Of a stretch of 64,000 bases of DNA, positions 1 to 64,000 are shown piece by piece (position 1 is the stretch's first letter; the number at the start of each line of letters is the position of its first letter). Location: NCBI GenBank assembly GCA_028689115.1, contig JAQTWV010000001.1, forward strand, positions 659,539-723,538, written 5' to 3'. Made by a program: the position numbers and the translations under genes. This DNA comes from Candidatus Altimarinota bacterium. Lineage in GTDB: Bacteria; Patescibacteriota; Gracilibacteria; BD1-5; UBA6164. A model generated the notes under the pieces. The model was not told where the DNA came from. It ran no database searches and was given only the letters and a program-made list of their open reading frames with translations.

Positions 1-827
<827 letters not shown>

Positions 828-1070
828 TTTTTTATAAATAAAAAATTAAAACAATTAAAAAAAGAACCGCAAACATAGCAAGTCCTTCTTTTATAAAGAG
901 AGAACTTCCAATAAAAAACAAATAATAATATAATTAATTTTTTCTCGCGTAATTTCACTAACCCAAATTAATTATATCCCATTATATTGAGTTTTTTGGA
1001 AATCTTTTTTTTAATCAACGGGAGTATAGTTGATTTTTGTAATAATGCAAGTTTAAATTTAAAACAAAAA

Positions 1071-1101
1071 AAAGATTAAAACTAGTTTTAATCTTTTTTT
1101 T
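1071..1101. terminator. Bidirectional intrinsic terminator
   Basis: A perfect palindrome centred on actagt (1071-1096) is flanked by T-runs on both strands. It overlaps the stop of the minus-strand CYTH gene and would end its transcript. Confidence 0.8.
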
Positions 1102-1927
1102 GTAATTCAGGTTTAATAATCTTTGGCTTAGATGGTGTACTTTTTTCAACTTTAGGTTTCGGAAAAGTTTTATATGGAACATTATACAGTTCAAATAATC
1201 ACCTAGAACCATTGTTTGATTTTTTATTATCTGTTAATCATAATGCATTTATATAAAATTCTGCAATTTCTTTTGTTTCTGCTTCTATTTCAAGTAAAGT
1301 AGGAATTCAAGAATAATCATCTATATCAAATTTTATTTTTCACAAAGCATATGAAATTCTTTGTTTTTTCTTTGCTCTTGCTTTATAAAATCCTAAATAA
1401 TTTAATAATTCTGTAAAAATTATTATACTATTTATTTTAAACTCTTTTTCATAACATACTCTCATAACTTCCGAATCCTCATCTTCTGGTTCTTTTCTTT
1501 TTATAGTATAGTAAAAAGTAGAATGCCCCTCTAAATCTCTTTTTTCTCTTATTCTAAAACTAACTTTTCAATCAAGGGATTCAATATGTCAATTATTAAA
1601 ATCATAATATGTATCTATAATAAGTCATTCAAAAACTTTTTCAGCTCCTGCCTGATTTTCCAAAGTAGATACTAATTTTTCTTTATTTACATCTAGAATT
1701 TTTAATTCTCTTTCTTGCTCAAATAAATTTATAATATTATCACTAAGTTTTATTAATCCATACTCATGAGCTTTAATAAGTAATTGCGATAATACACTTC
1801 TTCAAAGTATATTTTCTATCTCTTTTTTTGTAAAATGTTGTACTTCTACAACTTTTTTAGGTAGCTCAATTAAATGAGCATTTAGAAATTCATCAAATTT
1901 TTTAACATCTAGATTTTTAGGAGCCAT
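1088..1927 (-). CDS. CYTH domain protein
   Basis: 279 residues. CYTH proteins form a beta-tunnel that binds triphosphates (class IV adenylate cyclases, thiamine triphosphatases, tripolyphosphatases). The second half carries the signature elements: a YYDFNNW strand, FRIRE, YYTIKRKE, then LGKIKFDIDDYSGIP and LLEIEAE, where both glycines are TGA. The first roughly 110 residues are helical and show no recognisable domain. The usual N-terminal ExExK motif is not obvious, so the enzyme activity is uncertain. Start at 1927 (MAPKNLDV). The gene is monocistronic and ends in the terminator at 1071-1101. Confidence 0.75.
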
Positions 1928-2070
1928 ATAACTAATTAAGATAATATTAATTTAAATATAAATAAAAAACACAATAAATCAAGAGTAAAATATAATTAAT
2001 AAAAAAAATTAGACACTTAATAAAATATATCTATAATTTAATAGCTTTATAAAATAAATTAAAAAGACAA

Positions 2071-2937
2071 ATGTTAGAATTTATAAATGAACACATAAAT
2101 ATAGTTTTGATTATTTTAATAATAATTTGATACTCAATTATAGAGTTCATATTAAAAAATAGTATCAAACAAATAAAAAATATAATAAATAAAAAATATT
2201 CAGAAGAAGAATTAGATAATATAGAAAATATAGATTCTCTTGATCAAGATTTATACATAGAGTATTATAAAAGAAAAAATATTATTAAATTCATCAGATT
2301 TGCTATAGTTTTTTCTATTATATGTTCAATTATACTATTTAAAATCCCTGGAGTTTTTAGTTTTTTAGCGATTGCCATTTGAGCGATAATAATAACATTT
2401 AAAGAAGTTATATTATCATTTTTTGGATTTTTCTATGTTTCAGCACATTTTAAAATATGAGAAAATATACAACTTTGAGACCAAAACAATGGTATAAGAT
2501 GAGAAATAATTTATACTAATATAATAAATGTGTGAATTATTTGAAAAAGTGAAAATTGAGAACATAACTGACAATTTTATACAATCCCAAACTATAAATT
2601 AGTAATTGAAAATGTAAAAAGAGAAGAATTAAGTATTTGAAAATACAGAAGAGAAGAATTTGAAATACCTTTTAAAAAAGACTTATTTAAAATAAATTAC
2701 AATGAATTTTTAGAAAAATTAAGAGAATTTCTTGATGAAAATTTAGTGAAAAAAAATATAAATAATGTATGAAATTACAAAACTTATATTTGATATAAAT
2801 ATAAACTTAAATTTAAATATGATAAAGAATATTTGATGATAAATATATCTATAATAGAAAAACAAAGAGAAATACTAGAAATACAAAGTAAAATAGTTAA
2901 TTTTGTAGAATCATACAAAAAAGAGAGTATAAAATAA
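2071..2937 (+). CDS. MscS-family mechanosensitive channel-like protein
   Basis: 288 residues. N-terminal hydrophobic helix (residues about 9-25), a charged linker, two further membrane segments (about 75-120), then an MscS-type beta domain: GFFYVSAHFKIGENIQLGD followed by a run ending TIPNYKL, matching the conserved pattern in which the channel polypeptide passes from the pore helix to the middle-beta domain. It would act as a pressure-release channel in the inner membrane. It is shorter than long MscK-type proteins. TGA codons at glycine positions of this domain support code 25. Ends in a strong terminator at 2921-2952. Confidence 0.75.
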
Positions 2938-2952
2938 TACTCTCTTTTTTTT
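2921..2952. terminator. Intrinsic terminator
   Basis: Stem aagagagtat / atactctctt with a T-run. It overlaps the last codons of the MscS-like gene and lies between two convergent genes, so it can serve both. Confidence 0.85.
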
Positions 2953-2957
2953 ACAAA

Positions 2958-3413
2958 TTATATTCTAATCCTATCTATTTTTTGAGCAAATCTTACTCTT
3001 TTTACAGCTTCATCTACATATTCAGAACGTGCTCTATTTACTGCTTCATCCAACATTTTTTCGCCAATTTCATAACAATCAACATTATGATATGCATCAA
3101 TTGTGGCTGTAGAATTTAGTAAAAGATGATATAATACAGACACACATAACTCTTTTAATTCTTCATTAGAAAATTTCACTGAAATATTTAAAAATTTTAA
3201 AACTACATTAATTTGTACAGGATTAACTCTGTCTAATTTTTTTGGATTAATATATAAAATATTTTTTGGTCATAAATTTTCATATATATTTCATTCACTT
3301 CATAAAGCCTTATTATAGTTTTCAAAAATAGTCCTTGATAATGCTTCCACAGACTTATCAAATTTAGATGCAGGAAGATCTCCAACTTGAAATTTTTCTA
3401 ATGATTCACTCAT
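2958..3413 (-). CDS. Hypothetical protein, 151 aa
   Basis: Starts MSESLEKFQVGD at 3413. The predicted protein is soluble and mostly helical, with an acidic middle and a basic C-terminus (VKRVRFAQKIDRIRI). No family recognised. The reading frame needs a TGA codon (glycine) near 3270, so in the standard code only the last 73 residues would be called, from a GTG. Convergent with the MscS-like gene and sharing its terminator. Confidence 0.6.
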
Positions 3414-3559
3414 AATTTAGAATTTTAAATAAATATTAAAATAAGTATAAATAATAATCTTATATTGTCAATATGTTTTTAATAGAATCTAACATGTAAA
3501 TATTTATTGTTAATTTAATATATATTGTTTTTATAAAAATTGTATTTCGTTATAGAATC

Positions 3560-3575
3560 CAAGTTTTAAAACTTG
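3560..3575. repeat. 16-bp perfect palindrome upstream of the foreign-looking gene
   Basis: The sequence caagttttaaaacttg reads the same on both strands. It lies about 65 bases before the ATG at 3641 and may be an operator or part of the promoter region. Confidence 0.4.
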
Positions 3576-3640
3576 ACTAAAAGTAAAAATATTTTAAAAT
3601 ATCAAAGCGATTTTTTACAACCAACTTTTGGAGCTACAAA

Positions 3641-4003
3641 ATGAAAAAGAACCTCAAAATGGTACTTCCCCAAAACGTAAATGGCAGAATGACTGCCAAA
3701 GATGAAGAAAGGATTTATAAACTCTTCAAAAAAAGAGTCCAAGAAAAAAGTCAGCACAACTACGTAGACAAAGGTGAAAAACCTGTGTTATTGAGGTTAC
3801 ACCTCAATGGTTCACTCTTTAACTCCGTGACCGAGTTCCTGGTTACTTATGGCTCTTTTGAAATTCTCAAAGGCAAAACACCAGGAACCGAAAATGATGA
3901 AATCGGCTTCACGGCACTTGTGCGAACAATTGTCGTTGACACCCCTTTCAAACTCACTGTTTTGAAAAAGCAATTCAAGGCTAATCTCGAATCAGTGAAA
4001 TGA
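3641..4003 (+). CDS. Hypothetical protein, 120 aa, apparently ending in TGA
   Basis: Soluble 120-residue protein (MKKNLKMVLPQNVNGRMTAK...) with no recognised family. It differs from every neighbour: clearly higher G+C, glycine written as GGC/GGT/GGA with no internal TGA, a GGAG Shine-Dalgarno about 9 bases before the ATG, and a TGA at 4001 followed 2 bases later by a strong terminator. If TGA is read as glycine here, translation would run through the hairpin to a TAA at 4100, adding about 33 residues and overlapping the antisense GNAT gene. I infer recent acquisition from a standard-code donor. The 120-aa form is preferred; the extended form cannot be excluded. Confidence 0.6.
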   Translation: MKKNLKMVLPQNVNGRMTAKDEERIYKLFKKRVQEKSQHNYVDKGEKPVLLRLHLNGSLFNSVTEFLVTYGSFEILKGKTPGTENDEIGFTALVRTIVVDTPFKLTVLKKQFKANLESVK

Positions 4004-4005
4004 AA

Positions 4006-4040
4006 AACCCCCATATCCTTTCGGATATGGGGGTTAGTTT
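4006..4040. terminator. Strong intrinsic terminator between convergent genes
   Basis: A 13-bp perfect stem (aaccccc...ggggggtt type, with tatcc/ggata) and a tttc loop, followed by T residues. It sits between the foreign-looking gene and the GNAT gene. Confidence 0.9.
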
Positions 4041-4589
4041 TTATTCAAAATCCTCTTTCAAAAAAGTATAAATTGCTTTATCTACTATTTTTCACTTTAT
4101 AAATCAATTTCATCTTATTATTCAATCTAATTTAAATCAGCATTTTTCTGCTACTTTTCTAGATTTCAAATTTTCTTTTGTAGCAATTATGACAATTCTA
4201 TTTACTAGTAAATCATTGAATCATATATTTTTAAATTTTTCTACACATTCTGGTATGTATCATTTTCACCAAAATTCTTTTCAAATCCAATATCAAAGTT
4301 CAATAGAATTTATATCTTCCTCATATTTTATGATTCATACTTTTCATATAATCCTATTATCTTCCTTTAATCTTATTATACAATCCCAAGAAAGTCATTT
4401 TTTACAATCTAGTATTTTTTGCTCAATATGTTTTTCCAATTCTTTATAATTTTCTGATTTATACCAATACATAAACTCAACTACATAATCATCTATTAAA
4501 TTATAAAGTTCAGATGCATCAGAAATTTTTGGAATTTCAATAATTAATCTATTTGTCTCTATTTTATCAGTAATTTTTAATTTTTTCAT
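4041..4589 (-). CDS. GNAT family N-acetyltransferase (RimJ/RimL-like)
   Basis: 182 residues. Opens KIETNRLIIEIPKISDASELYNLI, typical of RimJ/RimL-type acetyltransferases that use acetyl-CoA. The central GK-FWGKGYIPECV corresponds to the acetyl-CoA binding motif A, where several glycines are TGA codons; a later NLKSRKVAEKCGFKLDG is the conserved NxxSxxxxEKxGF block. Substrate unknown: it could be a protein N-terminus or a small molecule. In the standard code only the first 64 residues would be seen. Confidence 0.9.
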
Positions 4590-4745
4590 AATTAATATTA
4601 TTAATAATATTTAAATTATATATTTATATGATATAATAACAAATATTTAAAAATTCAAAAATAAAAAAATATAATATAATTGACTAAATAAATAATATTA
4701 TGATAAAATGATTAGTAGTTGTTTATTAATTATTTTATATAAAAA

Positions 4746-5558
4746 ATGAATTCTGAGCTTGCTAAACTTATATATGATTTAAAGTGAGATGAAAAATCTG
4801 CTTTTAATGTATATAATATAAGGAAAAAATTAACTGCTAGTTGATTTGAATATTATATCGCTTTTTATTTTGAGAAAATTTTATGATATAAAATAAAAAT
4901 AACAAATAATGTGTATAATGCTGATTGATGAATTGATTTAAAAGGCATTAGAAAAAATAAAGATTGAATTACAGAATACTGTATTATTCAATGTAAAAAA
5001 CATTCAAGCACAAGTTTTGGTATAAATTATATTAGAGAGTTTGTTGGAGCTATATATCATATACTTTTAAATTTTCCAGCAACAAAAGCATACTATATAA
5101 CTACTTCTGTTTTTAGTGAGCCAGCTATAAAATATGCTGAAAAAGAATGTATAAGTCTAAAAAATTATAAAAACATATTAAATATATATAATCAATATAG
5201 TTTAATTGATTTTGAAAAAGATATAATTGAGTTAATACCTGAAAAATACAACACTATATTTAATAAATGAAAAAAAATAAAAGAAAGTAAATGGCAATGA
5301 AAATTGTTTTATTCACAAGAAGATGAATTATTAACAACTTTAAAAGAAATTAGGTATAAGCTGATGAAAAAACTTCATATTATTGAAAAAAATGAAATCA
5401 CAAATGATAAAATACTAGAGTATCTATCAATAAAAAGACCTCATAATTTAGAAGCTTTGAAAAATAGTTTATATGAGTGAGAATTCAATAAAGAAGAAAT
5501 TTCTAAAACTATTAATTATGCTGATGAATATTTAAAATGAATTATTTTATATATTTAA
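4746..5558 (+). CDS. Mrr-like restriction endonuclease with C-terminal HRDC-like domain
   Basis: 270 residues. Residues about 25-110 match the Mrr catalytic fold (PD-(D/E)xK): YYIAFYFEKILGYKI, then NADGGIDLKGIR and IIQCKKHS, giving the D...QxK active-site pattern, followed by IREFVGAIYH. The C-terminus (LKEIRYKLMKKL ... LEYLSIKRPHNLEALKN) resembles an HRDC nucleic-acid-binding domain. Mrr enzymes cut methylated DNA, so this is a type IV restriction candidate. The essential DGG glycines are TGA. Just left of the proposed island boundary, with its own terminator. Confidence 0.85.
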
Positions 5559-5570
5559 AAGTTTAAAACT

Positions 5571-5608
5571 AAAAAAAGCATTAAATTCAGATGAATTAAT
5601 GCTTTTTT
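5571..5608 (+). terminator. Intrinsic terminator after Mrr-like gene
   Basis: Stem gcattaa...ttaatgc with inner attc/gaat pairing, flanked by A- and T-runs. Confidence 0.8.
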
Positions 5609-5872
5609 ATGTAAAAAATGTAATGGCAGCCCAATGAGTTTTTTAATCAAACACAAATTATGGAAGCCTTTGTTAAGAGAATGATGATAATTTATGATAG
5701 ATACAAACCCTTAATACATAAGATTGATTTTGCTGAACTATAAGATAACTAGGACTTTATATCTTACCCATTCAAGAGTAATATATATTATATATATGTA
5801 TATTATATAGAATAATTATATAACAAAAATAAAGAAAATTAAAATCATATTCCATTAAAAAACAAAGATATA

Positions 5873-5886
5873 GTAATTTAAATTAT
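5873..5886. promoter_or_regulatory. Candidate operator, copy 1
   Basis: GTAATTTAAATTAT, one mismatch from a perfect 14-bp palindrome. It repeats 89 bases downstream within a longer shared block (atagtaatttaaatta). Confidence 0.4.
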
Positions 5887-5961
5887 AAAAACAAATATAA
5901 AAAATTTAATATAGATTTAATATGGATTTAATATCTTTTATTTTATTAAAAAATGAATATA

Positions 5962-5975
5962 GTAATTTAAATTAC
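5962..5975. promoter_or_regulatory. Candidate operator, copy 2
   Basis: Perfect palindrome GTAATTTAAATTAC ending 16 bases before the ATG of the restriction gene. With copy 1 it suggests repressor control of the defence cassette; the repressor is not identified. Confidence 0.45.
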
Positions 5976-5991
5976 ATAGTAACTATTCATA

Positions 5992-8043
5992 ATGAAAGCT
6001 GAAGAAAAAAGATTTTTAAATTTCCTAGCAGGACATAATACAAATTTTGTAATTCCAGTATATCAAAGAAACTACGATTGGAAAAGAGAACAATGTAAAC
6101 AATTATATGATGATATAATACAAATAACAAAGGATAATTATAGAACTCACTTTATGTGAACAATAGTTGCATATGATGAAGACTGATATGGTTGAAGAGA
6201 GTTATTAATTATAGACTGACAACAAAGGCTTACTACCCTATCATTACTTTTATTAGCAATATATAAAGTATTAAATGATAATGATATAGAATCAAAAATA
6301 TCTAAAGATGAAATTTACGATGTTTTTCTAACTAATAAGTATTTAGATAAATCAAAGAAAATCAGATTAAAACCAGTTAAAGATGATAGAGAAGCTTTTA
6401 ACTCTATATTTGACTGAGAAAAAAAAGAAAATTCTAATGTAACTATAAACTATGAGTATTTTTATAATAGGATAAAAGAACAAGAGGTTTCAATTGATGA
6501 GTTATATAGAGCAATTGAACAGCTAATTATAGTTGAAATAATGTTAAGAAAAGGTGAAGATGATCCTCAATTAATATTTGAGAGTTTAAACTCTACATGA
6601 CTTGATTTAACAGAAGCTGACAAGGTTAGGAATTTTATTCTAATGAAAGAAAATACTGAGACTCAAGAAAGGCTATATAAAGACTACTGGTATAAGATTG
6701 AACAAAACACTAACTTTGATGTTAGTGCATTTCTTCGTGACTATATAACTTTAATTGAAAGAAGAATACCTAACAAAGCAAAGGTTTATATAATATTTAA
6801 AGAGTATATTCAAAAAAAGGAATTAGCAGTAGAACCATTATTAAATGAGTTACTAAAATTTTCATGATATTATAACAAAATAATAACTTCAAAAGATAAA
6901 AATAAAGATATCAGTAATGTACTAAGTAGAATTAATAAGTTAGAAACTATAGTAGCATATCCCTATTTATTAGAGTTATATGATAACTTAAATAATAATA
7001 TAATAAACAATGAAGAACTACTTCAAATACTATTAGTAATAGAGTCTTATGTATTTAGAAGATTTATTTGTGAAGTCCCTACTAATGCATTAAATAAAAC
7101 ATTTATGCTACTAGGTAAAGATATATCTTCCCATGAATGATACAAGGAAAACTATTTTAATATATTCAAATATGTATTAACTAATAAATCATGATCTCAA
7201 AGATTTCCAAATAATGAAGAGTTCGAAAATTCATTATTAACTAAAGATATATATAACACTCAAAGAAGAAATAAACTACATTTACTTGAGAGGTTAGAAA
7301 ACTTTGATCATAAAGAAAGTTATATAGACCAAGATTCTATATCTGAAAAAATAGATAATGGTAGCTTTACAATAGAACATATAATGCCTCAAACATTAAC
7401 TCCTGAATGGAGTAAGTCATTATGAATAAATGCTAAAGAAATACAAAAGAAGTACCTTCATACTATAGGAAATATAACTTTAACTTGATATAATAGTTCT
7501 ATGAGTAATAAGTCATTCCATGAAAAAAAGACTATGGAAAAATGATTTAATGATACTAAGTTATATCTTAATAAATATTTAACTACTATAGATAATTGGA
7601 ATGAAGAAACAATAAAGCATAGATTTGAATTATTAAAAGATAAGTCAATTTTAATTTGGCAATATCCATCTACAAACTATGAAGTAAAAAAGGATGACTC
7701 AAAAATATTTACATTATCAGATGAAGAAAACTTTACTTGAGAAACTATTCTAGAATATAGCTTTGAGGATAAGGATTATGAAGTAAACAGCTGGGCAGAT
7801 TTCTATTATGAAATAATAAAAATCTTATATAATAAAGATATTTTACTTATGAAATCGTTTATAAATGACGATTACCTATCTACTAAGTTTTACCCTACTA
7901 ATGTAGATTGAACTTATTCTAAAATAGAAGAATGATTATATTTAAAAGTTAATATGAATACTGAATCAAAACTATATGCTCTAAGAGAAATATTTAAAAG
8001 ATATGACATAAGTTTAGATGACTTATCATTTTATATAAAGTAA
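5992..8043 (+). CDS. GmrSD-like DUF262/HNH (DUF1524) restriction protein
   Basis: 683 residues. N-terminal DUF262: FVIPVYQRNYDWKREQC (about residues 18-34) and LLIIDGQQRLTTLSL (about 75-90), a nucleotide-binding ParB-like fold. Near residue 460 follows the HNH-type DUF1524 motif SFTIEHIMPQTLTPEW and then HTIGNITLTGYNSSMSNKSF. These proteins act as single-chain GmrSD-type enzymes that cut modified (for example glucosylated) phage DNA. A C-terminal segment of about 110 residues is of a type often appended in this family. Many glycines are TGA, including the first of DGQQR. First gene of a run of plus-strand defence genes. Confidence 0.9.
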
Positions 8044-8049
8044 TAAATT

Positions 8050-8937
8050 ATGTTTAAGAAAAAAGAAAATATAAAAGATACTTTCTTCTATGCTAATATA
8101 TTAATTAGTATATTTATAATAGTGCTTTTAATTTATATTATTAGTACTATTACTTTATTGTTTAAATACAATTGGTTAGAAGTAATAAATCTATTAAATA
8201 CATTATATTTTAATGAATCTATAAAGACATATTTGATAAATAATAAAGAAACCTTCTCTTGATTATTATTCATATATCTTATTTTTTTATGATATGTTTC
8301 TAAATCAAAAGGGTTAATATTCTATGATAATCAAAAACATTGAGTATATATCTATCCTATAATTACCATTCATAATTGATTATCTTTTTTATTACCAATA
8401 TATTTAATCTATATATTTTGAAATACATTAGAATTTATAGCTTTAATAATAGTTGCTATTTTATCAATAATTAATTTAGTAATTTTAAATTTATATATAA
8501 AAATTCGTTGAGATTATGAATGAATGAATAACTATATTCCAAATTGAAAAATAAATATAAATAAAATTATTCTTAATTTTGAAAGTTTAACAAGGTATGA
8601 ATTCTTTACATATATATTTTCAACATTATTATCACACTGAAAATATATTTTAGTAATAGCTTTCTTAATTTTTCCAATATGAATTATAAATGAATTTAAC
8701 TTAATAAGTATTTTATACATTCATCTAACTTTTGTATTAATTTATGTATCTATTAGTATTATGACTAATAAACTTTCTCCTATAATTAATATAAAATTTG
8801 ATTGAAAGGAAAAAAAGAATTTAATACTTGTAGACCAAGATGAAAAAAAATACATTTTGAAGTGAGAAAAAGAAACTTATATAGTTGATAAATCTAAAGT
8901 TGAATATATATTACAAAAAAATACTGATATAAAATAA
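8050..8937 (+). CDS. Multi-pass membrane protein, unknown
   Basis: 295 residues, starting 6 bases after the GmrSD-like stop and therefore probably co-transcribed. About six hydrophobic segments: residues 16-40, 73-83, 95-125, 130-160, 190-215 and 220-245. Then a short cytosolic tail with a small beta-rich stretch (NLILVDQDEKKYILK). No family recognised. Its position between two restriction systems suggests an accessory or membrane-sensing role, but this is only inference. Confidence 0.7.
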
Positions 8938-8947
8938 TAAATATTAA

Positions 8948-10783
8948 ATGACAACAGAAAACATTGAAAACTTAGAAGAAGTTAAAAAAGCATATTACAA
9001 AGTAAAAACTTCTACAGTTGAACATATGAAAGAATTACTTCATAATATAAAGTGAAGTAAACATGATGAGCTCCAATCAAAGATAAAGGAGCTTGAATCT
9101 GAGTTAGAGAATCTTAAAAATACAAAAAAATACTGACTTGTTTGGGATACAGAAAAAGAACCTGAACAAATTGTTTTAGATTGTCAAAATAAACTTCCAG
9201 TACTAGAAGAATTAAAAGATAGAAAGATTATCAATGATGATAGTGGTGATTCAAATATACTAATACAATGAGATAATTATCATGCATTACAAGTACTTAA
9301 TTATACACATAAAGAAGCTATAGATGTTATTTATATTGACCCTCCATATAACACATGAAATAAAGACTTTATATATAATGATAAATACATTGATAAAGAA
9401 GATACATATAGACATAGTAAACGGTTAAACTTCATGGATAAAAGATTAAGACTTGCTAATAATCTACTTAAAGAAGACTGAGTTATATTTATAAGTATTG
9501 ATGATAACGAACAAGCACAACTAAAACTACTTTGTGATGAAATTTTTTGAGAGGGAAATTTTATTGCAACATTACCTACGATTATGAATTTAAAATGAAA
9601 TAATGATCAATTTTGATTTGCATGAACACATGAATACACTTTAGTTTATATGAAAAATATTATTAAATGAAAAATAAATTATTTCAAGGTTAATGAAAAA
9701 TGATTAGATAAATGGGAAAATGATGAGATCTGATTATTTAAAAAATGAGCTAATTTAAAATCTACTTGAGTTAATGCACCTAGAAGCAAGAGGCCAAATT
9801 TATTTTTTCCAATATTTATAAATACTGATACAAAAACTGCTTATATTACAGATGATAATAAGCCTAAGTTACAGTCTGATATTATATTGCTTCCTATGAC
9901 TGATTGAAATGAAATGTCTTGGAGATGGAGTAAAACAAAAATTAATAATGAAAAACATAATATTATTCTAGTAGAAAATAAATGAAACTATAGTTTATAT
10001 AAAAAACAAAGACCTGAAGAATGAGAGATTGAACCATCATATAAGCCTAAAAGTTTTTTTTATAAAGCAGAATATAGTAGTTGAAATTGAACTGCACTAT
10101 TAAAAGATATTTTTTCTAATAAAGTTTTTAATAATCCAAAACCTTTAGACTTGATTAAAGATTTTTTAATTCTTTGAACAAAAAAAGATTCAATGATCCT
10201 TGATTTTATGGCATGATCTTGAACAACATGACATGCTGTATTAGATTTGAATAAAGAAGATTGAGGTAATAGAAAGTTTATACTTTGTACAAATAATGAG
10301 AATAATATTTGTGAAGATGTAACATATGAAAGAATTAAGAAAGTAAGTAATTGATATACTAATTCTAAATGAAAAGATATAGAGTGACTTGGATGAAATT
10401 TAAGATATTATAAAACTGCATTTGTTGATGTTGATAATTTAAAAGAAATTACAGACCAAAAGAAACTTGAGCTTACTTACAATGCTTGAGAATTACTTTG
10501 AATAAAAGAATGAATTTATAATGAATTAGAAAAAAATGAATACTGGCAAATCTTTGAATCAAACAAAGATATAGTTGCAATATATTTTAAAGAGAGTTCA
10601 AGAAAGATAGATGAGATGAAAAATAGATTAATTGAAATACAAAAACAAAAATGATGAAAAGTTAAATGGTATATCTATAATAATCCTTATGAAAAAACAA
10701 TGTTTAAGGATATAAAAAAACTTGAGTTAAAAGATATTCCAGATCCTATACTTAAAGTTTATAGAGAGATAAATAAGGTTTAG
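8948..10783 (+). CDS. mod: Type III restriction-modification DNA methyltransferase (Mod)
   Basis: 611 residues. N6-adenine methyltransferase subunit that also provides sequence recognition for the type III complex. Motif IV DPPYNTGNKDF lies near residue 130 and motif I FMAGSGTTGHAV near 419, the beta-class order, with the target-recognition domain between them. A coiled-coil-like segment (residues 35-65) precedes the catalytic part, as in other Mod proteins. Both motifs contain TGA glycines. Two unexpected genes separate it from res. Confidence 0.93.
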
Positions 10784-10799
10784 TTTTTAATTTAAAATT

Positions 10800-11618
10800 A
10801 TGTGAACTAAAATAGATAAGTATAAAAAAGATTTAGAAAAATTAATAGATGATTGAGAATATTTATTACATTCTATGAAAATGGAGTGTTTTCCTAAGGA
10901 ATATGAAGAAGCTATATCTAAATTACCAAAAGAGAAAAAGGAAGATTTTATTCAGAAATTATTAGATTTTAAATCAAATTATCAAATTTGGTACTCGGAA
11001 TCTTTAGTTTTAATAAAACAATTATTGCCAGATAGGATAAATGATTTTAACTCTTATTATAAAAAAGATTTAAGAAGAAAAGAAATAAATAATTCAAATT
11101 ATGTAATTGAAGATTATTTACAGTGAACACATATAACAAGGAGTTTTGATTCATCAACTGTAGCAGGACCTAGTTCAGCAATTCCTAAATTTGAACAACA
11201 AGTAAATATTATAAAATCTATAAAAAAAAGATTTGAAAGTTCGTTATTTGATATTAAACAATTATTACAAGCTGATCTATTTGATAATGAATTAGAATCT
11301 GCAAAAGAATTAAATAAAAAATGATTCGTAAGATGAGCATGAGCTATTGCATGAGTTGTACTAGAAGAACACTTTCAAAATATTTGTGATTCTCATAGTA
11401 TAAAAGTTCCAAAGAAAAATCCTTGAATAAATGATTTTAATGATTTATTAAAATCTGAGTGAATAATTGAAATTGATATGTTTAGATTTATTCAAAGATT
11501 AGGAGATTTAAGAAATAAATGTGATCATAAAAAAACAATTGAACCCTCAAAAGAAGAAATTGAAGAATTGATAAATTGAGTTGATAGAGTTATAAAAACT
11601 GTATTTAAATTAAATTAA
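10800..11618 (+). CDS. HEPN-motif protein inside the type III cassette
   Basis: 272 residues, starting 16 bases after mod. The N-terminal 150 residues are helical and charged, of unknown family. The C-terminal part (GAIAGVVLEEHFQNICDS ... FIQRLGDLRNKCDHKKTI) looks like a HEPN/DUF4145-type helical domain with an R-x4-H motif (RNKCDH) near residue 237, the pattern of HEPN ribonucleases. This suggests an RNase or a regulatory partner that acts when restriction fails. No direct evidence for activity; HEPN similarity is from motif and helix layout only. Confidence 0.65.
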
Positions 11619-11627
11619 TATAATATA

Positions 11628-12281
11628 ATGAATGAGATGTATAACATTATTAAAGATAATTTTTTCGGAATTATTTCTTTGCTTATCCAATGATTTATTG
11701 CATATCATATATTTTATTTATGAAAAAAATTATCTTTTAAGAATAAGTTAGAACACTCTGAATTGATAGAAGAACAGGTAATTAAACATTTATGAAAGAT
11801 TCATAATGAGTGAATTAGAAGAAAAGTATATCTAGTTAATGTTGACAACTATTATACTAAATATCCTGATAACTCGGAAAGTTTATTTTCTAATTATTCC
11901 CATATTAGAGCAGAACTTAAGTGATTAAGATTTGATTGAGTTGAATTTTTTGCTGAAATGCCAAAACTATTATATAAATGTAATTGAAAATTATATAAAA
12001 CAAAGAAAGATAATTGCTCAGAAACAATAAAAGTTTTTCCAATTTGAATAATTCCATATGAGAATATAGTTCATTTTAATTTAGATTGAGATGATTTTAA
12101 TACAAGTCCACTTATTTTTTGTAAGTTTAAATGAAAAGTGTGGTGGAGAAAAAGTTACCCATTTTTTTCAAGAGAACCATATTCAAGATTTGTTTACTAT
12201 AAAGAAAACTCAATGTATGATAAAAGTAGAGATCCATTTAGTTTTGAATATACTGAAATAACTGAAAAAATATATAAATAA
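11628..12281 (+). CDS. Membrane-anchored hypothetical protein
   Basis: 217 residues. One N-terminal hydrophobic helix (about residues 11-30) followed by a soluble domain with several tryptophan- and tyrosine-rich strands (KVWWRKSYPFFSREPYSRF). No family recognised. It is spaced 9 bases after the HEPN-motif gene and 11 bases before res, so it is part of the same transcription unit. It could couple the cassette to the membrane; this is inference. Confidence 0.65.
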
Positions 12282-12292
12282 AAAAATACATT

Positions 12293-14644
12293 ATGCACTT
12301 AAAAAAATTCCAAGAAGATACAATTGAAAAGCTTAGAAAAGCATTTTTAAACTTATGGCAATCAGATAAAAGATGATTACCACTTGTTTTGAAAGCTCCA
12401 ACTTGATCTTGAAAAACTATAATGACAGCTGAGTTTTTAAGACAGCTTGTAAATGATCCACAGTTTCAAGAAAAGAAAGCTTATGTTTGGATTACATTTA
12501 GTGAAGAACTTTATAGTCAAAGTAAAAAGAAACTATTCTCATATTATGATTGAGCAAGTGAAATAAATTTACTTGATTTAAATGATCTCTCAAAAAAGAG
12601 AATGAAAGAAAACAATATATTCTTTATTAACTGGCAAAAAGTTAAGGCATCAAATAAAGATTGAAGAAAGCTTAGAAAAGAAACTGAATATAGTATTTGA
12701 GATAAATGAATATTTGATGAGTTTATAATTAATACTCAAAAAGATTGAATAGAACTCGTATTAATAATTGATGAAGCACATACACAAGTTTGAACAAGTT
12801 TAGCTGATGAGATAGTAGATTTAATAAATCCTAAAATTATATTTAAAATTACAGCTACTCCAAAAAGTGAAGATGTTTCAGAAGCTATTGAGTATGATAG
12901 TTTAGTTAATGTTAAACAAGATGATGTTATCAGAGAGTGACTTATAAAAGAAAAAATACTTACTCAGACAAAAGAAGATATTGAAGCTATAAAAGAAACT
13001 GAAATTGATCAAGATAAATTTTTAATAGAACTAGCATATAATAAAAGAGAAGAATTAAAAAAATATTATGAGGAATTAGATTTAGATATAAACCCTCTAG
13101 TATTAATACAATTACCAAATGATGATAAGAAAGAAGATGAAGCTTTAAGTAAATCTAAATTAGAATTTATCATATCTTACTTAATTGAAAGATGAGTTAA
13201 AAAACAACAAGTAGCAATATGGTTAAGTGAGAAAAAAGAAAATTTAGAATTAATTGAAAAAAATAATTCTCCTAAAAATTTTTTAATATTCAAACAAGCC
13301 GCAGCAACTGGTTGGGATTGTCCTAGAGCATGAGTATTAGTTATGTTTAGAGAAATAAAAAATCCAAGTTTCCATATTCAAACTGTATGAAGAATTTTGA
13401 GAATGCCTTTAGGATTTCATTTTGATATACCAGAATTAAATAGATGATACCTATATACAAATTATAATAGAAATGATGTTTTAAAAGACTTTGAAAAGGT
13501 CTTATGAAATAATAAGCCCTTTGTATACCAAAGTAAATTAAAAGATAATATAACTCCAATAACACTTGATTCTATTTATCTTTGAAGAACTGATTACAAT
13601 GACTTAAGTCCTACATTTGAAAATACATTATTTGAAACACTTAATAATTATTTTTGAATAAATACAAATTCACTAATAAATCAAACAGAAAATTTTAATA
13701 AACTTTTAAGTAAATGAATAAATGTAAATGCTGATAAGATTACTAACTCAATGATAGCTGATGTTGAGATACTACATTTTGATCATTTCTTAGATGATTT
13801 AAAAAATAACTGAGTTGATATAAATGCTTCTATATCATTATGAGATTTAGAAAGATTATATGATTTAACCATTTATAATTTTATTACTTCTCAAGAAATA
13901 GAAGCTAGAAAATATGCACCTGCAAGAAGTTGGAAAGCATTTAGAAACTCTATTAATAGTTGGTTCCTAGACTATATAACTAATGAAAGACCTATATTTA
14001 AAGCTATAATAATAAATGATTTTCAAAAAGAAGATTCTGTTTTAAGAAACATCTGTTCAAAAGCACTTGAGAATTATAAACCTATTAGACTTGCAGAAGT
14101 AAAAGAAAAAGAAAAAAGATCTGAGGATAAAATTAGTTTAAGTATACCTAGGAATGAAATATTTTATACTAGTGATTATAATTTATTCTCTGATTTTGAA
14201 ATCAATAAAAGTGCATTATTTCCATTTTATTTAAAACCAAATTATAGTTGAAGAGTTAATGAAGTTTGATTTATAAAATACTTAGAAGAAAATAATAAAA
14301 TAGATTGGTGGTATAAAAACTGAGATAGTTGAAGAGAATTTTTTGCAATAAAATACTTTGATACTTTTAAACAAAATGATAGTTTATTTTATCCTGATTG
14401 GATTGTAAAACTAAATGATTGAAGAATATTAATTGTTGATACAAAAGATTGAAATACAGCTATTTCACAAGATACAAAAGATAAAGCAGAAGAATTACAA
14501 AAATGGATTAAATCACAAAAATGATTTAGTATTGTTTGATGAATAGTATTAAATGTATGATGAGAATGGAAAGTAAATAATAAAGAAGTTTATAATATAG
14601 ATAAAGATTATAAAGATTTTATTAGTTTATCAGATGTAATATAA
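12293..14644 (+). CDS. res: Type III restriction enzyme Res subunit
   Basis: 783 residues. ATP-dependent helicase/nuclease subunit that cuts DNA together with Mod. Walker A APTGSGKT near residue 35 (both glycines TGA), DEAH near 158, TATPKSE motif III, and a C-terminal helicase block ATGWDCPRAG ... HIQTVGRILRMP. The C-terminus has a PD-(D/E)xK nuclease: FYPDGIVKL and RILIVDTKDG near residue 700. The protein is intact and a little shorter than P1/EcoP15I Res. This gene gives the clearest proof of UGA as glycine in the window. Confidence 0.95.
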
Positions 14645-14723
14645 TTGTTTGAAATTAAAATAAGTATTATTACTTTAATAAATTAGATATAAAGATTAAT
14701 AAAATATAAAATTATTTTCTATT

Positions 14724-15632
14724 ATGAAAAATGAAGTTGAAATAAATATATGATGAACACTACAACAGAATGATTGTTTTAAATGAATTAATCAAATAAA
14801 TAATGCTTTTTTATTATCTAAAAAAGATATCTTTTATTATGATATAATTAACATAAAATCTGATTCAATATTTTTTCCTAGTAATGTTTTAGTAATTTTA
14901 TGATATCACCTCGATAATCTTCAATTAAAATGAAAAGATATAAAAAATAAATTAACTTCAAAAGTATATAATTTTTTATTAAGAAGTTGATATTTAGAAT
15001 ATATTGATAGTAATTTAGGTTCTTGAACAAGATTATTAAATTCAGTTATTTTTCCTTTTTCAAAAATAAGTTCTCAAAAGGATTTAAAAGATTACTTAGA
15101 TAAATACAAATGAAGAATTAAAAATGAAGAATCTAGAAATTTAATATCATCATATATATCTGAATTACATTATAATTCTATAGAACATTGATGAACTCAA
15201 GATATATATATAATGTGACAATTACATCCTAATTTAGAAAATACAGATATTACAATTTATGATGCATGATCTTGAATGATAAAAGATGATGTAAGTAGTG
15301 TAATTAATGATGTATATAAGAATTATTCTACTGAAGATTTTTATGATGAAATTAAAAATAAGTATTGACTAAATGTTTTTTTAATTATACTTTGTGTATG
15401 CACCCAATTTTCTTCAAAATGATTAAATGAATGATGATTGTGACTATGGGAACTTTCATCATATTTACTTAAACATAATTGAAAAATTCAAATAGTAACG
15501 GATAAGATATATATAGAATTGCAGTTTTTAAAAATATGTGATAAAATTGATAAAGATTCTATTATAATAACTGTAAAAGAATTAGATAATAAAATAATTT
15601 GAACATTTATATCTTTTACTTATTCAATATAA
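14724..15632 (+). CDS. GHKL-type ATPase, first gene of a three-gene operon
   Basis: 302 residues. The second half has a histidine-kinase-like ATPase fold: N-box LHYNSIEHGG near residue 148, DAGSGM (DxGxG box) near 180 and a GGLGLWELSS lid near 237; the glycines are mostly TGA. There is no phospho-acceptor histidine domain or membrane segment, so it is not an ordinary sensor kinase; SpoIIAB-like or MutL/Hsp90-like switching is more likely. The N-terminal 140 residues (FFPSNVLVILGYHLDNLQ) are unassigned. Next gene starts 4 bases later. Confidence 0.75.
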
Positions 15633-15636
15633 AAAT

Positions 15637-15945
15637 ATGGAAAATATAAAAATATACGATTTTACAAAAAGCGATATAGCTATTGATATTAATGAAGCAA
15701 AAATAATATCTAAAACAATTATACAAAGATATAATTCTTCTCACTCTAAAATTATAATTGATTTTTCAAATATAACTATATCAATATCTCCATTCATGAG
15801 AACACTATTAAGACCATTAATAACTAATAGTGTAGATTTTGAATGAATTAATTTCTGAAACACAAAAACTAAAGATACATATCAAAGAATATTAGAGCAA
15901 TTTGAAATAATAGGAACAGAAAATATTATTGAATTAAATAATTAA
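15637..15945 (+). CDS. STAS-like (DUF4325-type) protein
   Basis: 102 residues. Pattern IAIDINEAKIISKTII ... KIIIDFSNITISISPFMRTLLRPL matches STAS-like DUF4325 proteins, relatives of anti-sigma-factor antagonists, which are commonly encoded beside GHKL ATPases. In SpoIIAA the residue after the ISPSF-type loop is phosphorylated by its kinase partner; here the loop reads SISPFMRTL. Likely binding partner or substrate of the preceding ATPase. Overlap-free, one base before the PIN gene. Confidence 0.7.
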
Positions 15946-15946
15946 T

Positions 15947-16591
15947 ATGAGTATAGGTAAAAATTTACTTGATATTGAAAGAAGTATATATTTAGATACT
16001 TCTTTTATTTTGAATTCATTGTATGAATCAATAGATTCAAATAAATGAATAGTTAACAATTCTATTAAAGCATTATGATTATTACTATCAAGAGCTGAAC
16101 CAAATTGTTATATTTCTAATATAACATTAAATGAATTATTTAATGTTATTGAAAGATCATGATTTAGATCATATGTAGATAAAAAAATTATTCAAGAATT
16201 GAAAATAAATGAATCTATGTGGAAATCATATTCTATTGATAACAGGAAATCCTTAAGAAATGAATATGATAAGACTATATGATTAAATATAAAAGATATA
16301 AAAAATTGGAGAAATAATAATGAATTTAAATTAGATTATAAAGCATATGTATTAGATGAGTTTTTAAATATATTAGATTCACTACCAAATGAAATAAAGA
16401 TTATTTCAAATTTTATTAATCCAGAATTATATAAAAATGATTTTATAAAAACAAAAAAGAAATACTTTATGTTAGATTCAAATGATGTAAATCATTATCT
16501 TTTATGTAAAAGTAATTCCATAGATTGTTTATTAACAAATGATTCAGATTTTAAAGAAATAGATGATTTAAAAATATTACACATAAATTAA
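15947..16591 (+). CDS. PIN-domain nuclease
   Basis: 214 residues. PIN fold with the acidic metal-binding residues in order: SIYLDTSFILNSL (first Asp, about residue 15), TLNELFNVIE (Glu, about 62), a YFMLDSNDVNHYLL helix (about 178-191) and CLLTNDSDFKEI (terminal Asp pair, about 197-206). PIN proteins are usually RNases and typical toxins of VapBC modules. It is larger than a VapC toxin (about 130 aa), with a helical insert in the middle. No VapB-like antitoxin is present; the two upstream genes are the natural candidates for control. Confidence 0.8.
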
Positions 16592-16594
16592 ACC

Positions 16595-16623
16595 AGACTA
16601 CAATAATATGTAGTCTTTTTTTA
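16595..16623 (+). terminator. Intrinsic terminator after PIN gene
   Basis: Stem agactaca / tgtagtct followed by seven T. Closes the GHKL-STAS-PIN operon. Confidence 0.85.
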
Positions 16624-16698
16624 TTAGCCATATTTTAAAACATAAATTATTCTTTTAGTAATTAATTATTACTAACTTTATTTTTTAAATGTTTTTGT

Positions 16699-17532
16699 AT
16701 GAAAGCAAATGAAATACTAGTTAATCAAATAATAGATAAACTAGAACAATGATTTATCCCCTGGAAACAACCTTGGGTAAATACAATAGCTTGCAATTAT
16801 GTAAGTAACAAACCATATAGAGGTTTCAATAAATTAGTACTCTCATTCAATGAGTTTGAAGATAATAGATATTTAACTATTAAACAAATTAAAAAATTAT
16901 GATGATGAGTAAAAAAGTGAAGTAAGTGAACTAAGATATACTTTTTCAAATATAATAATGAATCAAATGAAGATAATGAAAAAGAAGTATTATATAGCTT
17001 CCCTATTATTAGATACTATACTGTATTTAATATAGAACAAACATATTGAATTAATAGGCAAACAAATATTGTAACTGATACTAGAACAAGTCTATTTAAA
17101 GCTCAAAATATAATCACAAACTATAAAGATAAACCTGTGATTAAAAATTGATCAAATGCATCTTATAATTTAATAGATGATGTAATAACAATTCCTAGTT
17201 TAAATAAGTTTAAAAGTAATGAAGAATATTTCAGTACATTATTTCATGAATTAATACATTCAACCTGAAATAAAAAAAGACTAGCTAGATTTTGAGTAAA
17301 TAATTTTGAATACTTCTGAAGTGAGAACTATTCAAAAGAAGAACTAATAGCTGAGTTATGAAGTATGTTCTTATGTATGGAGGCTTGAATAATTAATCAT
17401 ACAGAAAACAATTCTAAAAATTACATTGCATGATGGCTAAACTATATTAAGTGAAATAAAAATCATTTAATATTAGCATCAAATTTTGCAGATAGAGCTA
17501 CTGATTATATATTATGATGTAATCATAGCTAA
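16699..17532 (+). CDS. ardC: ArdC-like antirestriction protein
   Basis: 277 residues. N-terminal ssDNA-binding domain (IIDKLEQGFIPWKQPW ... NKPYRGFNKLVL, residues 10-55) and C-terminal zincin-like domain with HELIHSTGNKKRL (HExxH near residue 186) and the downstream glutamate in EELIAELGSMFL. ArdC proteins come from conjugative plasmids and phages and protect incoming DNA against restriction, which fits the mobile-element context. Flanked by its own terminator. Confidence 0.88.
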
Positions 17533-17545
17533 ATTAAAATTAAAT

Positions 17546-17576
17546 CTCTATAAAGTGAAATTTATAGGGGTTTTAT
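17546..17576 (+). terminator. Intrinsic terminator after ardC
   Basis: Stem ctctataaa / tttataggg (one G-U pair) and a short T-run. Confidence 0.65.
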
Positions 17577-17603
17577 ATATTATATAAATTAACAATACTA
17601 ACT

Positions 17604-18281
17604 ATGAAAAATACTGAAATAATAAACCAAGATAAATTAAATTTAAATAATACTGAAGTATCAAACTTAAAATTATCTATAAGTGAATTAAATAATATAA
17701 AAGATAAACTATTAGATTCAAGTGACATATATAATATCAAATGAATTAAATATATAAACAAAAAAGGCTATAGAAAAATAGCTTTAGCATTTAATATATC
17801 TACTCAAATAATTAATGAGAAAAGAATATTAGATTGAGATAATCTAATATATGATTTCACAGTAAGAGCAAGTACTCCAATGTGAAGATACACTGAAGCT
17901 TCTTCTAGTTGTTCTAGTAATGAAAGAGATTTTACTCATTTAAATCATGATGTAAGAGCGACTGCTCAAACTAGAGCAACTAATAGAGCTATATCTGATT
18001 TACTATGAATTACTGATATCATATATTATATTTCATGAATAATTAATAGTAATGTAAATACTGAAAATAACTATGATAATTGACCTGTAGATAGTGATAA
18101 TAATATAGATACTCACAATATTACCTTAAAGCAAAGAAAACTCTTAGAGAGCTTAATAACTGAAGTTATTGAAAATGAAGATGAGCAAAAAGCATATATT
18201 GAAACACTAGATGAATTATCAAAATATGAAGCTAATTTTCATATAAGAGAATTACTTGATATGAAGAATGGGACTAATTAG
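17604..18281 (+). CDS. Conserved plasmid/virus-type protein, possible recombination mediator
   Basis: 225 residues. The core (GYRKIALAFNISTQII ... YDFTVRASTPMGRYTE ... HDVRATAQTRATNRAISDLL) resembles a family found on plasmids, archaeal viruses and integrative elements; the ATAQTRATNRAISDL helix is like that of ERF/Rad52-type single-strand annealing proteins. I infer DNA recombination or replication, but the function is not established. The N-terminal 50 and C-terminal 70 residues are low-complexity or acidic. Followed by a large hairpin. Confidence 0.55.
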
Positions 18282-18362
18282 TAGTCTATGTATAAATATA
18301 TATCAACTAATAACTGAATAAAAAATAGTTGATTTATATATTAAAAATGTTATATTTGAAAA

Positions 18363-18470
18363 GCCAAAAATATCTTAAATAAACTGACATTTGTCATTAG
18401 GAAAGGGTAACTTAGTTACTCGTCCTTTCTTACTTGTTGATAAATGACAGTTTGCAAAGATATTTTTGGC
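18363..18470. repeat. Large nested hairpin
   Basis: Outer 14-bp perfect arms (gccaaaaatatctt at 18363-18376, complement at 18457-18470), then AAACTG/CAGTTT (18381-86 / 18448-53), TGTCATT/AATGACA, GAAAGG/CCTTTC, and a gtaactTagttac tip. Symmetry continues over about 108 bases without a T-run, so it is more than a terminator. Candidate origin, transfer or recombination site of the element, or a structured RNA. Confidence 0.7.
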
Positions 18471-18479
18471 GAAATATAG

Positions 18480-18507
18480 AGTACTAAGTTATCCTTTTTT
18501 TAGTACT
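18480..18507. repeat. Second small hairpin next to the large one
   Basis: Stem AGTACTAA / TTAGTACT with a loop containing seven T, 9 bases after the large hairpin. It may be a terminator on either strand or part of the same structured site. Confidence 0.5.
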
Positions 18508-18572
18508 TAAAAAACATAAAAAAGGAAAAAATAAATAAGTCTCTCCCATTTTTAATTTTTAAAATATTTCTC

Positions 18573-19598
18573 ATGAGAAAAATAACATTTAATATACTAT
18601 TTTTTTGAATAGTTGTACCATCAAAAATTATAGATATATATTTAATATATCCAGAAAAATTTACAATGTTTTTTTCAGATCCTATAAAAAATATAATTTA
18701 TAATATAGATAATATAATTCAATTTGCAACATTATGATATTCTCCAGCTATATCTCTTATTATTCTTATTATTATTTCACTATTTAGATTTAAATCTATT
18801 TGAATGTCAAAATGGTATTCATTAACATTATGGATACCATTATGGAATATTTATATAATATATAAATTAATTAGTAGTAATATAATAATTAAAAATGAAA
18901 ATCAGATACCACCAATTAATAACATAGAAAACAATACAGAATTAAAAAATAAATCAAATGATAATAATTTAAATGATAATAATTTTGTTTATTATCTTAT
19001 AGATAATATTCATATTATTGCTACATGAATAATACTTACTATTATAATTATTACATCTATATTATTCTCTAATGATAATTTGAATTTAAATTCAAATTCA
19101 TATGATGAAGAAAAAATAAATACAATCATTGAAAATTCAAATAATACAATTAGTGAAATCAATAACTACATAAATATAATATGTGAAAAATGATTTTATA
19201 AAATATGAAATGATTGTAAATCATATGATGATTATGATAAAAACATAATATATATTGATAAACAAAAATTATTGATGTGGCAAGTTATACCAGAAATATC
19301 AAATTCATGACGGGATGAAGCTAATAAAATAGCTAATAACAGTAATTTATTATGATATAGTGATTGGAGACTACCTTCTAGTAATGAAATTCATAGTTTA
19401 TATAACTGTTCTTCAAATTATAAATGTTCTCCAAAAAATGTAATAAATAATAAATATATATGATATTGGACAAGTAGTGATACATCTTATGAATTTTATT
19501 GATACAATTGAAAAATGTATTTTAAATCAGATGAATGAATATTTCCAGGGATGGAAATGTATTCAAAATGATGAGTTCGTTTAGTAAGAGATCTATAA
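18573..19598 (+). CDS. Membrane-anchored DUF1566-domain protein
   Basis: 341 residues. Four hydrophobic segments in the first 165 residues, a linker rich in Asn/Ser, then a C-terminal DUF1566 (Lcl C-terminal) domain from about residue 245: LLGYSDWRLPSSNEIHSL, the cysteines CSSNYKC, YIGYWTSSDTSYEFYG and a final GGVRLVRDL. These domains are extracellular and ligand- or surface-binding in other bacteria. The last 46 codons lie in the first copy of a 171-bp tandem duplication. Confidence 0.75.
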
Positions 19599-19802
19599 TT
19601 ATAAAACCTATGAAAAAATATATAAAATATATGATATTGGACAAGTAGTGATACATCTTATGAATTTTATTGATACAATTGAAAAATGTATTTTAAATCA
19701 GATGAATGAATATTTCCAGGGATGGAAATGTATTCAAAATGATGAGTTCGTTTAGTAAGAGATCTATAATTATAAAACCTATGAAAAAATATATAAAATA
19801 TA
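19461..19802 (+). repeat. 171-bp direct tandem duplication (two copies)
   Basis: Bases 19461-19631 and 19632-19802 are nearly identical. The unit contains the 3' end of the DUF1566 gene and the first codons of the next gene. The ends share a short AT-rich similarity (aaatatatatg-atattgg and aaaatatatg-ttattgg), as expected for microhomology-driven duplication. The second copy of the DUF1566 tail is untranslated. Confidence 0.9.
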
Positions 19803-20365
19803 TGTTATTGGTACTTATATCATTAACATCTACATACCAAATAGCTTCTGCATATATTGTAAAAAATAGTTGATTATCATCAAGTGAATTAATTTTTACT
19901 TCTATTTTTGCAATAATTGTATGATTTATATTAATAAAAGCAGGAGAATTACTTCTAAGAAAAATAAAAAACAATAATGGTTGATTTAAAGATATAGCCT
20001 GATTTATACATAAAATATGAATATTTCTTATATGATCTGGCTGAATAACTTTATTAATAAATTTACCTATTTATCTATCATCAAGTAATGATGATAAAAT
20101 TTTATATCAAAATAACTCATTAGATAATAGACTTAATCTATTAAATAATATAGATAAAACATCATCTGATATAGATAACAATTGTACATTCAATTGAAAG
20201 TTATATAGAAAACCGATAAATGCTCATTGCCTAGAAAATGATAAATATAATGCATGGTTATGTGATAACTGATATTATGAAGCTTCCTGAGATTGAGAGG
20301 CTAAATGACAGCAAGTATGTGTAAATAAAATTACTAATGAATATATGTATTATCAAAATAATTAA
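19781..20365 (+). CDS. Hypothetical membrane protein with cysteine-rich tail
   Basis: 194 residues. N-terminal signal-like helix (YMLLVLISLTSTYQIASA), further membrane segments at about 36-55 and 75-100, then an outer domain with four to five cysteines (NCTFNGKLY, AHCLEN, WLCDNGYYEA, QQVCVN) that may form disulfides. Its start ATG is duplicated upstream at 19610, but that copy reaches a stop after a few codons. Unknown family; probably exported cargo of the element. Confidence 0.6.
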
Positions 20366-20933
20366 AAAAATACTACTATATAAAAATTTGATTTTTACTA
20401 AAAAAAACATACAATAATAACATATATTCACTATATAATAAATATCTAATTTTTATATACTTAAATATGTAATCATAAGAACAATTCTATTATAGAATAA
20501 ACACTATATAAAGGATTACATAAACCTGCCCCAAAACCCACACTATAATGTGAAAAAAAAGGTATTTTTCTAAACATGAAAAATACCTTTTTTTTATAGC
20601 TCATTTAACATATATACTACCTAGTTATATACTAACTAATATATAGTACATATATATAGAGTTATACATTAAACAATATAATATATAATAGAGTATTACA
20701 TCTTGTATAAAAAAAAATATAATTATACTAATGTAAACTAACTGATATACTGGTAGTTTACATATAGTTAAATTAAAATGAGTAGTAACTTAAAATAAAA
20801 ATTTTAAGTTGAAAATAATGATAATAGTAGAAGTAGCAGTAGAAGCAGTAGTGGTAGGGCTATATGGACCCCAGTAGTAGTGTAGTAGTAGGGTAGCATT
20901 ATTTTAAATTTTTAGTTTATAAAAGTGAAACTT
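20366..20933. other. Long intergenic region with hairpins and a GTA-periodic tract
   Basis: No convincing gene. It holds a terminator-like hairpin (20553-20595), an imperfect palindrome gtaaacta...tagtttac (about 20734-20762), and from 20818 a tract of GTA/GCA/GAA triplets that would encode a 19-residue peptide rich in Val and Ala. It may be the leader or iteron region of the winged-helix gene that follows. Confidence 0.5.
20553..20595 (+). terminator. Intrinsic terminator without an obvious upstream gene
   Basis: Stem aaggtatttttc / gaaaaatacctt with a following T-run. It lies about 190 bases after the last ORF, so it may end a non-coding transcript. Confidence 0.7.
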
Positions 20934-21926
20934 ATGATTTATGATATAAAAAATATTAATAAAGAATTAATAAGTTTATTAATTCAAGAAACTAAAGATA
21001 TTAAAGATAATCATATATCATCAAAAATTGAAATTCCATTTCCAAATGTTAAAGATATAAAAAACATAGAATGATTCATAGATCTATCTATGTTTAAAAT
21101 AAATGATTCATTGTCATCAATAGAAGTCAGTAAAAATCAACTAATGTATTTACATGAATTTATAATAGAAAATGATTTAAAATTGATAAAATTTACTAAA
21201 GATTTTATTGAATGTATTCCTAGTAAAGACCTTTATAATTCATTACACAATATTAATGAATTTATAGAGTACGAATATCAATGAAAAATTAATATTAAGA
21301 ACTTAACTATTCCATTGTATGCTTTATTTAAAATAAATATAAATAATAAATTTACATTAAATAATATCCTTATTTGATATGATTCATATAAATTAGATCA
21401 TGATATTATTTGATATGATTCATCTAGATTAGATGATAAAATTGATATAGAAATATTAAATTATAAGCCTAATCTTCTAACATTATTACATTGTAATATA
21501 ATTAGTGAATGCAATAAAAATATGTTAGAAAAATATAATAATCTACTCCTTATAAACAAAACATTTATTAATGAATCATTTACTTATAATTGAATATTAG
21601 AAGACTATATAATATCATTAGAAAATGATTTAAAATTAAATGTTAATATTACTATATATAATAGTATTATTAAAGATAATTGAAAAATAATACTAAAGCT
21701 AACAAAATGAGAATATAAAATAATTAATGAATTAAAATTACATATTAGTAAATGATGAATTTCTGTAAACACATTAATAAAAATAACTAATCAAACAGAA
21801 GGTGGAATAAAAAAAATGATTAGAAGACTAAATAATAAGATAAAAGAAATAGGTTATATAAAATATATATATATTATTTATGAAAGATGAACTAAAAATT
21901 ATAAACTAATTATAAACAAAAAATAA
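20934..21926 (+). CDS. Winged-helix DNA-binding protein, possible element regulator or initiator
   Basis: 330 residues. N-terminal 250 residues of unknown fold, with a small internal repeat (IGYDSYKLDHDIIGYDSSRLDD). The C-terminal 75 residues resemble an OmpR/PhoB-type winged helix: LTKGEYKIINELKLH, KGGISVNTLIKI, GIKKMIRRLNNKIKEIG, and YERGTKNYKLI as the wing. No receiver domain. The position after a repeat-rich leader and before the recombinase suggests a regulator or replication initiator of the element. Confidence 0.55.
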
Positions 21927-21998
21927 AAAAAGTAGTACAAATACTTTTTAGTAATAGTACTACTATAAAGAGATTAAACTACGATTAAATAGTACAAA

Positions 21999-22031
21999 AA
22001 ATAACTTATGTGCTATTTTTTTATTGCATAG
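21999..22031 (+). terminator. Probable intrinsic terminator
   Basis: Stem aatagtac / gtgctatt (one G-U pair) with a following T-run, downstream of the winged-helix gene. Confidence 0.55.
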
Positions 22032-22065
22032 ATAATACTATATAGATGCGCGATTTTAAATAGTT

Positions 22066-22085
22066 ACATACCGGTATGTTATAAT
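22066..22085 (+). promoter_or_regulatory. Operator palindrome overlapping an extended -10 promoter
   Basis: ACATACCGGTATGT (22066-22079) is a perfect palindrome. Its right half supplies the TG of an extended -10 element, TGTTATAAT (22077-22085), 11 bases before the ATG of the small gene. A protein bound here would block transcription of the small gene and perhaps the recombinase. Confidence 0.6.
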
Positions 22086-22095
22086 ATATAATATT

Positions 22096-22242
22096 ATGAC
22101 AGATGAAAAAATAGATGAGAAATTAATCCATCTAAAAAATTATAATGTTGATGACTCTACAAAGAGAATTCTAATAAGAAACCTATACAAATTAGCTAAC
22201 CAAAATTTTAATACTTATATAGAAAAATTTGAAAAAGATTAA
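22096..22242 (+). CDS. Small hypothetical protein, 48 aa
   Basis: MTDEKIDEKLIHLKNYNVDD..., predicted to be two helices with a basic middle (STKRILIRNLYKLANQ). No TGA codon inside. It sits directly behind an operator-like palindrome and an extended -10, and 50 bases before the recombinase. Such small proteins often control excision, but no helix-turn-helix is clear. Confidence 0.5.
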   Translation: MTDEKIDEKLIHLKNYNVDDSTKRILIRNLYKLANQNFNTYIEKFEKD

Positions 22243-22292
22243 AATAGTTATAGATTAAAGAAAATTGAATTTTAATATTTAAGATATTTATT

Positions 22293-24002
22293 ATGCCAAA
22301 TGCAATAATATATTGTAGAGTATCTACTAATAAACAAGAAAAAAATTGAGACAGCCTAGAAAATCAAGAAAGAGCTTGTAGAAACTATTGTAAGAATAAT
22401 TCTATAAATGTATTGTGAGTTTTCAAAGAAGCTTTTACATGAAAAGATCAGAATAGACCAATACTTAATGAGTCGATTCTAAATGCAATAGAAAATAAAG
22501 TAGATTATTATATTGTATTTGACATAGATAGATTATCAAGAGAATGATTTTCAGTATATTCAGATATTAAAAATCACTTACAAGCTAATTGAATAACTCT
22601 AAAAGATAGTAAAAATATTATATGAGATAGTAATCTTGTAGTTACAAATGATAAAGTTGATATGAGTAAATATAAATGGAATAGAGAAAATAGAAGTGAA
22701 ATGGCAGAAATGGTATATTCAGCTCAAGCAAAGATAGAGTGAGATAAAATTATTCAAAGAACAATTCCAAGAGAAATAGAACTAGAACAACAATGATATC
22801 AAGTAAGATGACCTAATTATTGATATACTAATAAGAAAATAAAAACATCAAATTGAAAAGCATCAATACAAATTAAAAATTGAACTGAATGAGATTGGGT
22901 TATATATATGTTTGAATCTAGAGCAAAATGATTATTAAGTGATAAAGAAATAGTAGAACAAGTTAATCTTAAGTGATGTATAAAAAGAAGAGTTAACAAA
23001 CCTATGGATATAAAATATATGCAAGAGCTAATTAAGAAACCTATATATGCTGGTATTAATACATCAAAATGGACTTGAAACACCCCCATTAAAACAGCTT
23101 ATGAATGACTTGTAAGTATTGATACTTGGAATAAAGCAAATAAAGGTAAGATACAAATAATTGAAATAGACAATACAAATGTAAATATTTTATATAAAAA
23201 CGATAAAAGTAAAATAGAGGATACAATAGAAGTGAAAGAAAAGAGAAAAGATTATAACAGTGAATATCCATATTCAAAAGTATTAATGTGCCCAGAATGT
23301 AAATGAACACTAACATGAAATAATGCTAAATCTAGAAGTGGTACAATACATCATTACTATCAATGTACATGAAAAAAAGGAGTTAAACATAAAAACTACT
23401 CTTTAAAACAAAAAGAAGTAAATGATTCCATTATGAGTATATTCACTTCAATTAATATAAACAATGACATATTAAAACTATTTGAAGATATTTCAGAAGA
23501 AGTATATATAGATAGAAAAGATGAATTGATAAATAATAAAGAATTATATTCAGAAAGAATTAAATGATTAAAAAAATTAAAAGAAGCTAAGCTACAAAAA
23601 TTAGATAATGTAATAAACTTCCCTATACTACTTGAATCATTAAACAATGAATTAGAAGATATACAGAATCAAATAATAGATTTAGAACATAAGCTTAATA
23701 ATATCAAAGAGGACATAAATATAGGCACATTTAAATCATACTCTATAAACCTTATCAAACACATAGATAAAATAGTACAACAAAAGGAAAAACCAGATAT
23801 GATAAGCCTTGCATTTGAGATAATGTTTAACGAAAGAATAGTGTTTGAAAAATTAGATTATCAAACCACAAACAATAAAGGTTTATTATGAATACAAAGC
23901 CAACAAAAAAACCCATCCGAGGATGAGTTTTCTTTAAATACTGTATGGCAGTCCCACTTGGAATCGAACCAAGCACGCAGGATTTGGAGTCCTGCATTAT
24001 AA
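22293..24002 (+). CDS. Large serine recombinase (integrase)
   Basis: 569 residues as an open frame. Resolvase domain AIIYCRVSTNKQEKNGD (catalytic Ser about residue 10), DIDRLSREGFSVYSDI, then the recombinase domain, a zinc ribbon CPECKGTLTG ... YYQC (about 330-355), and a long coiled coil (about 410-490). It integrates or excises DNA at short core sites. The frame runs on through a terminator and the whole antisense tRNA-Trp, ending with TAA at 24000. The last 20 or so residues are thus translated tRNA complement and probably replaced the original C-terminus on integration. Confidence 0.92.
23906..23934 (-). terminator. Intrinsic terminator of tRNA-Trp
   Basis: On the minus strand a stem aaaactcatcc / ggatgggtttt followed by T. 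It lies 12 bases after the tRNA, inside the end of the recombinase frame. Confidence 0.8.
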
Positions 24003-24020
24003 CCGCTTAACTATGGGACT
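23946..24020 (-). tRNA. tRNA-Trp(CCA)
   Basis: 75 bases with encoded CCA. Acceptor AGUCCCA/UGGGACU, discriminator G, anticodon stem around loop CUCCAAA giving anticodon CCA, and a T-arm with UUCGAUU. This anticodon reads UGG only, which agrees with UGA being taken by another tRNA. It is likely the insertion target of the mobile element. Confidence 0.95.
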
Positions 24021-24051
24021 ATATAAATCTCTCTTGAGAGATTTATATGTA

Positions 24052-24837
24052 TTATATACTGAATCTGTAAAAAGATGTAATTGCTTTTTCACCAATAAAG
24101 TTTTTAACTTTTACATTTGGATCCATAACAAAATCTTGTTCTAATAAAGAAACTTCAGATTTAAATTTTCCCATTTTACCATCAATAATTTTAAGTAAAA
24201 CTTCGTCTGGTTTACCAGCCATTTTTGGATCATTTTTCATGATTTCTAATTGAATAGATTTTTCTTTTTCAACTACTTCATCACTTATATCATCAGCACT
24301 TAAAAATTCTGGGTTTGTAGCAGTAACATGCATAGCAACTTGTTTTGCTTTTTCAGCATCAGTTCATTCATTTGCAATAATTAATGCAGCAAGTTTTCCA
24401 TTTGAGTGAACATAAGCAGCAGCAACACCACCTTCATAAATAGCATAATTAGAAACTTGTAAGTTTTCACCCATTTCTAATGCATAGTTTGTATTTATGT
24501 ATTCTTGTGCAGCAGCTTTTGAATCAGCTCCATTAGCTTTTAAGAAAGATGCAACATCATCTAACATAGTTTTAAATCTATCAGAATTTGCTAAGAAATC
24601 AGTTTCACAAGAAACAGATATTACATAAGCTTTTCCACCTTCTGTAAGTATTCTTAATCCACCTTCAAAAGTTTCTCTATCAGCTTTTTTAGCAGCTTTA
24701 GCTAAACCTTTTTTTCTTAATTCTTCTATAGCTAAATCTATATCACCATTTGTTTCTTCTAATGCTTTTTTACATTCCATCATACTGATTCATGTAATTT
24801 CTCTTAATTCTTTTATTTGAGCAGCTGTAATTGCCAT
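24052..24837 (-). CDS. tsf: Elongation factor Ts
   Basis: 261 residues. Nucleotide-exchange factor for EF-Tu. The N-terminal UBA domain with ITAAQIKELREITG and MMECKKALEETNGDI is diagnostic, followed by SCETDFLANSDRF and the C-terminal core AMHVTATNPEFL. Contains only a few TGA codons, far fewer than the island genes, so in the standard code it appears as two ORFs. It follows rpsB on the same strand, with one small membrane protein gene between. Confidence 0.96.
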
Positions 24838-24870
24838 AATCAAAATAATATTAAAATATAAACTTCTTAT

Positions 24871-25170
24871 CTATTTAGATTTATTAAAAAAATCGTCAAT
24901 AAATTTTATTTGAACTTCTTCTCCTATGTAAGTTTTATATCACAAGAAAATAGAAACTCAAATATATAAAAATCATAGTAATCATTTAAACAACCAAGAT
25001 ACAAGTATCAATAAAATAATGTATATTCCAAATATAACCATACCATATCTTATGTGTTTTTCTAGGATTGCTGATTTATTTTTTTCTATATAGTATAAAA
25101 TAAATGCAACAAAAGGAACGTAACACAAAGCGTATTTTAGGTTTTCATTAGTTTGTTTATTTTCTTCCAT
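24871..25170 (-). CDS. Small membrane protein between rpsB and tsf
   Basis: 99 residues. Three hydrophobic segments (about 14-30, 42-58, 60-78) and an acidic tail (GEEVQIKFIDDFFNKSK). Resembles short DUF4870-type membrane proteins, but this is weak. The second half contains four TGA codons and would be lost in the standard code. Its place in the rps-tsf operon is unusual. Confidence 0.6.
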
Positions 25171-25231
25171 AATATATATTTTTAAGAATAAGGAATAATT
25201 AAATCCTTAATTATTCCTTTAAAAAATCAAA

Positions 25232-26062
25232 TTATTCTTGAGTAGTTGTTTCAGTAGTAGCTTCAGCTTCTACTTTTTTTGGAGCTCTTTTAGCTGGAGC
25301 TTTTTTTTCACCACTTACTTTAGTATCATCAATTTTTTTAACTCTTGCTTGCGCAGTAGTAGTTGGAGTTGATGTTGAAGCATCTCTAGCTTTACCAGAT
25401 AAAGCTTCTTTTAAAGCAGCAGCAATATAATCTATAGATTTTACAGAGTTAGTATTTGCAGGAATACAGTTAGATACAACAGTATCATCACCATTTGTAT
25501 TTAAAACTGCATAAGCTGTTATTTTTAAAGTATTTGCTTCTCTAATAGCTTGTTCTTCGAAAATACCATCAATTACAAAAACTGCATCTGGCATTTTTTT
25601 CATTTCTTTTACTCAAGCATATGCTTTGTTTAATTTATCTAATTCAAGCATTTTTGATGCTTTTTCTTTTTTAGATAAACTATCAAATGCACCACTTTGT
25701 AAATCTTTATCTAATTGCATATAAGTTGCAATTCTTCTTTTGATTGTTTTAAAATTTGTTAATAAACCTGGTACCCATTTTTCTGAAACGTAAAAGTGTC
25801 CAGTTTCTGAAGCCATTTTAGCAATTGCATCTCTAGCTTGTAATTTAGTAGCAACAAAAAGAATTTTTTTACCACTTGTATGTAATTCTTTTAATTCAGC
25901 TTTAACTTCTTCTATTTTTGCAGCAGTTTTAGTTAAATTAATTACGTGAATACCGTTTACTGATCCATAAATATAACTTTTCATTTTTGGATTCCAGTAA
26001 TTTGCTTTATTACCAATGTGTAATAAATTATCAAACATTGTATTTAAAATTGTTTTTTCCAT
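25232..26062 (-). CDS. rpsB: 30S ribosomal protein S2
   Basis: 276 residues. HIGNKANYWNPKMKSYIYGS, INLTKTAAKIEE, SEKWVPGLLTNFKTI and MPDAVFVIDGIFEEQAIREA are the conserved S2 blocks; S2 binds the 16S rRNA near the neck of the small subunit. A C-terminal lysine/alanine/threonine-rich extension (about 60 residues) is longer than in E. coli. A single TGA codon (AYAGVKEM) splits it in the standard code. Confidence 0.97.
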
Positions 26063-26186
26063 TTTTACCTTTTTTTAGTTATTAAATCAAGACTGATTCA
26101 CTCAATAAGTGAACAGGTGTCTTTAAATAAATATCTTTGTGTAGAAAATATCTACCTCCCAAAAATATTTTAAATTATATTTTAAA

Positions 26187-27341
26187 TTATTCAGCTTTAG
26201 CTTCTTCTTCTTTAACTTCAGTAGTAGCTTCAACTTTAGGCATATCAGCAGGAGCTTCTTGTAAAGCTTTTAATGATAAACCAATTCTTTTTTTCTCAGG
26301 TTCGAAGTTGATAATTTTAGCAGTTACTTCTTCACCAACTTTAATATGATCTCTAATATCTTTTACAACACCATGAGAAATTTCAGATAAGTGAATTAAA
26401 CCTTGTATTCCACCTTCAAGATCCATAAACGCACCAAATTTAGAAATTCTAGATATAGGAGCAGTAATTGAATCATTAAGTTTGAATTTTTTAGCAAGAA
26501 CATCCCATGGATTTTCTTTTAATCTTTTAATAGATAATGAAATTTTTTCACTATCAAGTCCTATAACTTTTACTTTTACTTTCATTCAAACTTTAGCAAA
26601 TTTTGATGGATCAGTAACATGTCCCCAATCGATTTCAGAAACGTGAACTAAACCTTCTAAACCTTCAAAAGTAACGAATAAACCATATGATAATATACCT
26701 GATACAGTACCTTCAACAATATCACCTTCTTTTAAGTTTTTTAATGCTTCACCTCTATTTTCTTCAATAGCAGCTTTTTCAGAGAAGATAATTTTTTTAC
26801 CAGCTTCATCTACATTTATAACTCTAACTTTAAAAGGAACACCTACTAATCAATTTAAGTGAGCAAGAATTTTTTCAGGATCAGCTCATTCAACTCTAGG
26901 ATAATGTAGAGGAGTTAATTGTGAAACAGGTATAAACCCTTTTAAACCATCAATATCAACTAGTAAACCTCATTTATTAGCTTCAGTTGGTCTAACAGTA
27001 ATAATCTCACTTGATTCATTATATTTAGTAAGATTTGAAAGATTTTTGATTTGATTAGCTCTTTTTAATGAAAGAATTAATAAACCTCTTTCTACTGAAT
27101 CACCTAAAACCATAATTTCGATTTCTTGATTTGCTTGTAGATCATTTAAATCAATAGTGTTACCTACTTCTTTAGCAACTACTAATCAAGTAAATTGATT
27201 ATTAACGTTTACTAAAATATTTTTCTTTTCAATTTTAATAATAGTACCAGAAATAACTTCTCCTTGTTTTGGATATTTAATCTCAGGAGATGCAGCAAAT
27301 AACTCTTCAAATAGAGTTAAGTCTTGTTTTTTTGCAACCAT
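26187..27341 (-). CDS. rpsA: 30S ribosomal protein S1
   Basis: 384 residues with four S1 (OB-fold) repeats: about 20-85, 105-170, 190-260 and 275-345, the last two well conserved (LEGLVHVSEIDWG, IQGLIHLSEISHG). The C-terminal tail is acidic. Shorter than the six-repeat S1 of E. coli, as in many small genomes. It brings mRNA to the 30S subunit, which may matter here because Shine-Dalgarno sequences are mostly missing. Contains about five TGA glycines. Confidence 0.93.
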
Positions 27342-27519
27342 GGCAAATATAAGTTAAAAAAATAAAATAATACTATCTTTAAGTCAAGATAGTTATTTGT
27401 TTTTAAATAATTCTTAATTTTTTAAGGCTTTAATAAAGAAATAATTAAAAATCTATGTAGTAAAAAGCAAGTGTTAGGACTTATAAACTTTCTACTTAAA
27501 AACTTTTAATTTTCAATAA

Positions 27520-27597
27520 TGGGGTGCTCGAAGGGGTTCGAACCCTCGACCTCCAGAGTCACAATCTGGCATTCTAACCAACTGAACTACGAGCACC
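27520..27597 (-). tRNA. tRNA-His(GUG)
   Basis: Loop UUGUGAC gives anticodon GUG. The extra 5' G pairs with C73, the hallmark of tRNA-His, and CCA is encoded. The T-arm GGUUCGAACCCC is standard. Confidence 0.96.
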
Positions 27598-27728
27598 ATA
27601 GTCTGTGCTTTTAAAAAAAGCCCGGTTATTATATTAAAAAAGCGTCAATTGTCAAAACAAAATTAGCTCTTTTTTTGGCTTTTTTTAGAAAAAAATATTA
27701 ATATAAGTATATATAATTAAAAACACAT

Positions 27729-28430
27729 ATGAAAAAAAATAAAAATGATGAATTTATATCAATTGTAGGTCACGAACTTAGAACTCCTCTAACATCAATT
27801 AGATGATATATCTCAATGATTTTAGAATGAGATATGTGAGAAATAAGTGATGAGGCTAGAAAAGCATTAAATCATTGTTATGATAGTTCAGTTAGACTAG
27901 TTAATCTTGTAAATGATGTACTTGCATTATCCAAAATAGAATCAGGTAAAATGGAATATTATATGAAAGATATACAAATAACTGAATTATTAAAACTAGT
28001 TTACAATGATGTATTTCTGGAAGTAGAAAGCAAAAAAGTAGATTTTGAAATACAAATTGATAAACATTTAAAAGAAAAAAAGATAAATATAGATACTGAC
28101 AAAATAAGACAAGTATTTATAAATCTGATAAACAATGCCGTTAAATTTACTGATATTTGATGAAAAATAATATTAAAAGTTTCAAAAATAAAAAATAATG
28201 TTAAATTTGAGATAATTGATAATGGTATTTGAATACCTAAAGATAAGATAGATACTATATTTGAAAAATTTTCACAAATAGAATCAAGTCTCCAAAGAAC
28301 AAATACAACTTGATTATGAATTGGTCTAGCACTTTGCAAAAATTTTATAAAAGATTTTGGTAGTGAAATAAAAGTAAAATCCGAATTTGGGAAATGAAGT
28401 AATTTTAGCTTCGAATTAAATTTAATTTAA
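27729..28430 (+). CDS. Soluble sensor histidine kinase
   Basis: 233 residues, only HisKA and HATPase_c. H-box SIVGHELRTPLTSI (His about residue 16), N-box LINNAVKFTD (about 135), G1 DNGIGIP (about 164), F-box FEKFSQIESS and G2 TGLGIGLALCKNF. No membrane or input domain, so it must sense through a partner or complex. It is followed 12 bases later by its likely response regulator. Glycines of G1 and G2 include TGA codons. Confidence 0.93.
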
Positions 28431-28442
28431 TAATAAACAAAT

Positions 28443-28919
28443 ATGAAAAAAGTATTAATAATAGAAGATGACAAAGTTTTAAGTGAAATGTATGCCATAA
28501 AACTTAGAAAAGAAGGTTATGAAGTTAAAGAATCAATAAACTGATTAGAAGGTTTAACTTGTATGTGAGAATTTAATCCAGACGTAGTTTTACTAGATAT
28601 TATGATGCCAACTATGAATTGATTTGAAACTCTAGAAGCAATCAAACATCAAACATCATCTCATAGTAAGATAATAATTTTTACAAACATAGTTGATAAA
28701 GATAAAATAGATCTGGCTATGAAATCCGGAGCTGATGATTATCTAATAAAAGCAAACACAAATCCTAGTGATGTAATTGAAAAGATAAATATCTTATTAA
28801 AGAAAAAAGATGTGATTAATGAGCCTGTTTATATAAAACCAGGATTAAATACATTTAAAATGAAAAATCCACTAAATCCTGACGAAGATATAGAAATAAG
28901 TATAAATATAAAAATATAA
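28443..28919 (+). CDS. Response regulator, receiver-only type
   Basis: 158 residues. Receiver domain: LIIEDDKVLSEMY (acidic pair), VLLDIMMPTMN (phospho-Asp about residue 53), IIIFTNI (Thr) and DDYLIKA (Lys). The short C-terminal extension (about 125-158) has no DNA-binding motif. It probably works by protein contact, paired with the upstream kinase; the target could be the pilus system encoded nearby, but that is only a guess. Confidence 0.92.
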
Positions 28920-28948
28920 AAAATAAACTAATTAAAATATCTAAAATA

Positions 28949-28980
28949 AAAACTCACTAAAAATAGTGAGTTTTTATTTT
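28949..28980 (+). terminator. Intrinsic terminator of two-component operon
   Basis: Stem aaaactcacta / tagtgagtttt with a T-run. Confidence 0.85.
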
Positions 28981-29010
28981 TACAAGAAAATGACTTAATT
29001 GATTTTATTA

Positions 29011-30315
29011 TTATTTTATACAAACTACAAATCAACCATAAGTATCTTTTCATGTAGCATCATAATAATTTATATTAGCATTTGAAGATACTAATTGAAT
29101 AAATCCTGAATGTAATGAACTTGTAGGATTTTGAGTTGAAGTATGTAAGTAAATATAACTTCATCTCCAATAAAAATTTCAATCCGGATGGTAATATCAT
29201 CAAAGTTGTGAAATAATTCATTGGATTTTATTTCATGTCCATCAAGTAGCAACTCATAGCCCTTTTAAATTATTCCATTCAGTAGCTGATGGAAGATGCC
29301 AACTTGATCATAATTTTCAACAAACTGATTTTGTCATATCTTCACTTTGAGAACAATTACTTGAGTTACAACTTGCAGGAAATCACATAGCTTCAGCCCA
29401 TGTATATATAGCTCAATCAGAGTTACATAAATTCAAATCATTATTATAACAAATTTTTTCTATAATTGAATCATTTGAAGGCTTTAAAGGATAATTAATC
29501 TTATCTCCATGTTTCATTGTAGATGTCCAACATTTTCAATCAGATAATAAATAAGTATTGTAAGTATATCCATCAACTGATAATGTATCTCAACAAACAA
29601 ATGGAGAAATTTCACAACTAGCTCAAGTATATCAATTTATACATTCATAATAACATGGATTTGCATTATTTACATTTTGCCAAATTTGATTTTCACTTGT
29701 TGGTGTTCAAGTAGTAAAACTTGCATTTGTATAACTTGGTTGTGTATCACAACTATTTGCAACTACTGGTGTTCACTCAATTATCTCATATGGTAATTCT
29801 ACTCATTCATCAACTATAAAATTATCATTATTATTTTTTAAAATACTTGGACTATCTCCAGTTTTCATTAAATAATAATTTCACTTTACTACTGCTTGAT
29901 TTAATTCCTCATTTATTGTTGATATCTGACTGAATTTATATGCTCATGTTCATGTTCATCATACACCATATGATAATACATAATCTCAGTTTGTTATAGG
30001 ATCTTTAAAACTATTTCCATCTTCTTTCAACGCTAGAAAATTTGCCGTTCATTGGATTGAACTTCAGACTTGACTATTTATTGTTAATCATGAGTTTGTT
30101 TTTGTTGTATTTATTAAACTTGATAGACTTGTTCATTTTGAGATTTCTATTCATATCTTTTTCATGATATTGTTTATATCACTTACTCTTTTTCAGTCTC
30201 TTGCAGAAGTACTATATCATTGTAGGTTTATAAACGCTATTGTACCCAATATAGCTAGTATTGTAATTACTACTATTAGCTCTACTAGTGTAAATGCTTT
30301 GTTATTTTTTTTCAT
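29011..30315 (-). CDS. Prepilin-like protein with DUF1566/FSD-type C-terminal domain (copy 1)
   Basis: 434 residues. Type IV prepilin N-terminus KAFTLVELIVVITILAILG: short basic leader, then F-T-L-V-E with Glu at +5, and Ala rather than Gly at -1. Residues about 35-190 are a globular pilin domain. At about 205 comes a cysteine module (SCDTQPSYTNASF ... CYYECINGYTG), then a C-terminal domain with HLPSATEWNNL and GGFVVCIK of the DUF1566/FSD type. Probably a surface adhesin processed by the prepilin peptidase at 40.5 kb. Nearly identical N-terminus to the next gene. Confidence 0.8.
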
Positions 30316-30418
30316 ATTTTTTATAAAAAATAAATACTAATAGTTTAATTATTAGTATTTATTGGGATTTGCAAAGTATTTTTTAGTTTTTAGATTGACA
30401 GAAATATTTTTTATTTTT

Positions 30419-30551
30419 TTATTATCTCTAAATAATTTATTTTAATTTTATATTACCTAAAAATATTTTTAAATTCTATTAAATTTTTATTAATTTAAAT
30501 TCCCTATTTTTAATTTCATATCTTTTTTTGTATTTCAATCAAAATAGCTTA
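30419..30551 (-). pseudogene. Duplicated 3' end remnant of the DUF1704-like gene
   Basis: Nearly identical to the last codons (AILIEIQKKIGN) and downstream spacer of the gene at 32234-33370. The similarity stops at 30551, marking the junction of a duplication. It carries only about 12 codons and cannot be functional. Confidence 0.75.
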
Positions 30552-30568
30552 AAATAATCAAGTTCCAA

Positions 30569-31933
30569 TTAATTTATACTCAAAGCACAACGAAACCCAA
30601 TACCAGTACTAAGAGTAGTGTTAATATCACCTCCCAGAGATAAAGTAAAAATACCAGCATTTGCAGTAGAAGTTAAATGTCAACCACGAATAAAAATTCT
30701 ATTTGTATTTGTTGATGAGTATATTCTACCTACTCAATAATTTGCATTGTAATCTCATAGTGGTCAATAATTTAACCTTGAATAAAATGTAGGGGTTGTA
30801 TTTGTAAAAGTACATATATTATTACCATCATTTATATTATTCCAAGAATGCCAAACATTATCATTACATGCATTTCAATCTGATACTTCTCAAGTAGTTG
30901 AAGATATATTATTTGTACCATTTACATGTTCCCATACATTTCATGATAGATCCCAAATTTCACTTCCATTTGAAAGTATATGCATTCTTTTGTTTCTACC
31001 ACTTACTAAACAATTAGTTCAAGCAGTCTCTCAATCTAAAACTATATTTGATCAACAACTAGCTGAATCATTTAGGTTTACATTTCATCTATATAATCAT
31101 CATCAAGCTGAAACTAATGATCATACTACTCAATTAGCCCAATTTTGACTATTTTCTTCTATATCTCTTGCTATTGTCATCCATTCATTATTTGTAATTA
31201 AATGAAATCAAGCTCATAGATCGTTACATGCTGTTATTGCATTTGGTTGATTTATAGATACCCATGGAATTCAAGCAGATTGTGAAGTAGCTACTCATCA
31301 TACATTTTTCATTTCATATTTTGCTACACAAAAATCACTTGTACTAAAAGTAGAACTTCAAAGAACTAGGACATATCATGTAGGACATGATATGGAAAGT
31401 AAGCTATATGGTAGTTCTATTCATTCATTTGTTACAAAATTTCCTTTGTTATTTTTTATTAGGCTTGGACTATCTCAAGTTTGCATTAAATAATAATTTC
31501 ACTTTACTACTGATTGATTTAAATCTTCATTTACTGTTGATACTTGATTAAATTTATATGCTCACGTTCCACTTCATCATACTGAGTATGATAATACATA
31601 ATCTCATTTTGTTACTGGATCTTTAAATTTACTTCCGTCTTCTTTTAGTGTAGAAAAATTTGCTGTTCATTGAATTGAGCTTCAACTAATTCAATCTATT
31701 GTTAATCATGAATTTGTTTTTGTTGTAGTTATTAAACTTGATAGACTTGTTCATTTTGAACTTTCTATTCATATCTTTTTCATAATATTGTTTATATCAC
31801 TTACTCTTTTTCAGTCTCTTGCAGAAGTACTATATCATTGTAGGTTTATAAACGCTATTGTACCCAATATAGCTAGTATTGTAATTACTACTATTAGCTC
31901 TACTAGTGTAAATGCTTTGTTATTTTTTTTCAT
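30569..31933 (-). CDS. Prepilin-like protein with FGE-sulfatase-type C-terminal domain (copy 2)
   Basis: 454 residues. The first 60 residues match copy 1 almost exactly (prepilin signal KAFTLVELIVVIT), the pilin domain to about residue 190 is similar, then it switches to a formylglycine-generating-enzyme/SUMF-type domain: FCVAKYEMKN, GAGFHLITNNEWMTIARDIE, DLSGNVWEHV and a final GIGFRCALSIN. Such domains bind ligands when attached to pilins or diversity-generating targets; no template repeat or reverse transcriptase is seen here. Confidence 0.82.
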
Positions 31934-32036
31934 ATTTTTTATAAAAAATAAATACTAATAGTTTAATTATTAGTATTTATTTTGATTTGCAAAGTATTTT
32001 TTATTTTTAAGTTGACAAATTATTCAATATATTTTA

Positions 32037-32165
32037 ATCATTATCAAACAAATCTGTAACACTTACTTTTTCTTTTTTTAAATCTTTGTTAAGTTCAACA
32101 ATTAAATTATCATTTATATTTCATTGACTATTTTTTATTTTTTTATTATCTCTAAATAATTTATT
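32037..32165 (-). other. Short unassigned coding-like remnant
   Basis: An open stretch of about 42 codons without a start, ending in ELNKDLKKEKVSVTDLFDND and a stop. It lies in the spacer of duplication block B and is missing from block A. It looks like the tail of a decayed gene; no family recognised. Confidence 0.35.
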
Positions 32166-32233
32166 TTAATTTTATATTACCTAAAAATATTTTTAAATTC
32201 TATTAAATTTTTATTAATTTAAATTCCCTATTT

Positions 32234-33370
32234 TTAATTTCATATCTTTTTTTGTATTTCAATCAAAATAGCTTCATAATAACTTCTAGCATCAAAATTA
32301 TGACTTGTATCGTATAATTTAGACTTAATTGCTAACAATCAAATTCTTCAAGAAATAATTATATCATAATTATCACTTGATTTTTTTATAAGTTTCAAAA
32401 CTGCTTCATATCATTTTGTATAAACTAAATCCTTTAAAAAGAATTGATTTCATCATAAACTAGTAAAACGATGAAAACGATAATAGTAATGCAATGCTTT
32501 TTCACGAGAAAATCATTTTATTTTTAAAATTTTATAAATATGTTCTATTTTTTGTTTTTGACTATATTTCTTATGAATTAAAATATTGTAACAAGCATCA
32601 TAATAAGGGTTATATCTAATTCATGGAATCAATTTTTCTCCATAAAAATATTCATTATATAAAGCAATTCACTCTTCTAATTTCATATAATCTGAAAATC
32701 CATAATTTGTACCAAAATTTTTTATATTATTATATCTTCTAAAAAAGTGTGTTGTTTCATGAAAAAAAAGTGTAATTTATTCTCTAAGAGAATAAATTTT
32801 TTTATTTGGAATAACAAGAGTTCATGAAGAATGAGACATAAAGGCATAAGCACCAAACTTATATTTTAATCAATCAAGTATATTAGTAGAAAAATCAAGT
32901 AATTCAACTAATTGTTTTTTTGTTACAAATTGATTATTTTCTTCAACTGGTGTAATTTCAATATGTTTACTAATATCTTTTTTTGTTACTCAAAAAAACT
33001 TTTTATTATAATAATCATAATCAAATTCTGGATAAGAAATCTTGTATTTACTATCTATTTTATTTGCTTCAAAATCATATACATTTTTTAAAAAATCTAT
33101 TTTGTTATAAATATAATGAATTTCTTTTTTTAATATTTCATAATGAAATTCTCAAATTTTAATCTTATTTTTTTCTATTCTATCAAGTATTCTTTGTAAT
33201 TTTCCTTTTTGAGTATACAAGTTTCATAAATAAATATACCTATAATCTACTAAATCTGGTATTTTATGATATCAAAAAATAACTGGATTTTGTATAATAT
33301 TATTCTTCATAAGTGGCTTAAGTAAAGACACATTATTTCTTGAAATTTGTTTTAAATATTTTGTAAACAT
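32234..33370 (-). pseudogene. DUF1704-like zinc metallopeptidase, interrupted by TAA
   Basis: The open frame would give 378 residues but has an in-frame TAA at codon 198 (32777-32779). Immediately after it come the catalytic residues HETTHFFRRYNN, then MKLEEGIALYNE, the HExxH...EEG(L/I)A pattern of DUF1704/MATCAP-type peptidases. A single base change (for example TAA from AAA) would explain it. No start codon is well placed after the stop, so the active-site half is probably not made. A sequencing error is possible; the rest of the frame is intact. Confidence 0.75.
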
Positions 33371-33424
33371 ATAGTTTTATAAATAGTATTGTATTTAATA
33401 TACAAAAAATAGTAGACATGTCTA

Positions 33425-35308
33425 CTATTTTTTTAATAAATTTACAAATACTTCACTTGGAAGACTTACTTTTCAAAATTGTCTCATTTTTTTCTTACCT
33501 TGTTTTTGTTTTTCAAGTAATTTTTTCTTTCTAGTTATATCTCAACCATAAAGCTTAGCCGTTACATCTTTTCTCATAGCTGAAATATCTTCTCTTCAAA
33601 CTACATCTCATCAAACTACTGCTTGAATCTTGATTGTAAAAAGCGCTTTTGGAATAGATTGCTTTAAATTAGCACAAATTTTTCATCATAAATAACGAGC
33701 TTGTTTTCTATGACAAATAAAAGCTAGCGCATCTACTTTTTCATCTGCAATTAAAACTTCTAGTTTTACTAAATCATCTTCACTAAATCTTAAAAATTCA
33801 TAATTAAGTGAAGCATAACCTGAACTAAGGGATTTAATTTCATCATAAAAATCTCAAATTAATTCATTCATAGGTAATTCATAAGTAAGCATTACTCTAT
33901 CCGAATCTATAAATTGTTGATTTTTAAAAATTCATCTCCTATCTTGGCTTAATTGCATCAAATTTCAAACAAATTCAACTGGAGTAATTATTTCTACTTT
34001 TGCAATTGGTTCTTCTATATATAAATATTTTTCTCTATTTGGAAGTTCTTCAGGATTTGAAATCAAAACTCTAGTACATTTTTGTCATTTTTCACTTTCT
34101 ATATATTCTGGTAAAAATCTAGAATATTCTGATCTCTTATCTCAAAGCATAACAACTCTATAAGTAACTTGAGGAGATGTCATTATAACATCCATACCAA
34201 ATTCTCTAAGTAGTCTTTCTTTTACTATTTCTAAATGTAATAATCAAAGAAAACCACATCTATAACCATGTCCTAGAGCTGGAGAAACATCTGTTTCTAC
34301 AAAAAGTGAAGAATCGTTTAATACTAGTTTTTCCATTGCATCTTTTAGCAAAGGATATTCACTACTATCCATTGCAAAAATACCAGCGTAGATAAATGGA
34401 GTAACAAGCCCAAATCATTCAATAGGATTTGCATCTTCTGGTTTTGCTTTTGGTCATTCTACCATTTCTGGTTTCCACATAGTATCACCAACTTTTGCAT
34501 CTCTAATAGTTTTTAAACCAGTAACTACATATCAAATTGAACCTAATCAAATTTTTTGCTCACTTGTATATCATGGTGAAAAATACCCAACATCAAGTGC
34601 TTCAATTTTTTTATTTGTATTTAAAAAATGACAAATATCTCATTTTTTAATTTCTCACTGAAATACCTTTACATAAGAAACTACTCATCTGTAAGCATCA
34701 TATTGAGAATCAAAAACTAGTGCTTTTAATTCATCATTATATGGATTTTTATCTGAATATACCTTTGGTGAAGACACTCTTTTTATAACTTCATCTAAAA
34801 TTGTTTCTACATTTTCTCAAGTTTTAGCTGAAACTCAAATTATTTCACTCTTATCACAACCAAGTAAGTTTACTATTTCTTCTGCAACTTTATCAAAATC
34901 AGCAGCTGGTAAATCAATCTTGTTTATAACTGGAATAATATCTAAATCATTTTCTATAGCCATATAAACATTACTCAAAGTTTGAGCTTCAATTCATTGA
35001 GTTGCATCGACTATTAAAAGAGCACCTTCTACAGATGCCAAACTTCTAGAAACTTCATATTGAAAATCTACGTGACCTGGAGTATCAATTATATTCATTT
35101 GATAACCTTTCCAATTCATTCTAACTGGTTGAAGTTTGATTGTAATTCATCTTTCTTGCTCCAATTCCATACTATCAAGCATTTGTCATCTTTTCATATC
35201 TCTCTTATCTATTGTTCAAGTGATTTCAAGTAATCTATCAGCAAGAGTAGATTTACCATGATCAATATGAGCAATAATACAAAAATTTCTAATCTTATTT
35301 AATTCCAT
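33425..35308 (-). CDS. lepA: Elongation factor 4 (LepA)
   Basis: 627 residues. Translational GTPase involved in ribosome back-translocation or biogenesis. G1 [15 protein letters not shown]2/G3 [17 protein letters not shown]4 NKIDLPAAD, and the LepA-specific C-terminal domain with [18 protein letters not shown]. An in-frame ATG 12 bases upstream (35320) would add MGKT; the ATG at 35308 gives the usual [16 protein letters not shown]. Full length. Many TGA glycines. Confidence 0.97.
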
Positions 35309-35440
35309 AGTTTTTCACATTTTGTTAATAATTTGGCGTATTTTATGTATAATTGTTAAAAAGTAAAGAGTAAAAAAATACTAAAAATTATAGTAATAAT
35401 AACTATTATTCTTATTTATCCATTATATAAAAAATAAAAA

Positions 35441-35482
35441 AATCTTTCTAGATAAGTTTTTACTTATTTAGAAAGATTTTAA
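35441..35482. terminator. Intrinsic terminator downstream of pilin 3
   Basis: Stem aatctttcta-ataag / cttat-tagaaagatt with T-runs on both sides; it ends the minus-strand pilin gene. Confidence 0.75.
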
Positions 35483-35490
35483 AATTTCTT

Positions 35491-37059
35491 TTAGTTTTTG
35501 AAACATCTTACTGGGTTTCAATTAGCTGGCCAACTAGCATCACTTGGATTTATTCAAGTCGAATCAAAATAATATATATATCATCAATTTCAAGGATATT
35601 GTGTAGATGCCCAATATGATCATGAAACGTCTCAAAAATTAAAACCTCCATGTCAATAATAACGATATCATGATTTTGGTAATTTCAGTGTATTCATCAT
35701 AGTTGTCGTAGAATTTCCCCAACCTGCGGATGTTCTTAAACCAACCCATTCTGCATTACTTGGAACATGATATCAGCTAGCACATGGTCATTGTCTAGCT
35801 AAATTTGTACCTGTTGAGTGTCCCCAATTATTTGTTATATCAGTATTTGCCCAACTATATGGACTTGGAAGTGTTCAACTCCATACAAATCAATATTCAT
35901 CATTTGATGCATCAAGTCATTCACCTCAAGGTATTATTGAAGATTCTTGAGTATTATCCCCATAAATAAAACCTTTATTTCTTCACCATTGAAAATATAA
36001 TCATCTAGATATTGTCCAATCTGTACTAGCTATAGTTGCTCATACATTACATGCAGATACTGCATATCATGTTCATGCTCAACTACAAACTACTATATCA
36101 GGTGTATTACATCAAGAATATGTTGTTGTTGCTGAAAATGGTGCAGGACTATTTTGTCATACACAACTTGCAAATGGGTTTGGAGCTGTACTACAATCAC
36201 TTCAAGTATATCAATTTATACAAGTATAATAACATGGATCTGCATTATTTGTATTTTGCCACACTTGATTTTGTGTTGTTGGTGTTCATATTGTAAAACT
36301 TGCATTTGTATAACTTGGTTGTGTATCACAACTATTTGGAGCTGTACTACAATCACTTCAAGTATATCAATTTATACATTCATAGTAACACGGATTTGCA
36401 TTGCTTGTATTTTGCCATACTTGATTTTCACTTGTTGGTGTTCACTCTGTAAAACTTGCATTTGTATAACTTGGTTGTGTATCACAACTATTTACTGCCA
36501 CATTATTTGAAATTCATCATGTGATTTCATATGGTAATTGTACTCACATATCTACAACAAATAAATCCACTGAATTTTTCATTATACTTGGTGAATCATT
36601 TGTTTTTACTTTATAATAATTTCCTTTTACCACTGCTTCACTCTTATTTTCATTTAAAGTTCAAATTTGCGTAAACTTATAAGCTCATGTTCAACTTCAT
36701 CATACTGAAAATGATAATACATAATCATCGTTTGTTATTGGATCTTTAAAATTAGCTCCATTTTCTTTTAATGTTTGAAAATTTGCTACTCACTGTATAG
36801 AACTTCAACTTAAACTATCTATTATCAATCAAGAATTTGTTTTTACTGGATTGATTAAATTTGATAATGATACACCTCTAGCTACTTCTATTCAGATCTT
36901 TTTCATTAAGTTATTTACATCACTTATTCTTTTACTATCTCTAGCATTTGTAGAGTATCATTGCAAGTTTATAAACGCTATTGTTCATAGTATAGCAAGT
37001 ATTGTAATTACTACTATCAATTCCACTAGAGTGAAGGCTTTATTCTTTTTTGTTATCAT
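35491..37059 (-). CDS. Prepilin-like protein with duplicated cysteine modules and DUF1566-type tail (copy 3)
   Basis: 522 residues. Starts MITKKNKAFTLVELIVVIT, a prepilin signal with Ala at -1. Pilin domain to about residue 185. Then two tandem modules of about 50 residues (NSCDTQPSYTNASFT ... NQVWQN ... CYY-CINGYTGSDCSTAP), one module more than copy 1. The C-terminus (HVPSNAEWVGLRTSAGWG ... NPVRCFKN) is of the DUF1566/FSD type. More diverged from copies 1 and 2 than they are from each other. Probable extracellular adhesin or pilus tip protein. Confidence 0.82.
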
Positions 37060-37168
37060 AGTTTTTTATAAAAAATAAATACTAATAACTTAATTATTAG
37101 TATTTATTAGAATTTGCAAAATATTTTTAGTTTTTAAATTGACTTTTTTTATATATCAATTTTAAATT

Positions 37169-37396
37169 TTAATGACTACAACCACAACCTGAACCGCAAT
37201 GACCACCATCTTCACCATGTTCATGATCATGTTCTTCTCATTGTTCTTGTATAAAACTGATAAATGAATCAATTAATACTTCAATCATTCTAGAGTCATC
37301 TTTTATTTCAGACCCATCAGCATTTGGAATTACTTGTTTTAAAAGATCCAAGTATTCTCTATATTTTTCATTTATTTCTATATTTATATTTTTCAT
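37169..37396 (-). CDS. Small protein with His/Cys-rich metal-binding tail
   Basis: 75 residues. Helical acidic first part (NEKYREYLDLLKQVIP), then a C-terminal run HDHEHGEDGGHCGSGCGCSH that looks made for binding metal ions such as Zn, Ni or Cu. Function unknown; it may be a metallochaperone or store. No start alternative. Confidence 0.65.
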
Positions 37397-37422
37397 ATTT
37401 TTTAAGTTATATTTATAAAATT

Positions 37423-38553
37423 TTATTTTTTAGATTTTGTTTTTATTTTACCAAATTTTTCTTTAAAAGATTTTATAATCTTTTTTCTATTGTTAGCAAC
37501 TTCATCACTATCATCAATTTGAAGATCTCACTTTTCTGATAATAATATAGCAATTGGTCTAGTAACAGGTATTTTTCATAAAATTATATTTATAATTACC
37601 ATTATTGGCACAGATAATAACATACCAACCACTCACCAAAGTGTTCACCAAAATCAAAGTGATATAATTATAACCAAAGGACTAAGATTTAACCTATTTC
37701 ACATAAATCTAGGCTCAATTATATTTCACATCAGAACTTGTATTCAAGTTAAACCAGAAATCATAAAAACTGAATCATAAGGTGTAAATCATGGTTGAAC
37801 AAGTGATAATAATGATGGAAATAATACTGCAATTATAGAACCTATATTTGGTATAAAATTTAATATAAAAACAAGCATACTCCAAAATATAGCAAAATCT
37901 AGTTTAAAAGCTATCATTATGATATAACTAAAAACAGCAGTTAAAAACGAAACTATTGTTTTAATAACAAAGTATGACTTTACATCTGCTTTTATCTTTT
38001 CAAGAGTTTCAATTATATGCACTCTTTGTGCATTGTTAACAATCATCAAATATAACTTATTTTTAAAATATCTATATTCAAGTAATATAAATAAAACATA
38101 AAATAATATAATTCAAGTTTTTGAAAATATAGATGTAAATCAACCAATAACTAAAGTAAAAACATATTGTAAATTTATTTCGTTTAAAACTTCAGTAAAA
38201 CTAGCTGGTGCATCAATACCAAAGAAATCAAATACAGAAGAATATATTTCCAATATCCTTGCTTGGTATAATGGTAATCATTTAACTAGCTCATCAATAT
38301 TAGTTCAAAATAACTTTCAAATAAGCCAAAAAACTCAAATATAAGTTAATAATGAAAAAGTAAATGATAAAAATGATGGAATTCTAAGTTTTTTATAAAA
38401 ATTTGATAATCAAATTATCGCAAATGAAAATAAAAGTGCAATAATAAAAGGTATTATAAGATTTGCTCAAATATACAAAACATAAAACAATGTAAATAGT
38501 AGAATAATTACAAAACCAAAATTTACAATAAATGTATTTCCTTTTTTAAACAT
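37423..38553 (-). CDS. AI-2E/UPF0118 family membrane protein (first copy)
   Basis: 376 residues with about eight membrane segments. FTFSLLTYIGVF and the conserved ILNFIPNIGSIIAVLFPSLL followed by SLGFGGTLGGVVGMLLSVP identify the AI-2E transporter family (formerly DUF20). Members export small molecules or act as Na+/H+ antiporters; the substrate cannot be told from sequence. C-terminal tail basic (KEKFGKIKTKSKK). A second member lies at 61.9-63.0 kb. The protein is split several times in the standard code. Confidence 0.85.
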
Positions 38554-38573
38554 ATTTTAAATATAGAGTTATG

Positions 38574-39164
38574 TTACTTAATAAGTGCAGCTTGAATATT
38601 TTTACAAAGGTCTAATATTCAAATATTTTTACTACTAGAAACCGCTATTATTTCTTGTCAAAAGAATGATTCTTTTGCATGATTTATAGATTTCATAAGT
38701 TCATTTTTTGATAATTTATCTATCTTTGATAATACAATTGTAACTGGTAATTCAAGTCATAATATATATTTATACATATCTAAATCTGATTCTTGTGCTC
38801 CTAGTTTAGAATCTATAAGCATAACTACCTTTTTAATTGAACTTTTTCTTTCTTCTAAATACCAAGAAATAAGTCATTCTAATTGTTCTTTAAAATCCCT
38901 TCACAATTTAGCAAAACCATATCATGGTAAATCTGTTAAATAATACTTTTTTCAAACAGTAAATATATTTGCTAACCTAGTTTTACCTGGAGTTGATGAA
39001 GTTTTTACTAAATCTTTTTTTTCAAAAATAGCATTCATAAGACTTGATTTTCACATATTTGATCTCCCTACAAAAACTATCTCTTTTTTATTATCAAACA
39101 AAACCTGTTCAGCTCAAAGAGAAACAGATTTATAAAACACAACCTCATTAAATTTGATTCACAT
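38574..39164 (-). CDS. engB: Ribosome biogenesis GTPase EngB/YsxC
   Basis: 196 residues. GTPase for assembly of the large ribosomal subunit. G1 [15 protein letters not shown]2 SSTPGKT, G3 DLPGYGFAK, G4 LSKIDKL and G5 VSSSKN. Walker and G3 glycines include TGA. Full length for the family. The start ATG at 39164 is followed at once by a TGA glycine (MGIKFNEV). Transcribed away from the membrane protein at 39238. Confidence 0.96.
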
Positions 39165-39237
39165 CGAAAATTTTGTTATTAACTAAACTTATGATATAAT
39201 AAACAAGAATTTAAAAATATAAAGTAAAAAAAATAAA

Positions 39238-40398
39238 ATGTCTGAAAATATAAATCAAAAAGTTATAAATAATGCAATTTCTGCTTATTTAATGGTATTT
39301 ATCTCATGGTTATTTCTTTTTAATAAAGATAATGAAAATATAAATAATAGCTTTGTTAAAAATCATACAAAGTCAGCAATGGCAATACATATGATGATTA
39401 TAATAAATTATATTATTTTTATTAGTTATTCTATATTTTGAAGTTTGTCAGTATTTTGATACTCACTAAATATAATTATAGCGAATATAATATTTATATT
39501 AATTTGAATAGTATTTGTAAATTGAATCTATCATGCTTCAAAATGAAATGAATTCAAAATATGAGGTTTTATAAAAACTACAAAATGAATTTCTCTTGAT
39601 TTAAATAATGATAAAAATTTTGATGAACATGATAAATTAAACATACTTTTAAGTCACATACCATTTTTATGATTTATGGTTTGAGCTAAATTTAAAAATG
39701 AAAAAATAGAAAATATACTAAAATTAAACTTATTTATTTCACTTATATTATCACTCATATACATTTTTTGACACAATAATATAGTAAATTTCCTAAGTTT
39801 AATATATATAATTTATATAGTTTTTGCTTGAGTAAACCTTTATGTTAGAGAAGAATTAGTTACTATAAACTTGCCATATTATTTTTTACCAAAGTGAAAA
39901 TTGTTTCTGCAAAAAGTATTATTTAAATATTTAAAAAATTATTTTAAATGAGAATTTAGAGATTTTGAAAAGATTAAAGAAGAACAAAAAATAAGAGAAA
40001 ATGAAATAGAAAGAATAGATTTAGAAAAAATTAAAGAATTAAATGATGTGCAATTAAGTAAAAAATTAATTTATATACCAATACTAAACTTCATATTTTT
40101 ATTTCAAAAAGAAAACAAATATAGTTTTCATATAAGAAATGCATTAACTCTTGATCTTATATTAATTATATTAGTGATACTTATATTTTTCTCTATTATA
40201 AGTGCTAAATGGTTATTAATATTATTATTTCCTATATGTTTTGGATTATGAAAACTTAGTGAAACTTATTATAAGATGCCTTATATTTATGAAATTTATA
40301 GATTTATACACTATATAAAAAATCTATTTCATAAATCAAAGAGTGAATTGAAAAAAAGAAAAAATGAAGTTATAGAAGTAAATTTAAAAGTAGAATAA
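39238..40398 (+). CDS. Multi-pass membrane protein, unknown
   Basis: 386 residues, about nine hydrophobic segments, with a charged helical loop near residues 230-275 (KIKEEQKIRENEIERID). Two regions, near residues 1-70 and 270-350, look alike (LMVFISWLFLFNKDNE... and IYIPILNFIFLFQKENKYSFHIRNA), suggesting an internal duplication related to small DUF4870-like membrane proteins such as the one at 24.9 kb. No enzymatic motif. Confidence 0.65.
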
Positions 40399-40421
40399 TT
40401 TTATTATTCTACTTTTTTTCT
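40390..40421 (+). terminator. Intrinsic terminator
   Basis: Stem gtagaataa / ttattctac followed by seven T. Confidence 0.8.
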
Positions 40422-40455
40422 TATAATAAAAATAATTACACTTAATAATTTACTG

Positions 40456-41466
40456 ATGCAAATATTTTTTTATAGTACTTTATTTATATACTGACTTTTA
40501 TTTTGAAGTTTTTCATCTGTTTTAATTCATAGATTTAAATCAGAAGAAAAATGAATTTGGTGAGGTAGAAGTCATTGTCCAAAATGCAATACAACACTTA
40601 GATTTTTTGATTTAGTACCTATTTTATCATATTTATCAACACTATGAAAATGCAGGTATTGTAAAACAAAGATCTCAGCAATTTACCCTATTTTAGAATT
40701 ATCAACTGCTATACTTTTTGTATTAATATGATATTTTTTAATAGATACAAATGCATTATTCTTATGAAGTTGAGCTGAAATATTAAAACTATTATTTTGG
40801 TTATCTGTTTGATTTATAACTATTTTATACATATTTTATGACATATTATTTTTAGAAATTCATGAATGAATAATGCTTTCTTGAATAAGTTTAGCATTTA
40901 TATGACTAGTAAGTAATGCTCTGTTTATAGATTTAGTTCCTACTATAAAAATCACAAGTGATTTATATTTAACTGCAAATATTGTTTCAATTCCTCTGTG
41001 AATAGCAATTATATGATTACTTTATATTATAATGCTAAAAGAATTAAAGGTTATTTATGATGTATTAATATTTTTTGTAATAATTTTAAGTTTAATATTA
41101 TTAAAAAATATTTTTATAGTAAACTTATCAAGTCTACCTATAATTAGTTGAATAATTTGAGCTCTATCTATATTTATATTTTTCTACTTACAAATAGTTT
41201 TATCAGGATGAAAAGCTCTTTGAGGTTGAGATTTAAGAATTTGAATTATGATTTGATTGCTTCTTTGAATAAGTTATAGTTTTGCATGAATGATGATTAC
41301 ATATTTTGTAGGAAGTATAATTTCTATTTGAATAATTATTTCTCAAAAATTAAAAAAGAAAGAAGTTTTAAACGTAGTTCCCTTTGGTCCGTTCTTATGA
41401 GTATGATTTTTAATTACAATTTTATTCCAAAATCATATTGCAAATATTATAGAAATATATTTTTAA
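40456..41466 (+). CDS. pilD: Prepilin peptidase (A24 family)
   Basis: 336 residues. Membrane aspartyl protease that cleaves and usually methylates type IV prepilins. N-terminal cytoplasmic domain with two CxxC pairs: GRSHCPKCNTTLRFFDLVPI and KCRYCKTKISAIYPILE. Two catalytic aspartates fit: the first in FYDILFLEIHEG near residue 138, the second in GGDLRIGIMIG near 258 (GxGDxK-like GGGD). About eight membrane helices. Its substrates are probably the three prepilin-like proteins at 29-37 kb. Confidence 0.92.
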
Positions 41467-41543
41467 TTATTGTAAAGATAAATTAATTTACTTTTATCTA
41501 AAAATTTGTTAGAATAAATTAAGTTTAAAAATAAAAAGAAAAA

Positions 41544-42086
41544 ATGGAAAACAAAAAAACAATACAAGCAATAGTAGATTTTATAACAAGTGCAGAAAAA
41601 TCTATAAAAAATGCTAAAAAACTTCTAAAAGATGTGATTGAAGAAAACAATATATCTTTAGAAACAAATATTGATTTAAATACTAAATGATTAAATTCAT
41701 ATAATAGTGATGATAACAAAATAATTGAATGAGTTTTTACATGAACTGAAATGCTTTGAGCAGATGGAAATAAATATCCTGTTCCAGTAAATTATTCATC
41801 TAAATCAAAATTAGTTCAATGAGATAAATTGAAACTTACAATTGAATGAAATGGAAAAATGCTTTATAAACAAATCCTTCCAATTGAGAGAGAAACTAAG
41901 ATTTGATTAGTAGTAAAAGAAAAAGAAAAATACCAAGTAATTTCAGAGTGAGAAACTTATGATTTATTAACTGCTGCAGTTACTCACTTCAAAGCAAATA
42001 TTTGAGACAAGATAACTATACTAGTTCCTGCTTGAAAAAAAGCTACATTTGCAGCTCTTGATGCTGTAATTCCAAACGAAAATTAA
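41544..42086 (+). CDS. Hypothetical protein, 180 aa
   Basis: N-terminal helical segment (AIVDFITSAEKSIKNAKKLLKDVIEE), a middle beta-rich domain (EGVFTGTEMLGADGNKYPVPVNY ... GDKLKLTI) and a C-terminal domain ending TLLVPAGKKATFAALDAVIP-like. I have seen no firm family; it may be a CPR-specific conserved protein. Soluble. Monocistronic with a strong terminator directly behind. Confidence 0.65.
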
Positions 42087-42088
42087 AA

Positions 42089-42122
42089 CAAAAAAAATGA
42101 GACCTTCGGTCTCATTTTTTTT
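42089..42122. terminator. Strong bidirectional intrinsic terminator
   Basis: aaaaaaaatgagacc-ttc-ggtctcatttttttt, a near-ideal stem and tetraloop between convergent genes. Confidence 0.93.
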
Positions 42123-42128
42123 GTTTTT

Positions 42129-42596
42129 TTAATCTTCTAAGTTTACAAATTCACTAGTATCATCTGACATTTCTCACTTTACTTTATAAGATGAAACAAC
42201 TTCTGTGTGTTGTCATAGAGTAGTTAAAAATAATTGTTTTCAAGCTCCATAAGGAACAACAAGTCTTGCTTCAATACTTTCAAATATCTTAGCACTTTCT
42301 TTTGATCAAACTATAATAAGTACATCTACATCTCAGAAAAAAGATAATATTTCTTCTTTTAATTCAAAACTATCATTTGAAATAATAACTAAATGTTTAC
42401 TATCAATAGTAAAACTATAAAAAATTATATTATTATATTCTTTTGCTTCTAAAAGTATTCCAGATTTTTCAAATTCTCAAGGATGAGAAACATTTAATCA
42501 ATCGATACTAACTTCACATTTTTCTGTATCAAAAAGTATCTTATTTTTTGTATTTGAAATTATTTCTATAACTCAAGAATTATTTAAAATTTCCAT
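42129..42596 (-). CDS. Metallo-beta-lactamase-fold-like protein, short
   Basis: 155 residues. Layout of a small MBL-fold (UPF0173-like) protein: NVSHPGEFEKSGILLEA, a FTIDSKHLVIIS strand, DVDVLIIVGSKES and ARLVVPYGAGKQL. The classical HxHxDH zinc motif is absent, so hydrolase activity is unlikely. Assignment rests on the strand order and PGE(F/Y)E motif. Confidence 0.5.
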
Positions 42597-42610
42597 TATT
42601 TAAAAATTAA

Positions 42611-43063
42611 CTAAATAAAAAAAGTCTTGTTTCTACTAACTATTGTTTGTATATCAAACATAACTTTTAGTTTTCAAATTTCTTCAATTCAAAACCAAGT
42701 ATATCAAACAAATCTTTCTTCCTTTTGAACAACTGGGTCTTTACTTCAATTATATTTTACTAAAAACAAATAAACATCCTTATCTATAACAGGATTATTT
42801 TCCAAATATCAGGCAGTAAATGTATAATTTAATTTCGTAATAAATTTGATAACCTCTAAATCTTTTAAATCTAATCCAGCTTCTTCAGCTATTTCTCTAA
42901 CTGCAGTATCCTTTGCAACTTCTCAATCTTCTATATGTCATTTTGGTATAACATATACTTCTTGATTCTTAGCATTTAACCATTTTAAAAGAAGTACTTC
43001 TACCTTATTTCAATTTTTACGATATACAATTCCCCCTGAACTCTTTTCATATTTTTTTGCCAT
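42611..43063 (-). CDS. NUDIX hydrolase
   Basis: 150 residues. Complete NUDIX box GHIEDGEVAKDTAVREIAEEAGL (about residues 42-64; both glycines needed by the motif are present, some as TGA). Starts MAKKYEKSSGGIVYRK, typical of diadenosine polyphosphate or nucleotide pyrophosphohydrolases. Hydrolyses a nucleoside diphosphate linked to another moiety X; the exact substrate is open. Confidence 0.93.
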
Positions 43064-43224
43064 ATTTTATGAGTTCTAATCTATCTAAACTAATAGTAAT
43101 ATAAATAAAAATATAAATAATTCAAGTTCTTTTAAAAAGTCATCATATTTTTGCATTATTTTTTTAAATATAGTAAAATTAAAGTACTAAAATAAAAACA
43201 AAAATAAAAAATAAAAATAAAAAT

Positions 43225-44151
43225 ATGAGTGAAAATAAAGACATTTTAAATGAATTAGATTTTTTACAAGAAATAGAAAATCATTTAGAAAATGATAATT
43301 TAGTTTCTGAAATAACAGATAATAGCGCTAAATTAGATAAAACTATAAATTATAGATATGAAGTTATAGTTACTAAAAATAAAGTTAAAAAACAAAATGT
43401 AGTATTATCATGATTTATTTTTTTGATAAAATACTTAACAACTAGTTCTGTGATTTTTTGAGTACTTTTAATAACTACAAACTATAGTGCTTATATGAAT
43501 ATGGCACAAAGTTATTTAATGAAAGATAATGTAGAAAAAACTACTTCTTGATTACTAAATTCAGTAGAAGCAGCAAAGGTAAGCGATATTATCAGTGAAA
43601 AAATTGATGAAAATCAAGAAGAAGAAAAACTTAGTATAAAAAAATATAAAAAAGAACTTGATGCACAAAATATAAATTTAAATATAGATATTGCTCCATA
43701 TACAAATAGATTAGTTATTCCAAAAATAGGTAAAAATATACCTTTACTTGATGTTCAAAATAAAAATATAGAATGACAAAATGAGTTAAATGATATATTT
43801 ATGAAAGAACTTGAAAATGGAATAATAAGATATCCAGGAAGTGCTAAACCTTGAGAAGAATGAGTAAGTTTTATATTTGGTCACTCTTCAAATCTACCTT
43901 GGATGAAATGAGATTATAATAGTGTATTTGCAACTCTTGATAATGTGGCATATGATGATGAAATAATTGTTTACTACTGACAAGAAAAATATACTTACAA
44001 AATAAGAGAAAAAAAAGTAATAAGACCTTGAGATGTATCAGTATTAAAAAGAAATAATGATAAATCAGAAATAAGTTTAATGACTTGTTGGCCAGTTTGA
44101 ACTACTCTTAATAGATTAATAGTAACTTGAGAATTAGTAAAAAATGATTAA
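43225..44151 (+). CDS. Sortase
   Basis: 308 residues. Cytosolic N-terminus of about 60 residues, one membrane anchor (about 63-85), then a sortase domain: RLVIPKIGKNIPLLDV, catalytic His in FGHSSN (about residue 217), Cys in LMTCWPVGTTLNRLIV (about 291) and Arg in the same stretch (NRL). Acts outside the membrane, joining surface proteins to an acceptor. Class D/E is likely from TLxTC-like LMTC. No LPxTG substrate was noticed in this window. Forms an operon with the small gene that follows. Confidence 0.93.
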
Positions 44152-44176
44152 AAATAAAATAAAATAAAATTATATT

Positions 44177-44449
44177 ATGATTTGATTTGAATATAAATAC
44201 TTAAGCTTCACAGAAGTTTTAAATAACATTAAGAATATTAATAATTATTCTCATGAAGAATTAGATATTTTATGAGCATCAATTTTAGTAATATTAATTT
44301 TAATTGTATATTTAATACCAATTATAAAAGTTTATAATGATGAAAGAAAAAGATTAAAAGAAAAAATGAAAAAAAGAGAATTATTGAAAAAAATAGCACT
44401 TCAAAAAGATATAGAAGATAAAATAGCTCAAGAAATAAATATAAAATAA
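44177..44449 (+). CDS. Small membrane protein with coiled-coil tail
   Basis: 90 residues. One hydrophobic helix (about 34-51) followed by a strongly charged helix (DERKRLKEKMKKRELLKKIALQK, shown here as two segments of the same helix). Starts 25 bases after the sortase stop, with the same terminator, so probably co-expressed. Function unknown. Confidence 0.6.
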
Positions 44450-44484
44450 AAGATTAGTTTTTTAAAAAAACTAATCTTTTATTT
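44448..44484. terminator. Bidirectional intrinsic terminator
   Basis: aaaagattagtttttt / aaaaaactaatctttt stem, overlapping the ends of the two convergent genes. Confidence 0.85.
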
Positions 44485-45157
44485 TATTAAAACATATTAC
44501 ATATTCTTCATGTGAGCTATCTCTACAAGCAACTGGTTTATAAGTAACAAATTTTTCAAATCTACTTCTAACTTGCATTGCTAAATCATTAAAATCTTCT
44601 CATTTAAAAACTTTTAAAAGCATATTTCATCCTTTTTTTAAAAATCTATCACTAAATTCACAAATTGCTATATTTAGCTCTACAGATGCATATTGATCCA
44701 CATCAAAAACTCAAGTTGTATTTGGTGCAATATCACTAGTTATTAAATCAAATCTATCATCTCAAACTATATCTATTACACTTTTACTTAATTCATCATA
44801 TTCAAAAATACTTTGTACAATTGTTTTTACATTTGGATAAGAAAATGGCTTAACTTCTTTTAAATCTACTCAAATTATAATTTTTTCTCTTACTATATTT
44901 CTAATTGCTTGAAGAAAACTTCCAGGTGCACAACCTATATCCATAACTGAAAATTCTGGTTTTATTAATCAAAATCTCTCTTGAATTTCAAGTAATTTAT
45001 AAACACTTCTAGCTCTAAATCATGCTTTTTGTGCTTTTATAGCATACTCATCACGAACAATATAAGCTCATTGATTAACTTTTTTCTTTCTATGAAATCA
45101 TGTTTTTATAGGTGAAACTTGTTTTCAAGCGTTTCAGACTCTATTTTTTTTTGCCAT
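44471..45157 (-). CDS. rlmE: 23S rRNA (uridine-2'-O) methyltransferase, RlmE/FtsJ family
   Basis: 228 residues. SAM motif I VMDIGCAPGSFLQAI (about residue 83), the KDKE-type residues: Lys in ARSVYKLLEIQ, Asp in SDIAPNTTG, Lys in LLKVFKGEDF and the final Glu near EEY. Methylates U2552 of 23S rRNA in E. coli. The basic 45-residue N-terminal extension (KKNRVGNAGKQVSPIKTGFHRKK region) is longer than usual. Confidence 0.92.
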
Positions 45158-45226
45158 AAATATTTTAAAATTATTATTTTCTATTTGTAAATTATATAAA
45201 ATAAAAAAAATAATCAATTTTTAAAA

Positions 45227-46849
45227 TTAATTATTTTTTTTATTAGAAAAATCAGCAATTGTAGAACTATCATCTTTTTTATTAAAATATTCTGCAATTG
45301 TTAAATTATTTTCTTTTAGATAAGTTGCTAAAGATATTCAAAGATATCTCCAATGCCAAGGTTCTATCTCATATCCATCAATTTTTAATCATCTTTGATA
45401 TGTATTATGAAAACCATACATATAAGCATTTGTATCTAACCATCTATAATAACTTGATAATCTCGAACTATTTTTCCATTCAGAATCACTTGATGCAGCA
45501 AATAAATCAACAGCTAATCAACTTTGGTGTTCACTATAACCTGCTTTTGCACATAAATTATCAGGACAACCTCCAGCTTTTATTCAAACTTGATAATCAT
45601 AACTTCTATAAGCACTTACAACACTTAATTTTACTCAAAAATTTTTATAGAAAGCTTCTGATAATAAATCTAGTGAATTTTTCGCTTCTTCTCTCAATTT
45701 TTGAGTTCATCATTTTGCATCATAAATGTAATCTCATCTTATATTTACTAAATCTTCTGGAATATATGCTTTGTTAGTAAAAGATAAATTTGAAGTTACA
45801 AATTTTTGAAATGAATTATCAGAGTATAAATCTAGATTATTTATTTTTTCGTCTTCTTTTAAAGCTTCATTTTCTTTTTCTAAAGCTATTTTTTGATCAT
45901 TTCAAAGAAAAAAATAATTATTTTCAAAACCTAAATTTTCTCAATTTAAATATTTTTTAAATATAAATTCTAATGATTTTCAATAAGTATCAATTATCCC
46001 ATTATGACCAAAATTATCCAATTCTATAAAATTTTTATCTCAAGCATAATTTTGGAAAACTAGTTTTCATTGATTAAATGAAACTATATTATCTTGATTT
46101 CAATGAATTATTAAAACTGGTTTATTAAATGATTTTACTAAATTTTTAGTTACATATGAATCTTTCAAAAAAAGTATTTTTTGTAATGCAAATCAAAACA
46201 TTTTTCTAGACATATCATATCTAGAACTAAGTGGTGAAATCAAAATCAGTTTATCAAAATCATTTTTTGAAGCAAAATCAGTTGCAACTGCTGTTCAAAC
46301 ACTATATCACCAAACAATTAAATCACTATTTTTTAATCATTTTTCCTTTTTAATATATTCAAAAAATTCTTGTGAAGCTTCGTCTACTTTTTCTTTATAA
46401 GGCAATCACTCACTTTTTCAATAACCTGGATAATCATACATCATTACGTTATAACCAAGTTCATGAATATATTTAATTTCACTATAAAAATAACTATTTG
46501 GTCAACCATTTCAATGAAAATAATAAACAGTTTTTCAAGTTCAATTTCATAAATACAAACCATTTATAAGTTCATTTTCTTTTGAAAAAATATTTATTTC
46601 TTCAAAATTTAAATCAATTTCATTATGTCAAACTAAATCTTGAACATGTACTGCAATTCCAGGAAATGTAGAAGTCATTTCTATATTTTTCGCATAAGAT
46701 ACAAGTAGTGAATATGAAAAGAATAAAAAAATAAGTGTAGATATAAGTCTAAATATTTTTTTATTTTCTCATATTTTATTTAATACTATTTGTACTTTTT
46801 CATTATTTTCTAATTTTTTAAACAATTTTATTATTTTGCATTCTTTCAT
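45227..46849 (-). CDS. Fusion of an alpha/beta-hydrolase and a VanY-type D,D-carboxypeptidase
   Basis: 540 residues. One membrane anchor (about 32-52). Residues about 95-320: alpha/beta hydrolase with VYYFHGNGG (oxyanion loop), YDYPGYGKSEG and nucleophile elbow VWGYSVGTAVA, then IIHGNQDNIV (Asp) and NFGHNG (His). Residues about 400-520: M15B peptidase with VVSAYRSYDYQ, GYSEHQSGLAVDL (zinc His and Asp) and EPWHWRYLG (Glu/His). Both domains keep their catalytic residues. Likely acts outside the membrane on peptidoglycan peptides. Confidence 0.88.
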
Positions 46850-46866
46850 TAATCTTTAAATTATTT

Positions 46867-47505
46867 TTATAAATCTATTTCAAATCTTGTTTCCTCTTTT
46901 GACAAGATATTTTTAACTACTTCCAAGATTTCATCCTTTGAAGTATATTTAAAAGTCTCTAAATTTAAAGGAATTTTAGAATTATCATGAAATGTTGTAT
47001 CAACTATTTTTGGATTTATTATATGAACTCAGATTCATTTAAGCTCATTTTTTAATGCTCCTGCAAATCACCTTAAAGCAAATTTAGAAGCCTGATAAAC
47101 AGCAGAATGTTTCATAAATTTCTTACCAATTATACTTCAAATAAATATAATTTTAGCTTTTTTATTCAAATATTTTTCAAAACGTTTTAATAAAAGTATA
47201 TTTGAAGTAAGATTTAGATTGATAATATTTAAATATTCTTCATCACTAGCTTCATAAAAACTCCCAAAAAATCAAACTCAGGCATTTAATATAATACCAT
47301 CAAATTTTACTTCTTCTTGTTCAAAAATTTTAACCAAATTGTCAAAAACTCAAAAATTTGTTAAATCTATGTTAAATTCTCTAACTCATTTTTCACTTAT
47401 CTTTGTTCTAGAAATAGCAAAAACATTGAAATCATCTTTTAAGCTTAAAACTATATGATTTCAAATTCATTTTGAAGTTCAGGTTATGAGGATATTTTTT
47501 TTCAT
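46867..47505 (-). CDS. Short-chain dehydrogenase/reductase
   Basis: 212 residues. Rossmann motif ILITGTSKGIGNHIV, LNAGVGFFG (NNAG-like), catalytic Ser in FIGSIIGKK and YQASKFAL (YxxxK). NAD(P)-dependent oxidoreductase; substrate unknown. The glycine-rich loop uses TGA at three positions. Shorter C-terminus than typical. Eight bases downstream of the radical-SAM gene's stop, same strand. Confidence 0.92.
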
Positions 47506-47512
47506 ATTATTC

Positions 47513-48589
47513 TTAATATTCTAAACAAAGTATACATTTATTATCAAGTTTCTTAAACATAGTATAAAAAGTATCTCTTACTTTTTTAGACTCACGATAA
47601 AATCAATCATTATCTAGTTCCAACATATGCAATATATCTAAATCCCTATATTTTGAAAGTATTTTATTATAATCTTTTTTTGTATACAAAAGTCCAGAAG
47701 CAAAAGTAGAATTTATCTCACACATATTTATTTTAGAACTTATATACTCTACAAACTCACTATAAATTTGTTCATAATTTTTTACTGGTAAAAGTGGAAG
47801 AAATCTAATTCAAACCTTAAATCAAAGTCAAAGCAATTTATTTATAGCATCAATCCTAGAATCTAAACTAGAAGTTCAAGTTTCATATTTATCTATAAGA
47901 ATTTGAGGATTTAGTGAAAAAGCTATTTCTGTATTTTTTGGGATAAATCATAAATCTAAAAGTGGTTTTATATTTGCACTTTTTGTTCTTATTTCCATAA
48001 AAATCCCCCTATCCCCCTTCGGGTACTTTCCCCCAAAGGGAGAAAGATTAATTAATTCAAAAAATGGGATAAATTCTTGGCAAAACGAGGAAAATCAGTC
48101 CATACCTAAAATATCAGAATAATCTCCTGAATAAAACCAAATCCCCCTCTCATTCTCCGCCAAAGGGAGAGAAGAAGCTTCAAGTTGTTCTACTCCTTTC
48201 TCCATTGGGGGGAAAGGTTGGGATAGGGGGATATTTCTAATTTTATCTGCTATTTCTCTCTTTATATCATCATAATTCACAAAAATAACCATATTTTCGT
48301 TTTTAAAAGCTCATTTTAAATAACAATAAGAGCAATCAAAAACACAATTCAAACTTGTTTTTAAAAAATATGCACTCTTTGTGTGACCATATCAAGCTGG
48401 TGCTTCTGAAACTGAATTTGAATTAAGTTTTGCAATTATCAATGATTTTTTTGAATCAAGATTTGTATAATCTTTATCAAAGATATTCTTATAATTATCT
48501 ATAAAAATAATAGTAGAATTTTTAAATTTCTCTATTATTTTTTGAGTTTGTGGATAATTTTTTGCTTGTTTTTCTATGTAGATAATCAT
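47513..48589 (-). CDS. Radical SAM protein, spore photoproduct lyase family
   Basis: 358 residues. [4Fe-4S] cluster motif CVFDCSYCYLKGAF (about residues 82-95), GIWFYSGDYSDILGMDG and MEIRTKSANI match the SPL family, which repairs DNA photoproducts or, in other members, has unknown substrates. Two in-frame insertions interrupt the family pattern (LSQPFPPMEKGVEQLEASS and LSPFGGKYPKGDRGI); they are encoded by palindromic repeats. The frame stays open, so the protein may still fold with these loops. Confidence 0.85.
48003..48046 (+). repeat. GC-rich palindromic repeat, copy A, inside a coding sequence
   Basis: Begins atccccctatccc and continues with ttcccccaaagggagaaag. It adds about 15 residues to the radical-SAM protein without breaking the frame. 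Confidence 0.75.
48141..48232 (-). repeat. GC-rich palindromic repeat, copy B, inside a coding sequence
   Basis: On the minus strand it begins atccccctatccc and continues ttccccccaatggagaaagg, matching copy A in the opposite orientation. About 92 bases, in-frame, encoding about 31 residues that end SLPLAENERG. Confidence 0.75.
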
Positions 48590-48670
48590 ATTATTTTATT
48601 AAAAATTATTCCTTCTTTTGATTCCAAAAGTAACAAAAGATTAGCTAAAAAAATTTTACCTTTCTTATGT

Positions 48671-48951
48671 ACTTTTGTGACCAAAAGGTACCAAAAGTCT
48701 TAAAGGCTTATGCAGCCTTTAAAATCCGCAATGAGCACAAAACAGATGAGTATTCGCATTGAGTGTTATACTGCAATACTTTAAATATTAATTATTATTT
48801 TAGTATTCAAAATAATAAAAAAAGAAAAAAACTTCTAGAAATATCCCGGGGTCTTAGGGGTTGAGATAGTGATTACTTGCCGTAAGAAATAAAACTCAGC
48901 CAGCTAGTTCGAAAACCCCTAAAACTTTTGCTACCTTTTGGTTACAAAAGT
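48671..48951. mobile_element. MITE-like element with 28-bp terminal inverted repeats
   Basis: The ends acttttgtgaccaaaaggta (48671 on) and the complement of 48924-48951 match at 26 of 28 positions. The inside is richer in G+C than the surroundings and has no ORF of note. Outside the repeats, tatgtacttttgt at 48667 recurs inverted near 48973. Stretch 48590-48989 holds nothing else that I can name. Confidence 0.65.
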
Positions 48952-48989
48952 AGAAATTGTTCTCTTTTAGTAACAAAAGTACATAGATT

Positions 48990-49751
48990 TTACTTTATCA
49001 AAAATTTCTCTAAAAATTTTTCCAATTCTTTCAAAAATACCTTTTTTTCTAAGCTTGAATTTTCTAAAAAATACTCCTCAAAATCACTTCAAACAAGTGA
49101 GTTATATCTAAAATAAAACTTTTTAAATATTTCTTTTTCACTAAATGTAAAATTAAAAACTTTGAAATATTTTTCAAAATCTATTTTCTCCTCTTTTTTA
49201 TCTAAATAAGAAATTACCTTTTCTAGAAGTGCTTTATAATCTATATTTTGTTTCAAAAAAGTAACAGCTTTTTCAAAATCGAAATTTTTAGTTTCATCTC
49301 AGATCTTATCAACAGGTACTTTTAAAATAAGTCTTGGAACAGAAAAACTATTACAAACAAGTTCAAATCCATAACTTTCCATATCCACAAATAATTCCTC
49401 TAAAATAATTGATGAATCAAAAACTATTTTTTCACTACAAGCAATACTTTTTAAACTTAAAAAATCAATCAAATTTGGAATAATTAATTCTTTATTATTT
49501 GATAAATTATATATTCTAGCAACTTGAAAAGCAGGAATTATTTCAGTTTTATATCAACAAACTCAAATATTTATCACAAAATCAAAACTCTCATTTTCTA
49601 GAAATCTAGTCAAATTTAAAATTGTATTATAGTTTCACATTCAAGTTGTAAAAAAACTAAGTTTTACATTTCTTAGTCCTAGATTTTTAACAATTTCTTT
49701 TATATTATTAAGTTCAGATGACAAAGCACAAACTATAAGTATCTTTTTCAT
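48990..49751 (-). CDS. Nucleoside phosphorylase/nucleosidase family protein
   Basis: 253 residues. Starts MKKILIVCALSSELNNIKEI, then FFTTGMGNYN, FVINIGVCGYK and VDMESYGFELVCN (the conserved Glu of the PNP/UDP family), VPVDKIGD. Resembles MTA/SAH nucleosidase or futalosine hydrolase. The C-terminal 80 residues are an added helical region rich in Lys/Glu/Phe. Acts on a purine nucleoside; specific substrate not decided. Confidence 0.8.
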
Positions 49752-49877
49752 AAATTTTTCTATTTTTATAATTTTTTAAATTATAGTAAAAAACAAATAA
49801 ACTCCAATTCAAAAAATATTTTTTGTCACGAAAAAAATTATAATCGTTGTAGTAAATATAATATTAACTTTAAGCAT

Positions 49878-50447
49878 ATGAAAAAAAATTATTTAAAAAT
49901 TTCCATTTTGATTTTTCTTACATTTGTAAGTTATTCTCAAACTTTTGCGTGTTCTTGTATAATGCCTGAATGACCTAATGAATCGCTTAACAATGCAAGT
50001 AGCGTATTTATATGAAGAGTAGATAAAATAGAGCAAAGTTCAATAGCAAATGAATTATTATGAGATTATAGAAGAAATATTGTAAGTTTTAATGTAAAAA
50101 ACTCTATAAAATGAAATCTATCAAATAATGTAACAATAACAACAGCAAGAGATTCTGCAACTTGTTGATACAATTTTGAAGAATGAAAAGAATATATAGT
50201 TTATACTCATTGAGAATGAAGAGATTTAGAAGTTTCTCTTTGCTCAAGAACAGCTGAAATAGTAAATGCAACAGAAGATTTGGAAGCATTTAAAGAAATA
50301 TTACAAGATAGTAAAATAAATGATAGCTTAGATGAATGACAAATAAAAAACACTTTTTATAAAGAAATAGAATTATATATTTCAATAATTTTAATCTTAA
50401 TATCAATTTATATAATTTCATTAAGATTTAAAACAATAAAAGACTAG
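49878..50447 (+). CDS. Secreted TIMP-like protein with C-terminal membrane anchor
   Basis: 189 residues. Signal peptide (LKISILIFLTFVSYSQTFA), then CSCIMPEGPNESLNNASSVF, the N-terminal CxC of tissue-inhibitor-of-metalloproteinase-like domains, a FIGRVDKIEQ strand, SIKGNLSNNVTI, SATCGYNFEEGKEYIVYTH and SLCSRTAEI. Four cysteines can make two disulfides. A C-terminal helix (about 165-183) probably holds it in the membrane. In bacteria the function is unknown; protease inhibition is only an analogy. Confidence 0.85.
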
Positions 50448-50466
50448 ATAAATCTAGTCTTTTATT
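50438..50466 (+). terminator. Intrinsic terminator
   Basis: Stem aaaagactaga / tctagtctttt overlapping the end of the TIMP-like gene. Confidence 0.85.
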
Positions 50467-50524
50467 GACATAATACGAATAATATGTTTTAATATATATA
50501 ATTAATACATAAAAAAAATTATAA

Positions 50525-51253
50525 ATGTGAATAGTAGATTTAATTCTAGCTAATCCTTTATGACAATTTTTTGGATTTACAGCTATGATTATAGCATTTA
50601 TCTGATTAATACAAAAGGATGACCAAAAAACATTGAAAATAATACTTATTTCAATGATTTTTTGGTGAATTCATTTTTATACTATGCAAATGTATTCTGC
50701 ACTTGCAGTAAATATTATATGAATTATACGTTTATTTTTATCATTAAAATACAAAAGAAATAAGAGAATATTCTTATGAGTAATTTCTGTAACAATCGTC
50801 TTATGATTTGTAACATATGATGATATTTACTCAGTATTACCTATTATTTGATCTTGTATTTCTGCATATTGATATTTCTTTTTTGAAAGAATTAGACTTC
50901 GCGTATTTATGTTTATATCATCTTTATTTCGGTTTACATTTTGTTTGAATTATGGATTAATTTGATGAACTATAAATGAAGTAATAACACAAATAATCTT
51001 AATAGTTGCGATGTATAAATTAATTCATGAAGAATGAAAAAGAGTATATTTTGTTGATAGAGTTATATCTATAATCAGCCATCCAAAACCAGATATATGA
51101 AGATTTATAGATATATATGATTTTATACAAATGAATAAAATAAGTTTAAAAGAAAGATATTTAAACAGTTTTAAAAAATATAGAGAAAAATTTATAATCA
51201 GCATGAAAAGTAATAAAGAAAAATTTCTTAAAATAATCAAAAAAAGTAGCTAA
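50525..51253 (+). CDS. YgjV-like inner membrane protein
   Basis: 242 residues. Six to seven hydrophobic segments in the first 165 residues. The pattern FFGFTAMIIAFIGLIQKDD ... ILISMIFGGIHFY ... SALAVNIIGIIRLFLS is that of the Imp-YgjV family. A basic soluble C-terminal extension (about 170-242, ending NSFKKYREKFIISMKS) is not part of the usual family. Function unknown. Confidence 0.7.
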
Positions 51254-51266
51254 AGCTACTTTTTTA
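51240..51266. terminator. Bidirectional intrinsic terminator
   Basis: aaaaagtagc-taaa-gctacttttt between convergent genes. Confidence 0.85.
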
Positions 51267-51413
51267 GTTAAAACTGGAAATGAAATTTAGGATTGATGAT
51301 ACAAAATAAATAATTGAAAATGCAGCACATCCAGCTATTAAAATCATTGTCAAAAACAATTTTCCAAGAACGATAAAACAATATTTACCGGTCATAAATA
51401 TAACTTTTCTCAT
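51264..51413 (-). CDS. Small membrane protein, 49 aa, with Shine-Dalgarno
   Basis: MRKVIFMTGKYCFIVLGKLF... with one long hydrophobic helix (about 12-42). An in-frame start 54 bases upstream (51467) gives 67 residues, but a purine-rich AAGGGGGAAG lies just before the ATG at 51413, which decides for the shorter form. No TGA inside. Such a Shine-Dalgarno is rare in this window. Confidence 0.5.
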   Translation of the reverse strand: MRKVIFMTGKYCFIVLGKLFLTMILIAGCAAFSIIYFVSSILNFISSFN

Positions 51414-51497
51414 TTTAACTTCCCCCTTTATTTCTATTTTTACTACAACATTGAATAAAAACAACAAAATATTGGAATTTAGATTATAATAATATTT

Positions 51498-53642
51498 TTA
51501 TTTTTTCAAGACTTTTATAACATTATCTTCTACATCCAAAATTATATTGTCTCATAAAAGCAATTCTCAAGACAAAATCATATTTGAAAGTAAGTTTACA
51601 AGTTTATTTGTAATTGCTCTTTTTAATGGTCTAGCTCAAAAATCTCTATCATAGCCAATACTTGCTAAATGCTTTTTTAAATTATCAGTATAACTAGCTT
51701 TTATTCATTTATTTTTAAGAAGTTTTGATATATCTGATAAAATCAAATCAACAATTGATAATATTTGTTCTTCTCATAATGGATTAAAAATAATTATATC
51801 ATCAAGTCTATTCAAAAATTCAGGTCTAAAATGTAATCTTAAATCTTTTTGTAATTCATTATTTATTTCTTCATTGCTAACTCATTTAGCAGTTAAATCT
51901 TGGATTTTTGCACTTCATATATTACTTGTAAGAATAATTATAGTATTTGTAAAATTTACAATCCTTCATTTACTATCTGTTAATCTACCATCATCCAAAA
52001 CTTGTAAAAGAATATTGAAAACATCACTATGTGCTTTTTCTACTTCATCAAAAAGTATTACACTATAAGGTTTTCTTCTAACAGCTTCTGTTAATTGACC
52101 TCACTCATCATAACCAATATAACCTGGCGGAGCTCAAATTAATCTAGAAACTGAATGTTTTTCCATATATTCACTCATATCTATCCTTATCATATTTTTT
52201 TCATCATTGAAAAGTTCCTTTGCGAGAGCTTTTGCCGTTTGTGTTTTACCTACTCAAGTTGGACCCAAAAATAAGAAACTTCAAAGTGGTTTTCATGCTT
52301 CAGATAATCATGCTCTTGCCCTTCTTATAGCAGAAGATACAGATTCTATTGCTAAATCTTGACCAACTACATCTTTTTTTAAAACATCTTCCAATTTTAA
52401 TAATTTTTCTTTTTCTGTTTCAAGCAATTTTTGAGCTGGAATTCAAGTCCATTTAGCAACAACCAAAGCTATGTCATTACTATCAACATTATCTTTTAAA
52501 TAAGTAGTTCAATTTTCTTCAAGTTTTTTCATTTTTTCTTCACTTTCCAAAATAGATTTTTCTAAATTTGGAATTTCACTATATCTAATCCTAGCTACTT
52601 CTCAAAGATTTCATTCTCTTTCAAGAAAAATAGCTTCACTTTTCAATTTATCTATTTTTTCCCTATTTTGTTTTATAGAATTTATAATTTCTTTTTCTAC
52701 TTTCCAAGCAGTTTCTATAATACTTGCTTCTTTTTCTTTTTCCTTAATTGTGTTTTCTAGATTTTCTAAAATATCTTTTGAAGTTTTTTCTGATTTCTTT
52801 GCTTCAAGTTCTATTTTTAAAGTTCTTATTTCTTTTTCTATTATATCAAGTTCAACAGGTTTAGAAATAGATTTCAATTTTACAGAACTCATGGCTTCAT
52901 CCATCAAATCAATTGCCTTGTCTGGTAATTTTCTATCACTTATATATTTTATAGCTAAATCTACACTTGCTTCAACTGTACTATCTGTTATTTTTAAACC
53001 ATGATGGGCTTCATATTTATCTTTTATTCATCTTAATATTGCCAAAGCATCGCTTCTACTTGGCTCATCAACGATAACAGTTGCAAATCTTCTCTCCAAA
53101 GCTGCATCTTTTTCTATGTATTTTCTGTATTCATTTATAGTTGTTGCTCAAATAAGATGAAGTTCTCATCTAGCTAAACTTGGTTTTAAAAGATTTCAAG
53201 CATCATTTTGTCACTCTGCATTTCAAGCTCAAACTATGGTATGAATCTCATCTATAAAAAGTATAATTTGTCCTTCAGATTTCTCTACTTCACTAATAAC
53301 TGCTTTGAATCTTTCTTCAAATTCTCATTTAAACATAGCTCAAGCAAGCAAAGCTCACATATCAAGACTTATTATTTTTTTCTCAAGCAAATTATCAGGA
53401 ACATCTTTTTCACTTATCTTTCTTGCAATTCACTCTACAATTGCAGTTTTACCAACTCCAGGTTCTCATATCAAAACTGGATTATTTTTTGTTCTTCTAC
53501 TTAATATTTGAATTGCTCTTCTTATTTCTTCTTCTCTTCCTATTACAGGATCTATTTTTCCTGATTTAGCTTTTTCTACTAAATCTATTCCATACTTTTT
53601 TAAAGCATCTTTTGTATTACTTTTTAGTTCTTCTATATTCAT
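51498..53642 (-). CDS. clpB: ClpB-type disaggregase without the N-terminal domain
   Basis: 714 residues. Starts [18 protein letters not shown] just before NBD1: Walker [13 protein letters not shown], Walker [14 protein letters not shown]-domain coiled coil (about 240-355); NBD2 with [23 protein letters not shown] and ILTSNIGS. The about 150-residue Clp_N domain of full-length ClpB (857 aa) is missing and no upstream frame encodes it. Resolves protein aggregates with DnaK. Preceded by a CIRCE-like operator, so probably heat-shock regulated by HrcA. Confidence 0.95.
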
Positions 53643-53668
53643 ATCCAAAAATTAATATTTAAAATTAA

Positions 53669-53695
53669 TTAGCACATAATTATTATATGTGCTAA
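53669..53695. promoter_or_regulatory. CIRCE-like HrcA operator before clpB
   Basis: TTAGCACAT - 9 bases - ATGTGCTAA, a perfect 9-bp inverted repeat with the CIRCE spacing. The consensus is TTAGCACTC-N9-GAGTGCTAA; only the innermost two positions differ. It lies 27 bases before the clpB ATG. Confidence 0.8.
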
Positions 53696-53721
53696 TTAAT
53701 TAAAGTCAAAATAATTTTTGT

Positions 53722-53753
53722 AAAAAATAAAGGGTTGGACTAATCCAACTCTT
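53722..53753 (-). terminator. Intrinsic terminator of bcp
   Basis: On the minus strand aagagttgga-ttag-tccaaccctt followed by T-rich sequence, overlapping the bcp stop. Confidence 0.75.
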
Positions 53754-54201
53754 TAAGTAATCTTTCAGCATGTCATGTTGCCTTTATATTTCTATATTCT
53801 TTTAATACTTCTCAATTTTTATCAATTAAAAAGCTACTTCTTATAACTCACATAACTTTCTTACCATAATTATTTTTTTCTCCATAAACTCATAATTCTT
53901 TATGAAGAACTAAGTCTGGATCAGAAATCAAATCTACTTTTAAATCCTGTTTTTTTATAAATTTTTTATGAGAATCTATACTATCCTTAGAAATTCAAAT
54001 AACAACAATTCATTTTTTTGCAAATTCATCTTTCAAACATGAAAAATCCTTATTTTCAATAGTACAACCTGGTGTATCATCAGCAGGATAAAAATAAAGT
54101 AGAGTTTTTTCTCAAAAAGACAATAAAGTTTTTAAATCAAATATTCAAGTTTCTCATTTGAAGCTTATAGCTTCAAATTTATTATTTAAATTTAATTTCA
54201 T
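53740..54201 (-). CDS. bcp: Thioredoxin-dependent peroxiredoxin (Bcp/PrxQ type)
   Basis: 153 residues. Peroxidatic motif YPADDTPGCTIENKDFSCL (Thr-Pro-Gly-Cys; second Cys five residues downstream as in Bcp), then ISKDSIDSHKKFIKK and FLIDKNGEVLKEYRN. Reduces hydrogen and organic peroxides using thioredoxin. Sits beside a Fur/PerR-like regulator, consistent with oxidative or iron stress response. Confidence 0.95.
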
Positions 54202-54221
54202 AATCAAAAAATTAAGAATTA

Positions 54222-54262
54222 AAAAAGAAAAAAGCTAACTTTCCTCCTCAAAAAATAGCTTT
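54222..54262 (-). terminator. Intrinsic terminator of the Fur-family gene
   Basis: On the minus strand aaagcta ... tagcttttttc with T-run, beginning right at the stop codon. Confidence 0.65.
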
Positions 54263-54607
54263 CTATGAACTAAATTCACCAAACAATTTAATATCCAAGT
54301 CTGTAAGTTTAAAATTTTTAGGTAAATTTGGTAATACAACTTCTTCTGGCAAATCCATAATAAATCAAGTATTTATATCTATAAGATGGATATGGTTTCA
54401 AATATTTGTTTCAAAATATGCTTTTTTTCATACTCAAACAACCTTTCTCAAATCTCAACTTTTTACCATTTCTTCAACATTTCTATAAACAGTTGATTTA
54501 CCAGCATCATCGTATAATTTAGCAAGTTCATAAAATATTTCTTCAACAGTAAGGTGTGTATTCTCACAAATCTTTAAAATGTCTTCTCTATAATAATGTG
54601 TTTTCAT
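54263..54607 (-). CDS. Fur-family transcriptional regulator
   Basis: 114 residues. N-terminal winged helix: LTVEEIFYELAKLYDDAGKSTVYRNVEEMVK (written here in one helix-turn-helix region, residues about 18-48), with the STVYRN recognition helix of Fur/PerR. The dimer domain has NHIHLIDINTGFIMDL; the usual CxxC zinc pairs are absent. Short for the family (usually 130-150 aa). Two Fur-like boxes precede its start, suggesting autoregulation. Could be Fur, PerR or Zur type. Confidence 0.88.
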
Positions 54608-54638
54608 ACATAATAATTACTAATATCTTTTTTATAAT

Positions 54639-54651
54639 AATAATGATTATT
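54639..54651. promoter_or_regulatory. Fur-like box 1
   Basis: AATAATGATTATT, a perfect 6-1-6 inverted repeat, 32 bases before the Fur-family ATG. Confidence 0.65.
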
Positions 54652-54671
54652 GTTTTAAAATCAAATAATTT

Positions 54672-54686
54672 TGAGAATTATTCTCA
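54672..54686. promoter_or_regulatory. Fur/PerR-like box 2
   Basis: TGAGAATTATTCTCA, a perfect 7-1-7 inverted repeat close to the TGATAATnATTATCA consensus. Confidence 0.7.
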
Positions 54687-54690
54687 TAAT

Positions 54691-54718
54691 AAAAATCTAC
54701 CTTAAAAGGTAGATTTTT
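54691..54718. terminator. Intrinsic terminator after the 307-aa gene
   Basis: aaaaatctacctt-aa-aaggtagattttt directly after the minus-strand stop at 54720. Confidence 0.85.
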
Positions 54719-54719
54719 A

Positions 54720-55643
54720 TTATTTAATTCAATATCATAATAAAATTGATTTCCATTTTTCAACATTTTCGTCTTTCATCATTTCTTCAAAAATTATTTG
54801 CTTATTGTTATCCCATTCTCAAAATCAAAAATCAATAAATTTAACATCTTCTCAGTCCCGCATTATATTTGGACTTTTCAATTCATTTTCTATAAAATTT
54901 ATATCATCATGATGAAAATTATCTCTATTTGATAATCTTCATAAATCCAATTGTAAATCCATAGATTTTTTATCCATTCATAATTCCTTAATAATTTGTG
55001 AAATAAAAAATTTTAAAAGTACATATTTCTTATGAGATTCTTCTAACTTAAGTAAAAAATCTTGATTTTGTCTTTCCTTAAAACTCATTTTACTTACATC
55101 TTTTCCTTTAATTCTTCTTTGAATAGTTATTGCTCTTTCTCAAATATAACTTCAATCTTTTAACCATCTCTTTTTTTCTAAACTTGTGTAGGATTCTCAA
55201 TATATAAAATAAGATTTAGGAATAACATCTCATAAATATTTTCTCAATATTAAGTATTTCTTTCTTAAATATTCAATATTTAAAGGATTTCACTCTTTTC
55301 ATTCTTTATATACATATCAAGGATTTAAAGAAAACTCATAAACATTACTATCTTGTCAAAATCAAATTCTTTTATCATCAATTCTACTTATACTTATTAC
55401 ATTTTTTTGTTCTAACTTTTCAGCTTGTAAAGATGATATTTTCAACTTAATTTTTTCAATTTCCCCCAGTTCAAAATTTACTCATTCTCAACTCTGTTTT
55501 TTAGATAAAATACTACTAACAAGTGAATTATAATAATCAACTAAATTCATTAATTCAGTGGATCTTATATAAGGAACCTGCATTCTATATAAAACAACTT
55601 CAGAAGATTTATGTGATGATGTAGGCAGTTTACTATTATCCAT
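54720..55643 (-). CDS. Hypothetical protein, 307 aa
   Basis: Soluble, mainly helical, with an early coiled-coil (about 48-70) and many charged residues. A late FHHDDINFIENEL and VKFIDFGFGEWDNN resemble the DFG-like loop of kinase-fold proteins, but no catalytic loop or P-loop precedes them, so I do not assign a function. Needs many TGA codons to stay open; ends with a tandem TAA TAA-like context and a terminator. Confidence 0.6.
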
Positions 55644-55722
55644 AATATTTTTTATTAAATACTTAACAAAATAATATCACAAAACAAATTTAAAAACAAA
55701 AAAACAATACTAATTTCATACA

Positions 55723-57594
55723 TTAATTATTCACATATTTCTCTTTTGAAATATTATTATCTACTTCATTTCAATATTTTTCATAAATAGAGTAAAAATA
55801 ATTTACAAAATCTCTTAAAAACTCATTTTGTGGCATATAATAAAGTCATTCTTTTATTGTATATTTTTTCAAAAATACCATAGCATCTACCTTATTTAAA
55901 TATATGTTAATCAAATCAAGATAATGATTTAAATATGTTTCTTTTAAATATTCATAACTTTCATTAGTAAAATTAATTCATATTTTATTATCTATTATAG
56001 TAATAATCCTTGACTCTAATAGTATTTGAAAATGAATTAATGCTTCACAATAATAAGTTTGGATTTCACCTACTTTTTTATATGCAAATAATCAAATAGT
56101 TCTAACAATATGGTCTATAATTAGTTTTTTACTTAACTCAAAATCATCATTTTTTCACATAAAATAAGCAACTAATCCTCAAGTCGTAGCCTTGAACTCT
56201 TCTATACTTTTAAAAACTCAAGTTTCTTTATTCATAATTGTCTCTGTATCTAAATCTAGCCATAAATTATGACCAAATTCATGACCAAGTGTTTCTATAT
56301 CATAAACTTTATAAAAGTTTTTAGAATCTGAAAATAAAAAATTTCTATAATCATCTAATAATTTTTCATCAAAAATAATACTTGATAATTTCATAAAAGG
56401 ATTACTTCTTTTATTTTCTAAAACCATTTCTGGAAATGCAAAGATTTTTTTACCACATTTATCAGAAATAACATCATCATTTGGTACAACTTGAGCCGAA
56501 TTCAATCAAGTTAATTGACTACTATAATTCAAAACAGGACTAGAAATATATAATTGTACTCTTTTTATATTAGATAAAGAATATTTATAACTTTTTTCAT
56601 ATTTTGTCTTCCCTAATTCATCAAATATATTTTCATACATATTTAAAATATCATTTTCAACTACACTTTCAAAAACTTCATTTTTTATTCTTAAATCCCA
56701 TTCTGGAGCTACTGCTTTTCTATATTTATCTTCATAAAATTCCAAAGGATGACTTATTTGAAAAGGTGTTTTAATTTGCATCCAAGCTTCATCAACAAGA
56801 GACCATTTAAAAACTAGATTATTTACATTTTTTTCTAAAAATGCATTTTTAATTGCATTTAAATAATCTATATAATATTTCTTAGAATTATAAATTTCAT
56901 CTTCTAATAATTCTAAGTTAGAAATAAAAATATCAAGAGAATCTATGATTTGGTTTATTTCAAAATCAAATACTTCTAAGTAACTTTTTGATTTTAATTC
57001 TGAGTTTTCATCATAAACTAAAGCACTGTAACTTCTATCAGCAATTTCACCAAAATGTCACAAATCAAAAAGATTATTTTCATTTAAAAAATCCATTATC
57101 TTGTCACTATCACTATCAAATTTCTTTTCTAAATCTCTATTTATTCAATTAATTATATGATTTCTCCAAGGTAAGAAAAAAGAGTTAAATGCTTTTCAAA
57201 CAAGATGAACTCACTTAAATACATCTAAATAAAAAGGTGTTAATAAATTATTTTTTTCTACAAATCATATCAAATCATTTTGAATTTCCATGTGAAAATC
57301 ACAAGTATACTCATAAGATAAATCCAGTATTTCATCTATTTTTTCTTGAGAAAACTTGTTTTTTTCCATATATAAAACAAGTGAATTTTCTCTTAAATCA
57401 ATTAGTCTGAAATAAGCACAAAGTCTAGTTTCTTCAGTGTTTTCTAATCAAATATAATCCAAAAATTCTTCTAATATAACTCTATTTTCATCTTTATTTA
57501 CTACTCCTGAATATATATCTTTTAGTAATAAGTTTACCTCTTTATAATAATTAATTATTAATTTTAGATTATTTTCCAATGTTTGTTTTTCCAT
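55723..57594 (-). CDS. Zinc metallopeptidase (HExxH, M49-like)
   Basis: 623 residues, no signal peptide. The zinc motif IETLGHEFGHNLWLDL lies near residue 440, and about 30 residues later comes SIEEFKATTGGLVAYF. The pair HExxH ... EExKA recalls dipeptidyl-peptidase III (M49), where the second motif supplies the third zinc ligand; M3-type oligopeptidases are the alternative. The N-terminal 300 residues are helical. Probably a cytosolic peptidase that recycles peptides. Confidence 0.75.
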
Positions 57595-57650
57595 ATATTT
57601 GCTTAAATTTTATATCTTTAAATTAATATAATGATTTTTTAGAAAACAAA

Positions 57651-57680
57651 AAAAGAAAAACTAAAAATAGTTTTTCTTTT
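57651..57680. terminator. Intrinsic terminator
   Basis: aaaagaaaaacta / tagtttttctttt stem at the end of the 377-aa minus-strand gene. Confidence 0.75.
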
Positions 57681-58812
57681 AAAAAAATTTACCAAAAAAT
57701 CATTTTACCTTATCTTTTACATTAGAAAAAAATCACTTCTTTTCTTGCTTTTTTTCTTCTACATTATTTTTAGTTTGAGGAATAATATTTCAATTTAAAA
57801 TTGTAATATTTTGGTTATCATTTGTTCATTTCTTATGATCAATTAATGATAATTTATCATAATAATTTCAATTAAAATCATAGAATTTTATTTTTGTTCA
57901 ACGTACAAATTCAGATAAATCTGTAAATAAAACTCATTTTTTTGCTTTTAAATCTCATTTTTTTCTAAAATAAACTTCCATTCTTGTGTTATTTTTAACA
58001 CTTTTATATGTAGTAATTTTTGAAATCCTAAAAAAATCAAATTCAGGAGAATATACATCTATAAATTCATTTTGTGACAAATATATAGCATCATTTGCAG
58101 CACTTGATCCAAAAGTTTTTCTCAAATCAAGAGAAAGTTTTGCTTTTTCTTCACGTGTTGTATTTGGATCATTTAATATATTTCTAATTCATTGTATATG
58201 TGACAAAGATATATTTTTATCTTTGATAAAAGTAGGAAGTGGTTCCTTTTTCATAGCCAATAAATCTTCTTTATAATTAGAATAATTTTCATCATTTGTA
58301 ATTACCGAAACTAGTGAATCAACCCTTTTTCTAACTCAATCTTGTTCTTTTAGTGTACGAAATTCTCAATCAGTTGAAGTTTGAAAATAATCAAGTAATT
58401 TTACCCTTCTTTTTTTATCTTCGATTTCCTTTTCACTTTCATTAAACATTTTTCTATATCATGAAATTCTCTTAACAAAATTACTAATAAAAGTAAAATC
58501 CAATAGATTTCCTTCAAATTTATCTATATTCTCAACGCTTGTAACTATATAATCTAGCTCTTGACTAAAAACTTCAATTATAAAATCTATATTTTCTCTA
58601 TTTCAAGTTCTTTTTAATGTATCTCTATAAGTTCTAGATTCTTGAATTATAGAAAATACTTCCTTATAAAATATATTGTTATTCTTTTGATTTTCTTTTA
58701 AGTTCATAAGCACATTAAAAAATCCTCATTCTAAAAAACGAAGTTTCTCTAATTTTTTTCAAAATTCAATATCCTCATCACTTTGAATATTTTTGTAAGA
58801 TATAGAGTTCAT
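57679..58812 (-). CDS. Hypothetical protein, 377 aa
   Basis: Large soluble, acidic-basic mixed protein. Helical first 220 residues, then a region with DLRKTFGSSAANDAIYLSQN and a beta-rich part (VYSPEFDFFRISKITTY ... VLFTDLSEFVRG). The C-terminal 45 residues are a Lys-rich linker ending KDKVKGFFGKFF, which looks like an amphipathic membrane-binding helix. No family recognised. Preceded by the MurF-like gene, 27 bases upstream, so likely in one operon with it. Confidence 0.6.
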
Positions 58813-58839
58813 AATCTATAAATTAATAATAATCCTAAC

Positions 58840-60093
58840 TTAATAATTTGACTTATTTTTCAACCAATAATCATCTTGTCTCACTAATTTTTTTGCATTT
58901 CTAGGATCAAGTAAGACTTGTTTTAAAGCCTCTTCTGTAAAGATAGTATTTTGGCTTCATTTAAACAATATGATATATTTTTTATTACTATTTTCTAAAT
59001 AATCTTTTAAAAATAATCAAGCATCACTTGCAAATTTGAAACTTCATAAATGCTCTCCAAAATTGTCTCTTGTCTCTTTTCAAATTGAAATTATTTTTCA
59101 GTATGCATTTAAATAATGATAAAGTCTTCTATGTTCTTGTCTAGACTTTACTCATAATTCTCTCATATCTCAAATTACAAACAATATATGATAATTTTTA
59201 AAAACACTATCTCTTAAATAAACTGTATTTTGTATCATTTTTAACATACTTGCAGGTCAAGCATTGTATGTAGAATCTATCAAAACACTATTTTTTATAC
59301 CATTAAATAAGCTAAATCTACCTGGTTGATTAACTAAATTTATATAAGTTCAAACTGGTAAATAATTTACTCAAAAATTCTTTAAAATACTTAATGCAAG
59401 CTCTAAATAAACAAAATTATCTTCTCACATTATATTGGTTTTGATAATAGAATTATCAATTTGTAAAAGTGATAATATCTTCTTATCTTCACAAATATAT
59501 TTATGTTTGTAAGCATTTTTTTTGTTAAAAAATTGATTTTCAACAAGCAATTTATCACTTATTTCATTTAAAAATTCATCTTGTTTATTTAAATATGCTT
59601 TAATTTTTGTATTTTTTATAAGTTTAATTTTTTCTTCTCAAATTTGTTTTTTTGAAGAGAAATTTGCTACATGTATAAAATCAAGTTTCGTAAATACACT
59701 ATAATCTGGTTTTACAATTTTTAATAAAAAATCCATATCATTAGGATGATCTACTCAATATTCCAAAAGTAAAACATCATATTCTTTTTTTCAAATAAAA
59801 GTTTTTTTAAGTAAGAAAAAAAATATTTTTATTAATGATAAAACTCCTGGGTCATATTTTTCTATTTTAAAAATAGAAAAAACAAGACCAAGTTCACTAT
59901 TAAAATTTTTAGGTGAAGTATATATTTTTCTCTCAGGTAAAAATTGATTTAAAACTTGAAAAATTATCATTCTACAGCTAGTTTTCCCTACACTTCAAGT
60001 AACTCAAATAACTATAGGTTTAGTTTTTCTTATATAGATTCTAGCTAAAAATGCATAGATATGATATATTATTTTTATTATAATTTTTTTCAT
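58840..60093 (-). CDS. MurF-like Mur ligase lacking the N-terminal domain
   Basis: 417 residues. ATP-binding VIGVTGSVGKTSCRMII begins at about residue 32; then LLLEYGVDHPNDMDFLL, HVANFSSKKQIGEEK-type helix, and the C-terminal domain SVLIDSTYNAGPASMLKMI (MurF signature DxYNAxPxSM) and VIGDMRELGVKSRQEH. MurF adds D-Ala-D-Ala to UDP-MurNAc-tripeptide. The about 80-100-residue UDP-substrate domain in front of the P-loop is missing, so the substrate may not be UDP-MurNAc. Alternative: another amide ligase of the family. Confidence 0.82.
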
Positions 60094-60163
60094 CTTCTTA
60101 TTATTTGATTATTATAATATTTATTGTATAAATAATATTTATTTTATAATAAAAATCAAATTT

Positions 60164-60847
60164 TTATTCATTTTCGCTCATAAGTTCCTCATAATTTATC
60201 CAAACTATTGCATCCAAATGTAATAAAGCTATATCTAAAACAATACTCAAATCTAAATAAAATTTATTTATATCAGTGTAATCTTCTTTGTATTTCTCAA
60301 ATAAGTTTGTAAGTCTAGAATCAATAGGTATAAAAATTTCCTTTGGATAAGGAATGAAAACATATATATTTCTAGCAATATATCCAAACATTTTCACTGC
60401 AAAAACGATAGTTTTTGCATCTTTTTTTTGATTCATAATATTTGCTAAAATATCTCTAAGTTCTAACATATGACTATAAAAATATTCTCATTTTCCAGAA
60501 AAATCTCTCAAAAAAAACTCCAATTTTTTAAGTCTATTTATCTTTGTATCAATAAATCTCTTATTATTTTTACTTTGTATCATAAAATCGCTCAATTCTC
60601 AAATGATATTATCAAAAGTTATTTCTTTATCTAAAAAATAACTACTAAATTCTTCCCAATAATTTTCTCATGTTCCAGATAATTGATAACAAATTATAGA
60701 ATTAGCAATAACCAAAGCCAAAGTTTCTTCTTTACTTTTATTATTTTCTATAAGCTTTTTCAAAGCTATAAATTGTCTATCAGTTTCCTCTAATTTAATT
60801 GCATCATTTAAAGTATATTTTTGTAATTTAGTGAGTAATTTTTGCAT
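60164..60847 (-). CDS. AGOG-like DNA glycosylase/lyase
   Basis: 227 residues. All-helical HhH-GPD-like protein. KTIVFAVKMFGYIARN (catalytic Lys region), IPIDSRLTNLFEKY, and the terminal ALLHLDAIVWINYEEL are signature blocks of the archaeal 8-oxoguanine glycosylase AGOG. It would remove oxidised guanine from DNA and cut the abasic site. This family is best known in archaea; catalytic Lys and Asp are kept. Confidence 0.78.
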
Positions 60848-60848
60848 A

Positions 60849-60893
60849 AAAAAAACTTATAAGATAATTGTAATTATCTTATAAGTTTTTTTT
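60849..60893. terminator. Very long bidirectional intrinsic terminator
   Basis: aaaaaaacttataagataatt-gt-aattatcttataagttttttt, a 20-bp perfect stem between the GIY-YIG gene and the AGOG-like gene. Confidence 0.9.
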
Positions 60894-60914
60894 GTTTTGT
60901 AAAATTGCAGTAAT

Positions 60915-61163
60915 TTATTTTTTTATTAATTCAAGTTTATGCTTTCTTTTCATTTTTTTTATTTCTAACTCTCTTTTTGTAGCATCACTTCTATTTTCAA
61001 AATTTTCAAAATAAAATAGTTCTACTGGCTTTCTTGCCAAAGTATACTTAGCTCAACCATTAATTTCTCAATTGTGTTGCTTTATTCTTCTTTCTAAATC
61101 TGTAGTTATTCAAGTATAAAGAGTTTCATCACTACATTTTAAAATATAAGTAAAATATGCCAT
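60915..61163 (-). CDS. GIY-YIG domain protein (YhbQ/UPF0213 type)
   Basis: 82 residues, a complete single GIY-YIG domain: YFTYILKCSDETLYTGIT, RRIKQHN, KYTLARKPVELFYFE and the Glu in ATKREIEIKK. Possible DNA nuclease of unknown role. Its start codon shares one base with the rsmE stop, so both are on one transcript. Confidence 0.93.
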
Positions 61164-61879
61164 TATCTATTTTGAATTATATAAAAACTAGTTACTATTC
61201 CTGTTGTTTCAGTTCTAAGAATCCTATTTCAAAGATGCACTTTTTTGAAAACTAGAATGTTCATTTTTTTAATTTCCTCTTCACTAAATCAACCTTCTGG
61301 TCATACAAAGATATTTATATTTTTATCATAAATAATTTTAATATCTTTTAAAGACAATGATTCTTCATTAACTGTATGAAAAACTATATTTTCATCATTT
61401 TTAATTAAAGAAAAATCTAGCTTATCTATAAAAACAAGTTCAGGTAGATAATTTCTTCCAGATTGTTCAATAGCTTCAATCATAATCTTATTTAACCTTT
61501 CAATCTTATTTTCACTTAAAAGTAGTTTTTGACTTCTATCACTTCTAAAAAATACAAAATTTTTGATTCAAACTTCAACTCATTTTTGAATAATATATTC
61601 TATCTTTTCCTGTTTATTTGGCATAGCTTGATATAGATTTAATCAAAATCAAATTTCAGAATTATTATTATTTCTTCAAATTTGTTCAAGCATTATATCT
61701 TTTTTATTTATTTGTTTAACTTGAAAAATATAATCATACTCATCAATTCAATCAAAAAAAATCACTTTTTCTCCAAGTTTAATTCTAAGTACCTTTGTAA
61801 GTTGATGAATGATATCTAAATCAGTCAAAACATACGTAAAATCTGTTGTATTTAAATCATTTATATAAAATCTTTGCAT
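61163..61879 (-). CDS. rsmE: 16S rRNA (uracil-1498-N3) methyltransferase
   Basis: 238 residues. MQRFYIND start (PUA-like domain), then the SPOUT knot with FVGPEGGFSEEEI and HLGNRILRTETTGIV, the RsmE signature. Modifies U1498 of 16S rRNA. The glycines of GPEGG are TGA in part. Overlaps the GIY-YIG gene by one base and follows an AI-2E-type gene 12 bases upstream. Confidence 0.95.
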
Positions 61880-61890
61880 ATTATAATTTG

Positions 61891-63027
61891 TTAATTTTTT
61901 TTCTTTTTAAACTTAATGTAATCTCTAACAAAAATTTGAATTATTGCTGATAATGGAACTGCCAATATTATTCATACAATTCATGCTGCACTTGCTCATA
62001 TAGCCATCATAAGTAATACCAAAAATGGTGATAAATCCATTGATTTGCTCATAATATAAGGTACCAATATGTTATTTTCACACCATTGAATAATCATATA
62101 TAATCATAAAATTATCAAAACAGTATTAAATCAAAGTAAAAAAGCAATAGCTAATGCTGGTAATAAAGCAAGTATTGGTCATAAATATGGTATAAATTCC
62201 ATAAGACCAGCAATTATTGCAAGTGTAAAATTACTTTCTAAATCAATTCCAAAAAAACTAAGTATTGTTAATGATATAAAAACTATAAAAAACATTATAA
62301 TCGCCAAAAAGAATTGTCATTTAAGCCATTCATACAAACTGTTTACTATTTTTACCTCTCTTGATTCTAGATATTTTGATATTTTTGATGGGATTATATC
62401 ATAAAAGAATTTTTTTATATTTTTTCTTTCTAATACCATAAAAAAGTTAAATATAAAAATCATAGCAATTTGAAATACCATATTTCAAACAGATAAAACA
62501 ATTCAAGTAGATGATGATGCAATGCTTCATAAATTACTAGCAATAAACTGGCTGATAGATGCAAAATTATTTTTTAATGCATTTAAAAGTGTATCTAAAT
62601 TTATATTTTCTAATAATGGAAGTATATATTTAAAAATTGTATCATTTAGTCCAAGTCATTCTATTCATCATAATTTATATGCTTGATCTAAAATTTCCAT
62701 TTTTTTACTTAAAAAATCTATAAGCAAAGATGTTTGTTCAACAAAAATTGGAATTATAGCAAAGAAACTTATAAGTAAAAACAATATAAAAAATAAATAT
62801 ATTATAAATATCCCCAATATATCTGGAATTTTTCTCTTATTCATTTTATTTAGAAAAGGACTAAATAAAATAAGTAAAAATGAAGCAAAAAATAATATCT
62901 TTAGGATATCTAATTGTAGGTATAAAAAACCTAGTATCGCTGAGATAGAAACAATTATTAAAAATTTAATACTAAATTTTATATAATCATTATTATTATC
63001 ATTTATAACTTTCTTTATTACATTCAT
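61891..63027 (-). CDS. AI-2E/UPF0118 family membrane protein (second copy)
   Basis: 378 residues with about eight membrane helices. IILSVGNMVFQIAMIFIF, IIAGLMEFIPYLGPILALLP and AIGASAAGIVGIILAVPLSAI are the conserved AI-2E family blocks. More distant from the copy at 37.4 kb than expected for a recent duplication. Starts ATG 63027 and is followed by rsmE in the same operon. Confidence 0.87.
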
Positions 63028-63072
63028 ATAAAATAATTAATGATAAGTATGTAAAGATTAATCAAAAACAAA

Positions 63073-63098
63073 AAAAAGACAATTTTATTGTCTTTTTT
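63073..63098. terminator. Intrinsic terminator
   Basis: aaaaaagacaat-ttt-attgtctttttt, just after the small basic gene on the minus strand. Confidence 0.8.
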
Positions 63099-63110
63099 GT
63101 AACATTTAAA

Positions 63111-63443
63111 TTATCTAGGCATTCAGTAAAAATCTAAACCTTTTGAATCAACCATAGATTTAGTTAAAAAATTTTTCTTTTTACCTTTTATAAAAAAACC
63201 TCTTTCATCAATAATTCCTTGTTCAATTAAAGTAGTAGGATTTTTATTACTTAATTTTTTCTTTGGGAAATTTTGTTTATTTTCAAAATAATGAGTTCTT
63301 TCTTTAAAAGATGTATTTTTTCTAGTTTGTGGATTTTCATTTCACATATACACTTGGTATGAAGCTTTTTTATTTTTAGCTTGTTTTCTTGATGCAGCTT
63401 GTTTTTTTACAATCCTAGATGTAAGTCCGTGACTATTCGACAT
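63111..63443 (-). CDS. Small basic protein, 110 aa
   Basis: MSNSHGLTSRIVKKQAASRKQAKNKK..., strongly basic, with repeated Lys/Asn-rich segments and no hydrophobic core; it looks like an RNA-binding or ribosome-associated protein. Family not recognised. Two TGA codons (YMGNENP and FYGMPR) must be read as glycine. Monocistronic with terminator. Confidence 0.65.
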
Positions 63444-63748
63444 AATTAATTATTAATCTTATAAAATTTAATAGTATTATAATAAAAAAAGTAGAAAACA
63501 CAAAGTAAAAAACATATTTATACTTTCTACTTTTTACTTTCTACACTTTTTATTTTTTATGTTTGTTTATTTAAAATTTGGAGCGGGGGACGAGGTTTGG
63601 CGCCCTTCGGGTCGGCCATCCGTTTTTATTGCTCTTATTCATCGCAATAAAATTTTTACTTCGTAAAAACCCTCCTTTCAAACCTCTAAAAATAATAATT
63701 ATTTTTGTAGAAATTTGAAGCTCTGTTATGTTTGTTGTGTTTTAAATT
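63444..63748. other. Intergenic region with duplicated tRNA end and GC-rich hairpin
   Basis: No ORF of note. Contains palindromic pieces (about 63513-63550), a copy of the tRNA-Gly(UCA) 3' end (63576-63599), and a GC-rich stretch with ggcgcccttcgggtcggcc that can fold on itself. Confidence 0.5.
63576..63599 (-). repeat. Duplicate of the 3' end of tRNA-Gly(UCA)
   Basis: The string from aaatttggagcggggg to gaggtttg is identical to the region at 63745-63768, covering CCA, acceptor strand and part of the T-arm plus some flank. The sequence then diverges completely. A partial tRNA copy 170 bases downstream of the intact gene. Confidence 0.85.
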
Positions 63749-63827
63749 TGGAGCGGGGGACGAGGTTTGAACTCGCACACCCAAGGGTTGAAGCCTTAGT
63801 ACACTCACTCTTTTATGTTACCCCCGC
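63749..63827 (-). tRNA. tRNA-Gly(UCA), reads UGA
   Basis: 79 bases with encoded CCA. Acceptor GCGGGGG/CCCCCGC with discriminator U, as in bacterial tRNA-Gly; anticodon stem UAAGG/CCUUG around loop CUUCAAC, giving anticodon UCA; variable loop of 5 bases; T-arm GCGAG/CUCGU. The short variable arm and 7-bp acceptor exclude selenocysteine tRNA. This is the adaptor that turns UGA into glycine. Confidence 0.9.
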
Positions 63828-63981
63828 AAATGCAATATTTAAGATACTTTTTATTTTTCAAGTCTTATTTGCAGGTGGTATTTTATAAAATATTTGTTTT
63901 TTTGCAAATTTTTTTTAAATTTTTTTTGTTTTTAACATTTTTATGATAAAATATAATTGTTATTCTTAATAAAAAAAGATT

Positions 63982-64000
63982 ATGTTTGAATTTGATTTTT
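63982..64000 (+). CDS. Start of a gene cut by the window edge
   Basis: ATG at 63982 followed by codons for FEFDF; an AT-rich promoter-like region with tataat lies about 30 bases upstream. Too short to identify. Confidence 0.35.

Follow-up and report, generated by a model that had tools for sequence, protein, structure and literature searches.

A very probable divergent member of the VapKSC toxin–antitoxin family on a strain-specific defence island of a Gracilibacterium

Three adjacent genes in the stretch of Gracilibacteria DNA analysed here (64 000 nt of a Candidatus Altimarinota bacterium, hereafter the window) very probably form a vapKSC operon, encoding a divergent member of a three-part toxin–antitoxin/abortive-infection module. 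The VapKSC system itself is already known from a publication of June 2026 (PMC13373217; Chambers et al. 2026, EMBO J) that includes a solved VapS2VapC2 crystal structure (VapS–VapC structure 9Z7O). An earlier note had proposed an undescribed system at this locus, a claim that falls with this publication and with the matches of window-protein profiles to 9Z7O; the window operon is a divergent member of the known system. What looks new, judging from sequence, is the occurrence of vapKSC in Patescibacteria, on a defence island, with a larger VapC and an apparently much shorter VapS inhibitory tail. The kinase-controlled toxin–antitoxin system is thereby extended to recoded Patescibacteria, phages and a plasmid.

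When TGA was read as glycine (translation table 25), three clean ORFs were obtained with gaps of 4 bases (vapK–vapS) and 1 base (vapS–vapC), recovering the exact coordinates of the operon proposed earlier (Table 1); under table 11, stop codons break up the region 14724–16591. There are 20 in-frame TGA codons in vapK, representing 20 of its 21 glycine codons. The private terminator previously ascribed to the operon was also recovered, with an 8-bp stem and a T run; it was the sole such locus in the region (two strand calls compared with 0.1 expected) and had a fold z-score of −4.8. The promoter scan gave 27 sites compared with 32.6 expected from shuffles and, as there was no excess, no promoter was assigned. 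The operon does lie between type III restriction–modification (R-M) genes and ArdC, as had been stated. The 79 bases that separate type III res from vapK contain no terminator-like site, and read-through from the R-M genes into vapKSC may therefore occur. No VapB ORF was present beside vapC at the locus, the neighbours being the STAS gene and ArdC, in agreement with the earlier reading.

Table 1. Features of the vapKSC-like operon and its surroundings (positions are those of the window)
Feature	Position	Strand	Basis
vapK-like gene, STAS-like N-terminal half and C-terminal GHKL ATPase/kinase, 302 aa	14724..15632	+	ORF, homologues, motifs
vapS-like gene, predicted STAS antitoxin, 102 aa	15637..15945	+	ORF, homologues, 9z7o profile match
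VapS Ser51 codon, aligned with Escherichia VapS phospho-acceptor Ser48 (ISPF / ASPF)	15787..15789	+	alignment; PMC13373217
vapC-like gene, predicted PIN nuclease toxin, 214 aa	15947..16591	+	ORF, Pfam, 9z7o profile match
VapC Asp17 codon, aligned with Escherichia VapC catalytic Asp28	15995..15997	+	alignment
Intrinsic terminator of operon, AGACTACAATAATATGTAGTCT then T7	16595..16616	+	terminator scan, fold z-score
Type III R-M mod, upstream	8948..10783		
Type III R-M res, upstream	12293..14644		
ArdC, downstream	16699..17532		Pfam ArdcN 1e-25
Strain-specific island with operon, beside tRNA-Trp (23946..24020)	4609..23944	.	homology to empty sites

Searches with single sequences placed a PIN domain on the vapC product above the Pfam cut-off (E=5.5e-8), whilst HATPase_c on the vapK product (E=7e-4) and the STAS-like DUF4325 on the vapS product (E=3e-3) scored below theirs; the two weak calls were secured by homologues, through the annotation of a Deinococcus relative and a STAS profile match. 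This STAS profile (A7) matched ‘Escherichia VapS’ of PDB 9z7o at 8.1e-16, and the PIN profile (A8) picked out the ‘Escherichia VapC’ chain of that entry (4.7e-10), its next best match being at 0.28. The comparison covers VapS and VapC, published VapK being without a PDB chain. The three-row STAS profile of the window family itself also had 9z7o VapS as its top match, at a modest 0.0096, and the single Deinococcus VapC and VapS sequences matched 9z7o at 9.6e-9 and 3.8e-9, respectively. A three-row PIN profile restricted to Gracilibacteria did not reach 9z7o VapC, and the window is thus connected to the solved pair via intermediate relatives. None of the three proteins received a name from PADLOC or NCBIfam.

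The window operon shares with VapKSC the K–S–C gene order, a STAS–GHKL kinase, a STAS antitoxin and a PIN toxin, together with the VapS phospho-site (S/T followed by P/A-F), the catalytic Asp and a site among defence genes. It differs in that its host reads TGA as glycine, Gracilibacteria being absent from the main text of PMC13373217, and in the sizes of VapC and the VapS tail considered below. The acidic residues of the PIN protein, singled out earlier for checking, were invariant in all seven members (D17, E63, D180, D199 and D201). In the vapK product, the N-terminal half is similar to the STAS-like half found in other such kinases, and the C-terminal half carries an N box (E147/N151/H155), a G1 motif (D180-x-G182-x-G184) and a G2 motif (G237-G238-x-G240-L241). 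E147, N151, D180, G182, G184 and G240 were invariant in all seven members, with G238 and L241 likewise listed among the motifs invariant in the seven relatives. VapK F50 is a candidate ssDNA-stacking aromatic residue, invariant in the Gracilibacteria copies and replaced by W in three other members, where a one-residue alignment gap makes the register of window F50 with VapK F54 or CapK W68 uncertain. The AlphaFold model of VapK had a pLDDT of 38.

The alignment column of Escherichia VapS S48 was occupied by Ser or Thr in all seven members as well as in Escherichia VapS, the window residue being Ser51. Assuming that the crystallised protein has an 18-residue tag in front of it (134-residue chain compared with 116-residue protein), S48 would correspond to residue 66 of the 9z7o chain. 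The idea that the phospho-acceptor had been lost from PIN-linked STAS proteins, which carry P/A at a position that is Ser in other DUF4325 proteins, was rejected because Escherichia VapS shares ASPF and its published S48 is the Ser preceding P. The AlphaFold model of VapS was mediocre (pLDDT 67) and gave no significant Foldseek match among structures to April 2026, a set that may lack 9Z7O; the STAS proteins RsbS and TM1442 were among its insignificant matches.

Escherichia VapC is toxic and loses its toxicity in the D28A mutant; VapS alone neutralises it, and VapS, not VapK, is the protein that binds VapC (PMC13373217). Both neutralisation and VapC binding are lost in VapS S48E, and the VapS tail (residues 94–116), whose C-terminal helix reaches the VapC active site, is needed (PMC13373217). 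Protection against phage Bas42 is about 2-log and requires VapC D28, VapS S48 and VapK F54; phosphorylation of VapS by VapK, probably triggered by ssDNA, was proposed to free VapC, the trigger being modelled rather than measured (PMC13373217). By analogy, in the resting Gracilibacterium cell VapS would bind VapC and hold the toxin inactive. VapK, a STAS–GHKL kinase of the SpoIIAB/CapK type, would sense damage, for which the trigger in the published system is probably single-stranded DNA arising from DNA damage or phage infection. It would then phosphorylate VapS at the conserved Ser/Thr (here Ser51), breaking the VapS–VapC complex, and the freed VapC, as a PIN RNase, would cut RNA and stop growth. 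It is from this homology that we infer toxicity, an RNA target, an ssDNA trigger and phage defence for the present organism. The earlier suggestion of an ATPase/STAS switch acting on a PIN RNase was right in outline, being of the SpoIIAB/SpoIIAA type, but the arrangement is not new, since it is that of VapKSC; the defence or toxin role suggested with it appears to be borne out by VapKSC homology and the published phage-protection data (PMC13373217). Like VapBC, the operon encodes a VapC-type toxin with a PIN RNase domain, but it lacks VapB, and its predicted antitoxin is a STAS protein that would release the toxin on phosphorylation.

Co-conservation of the three genes had been put forward as a check on the operon, and the same genes, in the same order and tightly spaced, were found in six other genomes or elements. 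Three were other Gracilibacteria (L095/G558, L096/G510 and L109/G564), and the operon was found beyond the phylum on Deinococcus gobiensis plasmid P5, where it is annotated ATP-binding, STAS-like and PIN, in Streptococcus phage Javan172 and in faecal phage MT837343. Identity of G558 and G510 to the window was 40–49 % for the ATPase, 43–52 % for STAS and 47–51 % for PIN, and that of G564 was about 28–34 %; intergenic spacing ranged across members from 27 bases apart to a 38-base overlap. G558 was found via the PIN protein, G510 via the ATPase and G564 via an ATPase profile. Kinase baits, either the gene or profiles, recovered five of the six relatives, and every one of the five had a PIN gene, so the link to PIN is not a search artefact. 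When the ATPase and PIN proteins of the window were searched singly against plasmids, phages and viral contigs, no match was obtained, partly because the patterns do not expect TGA for glycine, and profile and whole-genome searches were needed. Weak genome matches to the window ATPase at L004 and L005 were inspected and rejected as chance. The vapC-like PIN ORF of Javan172 (L117:4089–4619) is unannotated, has a TTG start and shares its first 17 bases with the end of vapS.

The window operon belongs to a strain-specific island of 19.3 kb, because two same-genus genomes carry the empty site, with the flanks joined at tRNA-Trp; the limits given in Table 1 are those of homology to these sites, and one of the two genomes also lacks the flanking GNAT gene. 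The island contains Mrr, GmrSD, the type III R-M genes, vapKSC and ArdC, with a serine recombinase at its end. An att repeat was looked for at tRNA-Trp and was not found. TGA specifies most glycines in the island genes and is rare in the adjoining EF-Ts, S2 and S1 genes. Inspection by eye revealed a C5 DNA methyltransferase, a Z1-type protein and type III R-M beside the G510 operon, type I R-M beside that of G564, and a serine recombinase and an ArdC remnant beside that of G558, so that R-M genes adjoin the operon in three of the four Gracilibacteria. The Javan172 operon adjoins a recombinase and sits between a repressor/ImmA-like pair and an integrase. Absence of the island from sister genomes and the recombinases next to the operon in G558 and Javan172 would fit an addiction role, in which a working VapKSC keeps a mobile island in the population rather than stopping phages. 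This role on its own is judged unlikely in view of the R-M neighbours and of the published survey of 289 vapKSC operons, 36 % of which have other immune genes within 10 kb and one of which was phage-protective (PMC13373217). The two roles are, in any case, compatible.

The PIN protein had been described in the earlier note as large, and this was confirmed by comparison: VapC has 214–224 aa in the Gracilibacteria (214 aa in the window) compared with 176–188 aa in the other members found. The window VapS ends about seven residues after the last helix of the STAS fold and has only seven residues beyond the column of Escherichia residue 93; past this column the Gracilibacteria have 6–13 residues, the other members 17–23 and Escherichia 23 (94–116). 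The tail is not, however, among the features stated as necessary for the family. These differences in tail and VapC size are facts of length and alignment. They suggest, tentatively and with the balance somewhat against it, that the Gracilibacteria branch could be a mechanistic variant of VapKSC in which the antitoxin tail has been mostly lost and the toxin enlarged by about 30–40 residues between its second and third catalytic acids. Inhibition would then depend either solely on the STAS domain or on an insert with which VapC blocks itself. The combination of short antitoxin tail and enlarged toxin offers a concrete test of VapS inhibition of VapC.

A shortened VapS tail would also leave room for another inhibitor and, the fold pair being the same as in SpoIIAB/SpoIIAA, the GHKL protein might itself sequester the PIN protein until freed by the STAS protein, as in a direct partner switch of the sigma-F kind. 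This is improbable, as in the solved homologue it is VapS, not VapK, that binds VapC, and VapS alone suffices for neutralisation. The VapKSC assignment retains the likeness to SpoIIAB/SpoIIAA and RsbT/RsbS, namely a GHKL kinase with a STAS substrate and a partner switch on phosphorylation, but the partner is a nuclease toxin and not a sigma factor or phosphatase.

A DUF4325 match was present in 60 of the 288 genomes of the class, in which GHKL+DUF4325 pairs without PIN are common, and many PIN-less GHKL+STAS pairs adjoin other genes. The genome of the window (G000:C3) has a second GHKL+DUF4325 pair of this type (L086:462–1647), with a KilA/BRO-like protein next to it. As CapKS regulates adjacent immune operons (PMC13373217), such pairs could point to a CapK/CapS-type transcriptional switch, with the STAS protein acting as a DNA-binding repressor and PIN being merely a neighbouring gene under regulation. 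An HTH is present at the N terminus of CapK and a wHTH at the C terminus of CapS (PMC13373217), whereas the window kinase begins directly at its STAS-like half, the STAS protein extends only about seven residues past its last helix, and no HTH family match was obtained for either protein at E≤5 in the family search. The PIN gene, moreover, is in the operon at a distance of 1 base, and the PIN-linked pairs are distinct: their seven kinases grouped as one clade in a 43-kinase tree (97/99 support, 98 % of bootstrap trees). No PIN gene was found near 38 other GHKL+STAS pairs, within 3.5 kb of the non-PIN pairs scanned, and a PIN profile run over 46 collected pairs detected PIN in psiM100 and the PIN-linked set but in no other pair. 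The STAS proteins divide in the same way, the PIN-linked ones reading S/T-P/A-F (the MT837343 motif was read separately) and the PIN-less ones having Ser directly before an aromatic residue (38 of 38). The PIN-linked kinase–STAS pairs found here are therefore one lineage, told from PIN-less pairs by a simple mark, and a purely transcriptional switch is very improbable. What VapKSC has in common with CapK/CapS is a STAS–GHKL kinase acting on a STAS partner, the output here being an in-operon toxin instead of transcription. Chance adjacency of three genes without functional unity, for which the ATPase and STAS scores below Pfam cut-offs might be cited, has practically no likelihood and is refuted by the retention of order, spacing and all key residues across seven genomes, which span several phyla as well as phages and are only roughly 12–52 % identical.

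Other kinase–STAS pairs were associated with different third genes. In the Methanothermobacter prophage psiM100 (L115:2809–5430, insert IFa), a GHKL+STAS pair that falls outside the VapKSC clade precedes a gene for a 492-aa protein, which begins with a PIN domain and continues, by eye, with GNAT-like and ASCH/EVE-like parts. The record annotates the fragment that carries these genes as an insertion. This archaeal virus thus seems to have a second kind of PIN effector, a fused one, attached to a kinase–STAS pair. At L062:4375–6367 and L075:4403–6341, a longer GHKL protein with a basic N terminus and a STAS protein are followed by an overlapping gene whose product (177–192 aa) has two hydrophobic segments near its N terminus and could be a membrane effector occupying the position of the third gene. 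A PIN-less GHKL+STAS pair was also located just after the lysin gene in a Streptococcus agalactiae plasmid/prophage record (L114:4578–5767) and in phages H8–H14, the post-lysin site being a usual place for cargo genes in streptococcal prophages. Finally, ARAGORN called a tRNA-SeC with anticodon tca at positions 63749–63827 (−) of the window; because the organism reads TGA as glycine, this is more likely the tRNA-Gly(UCA) responsible for decoding the reassigned codon.
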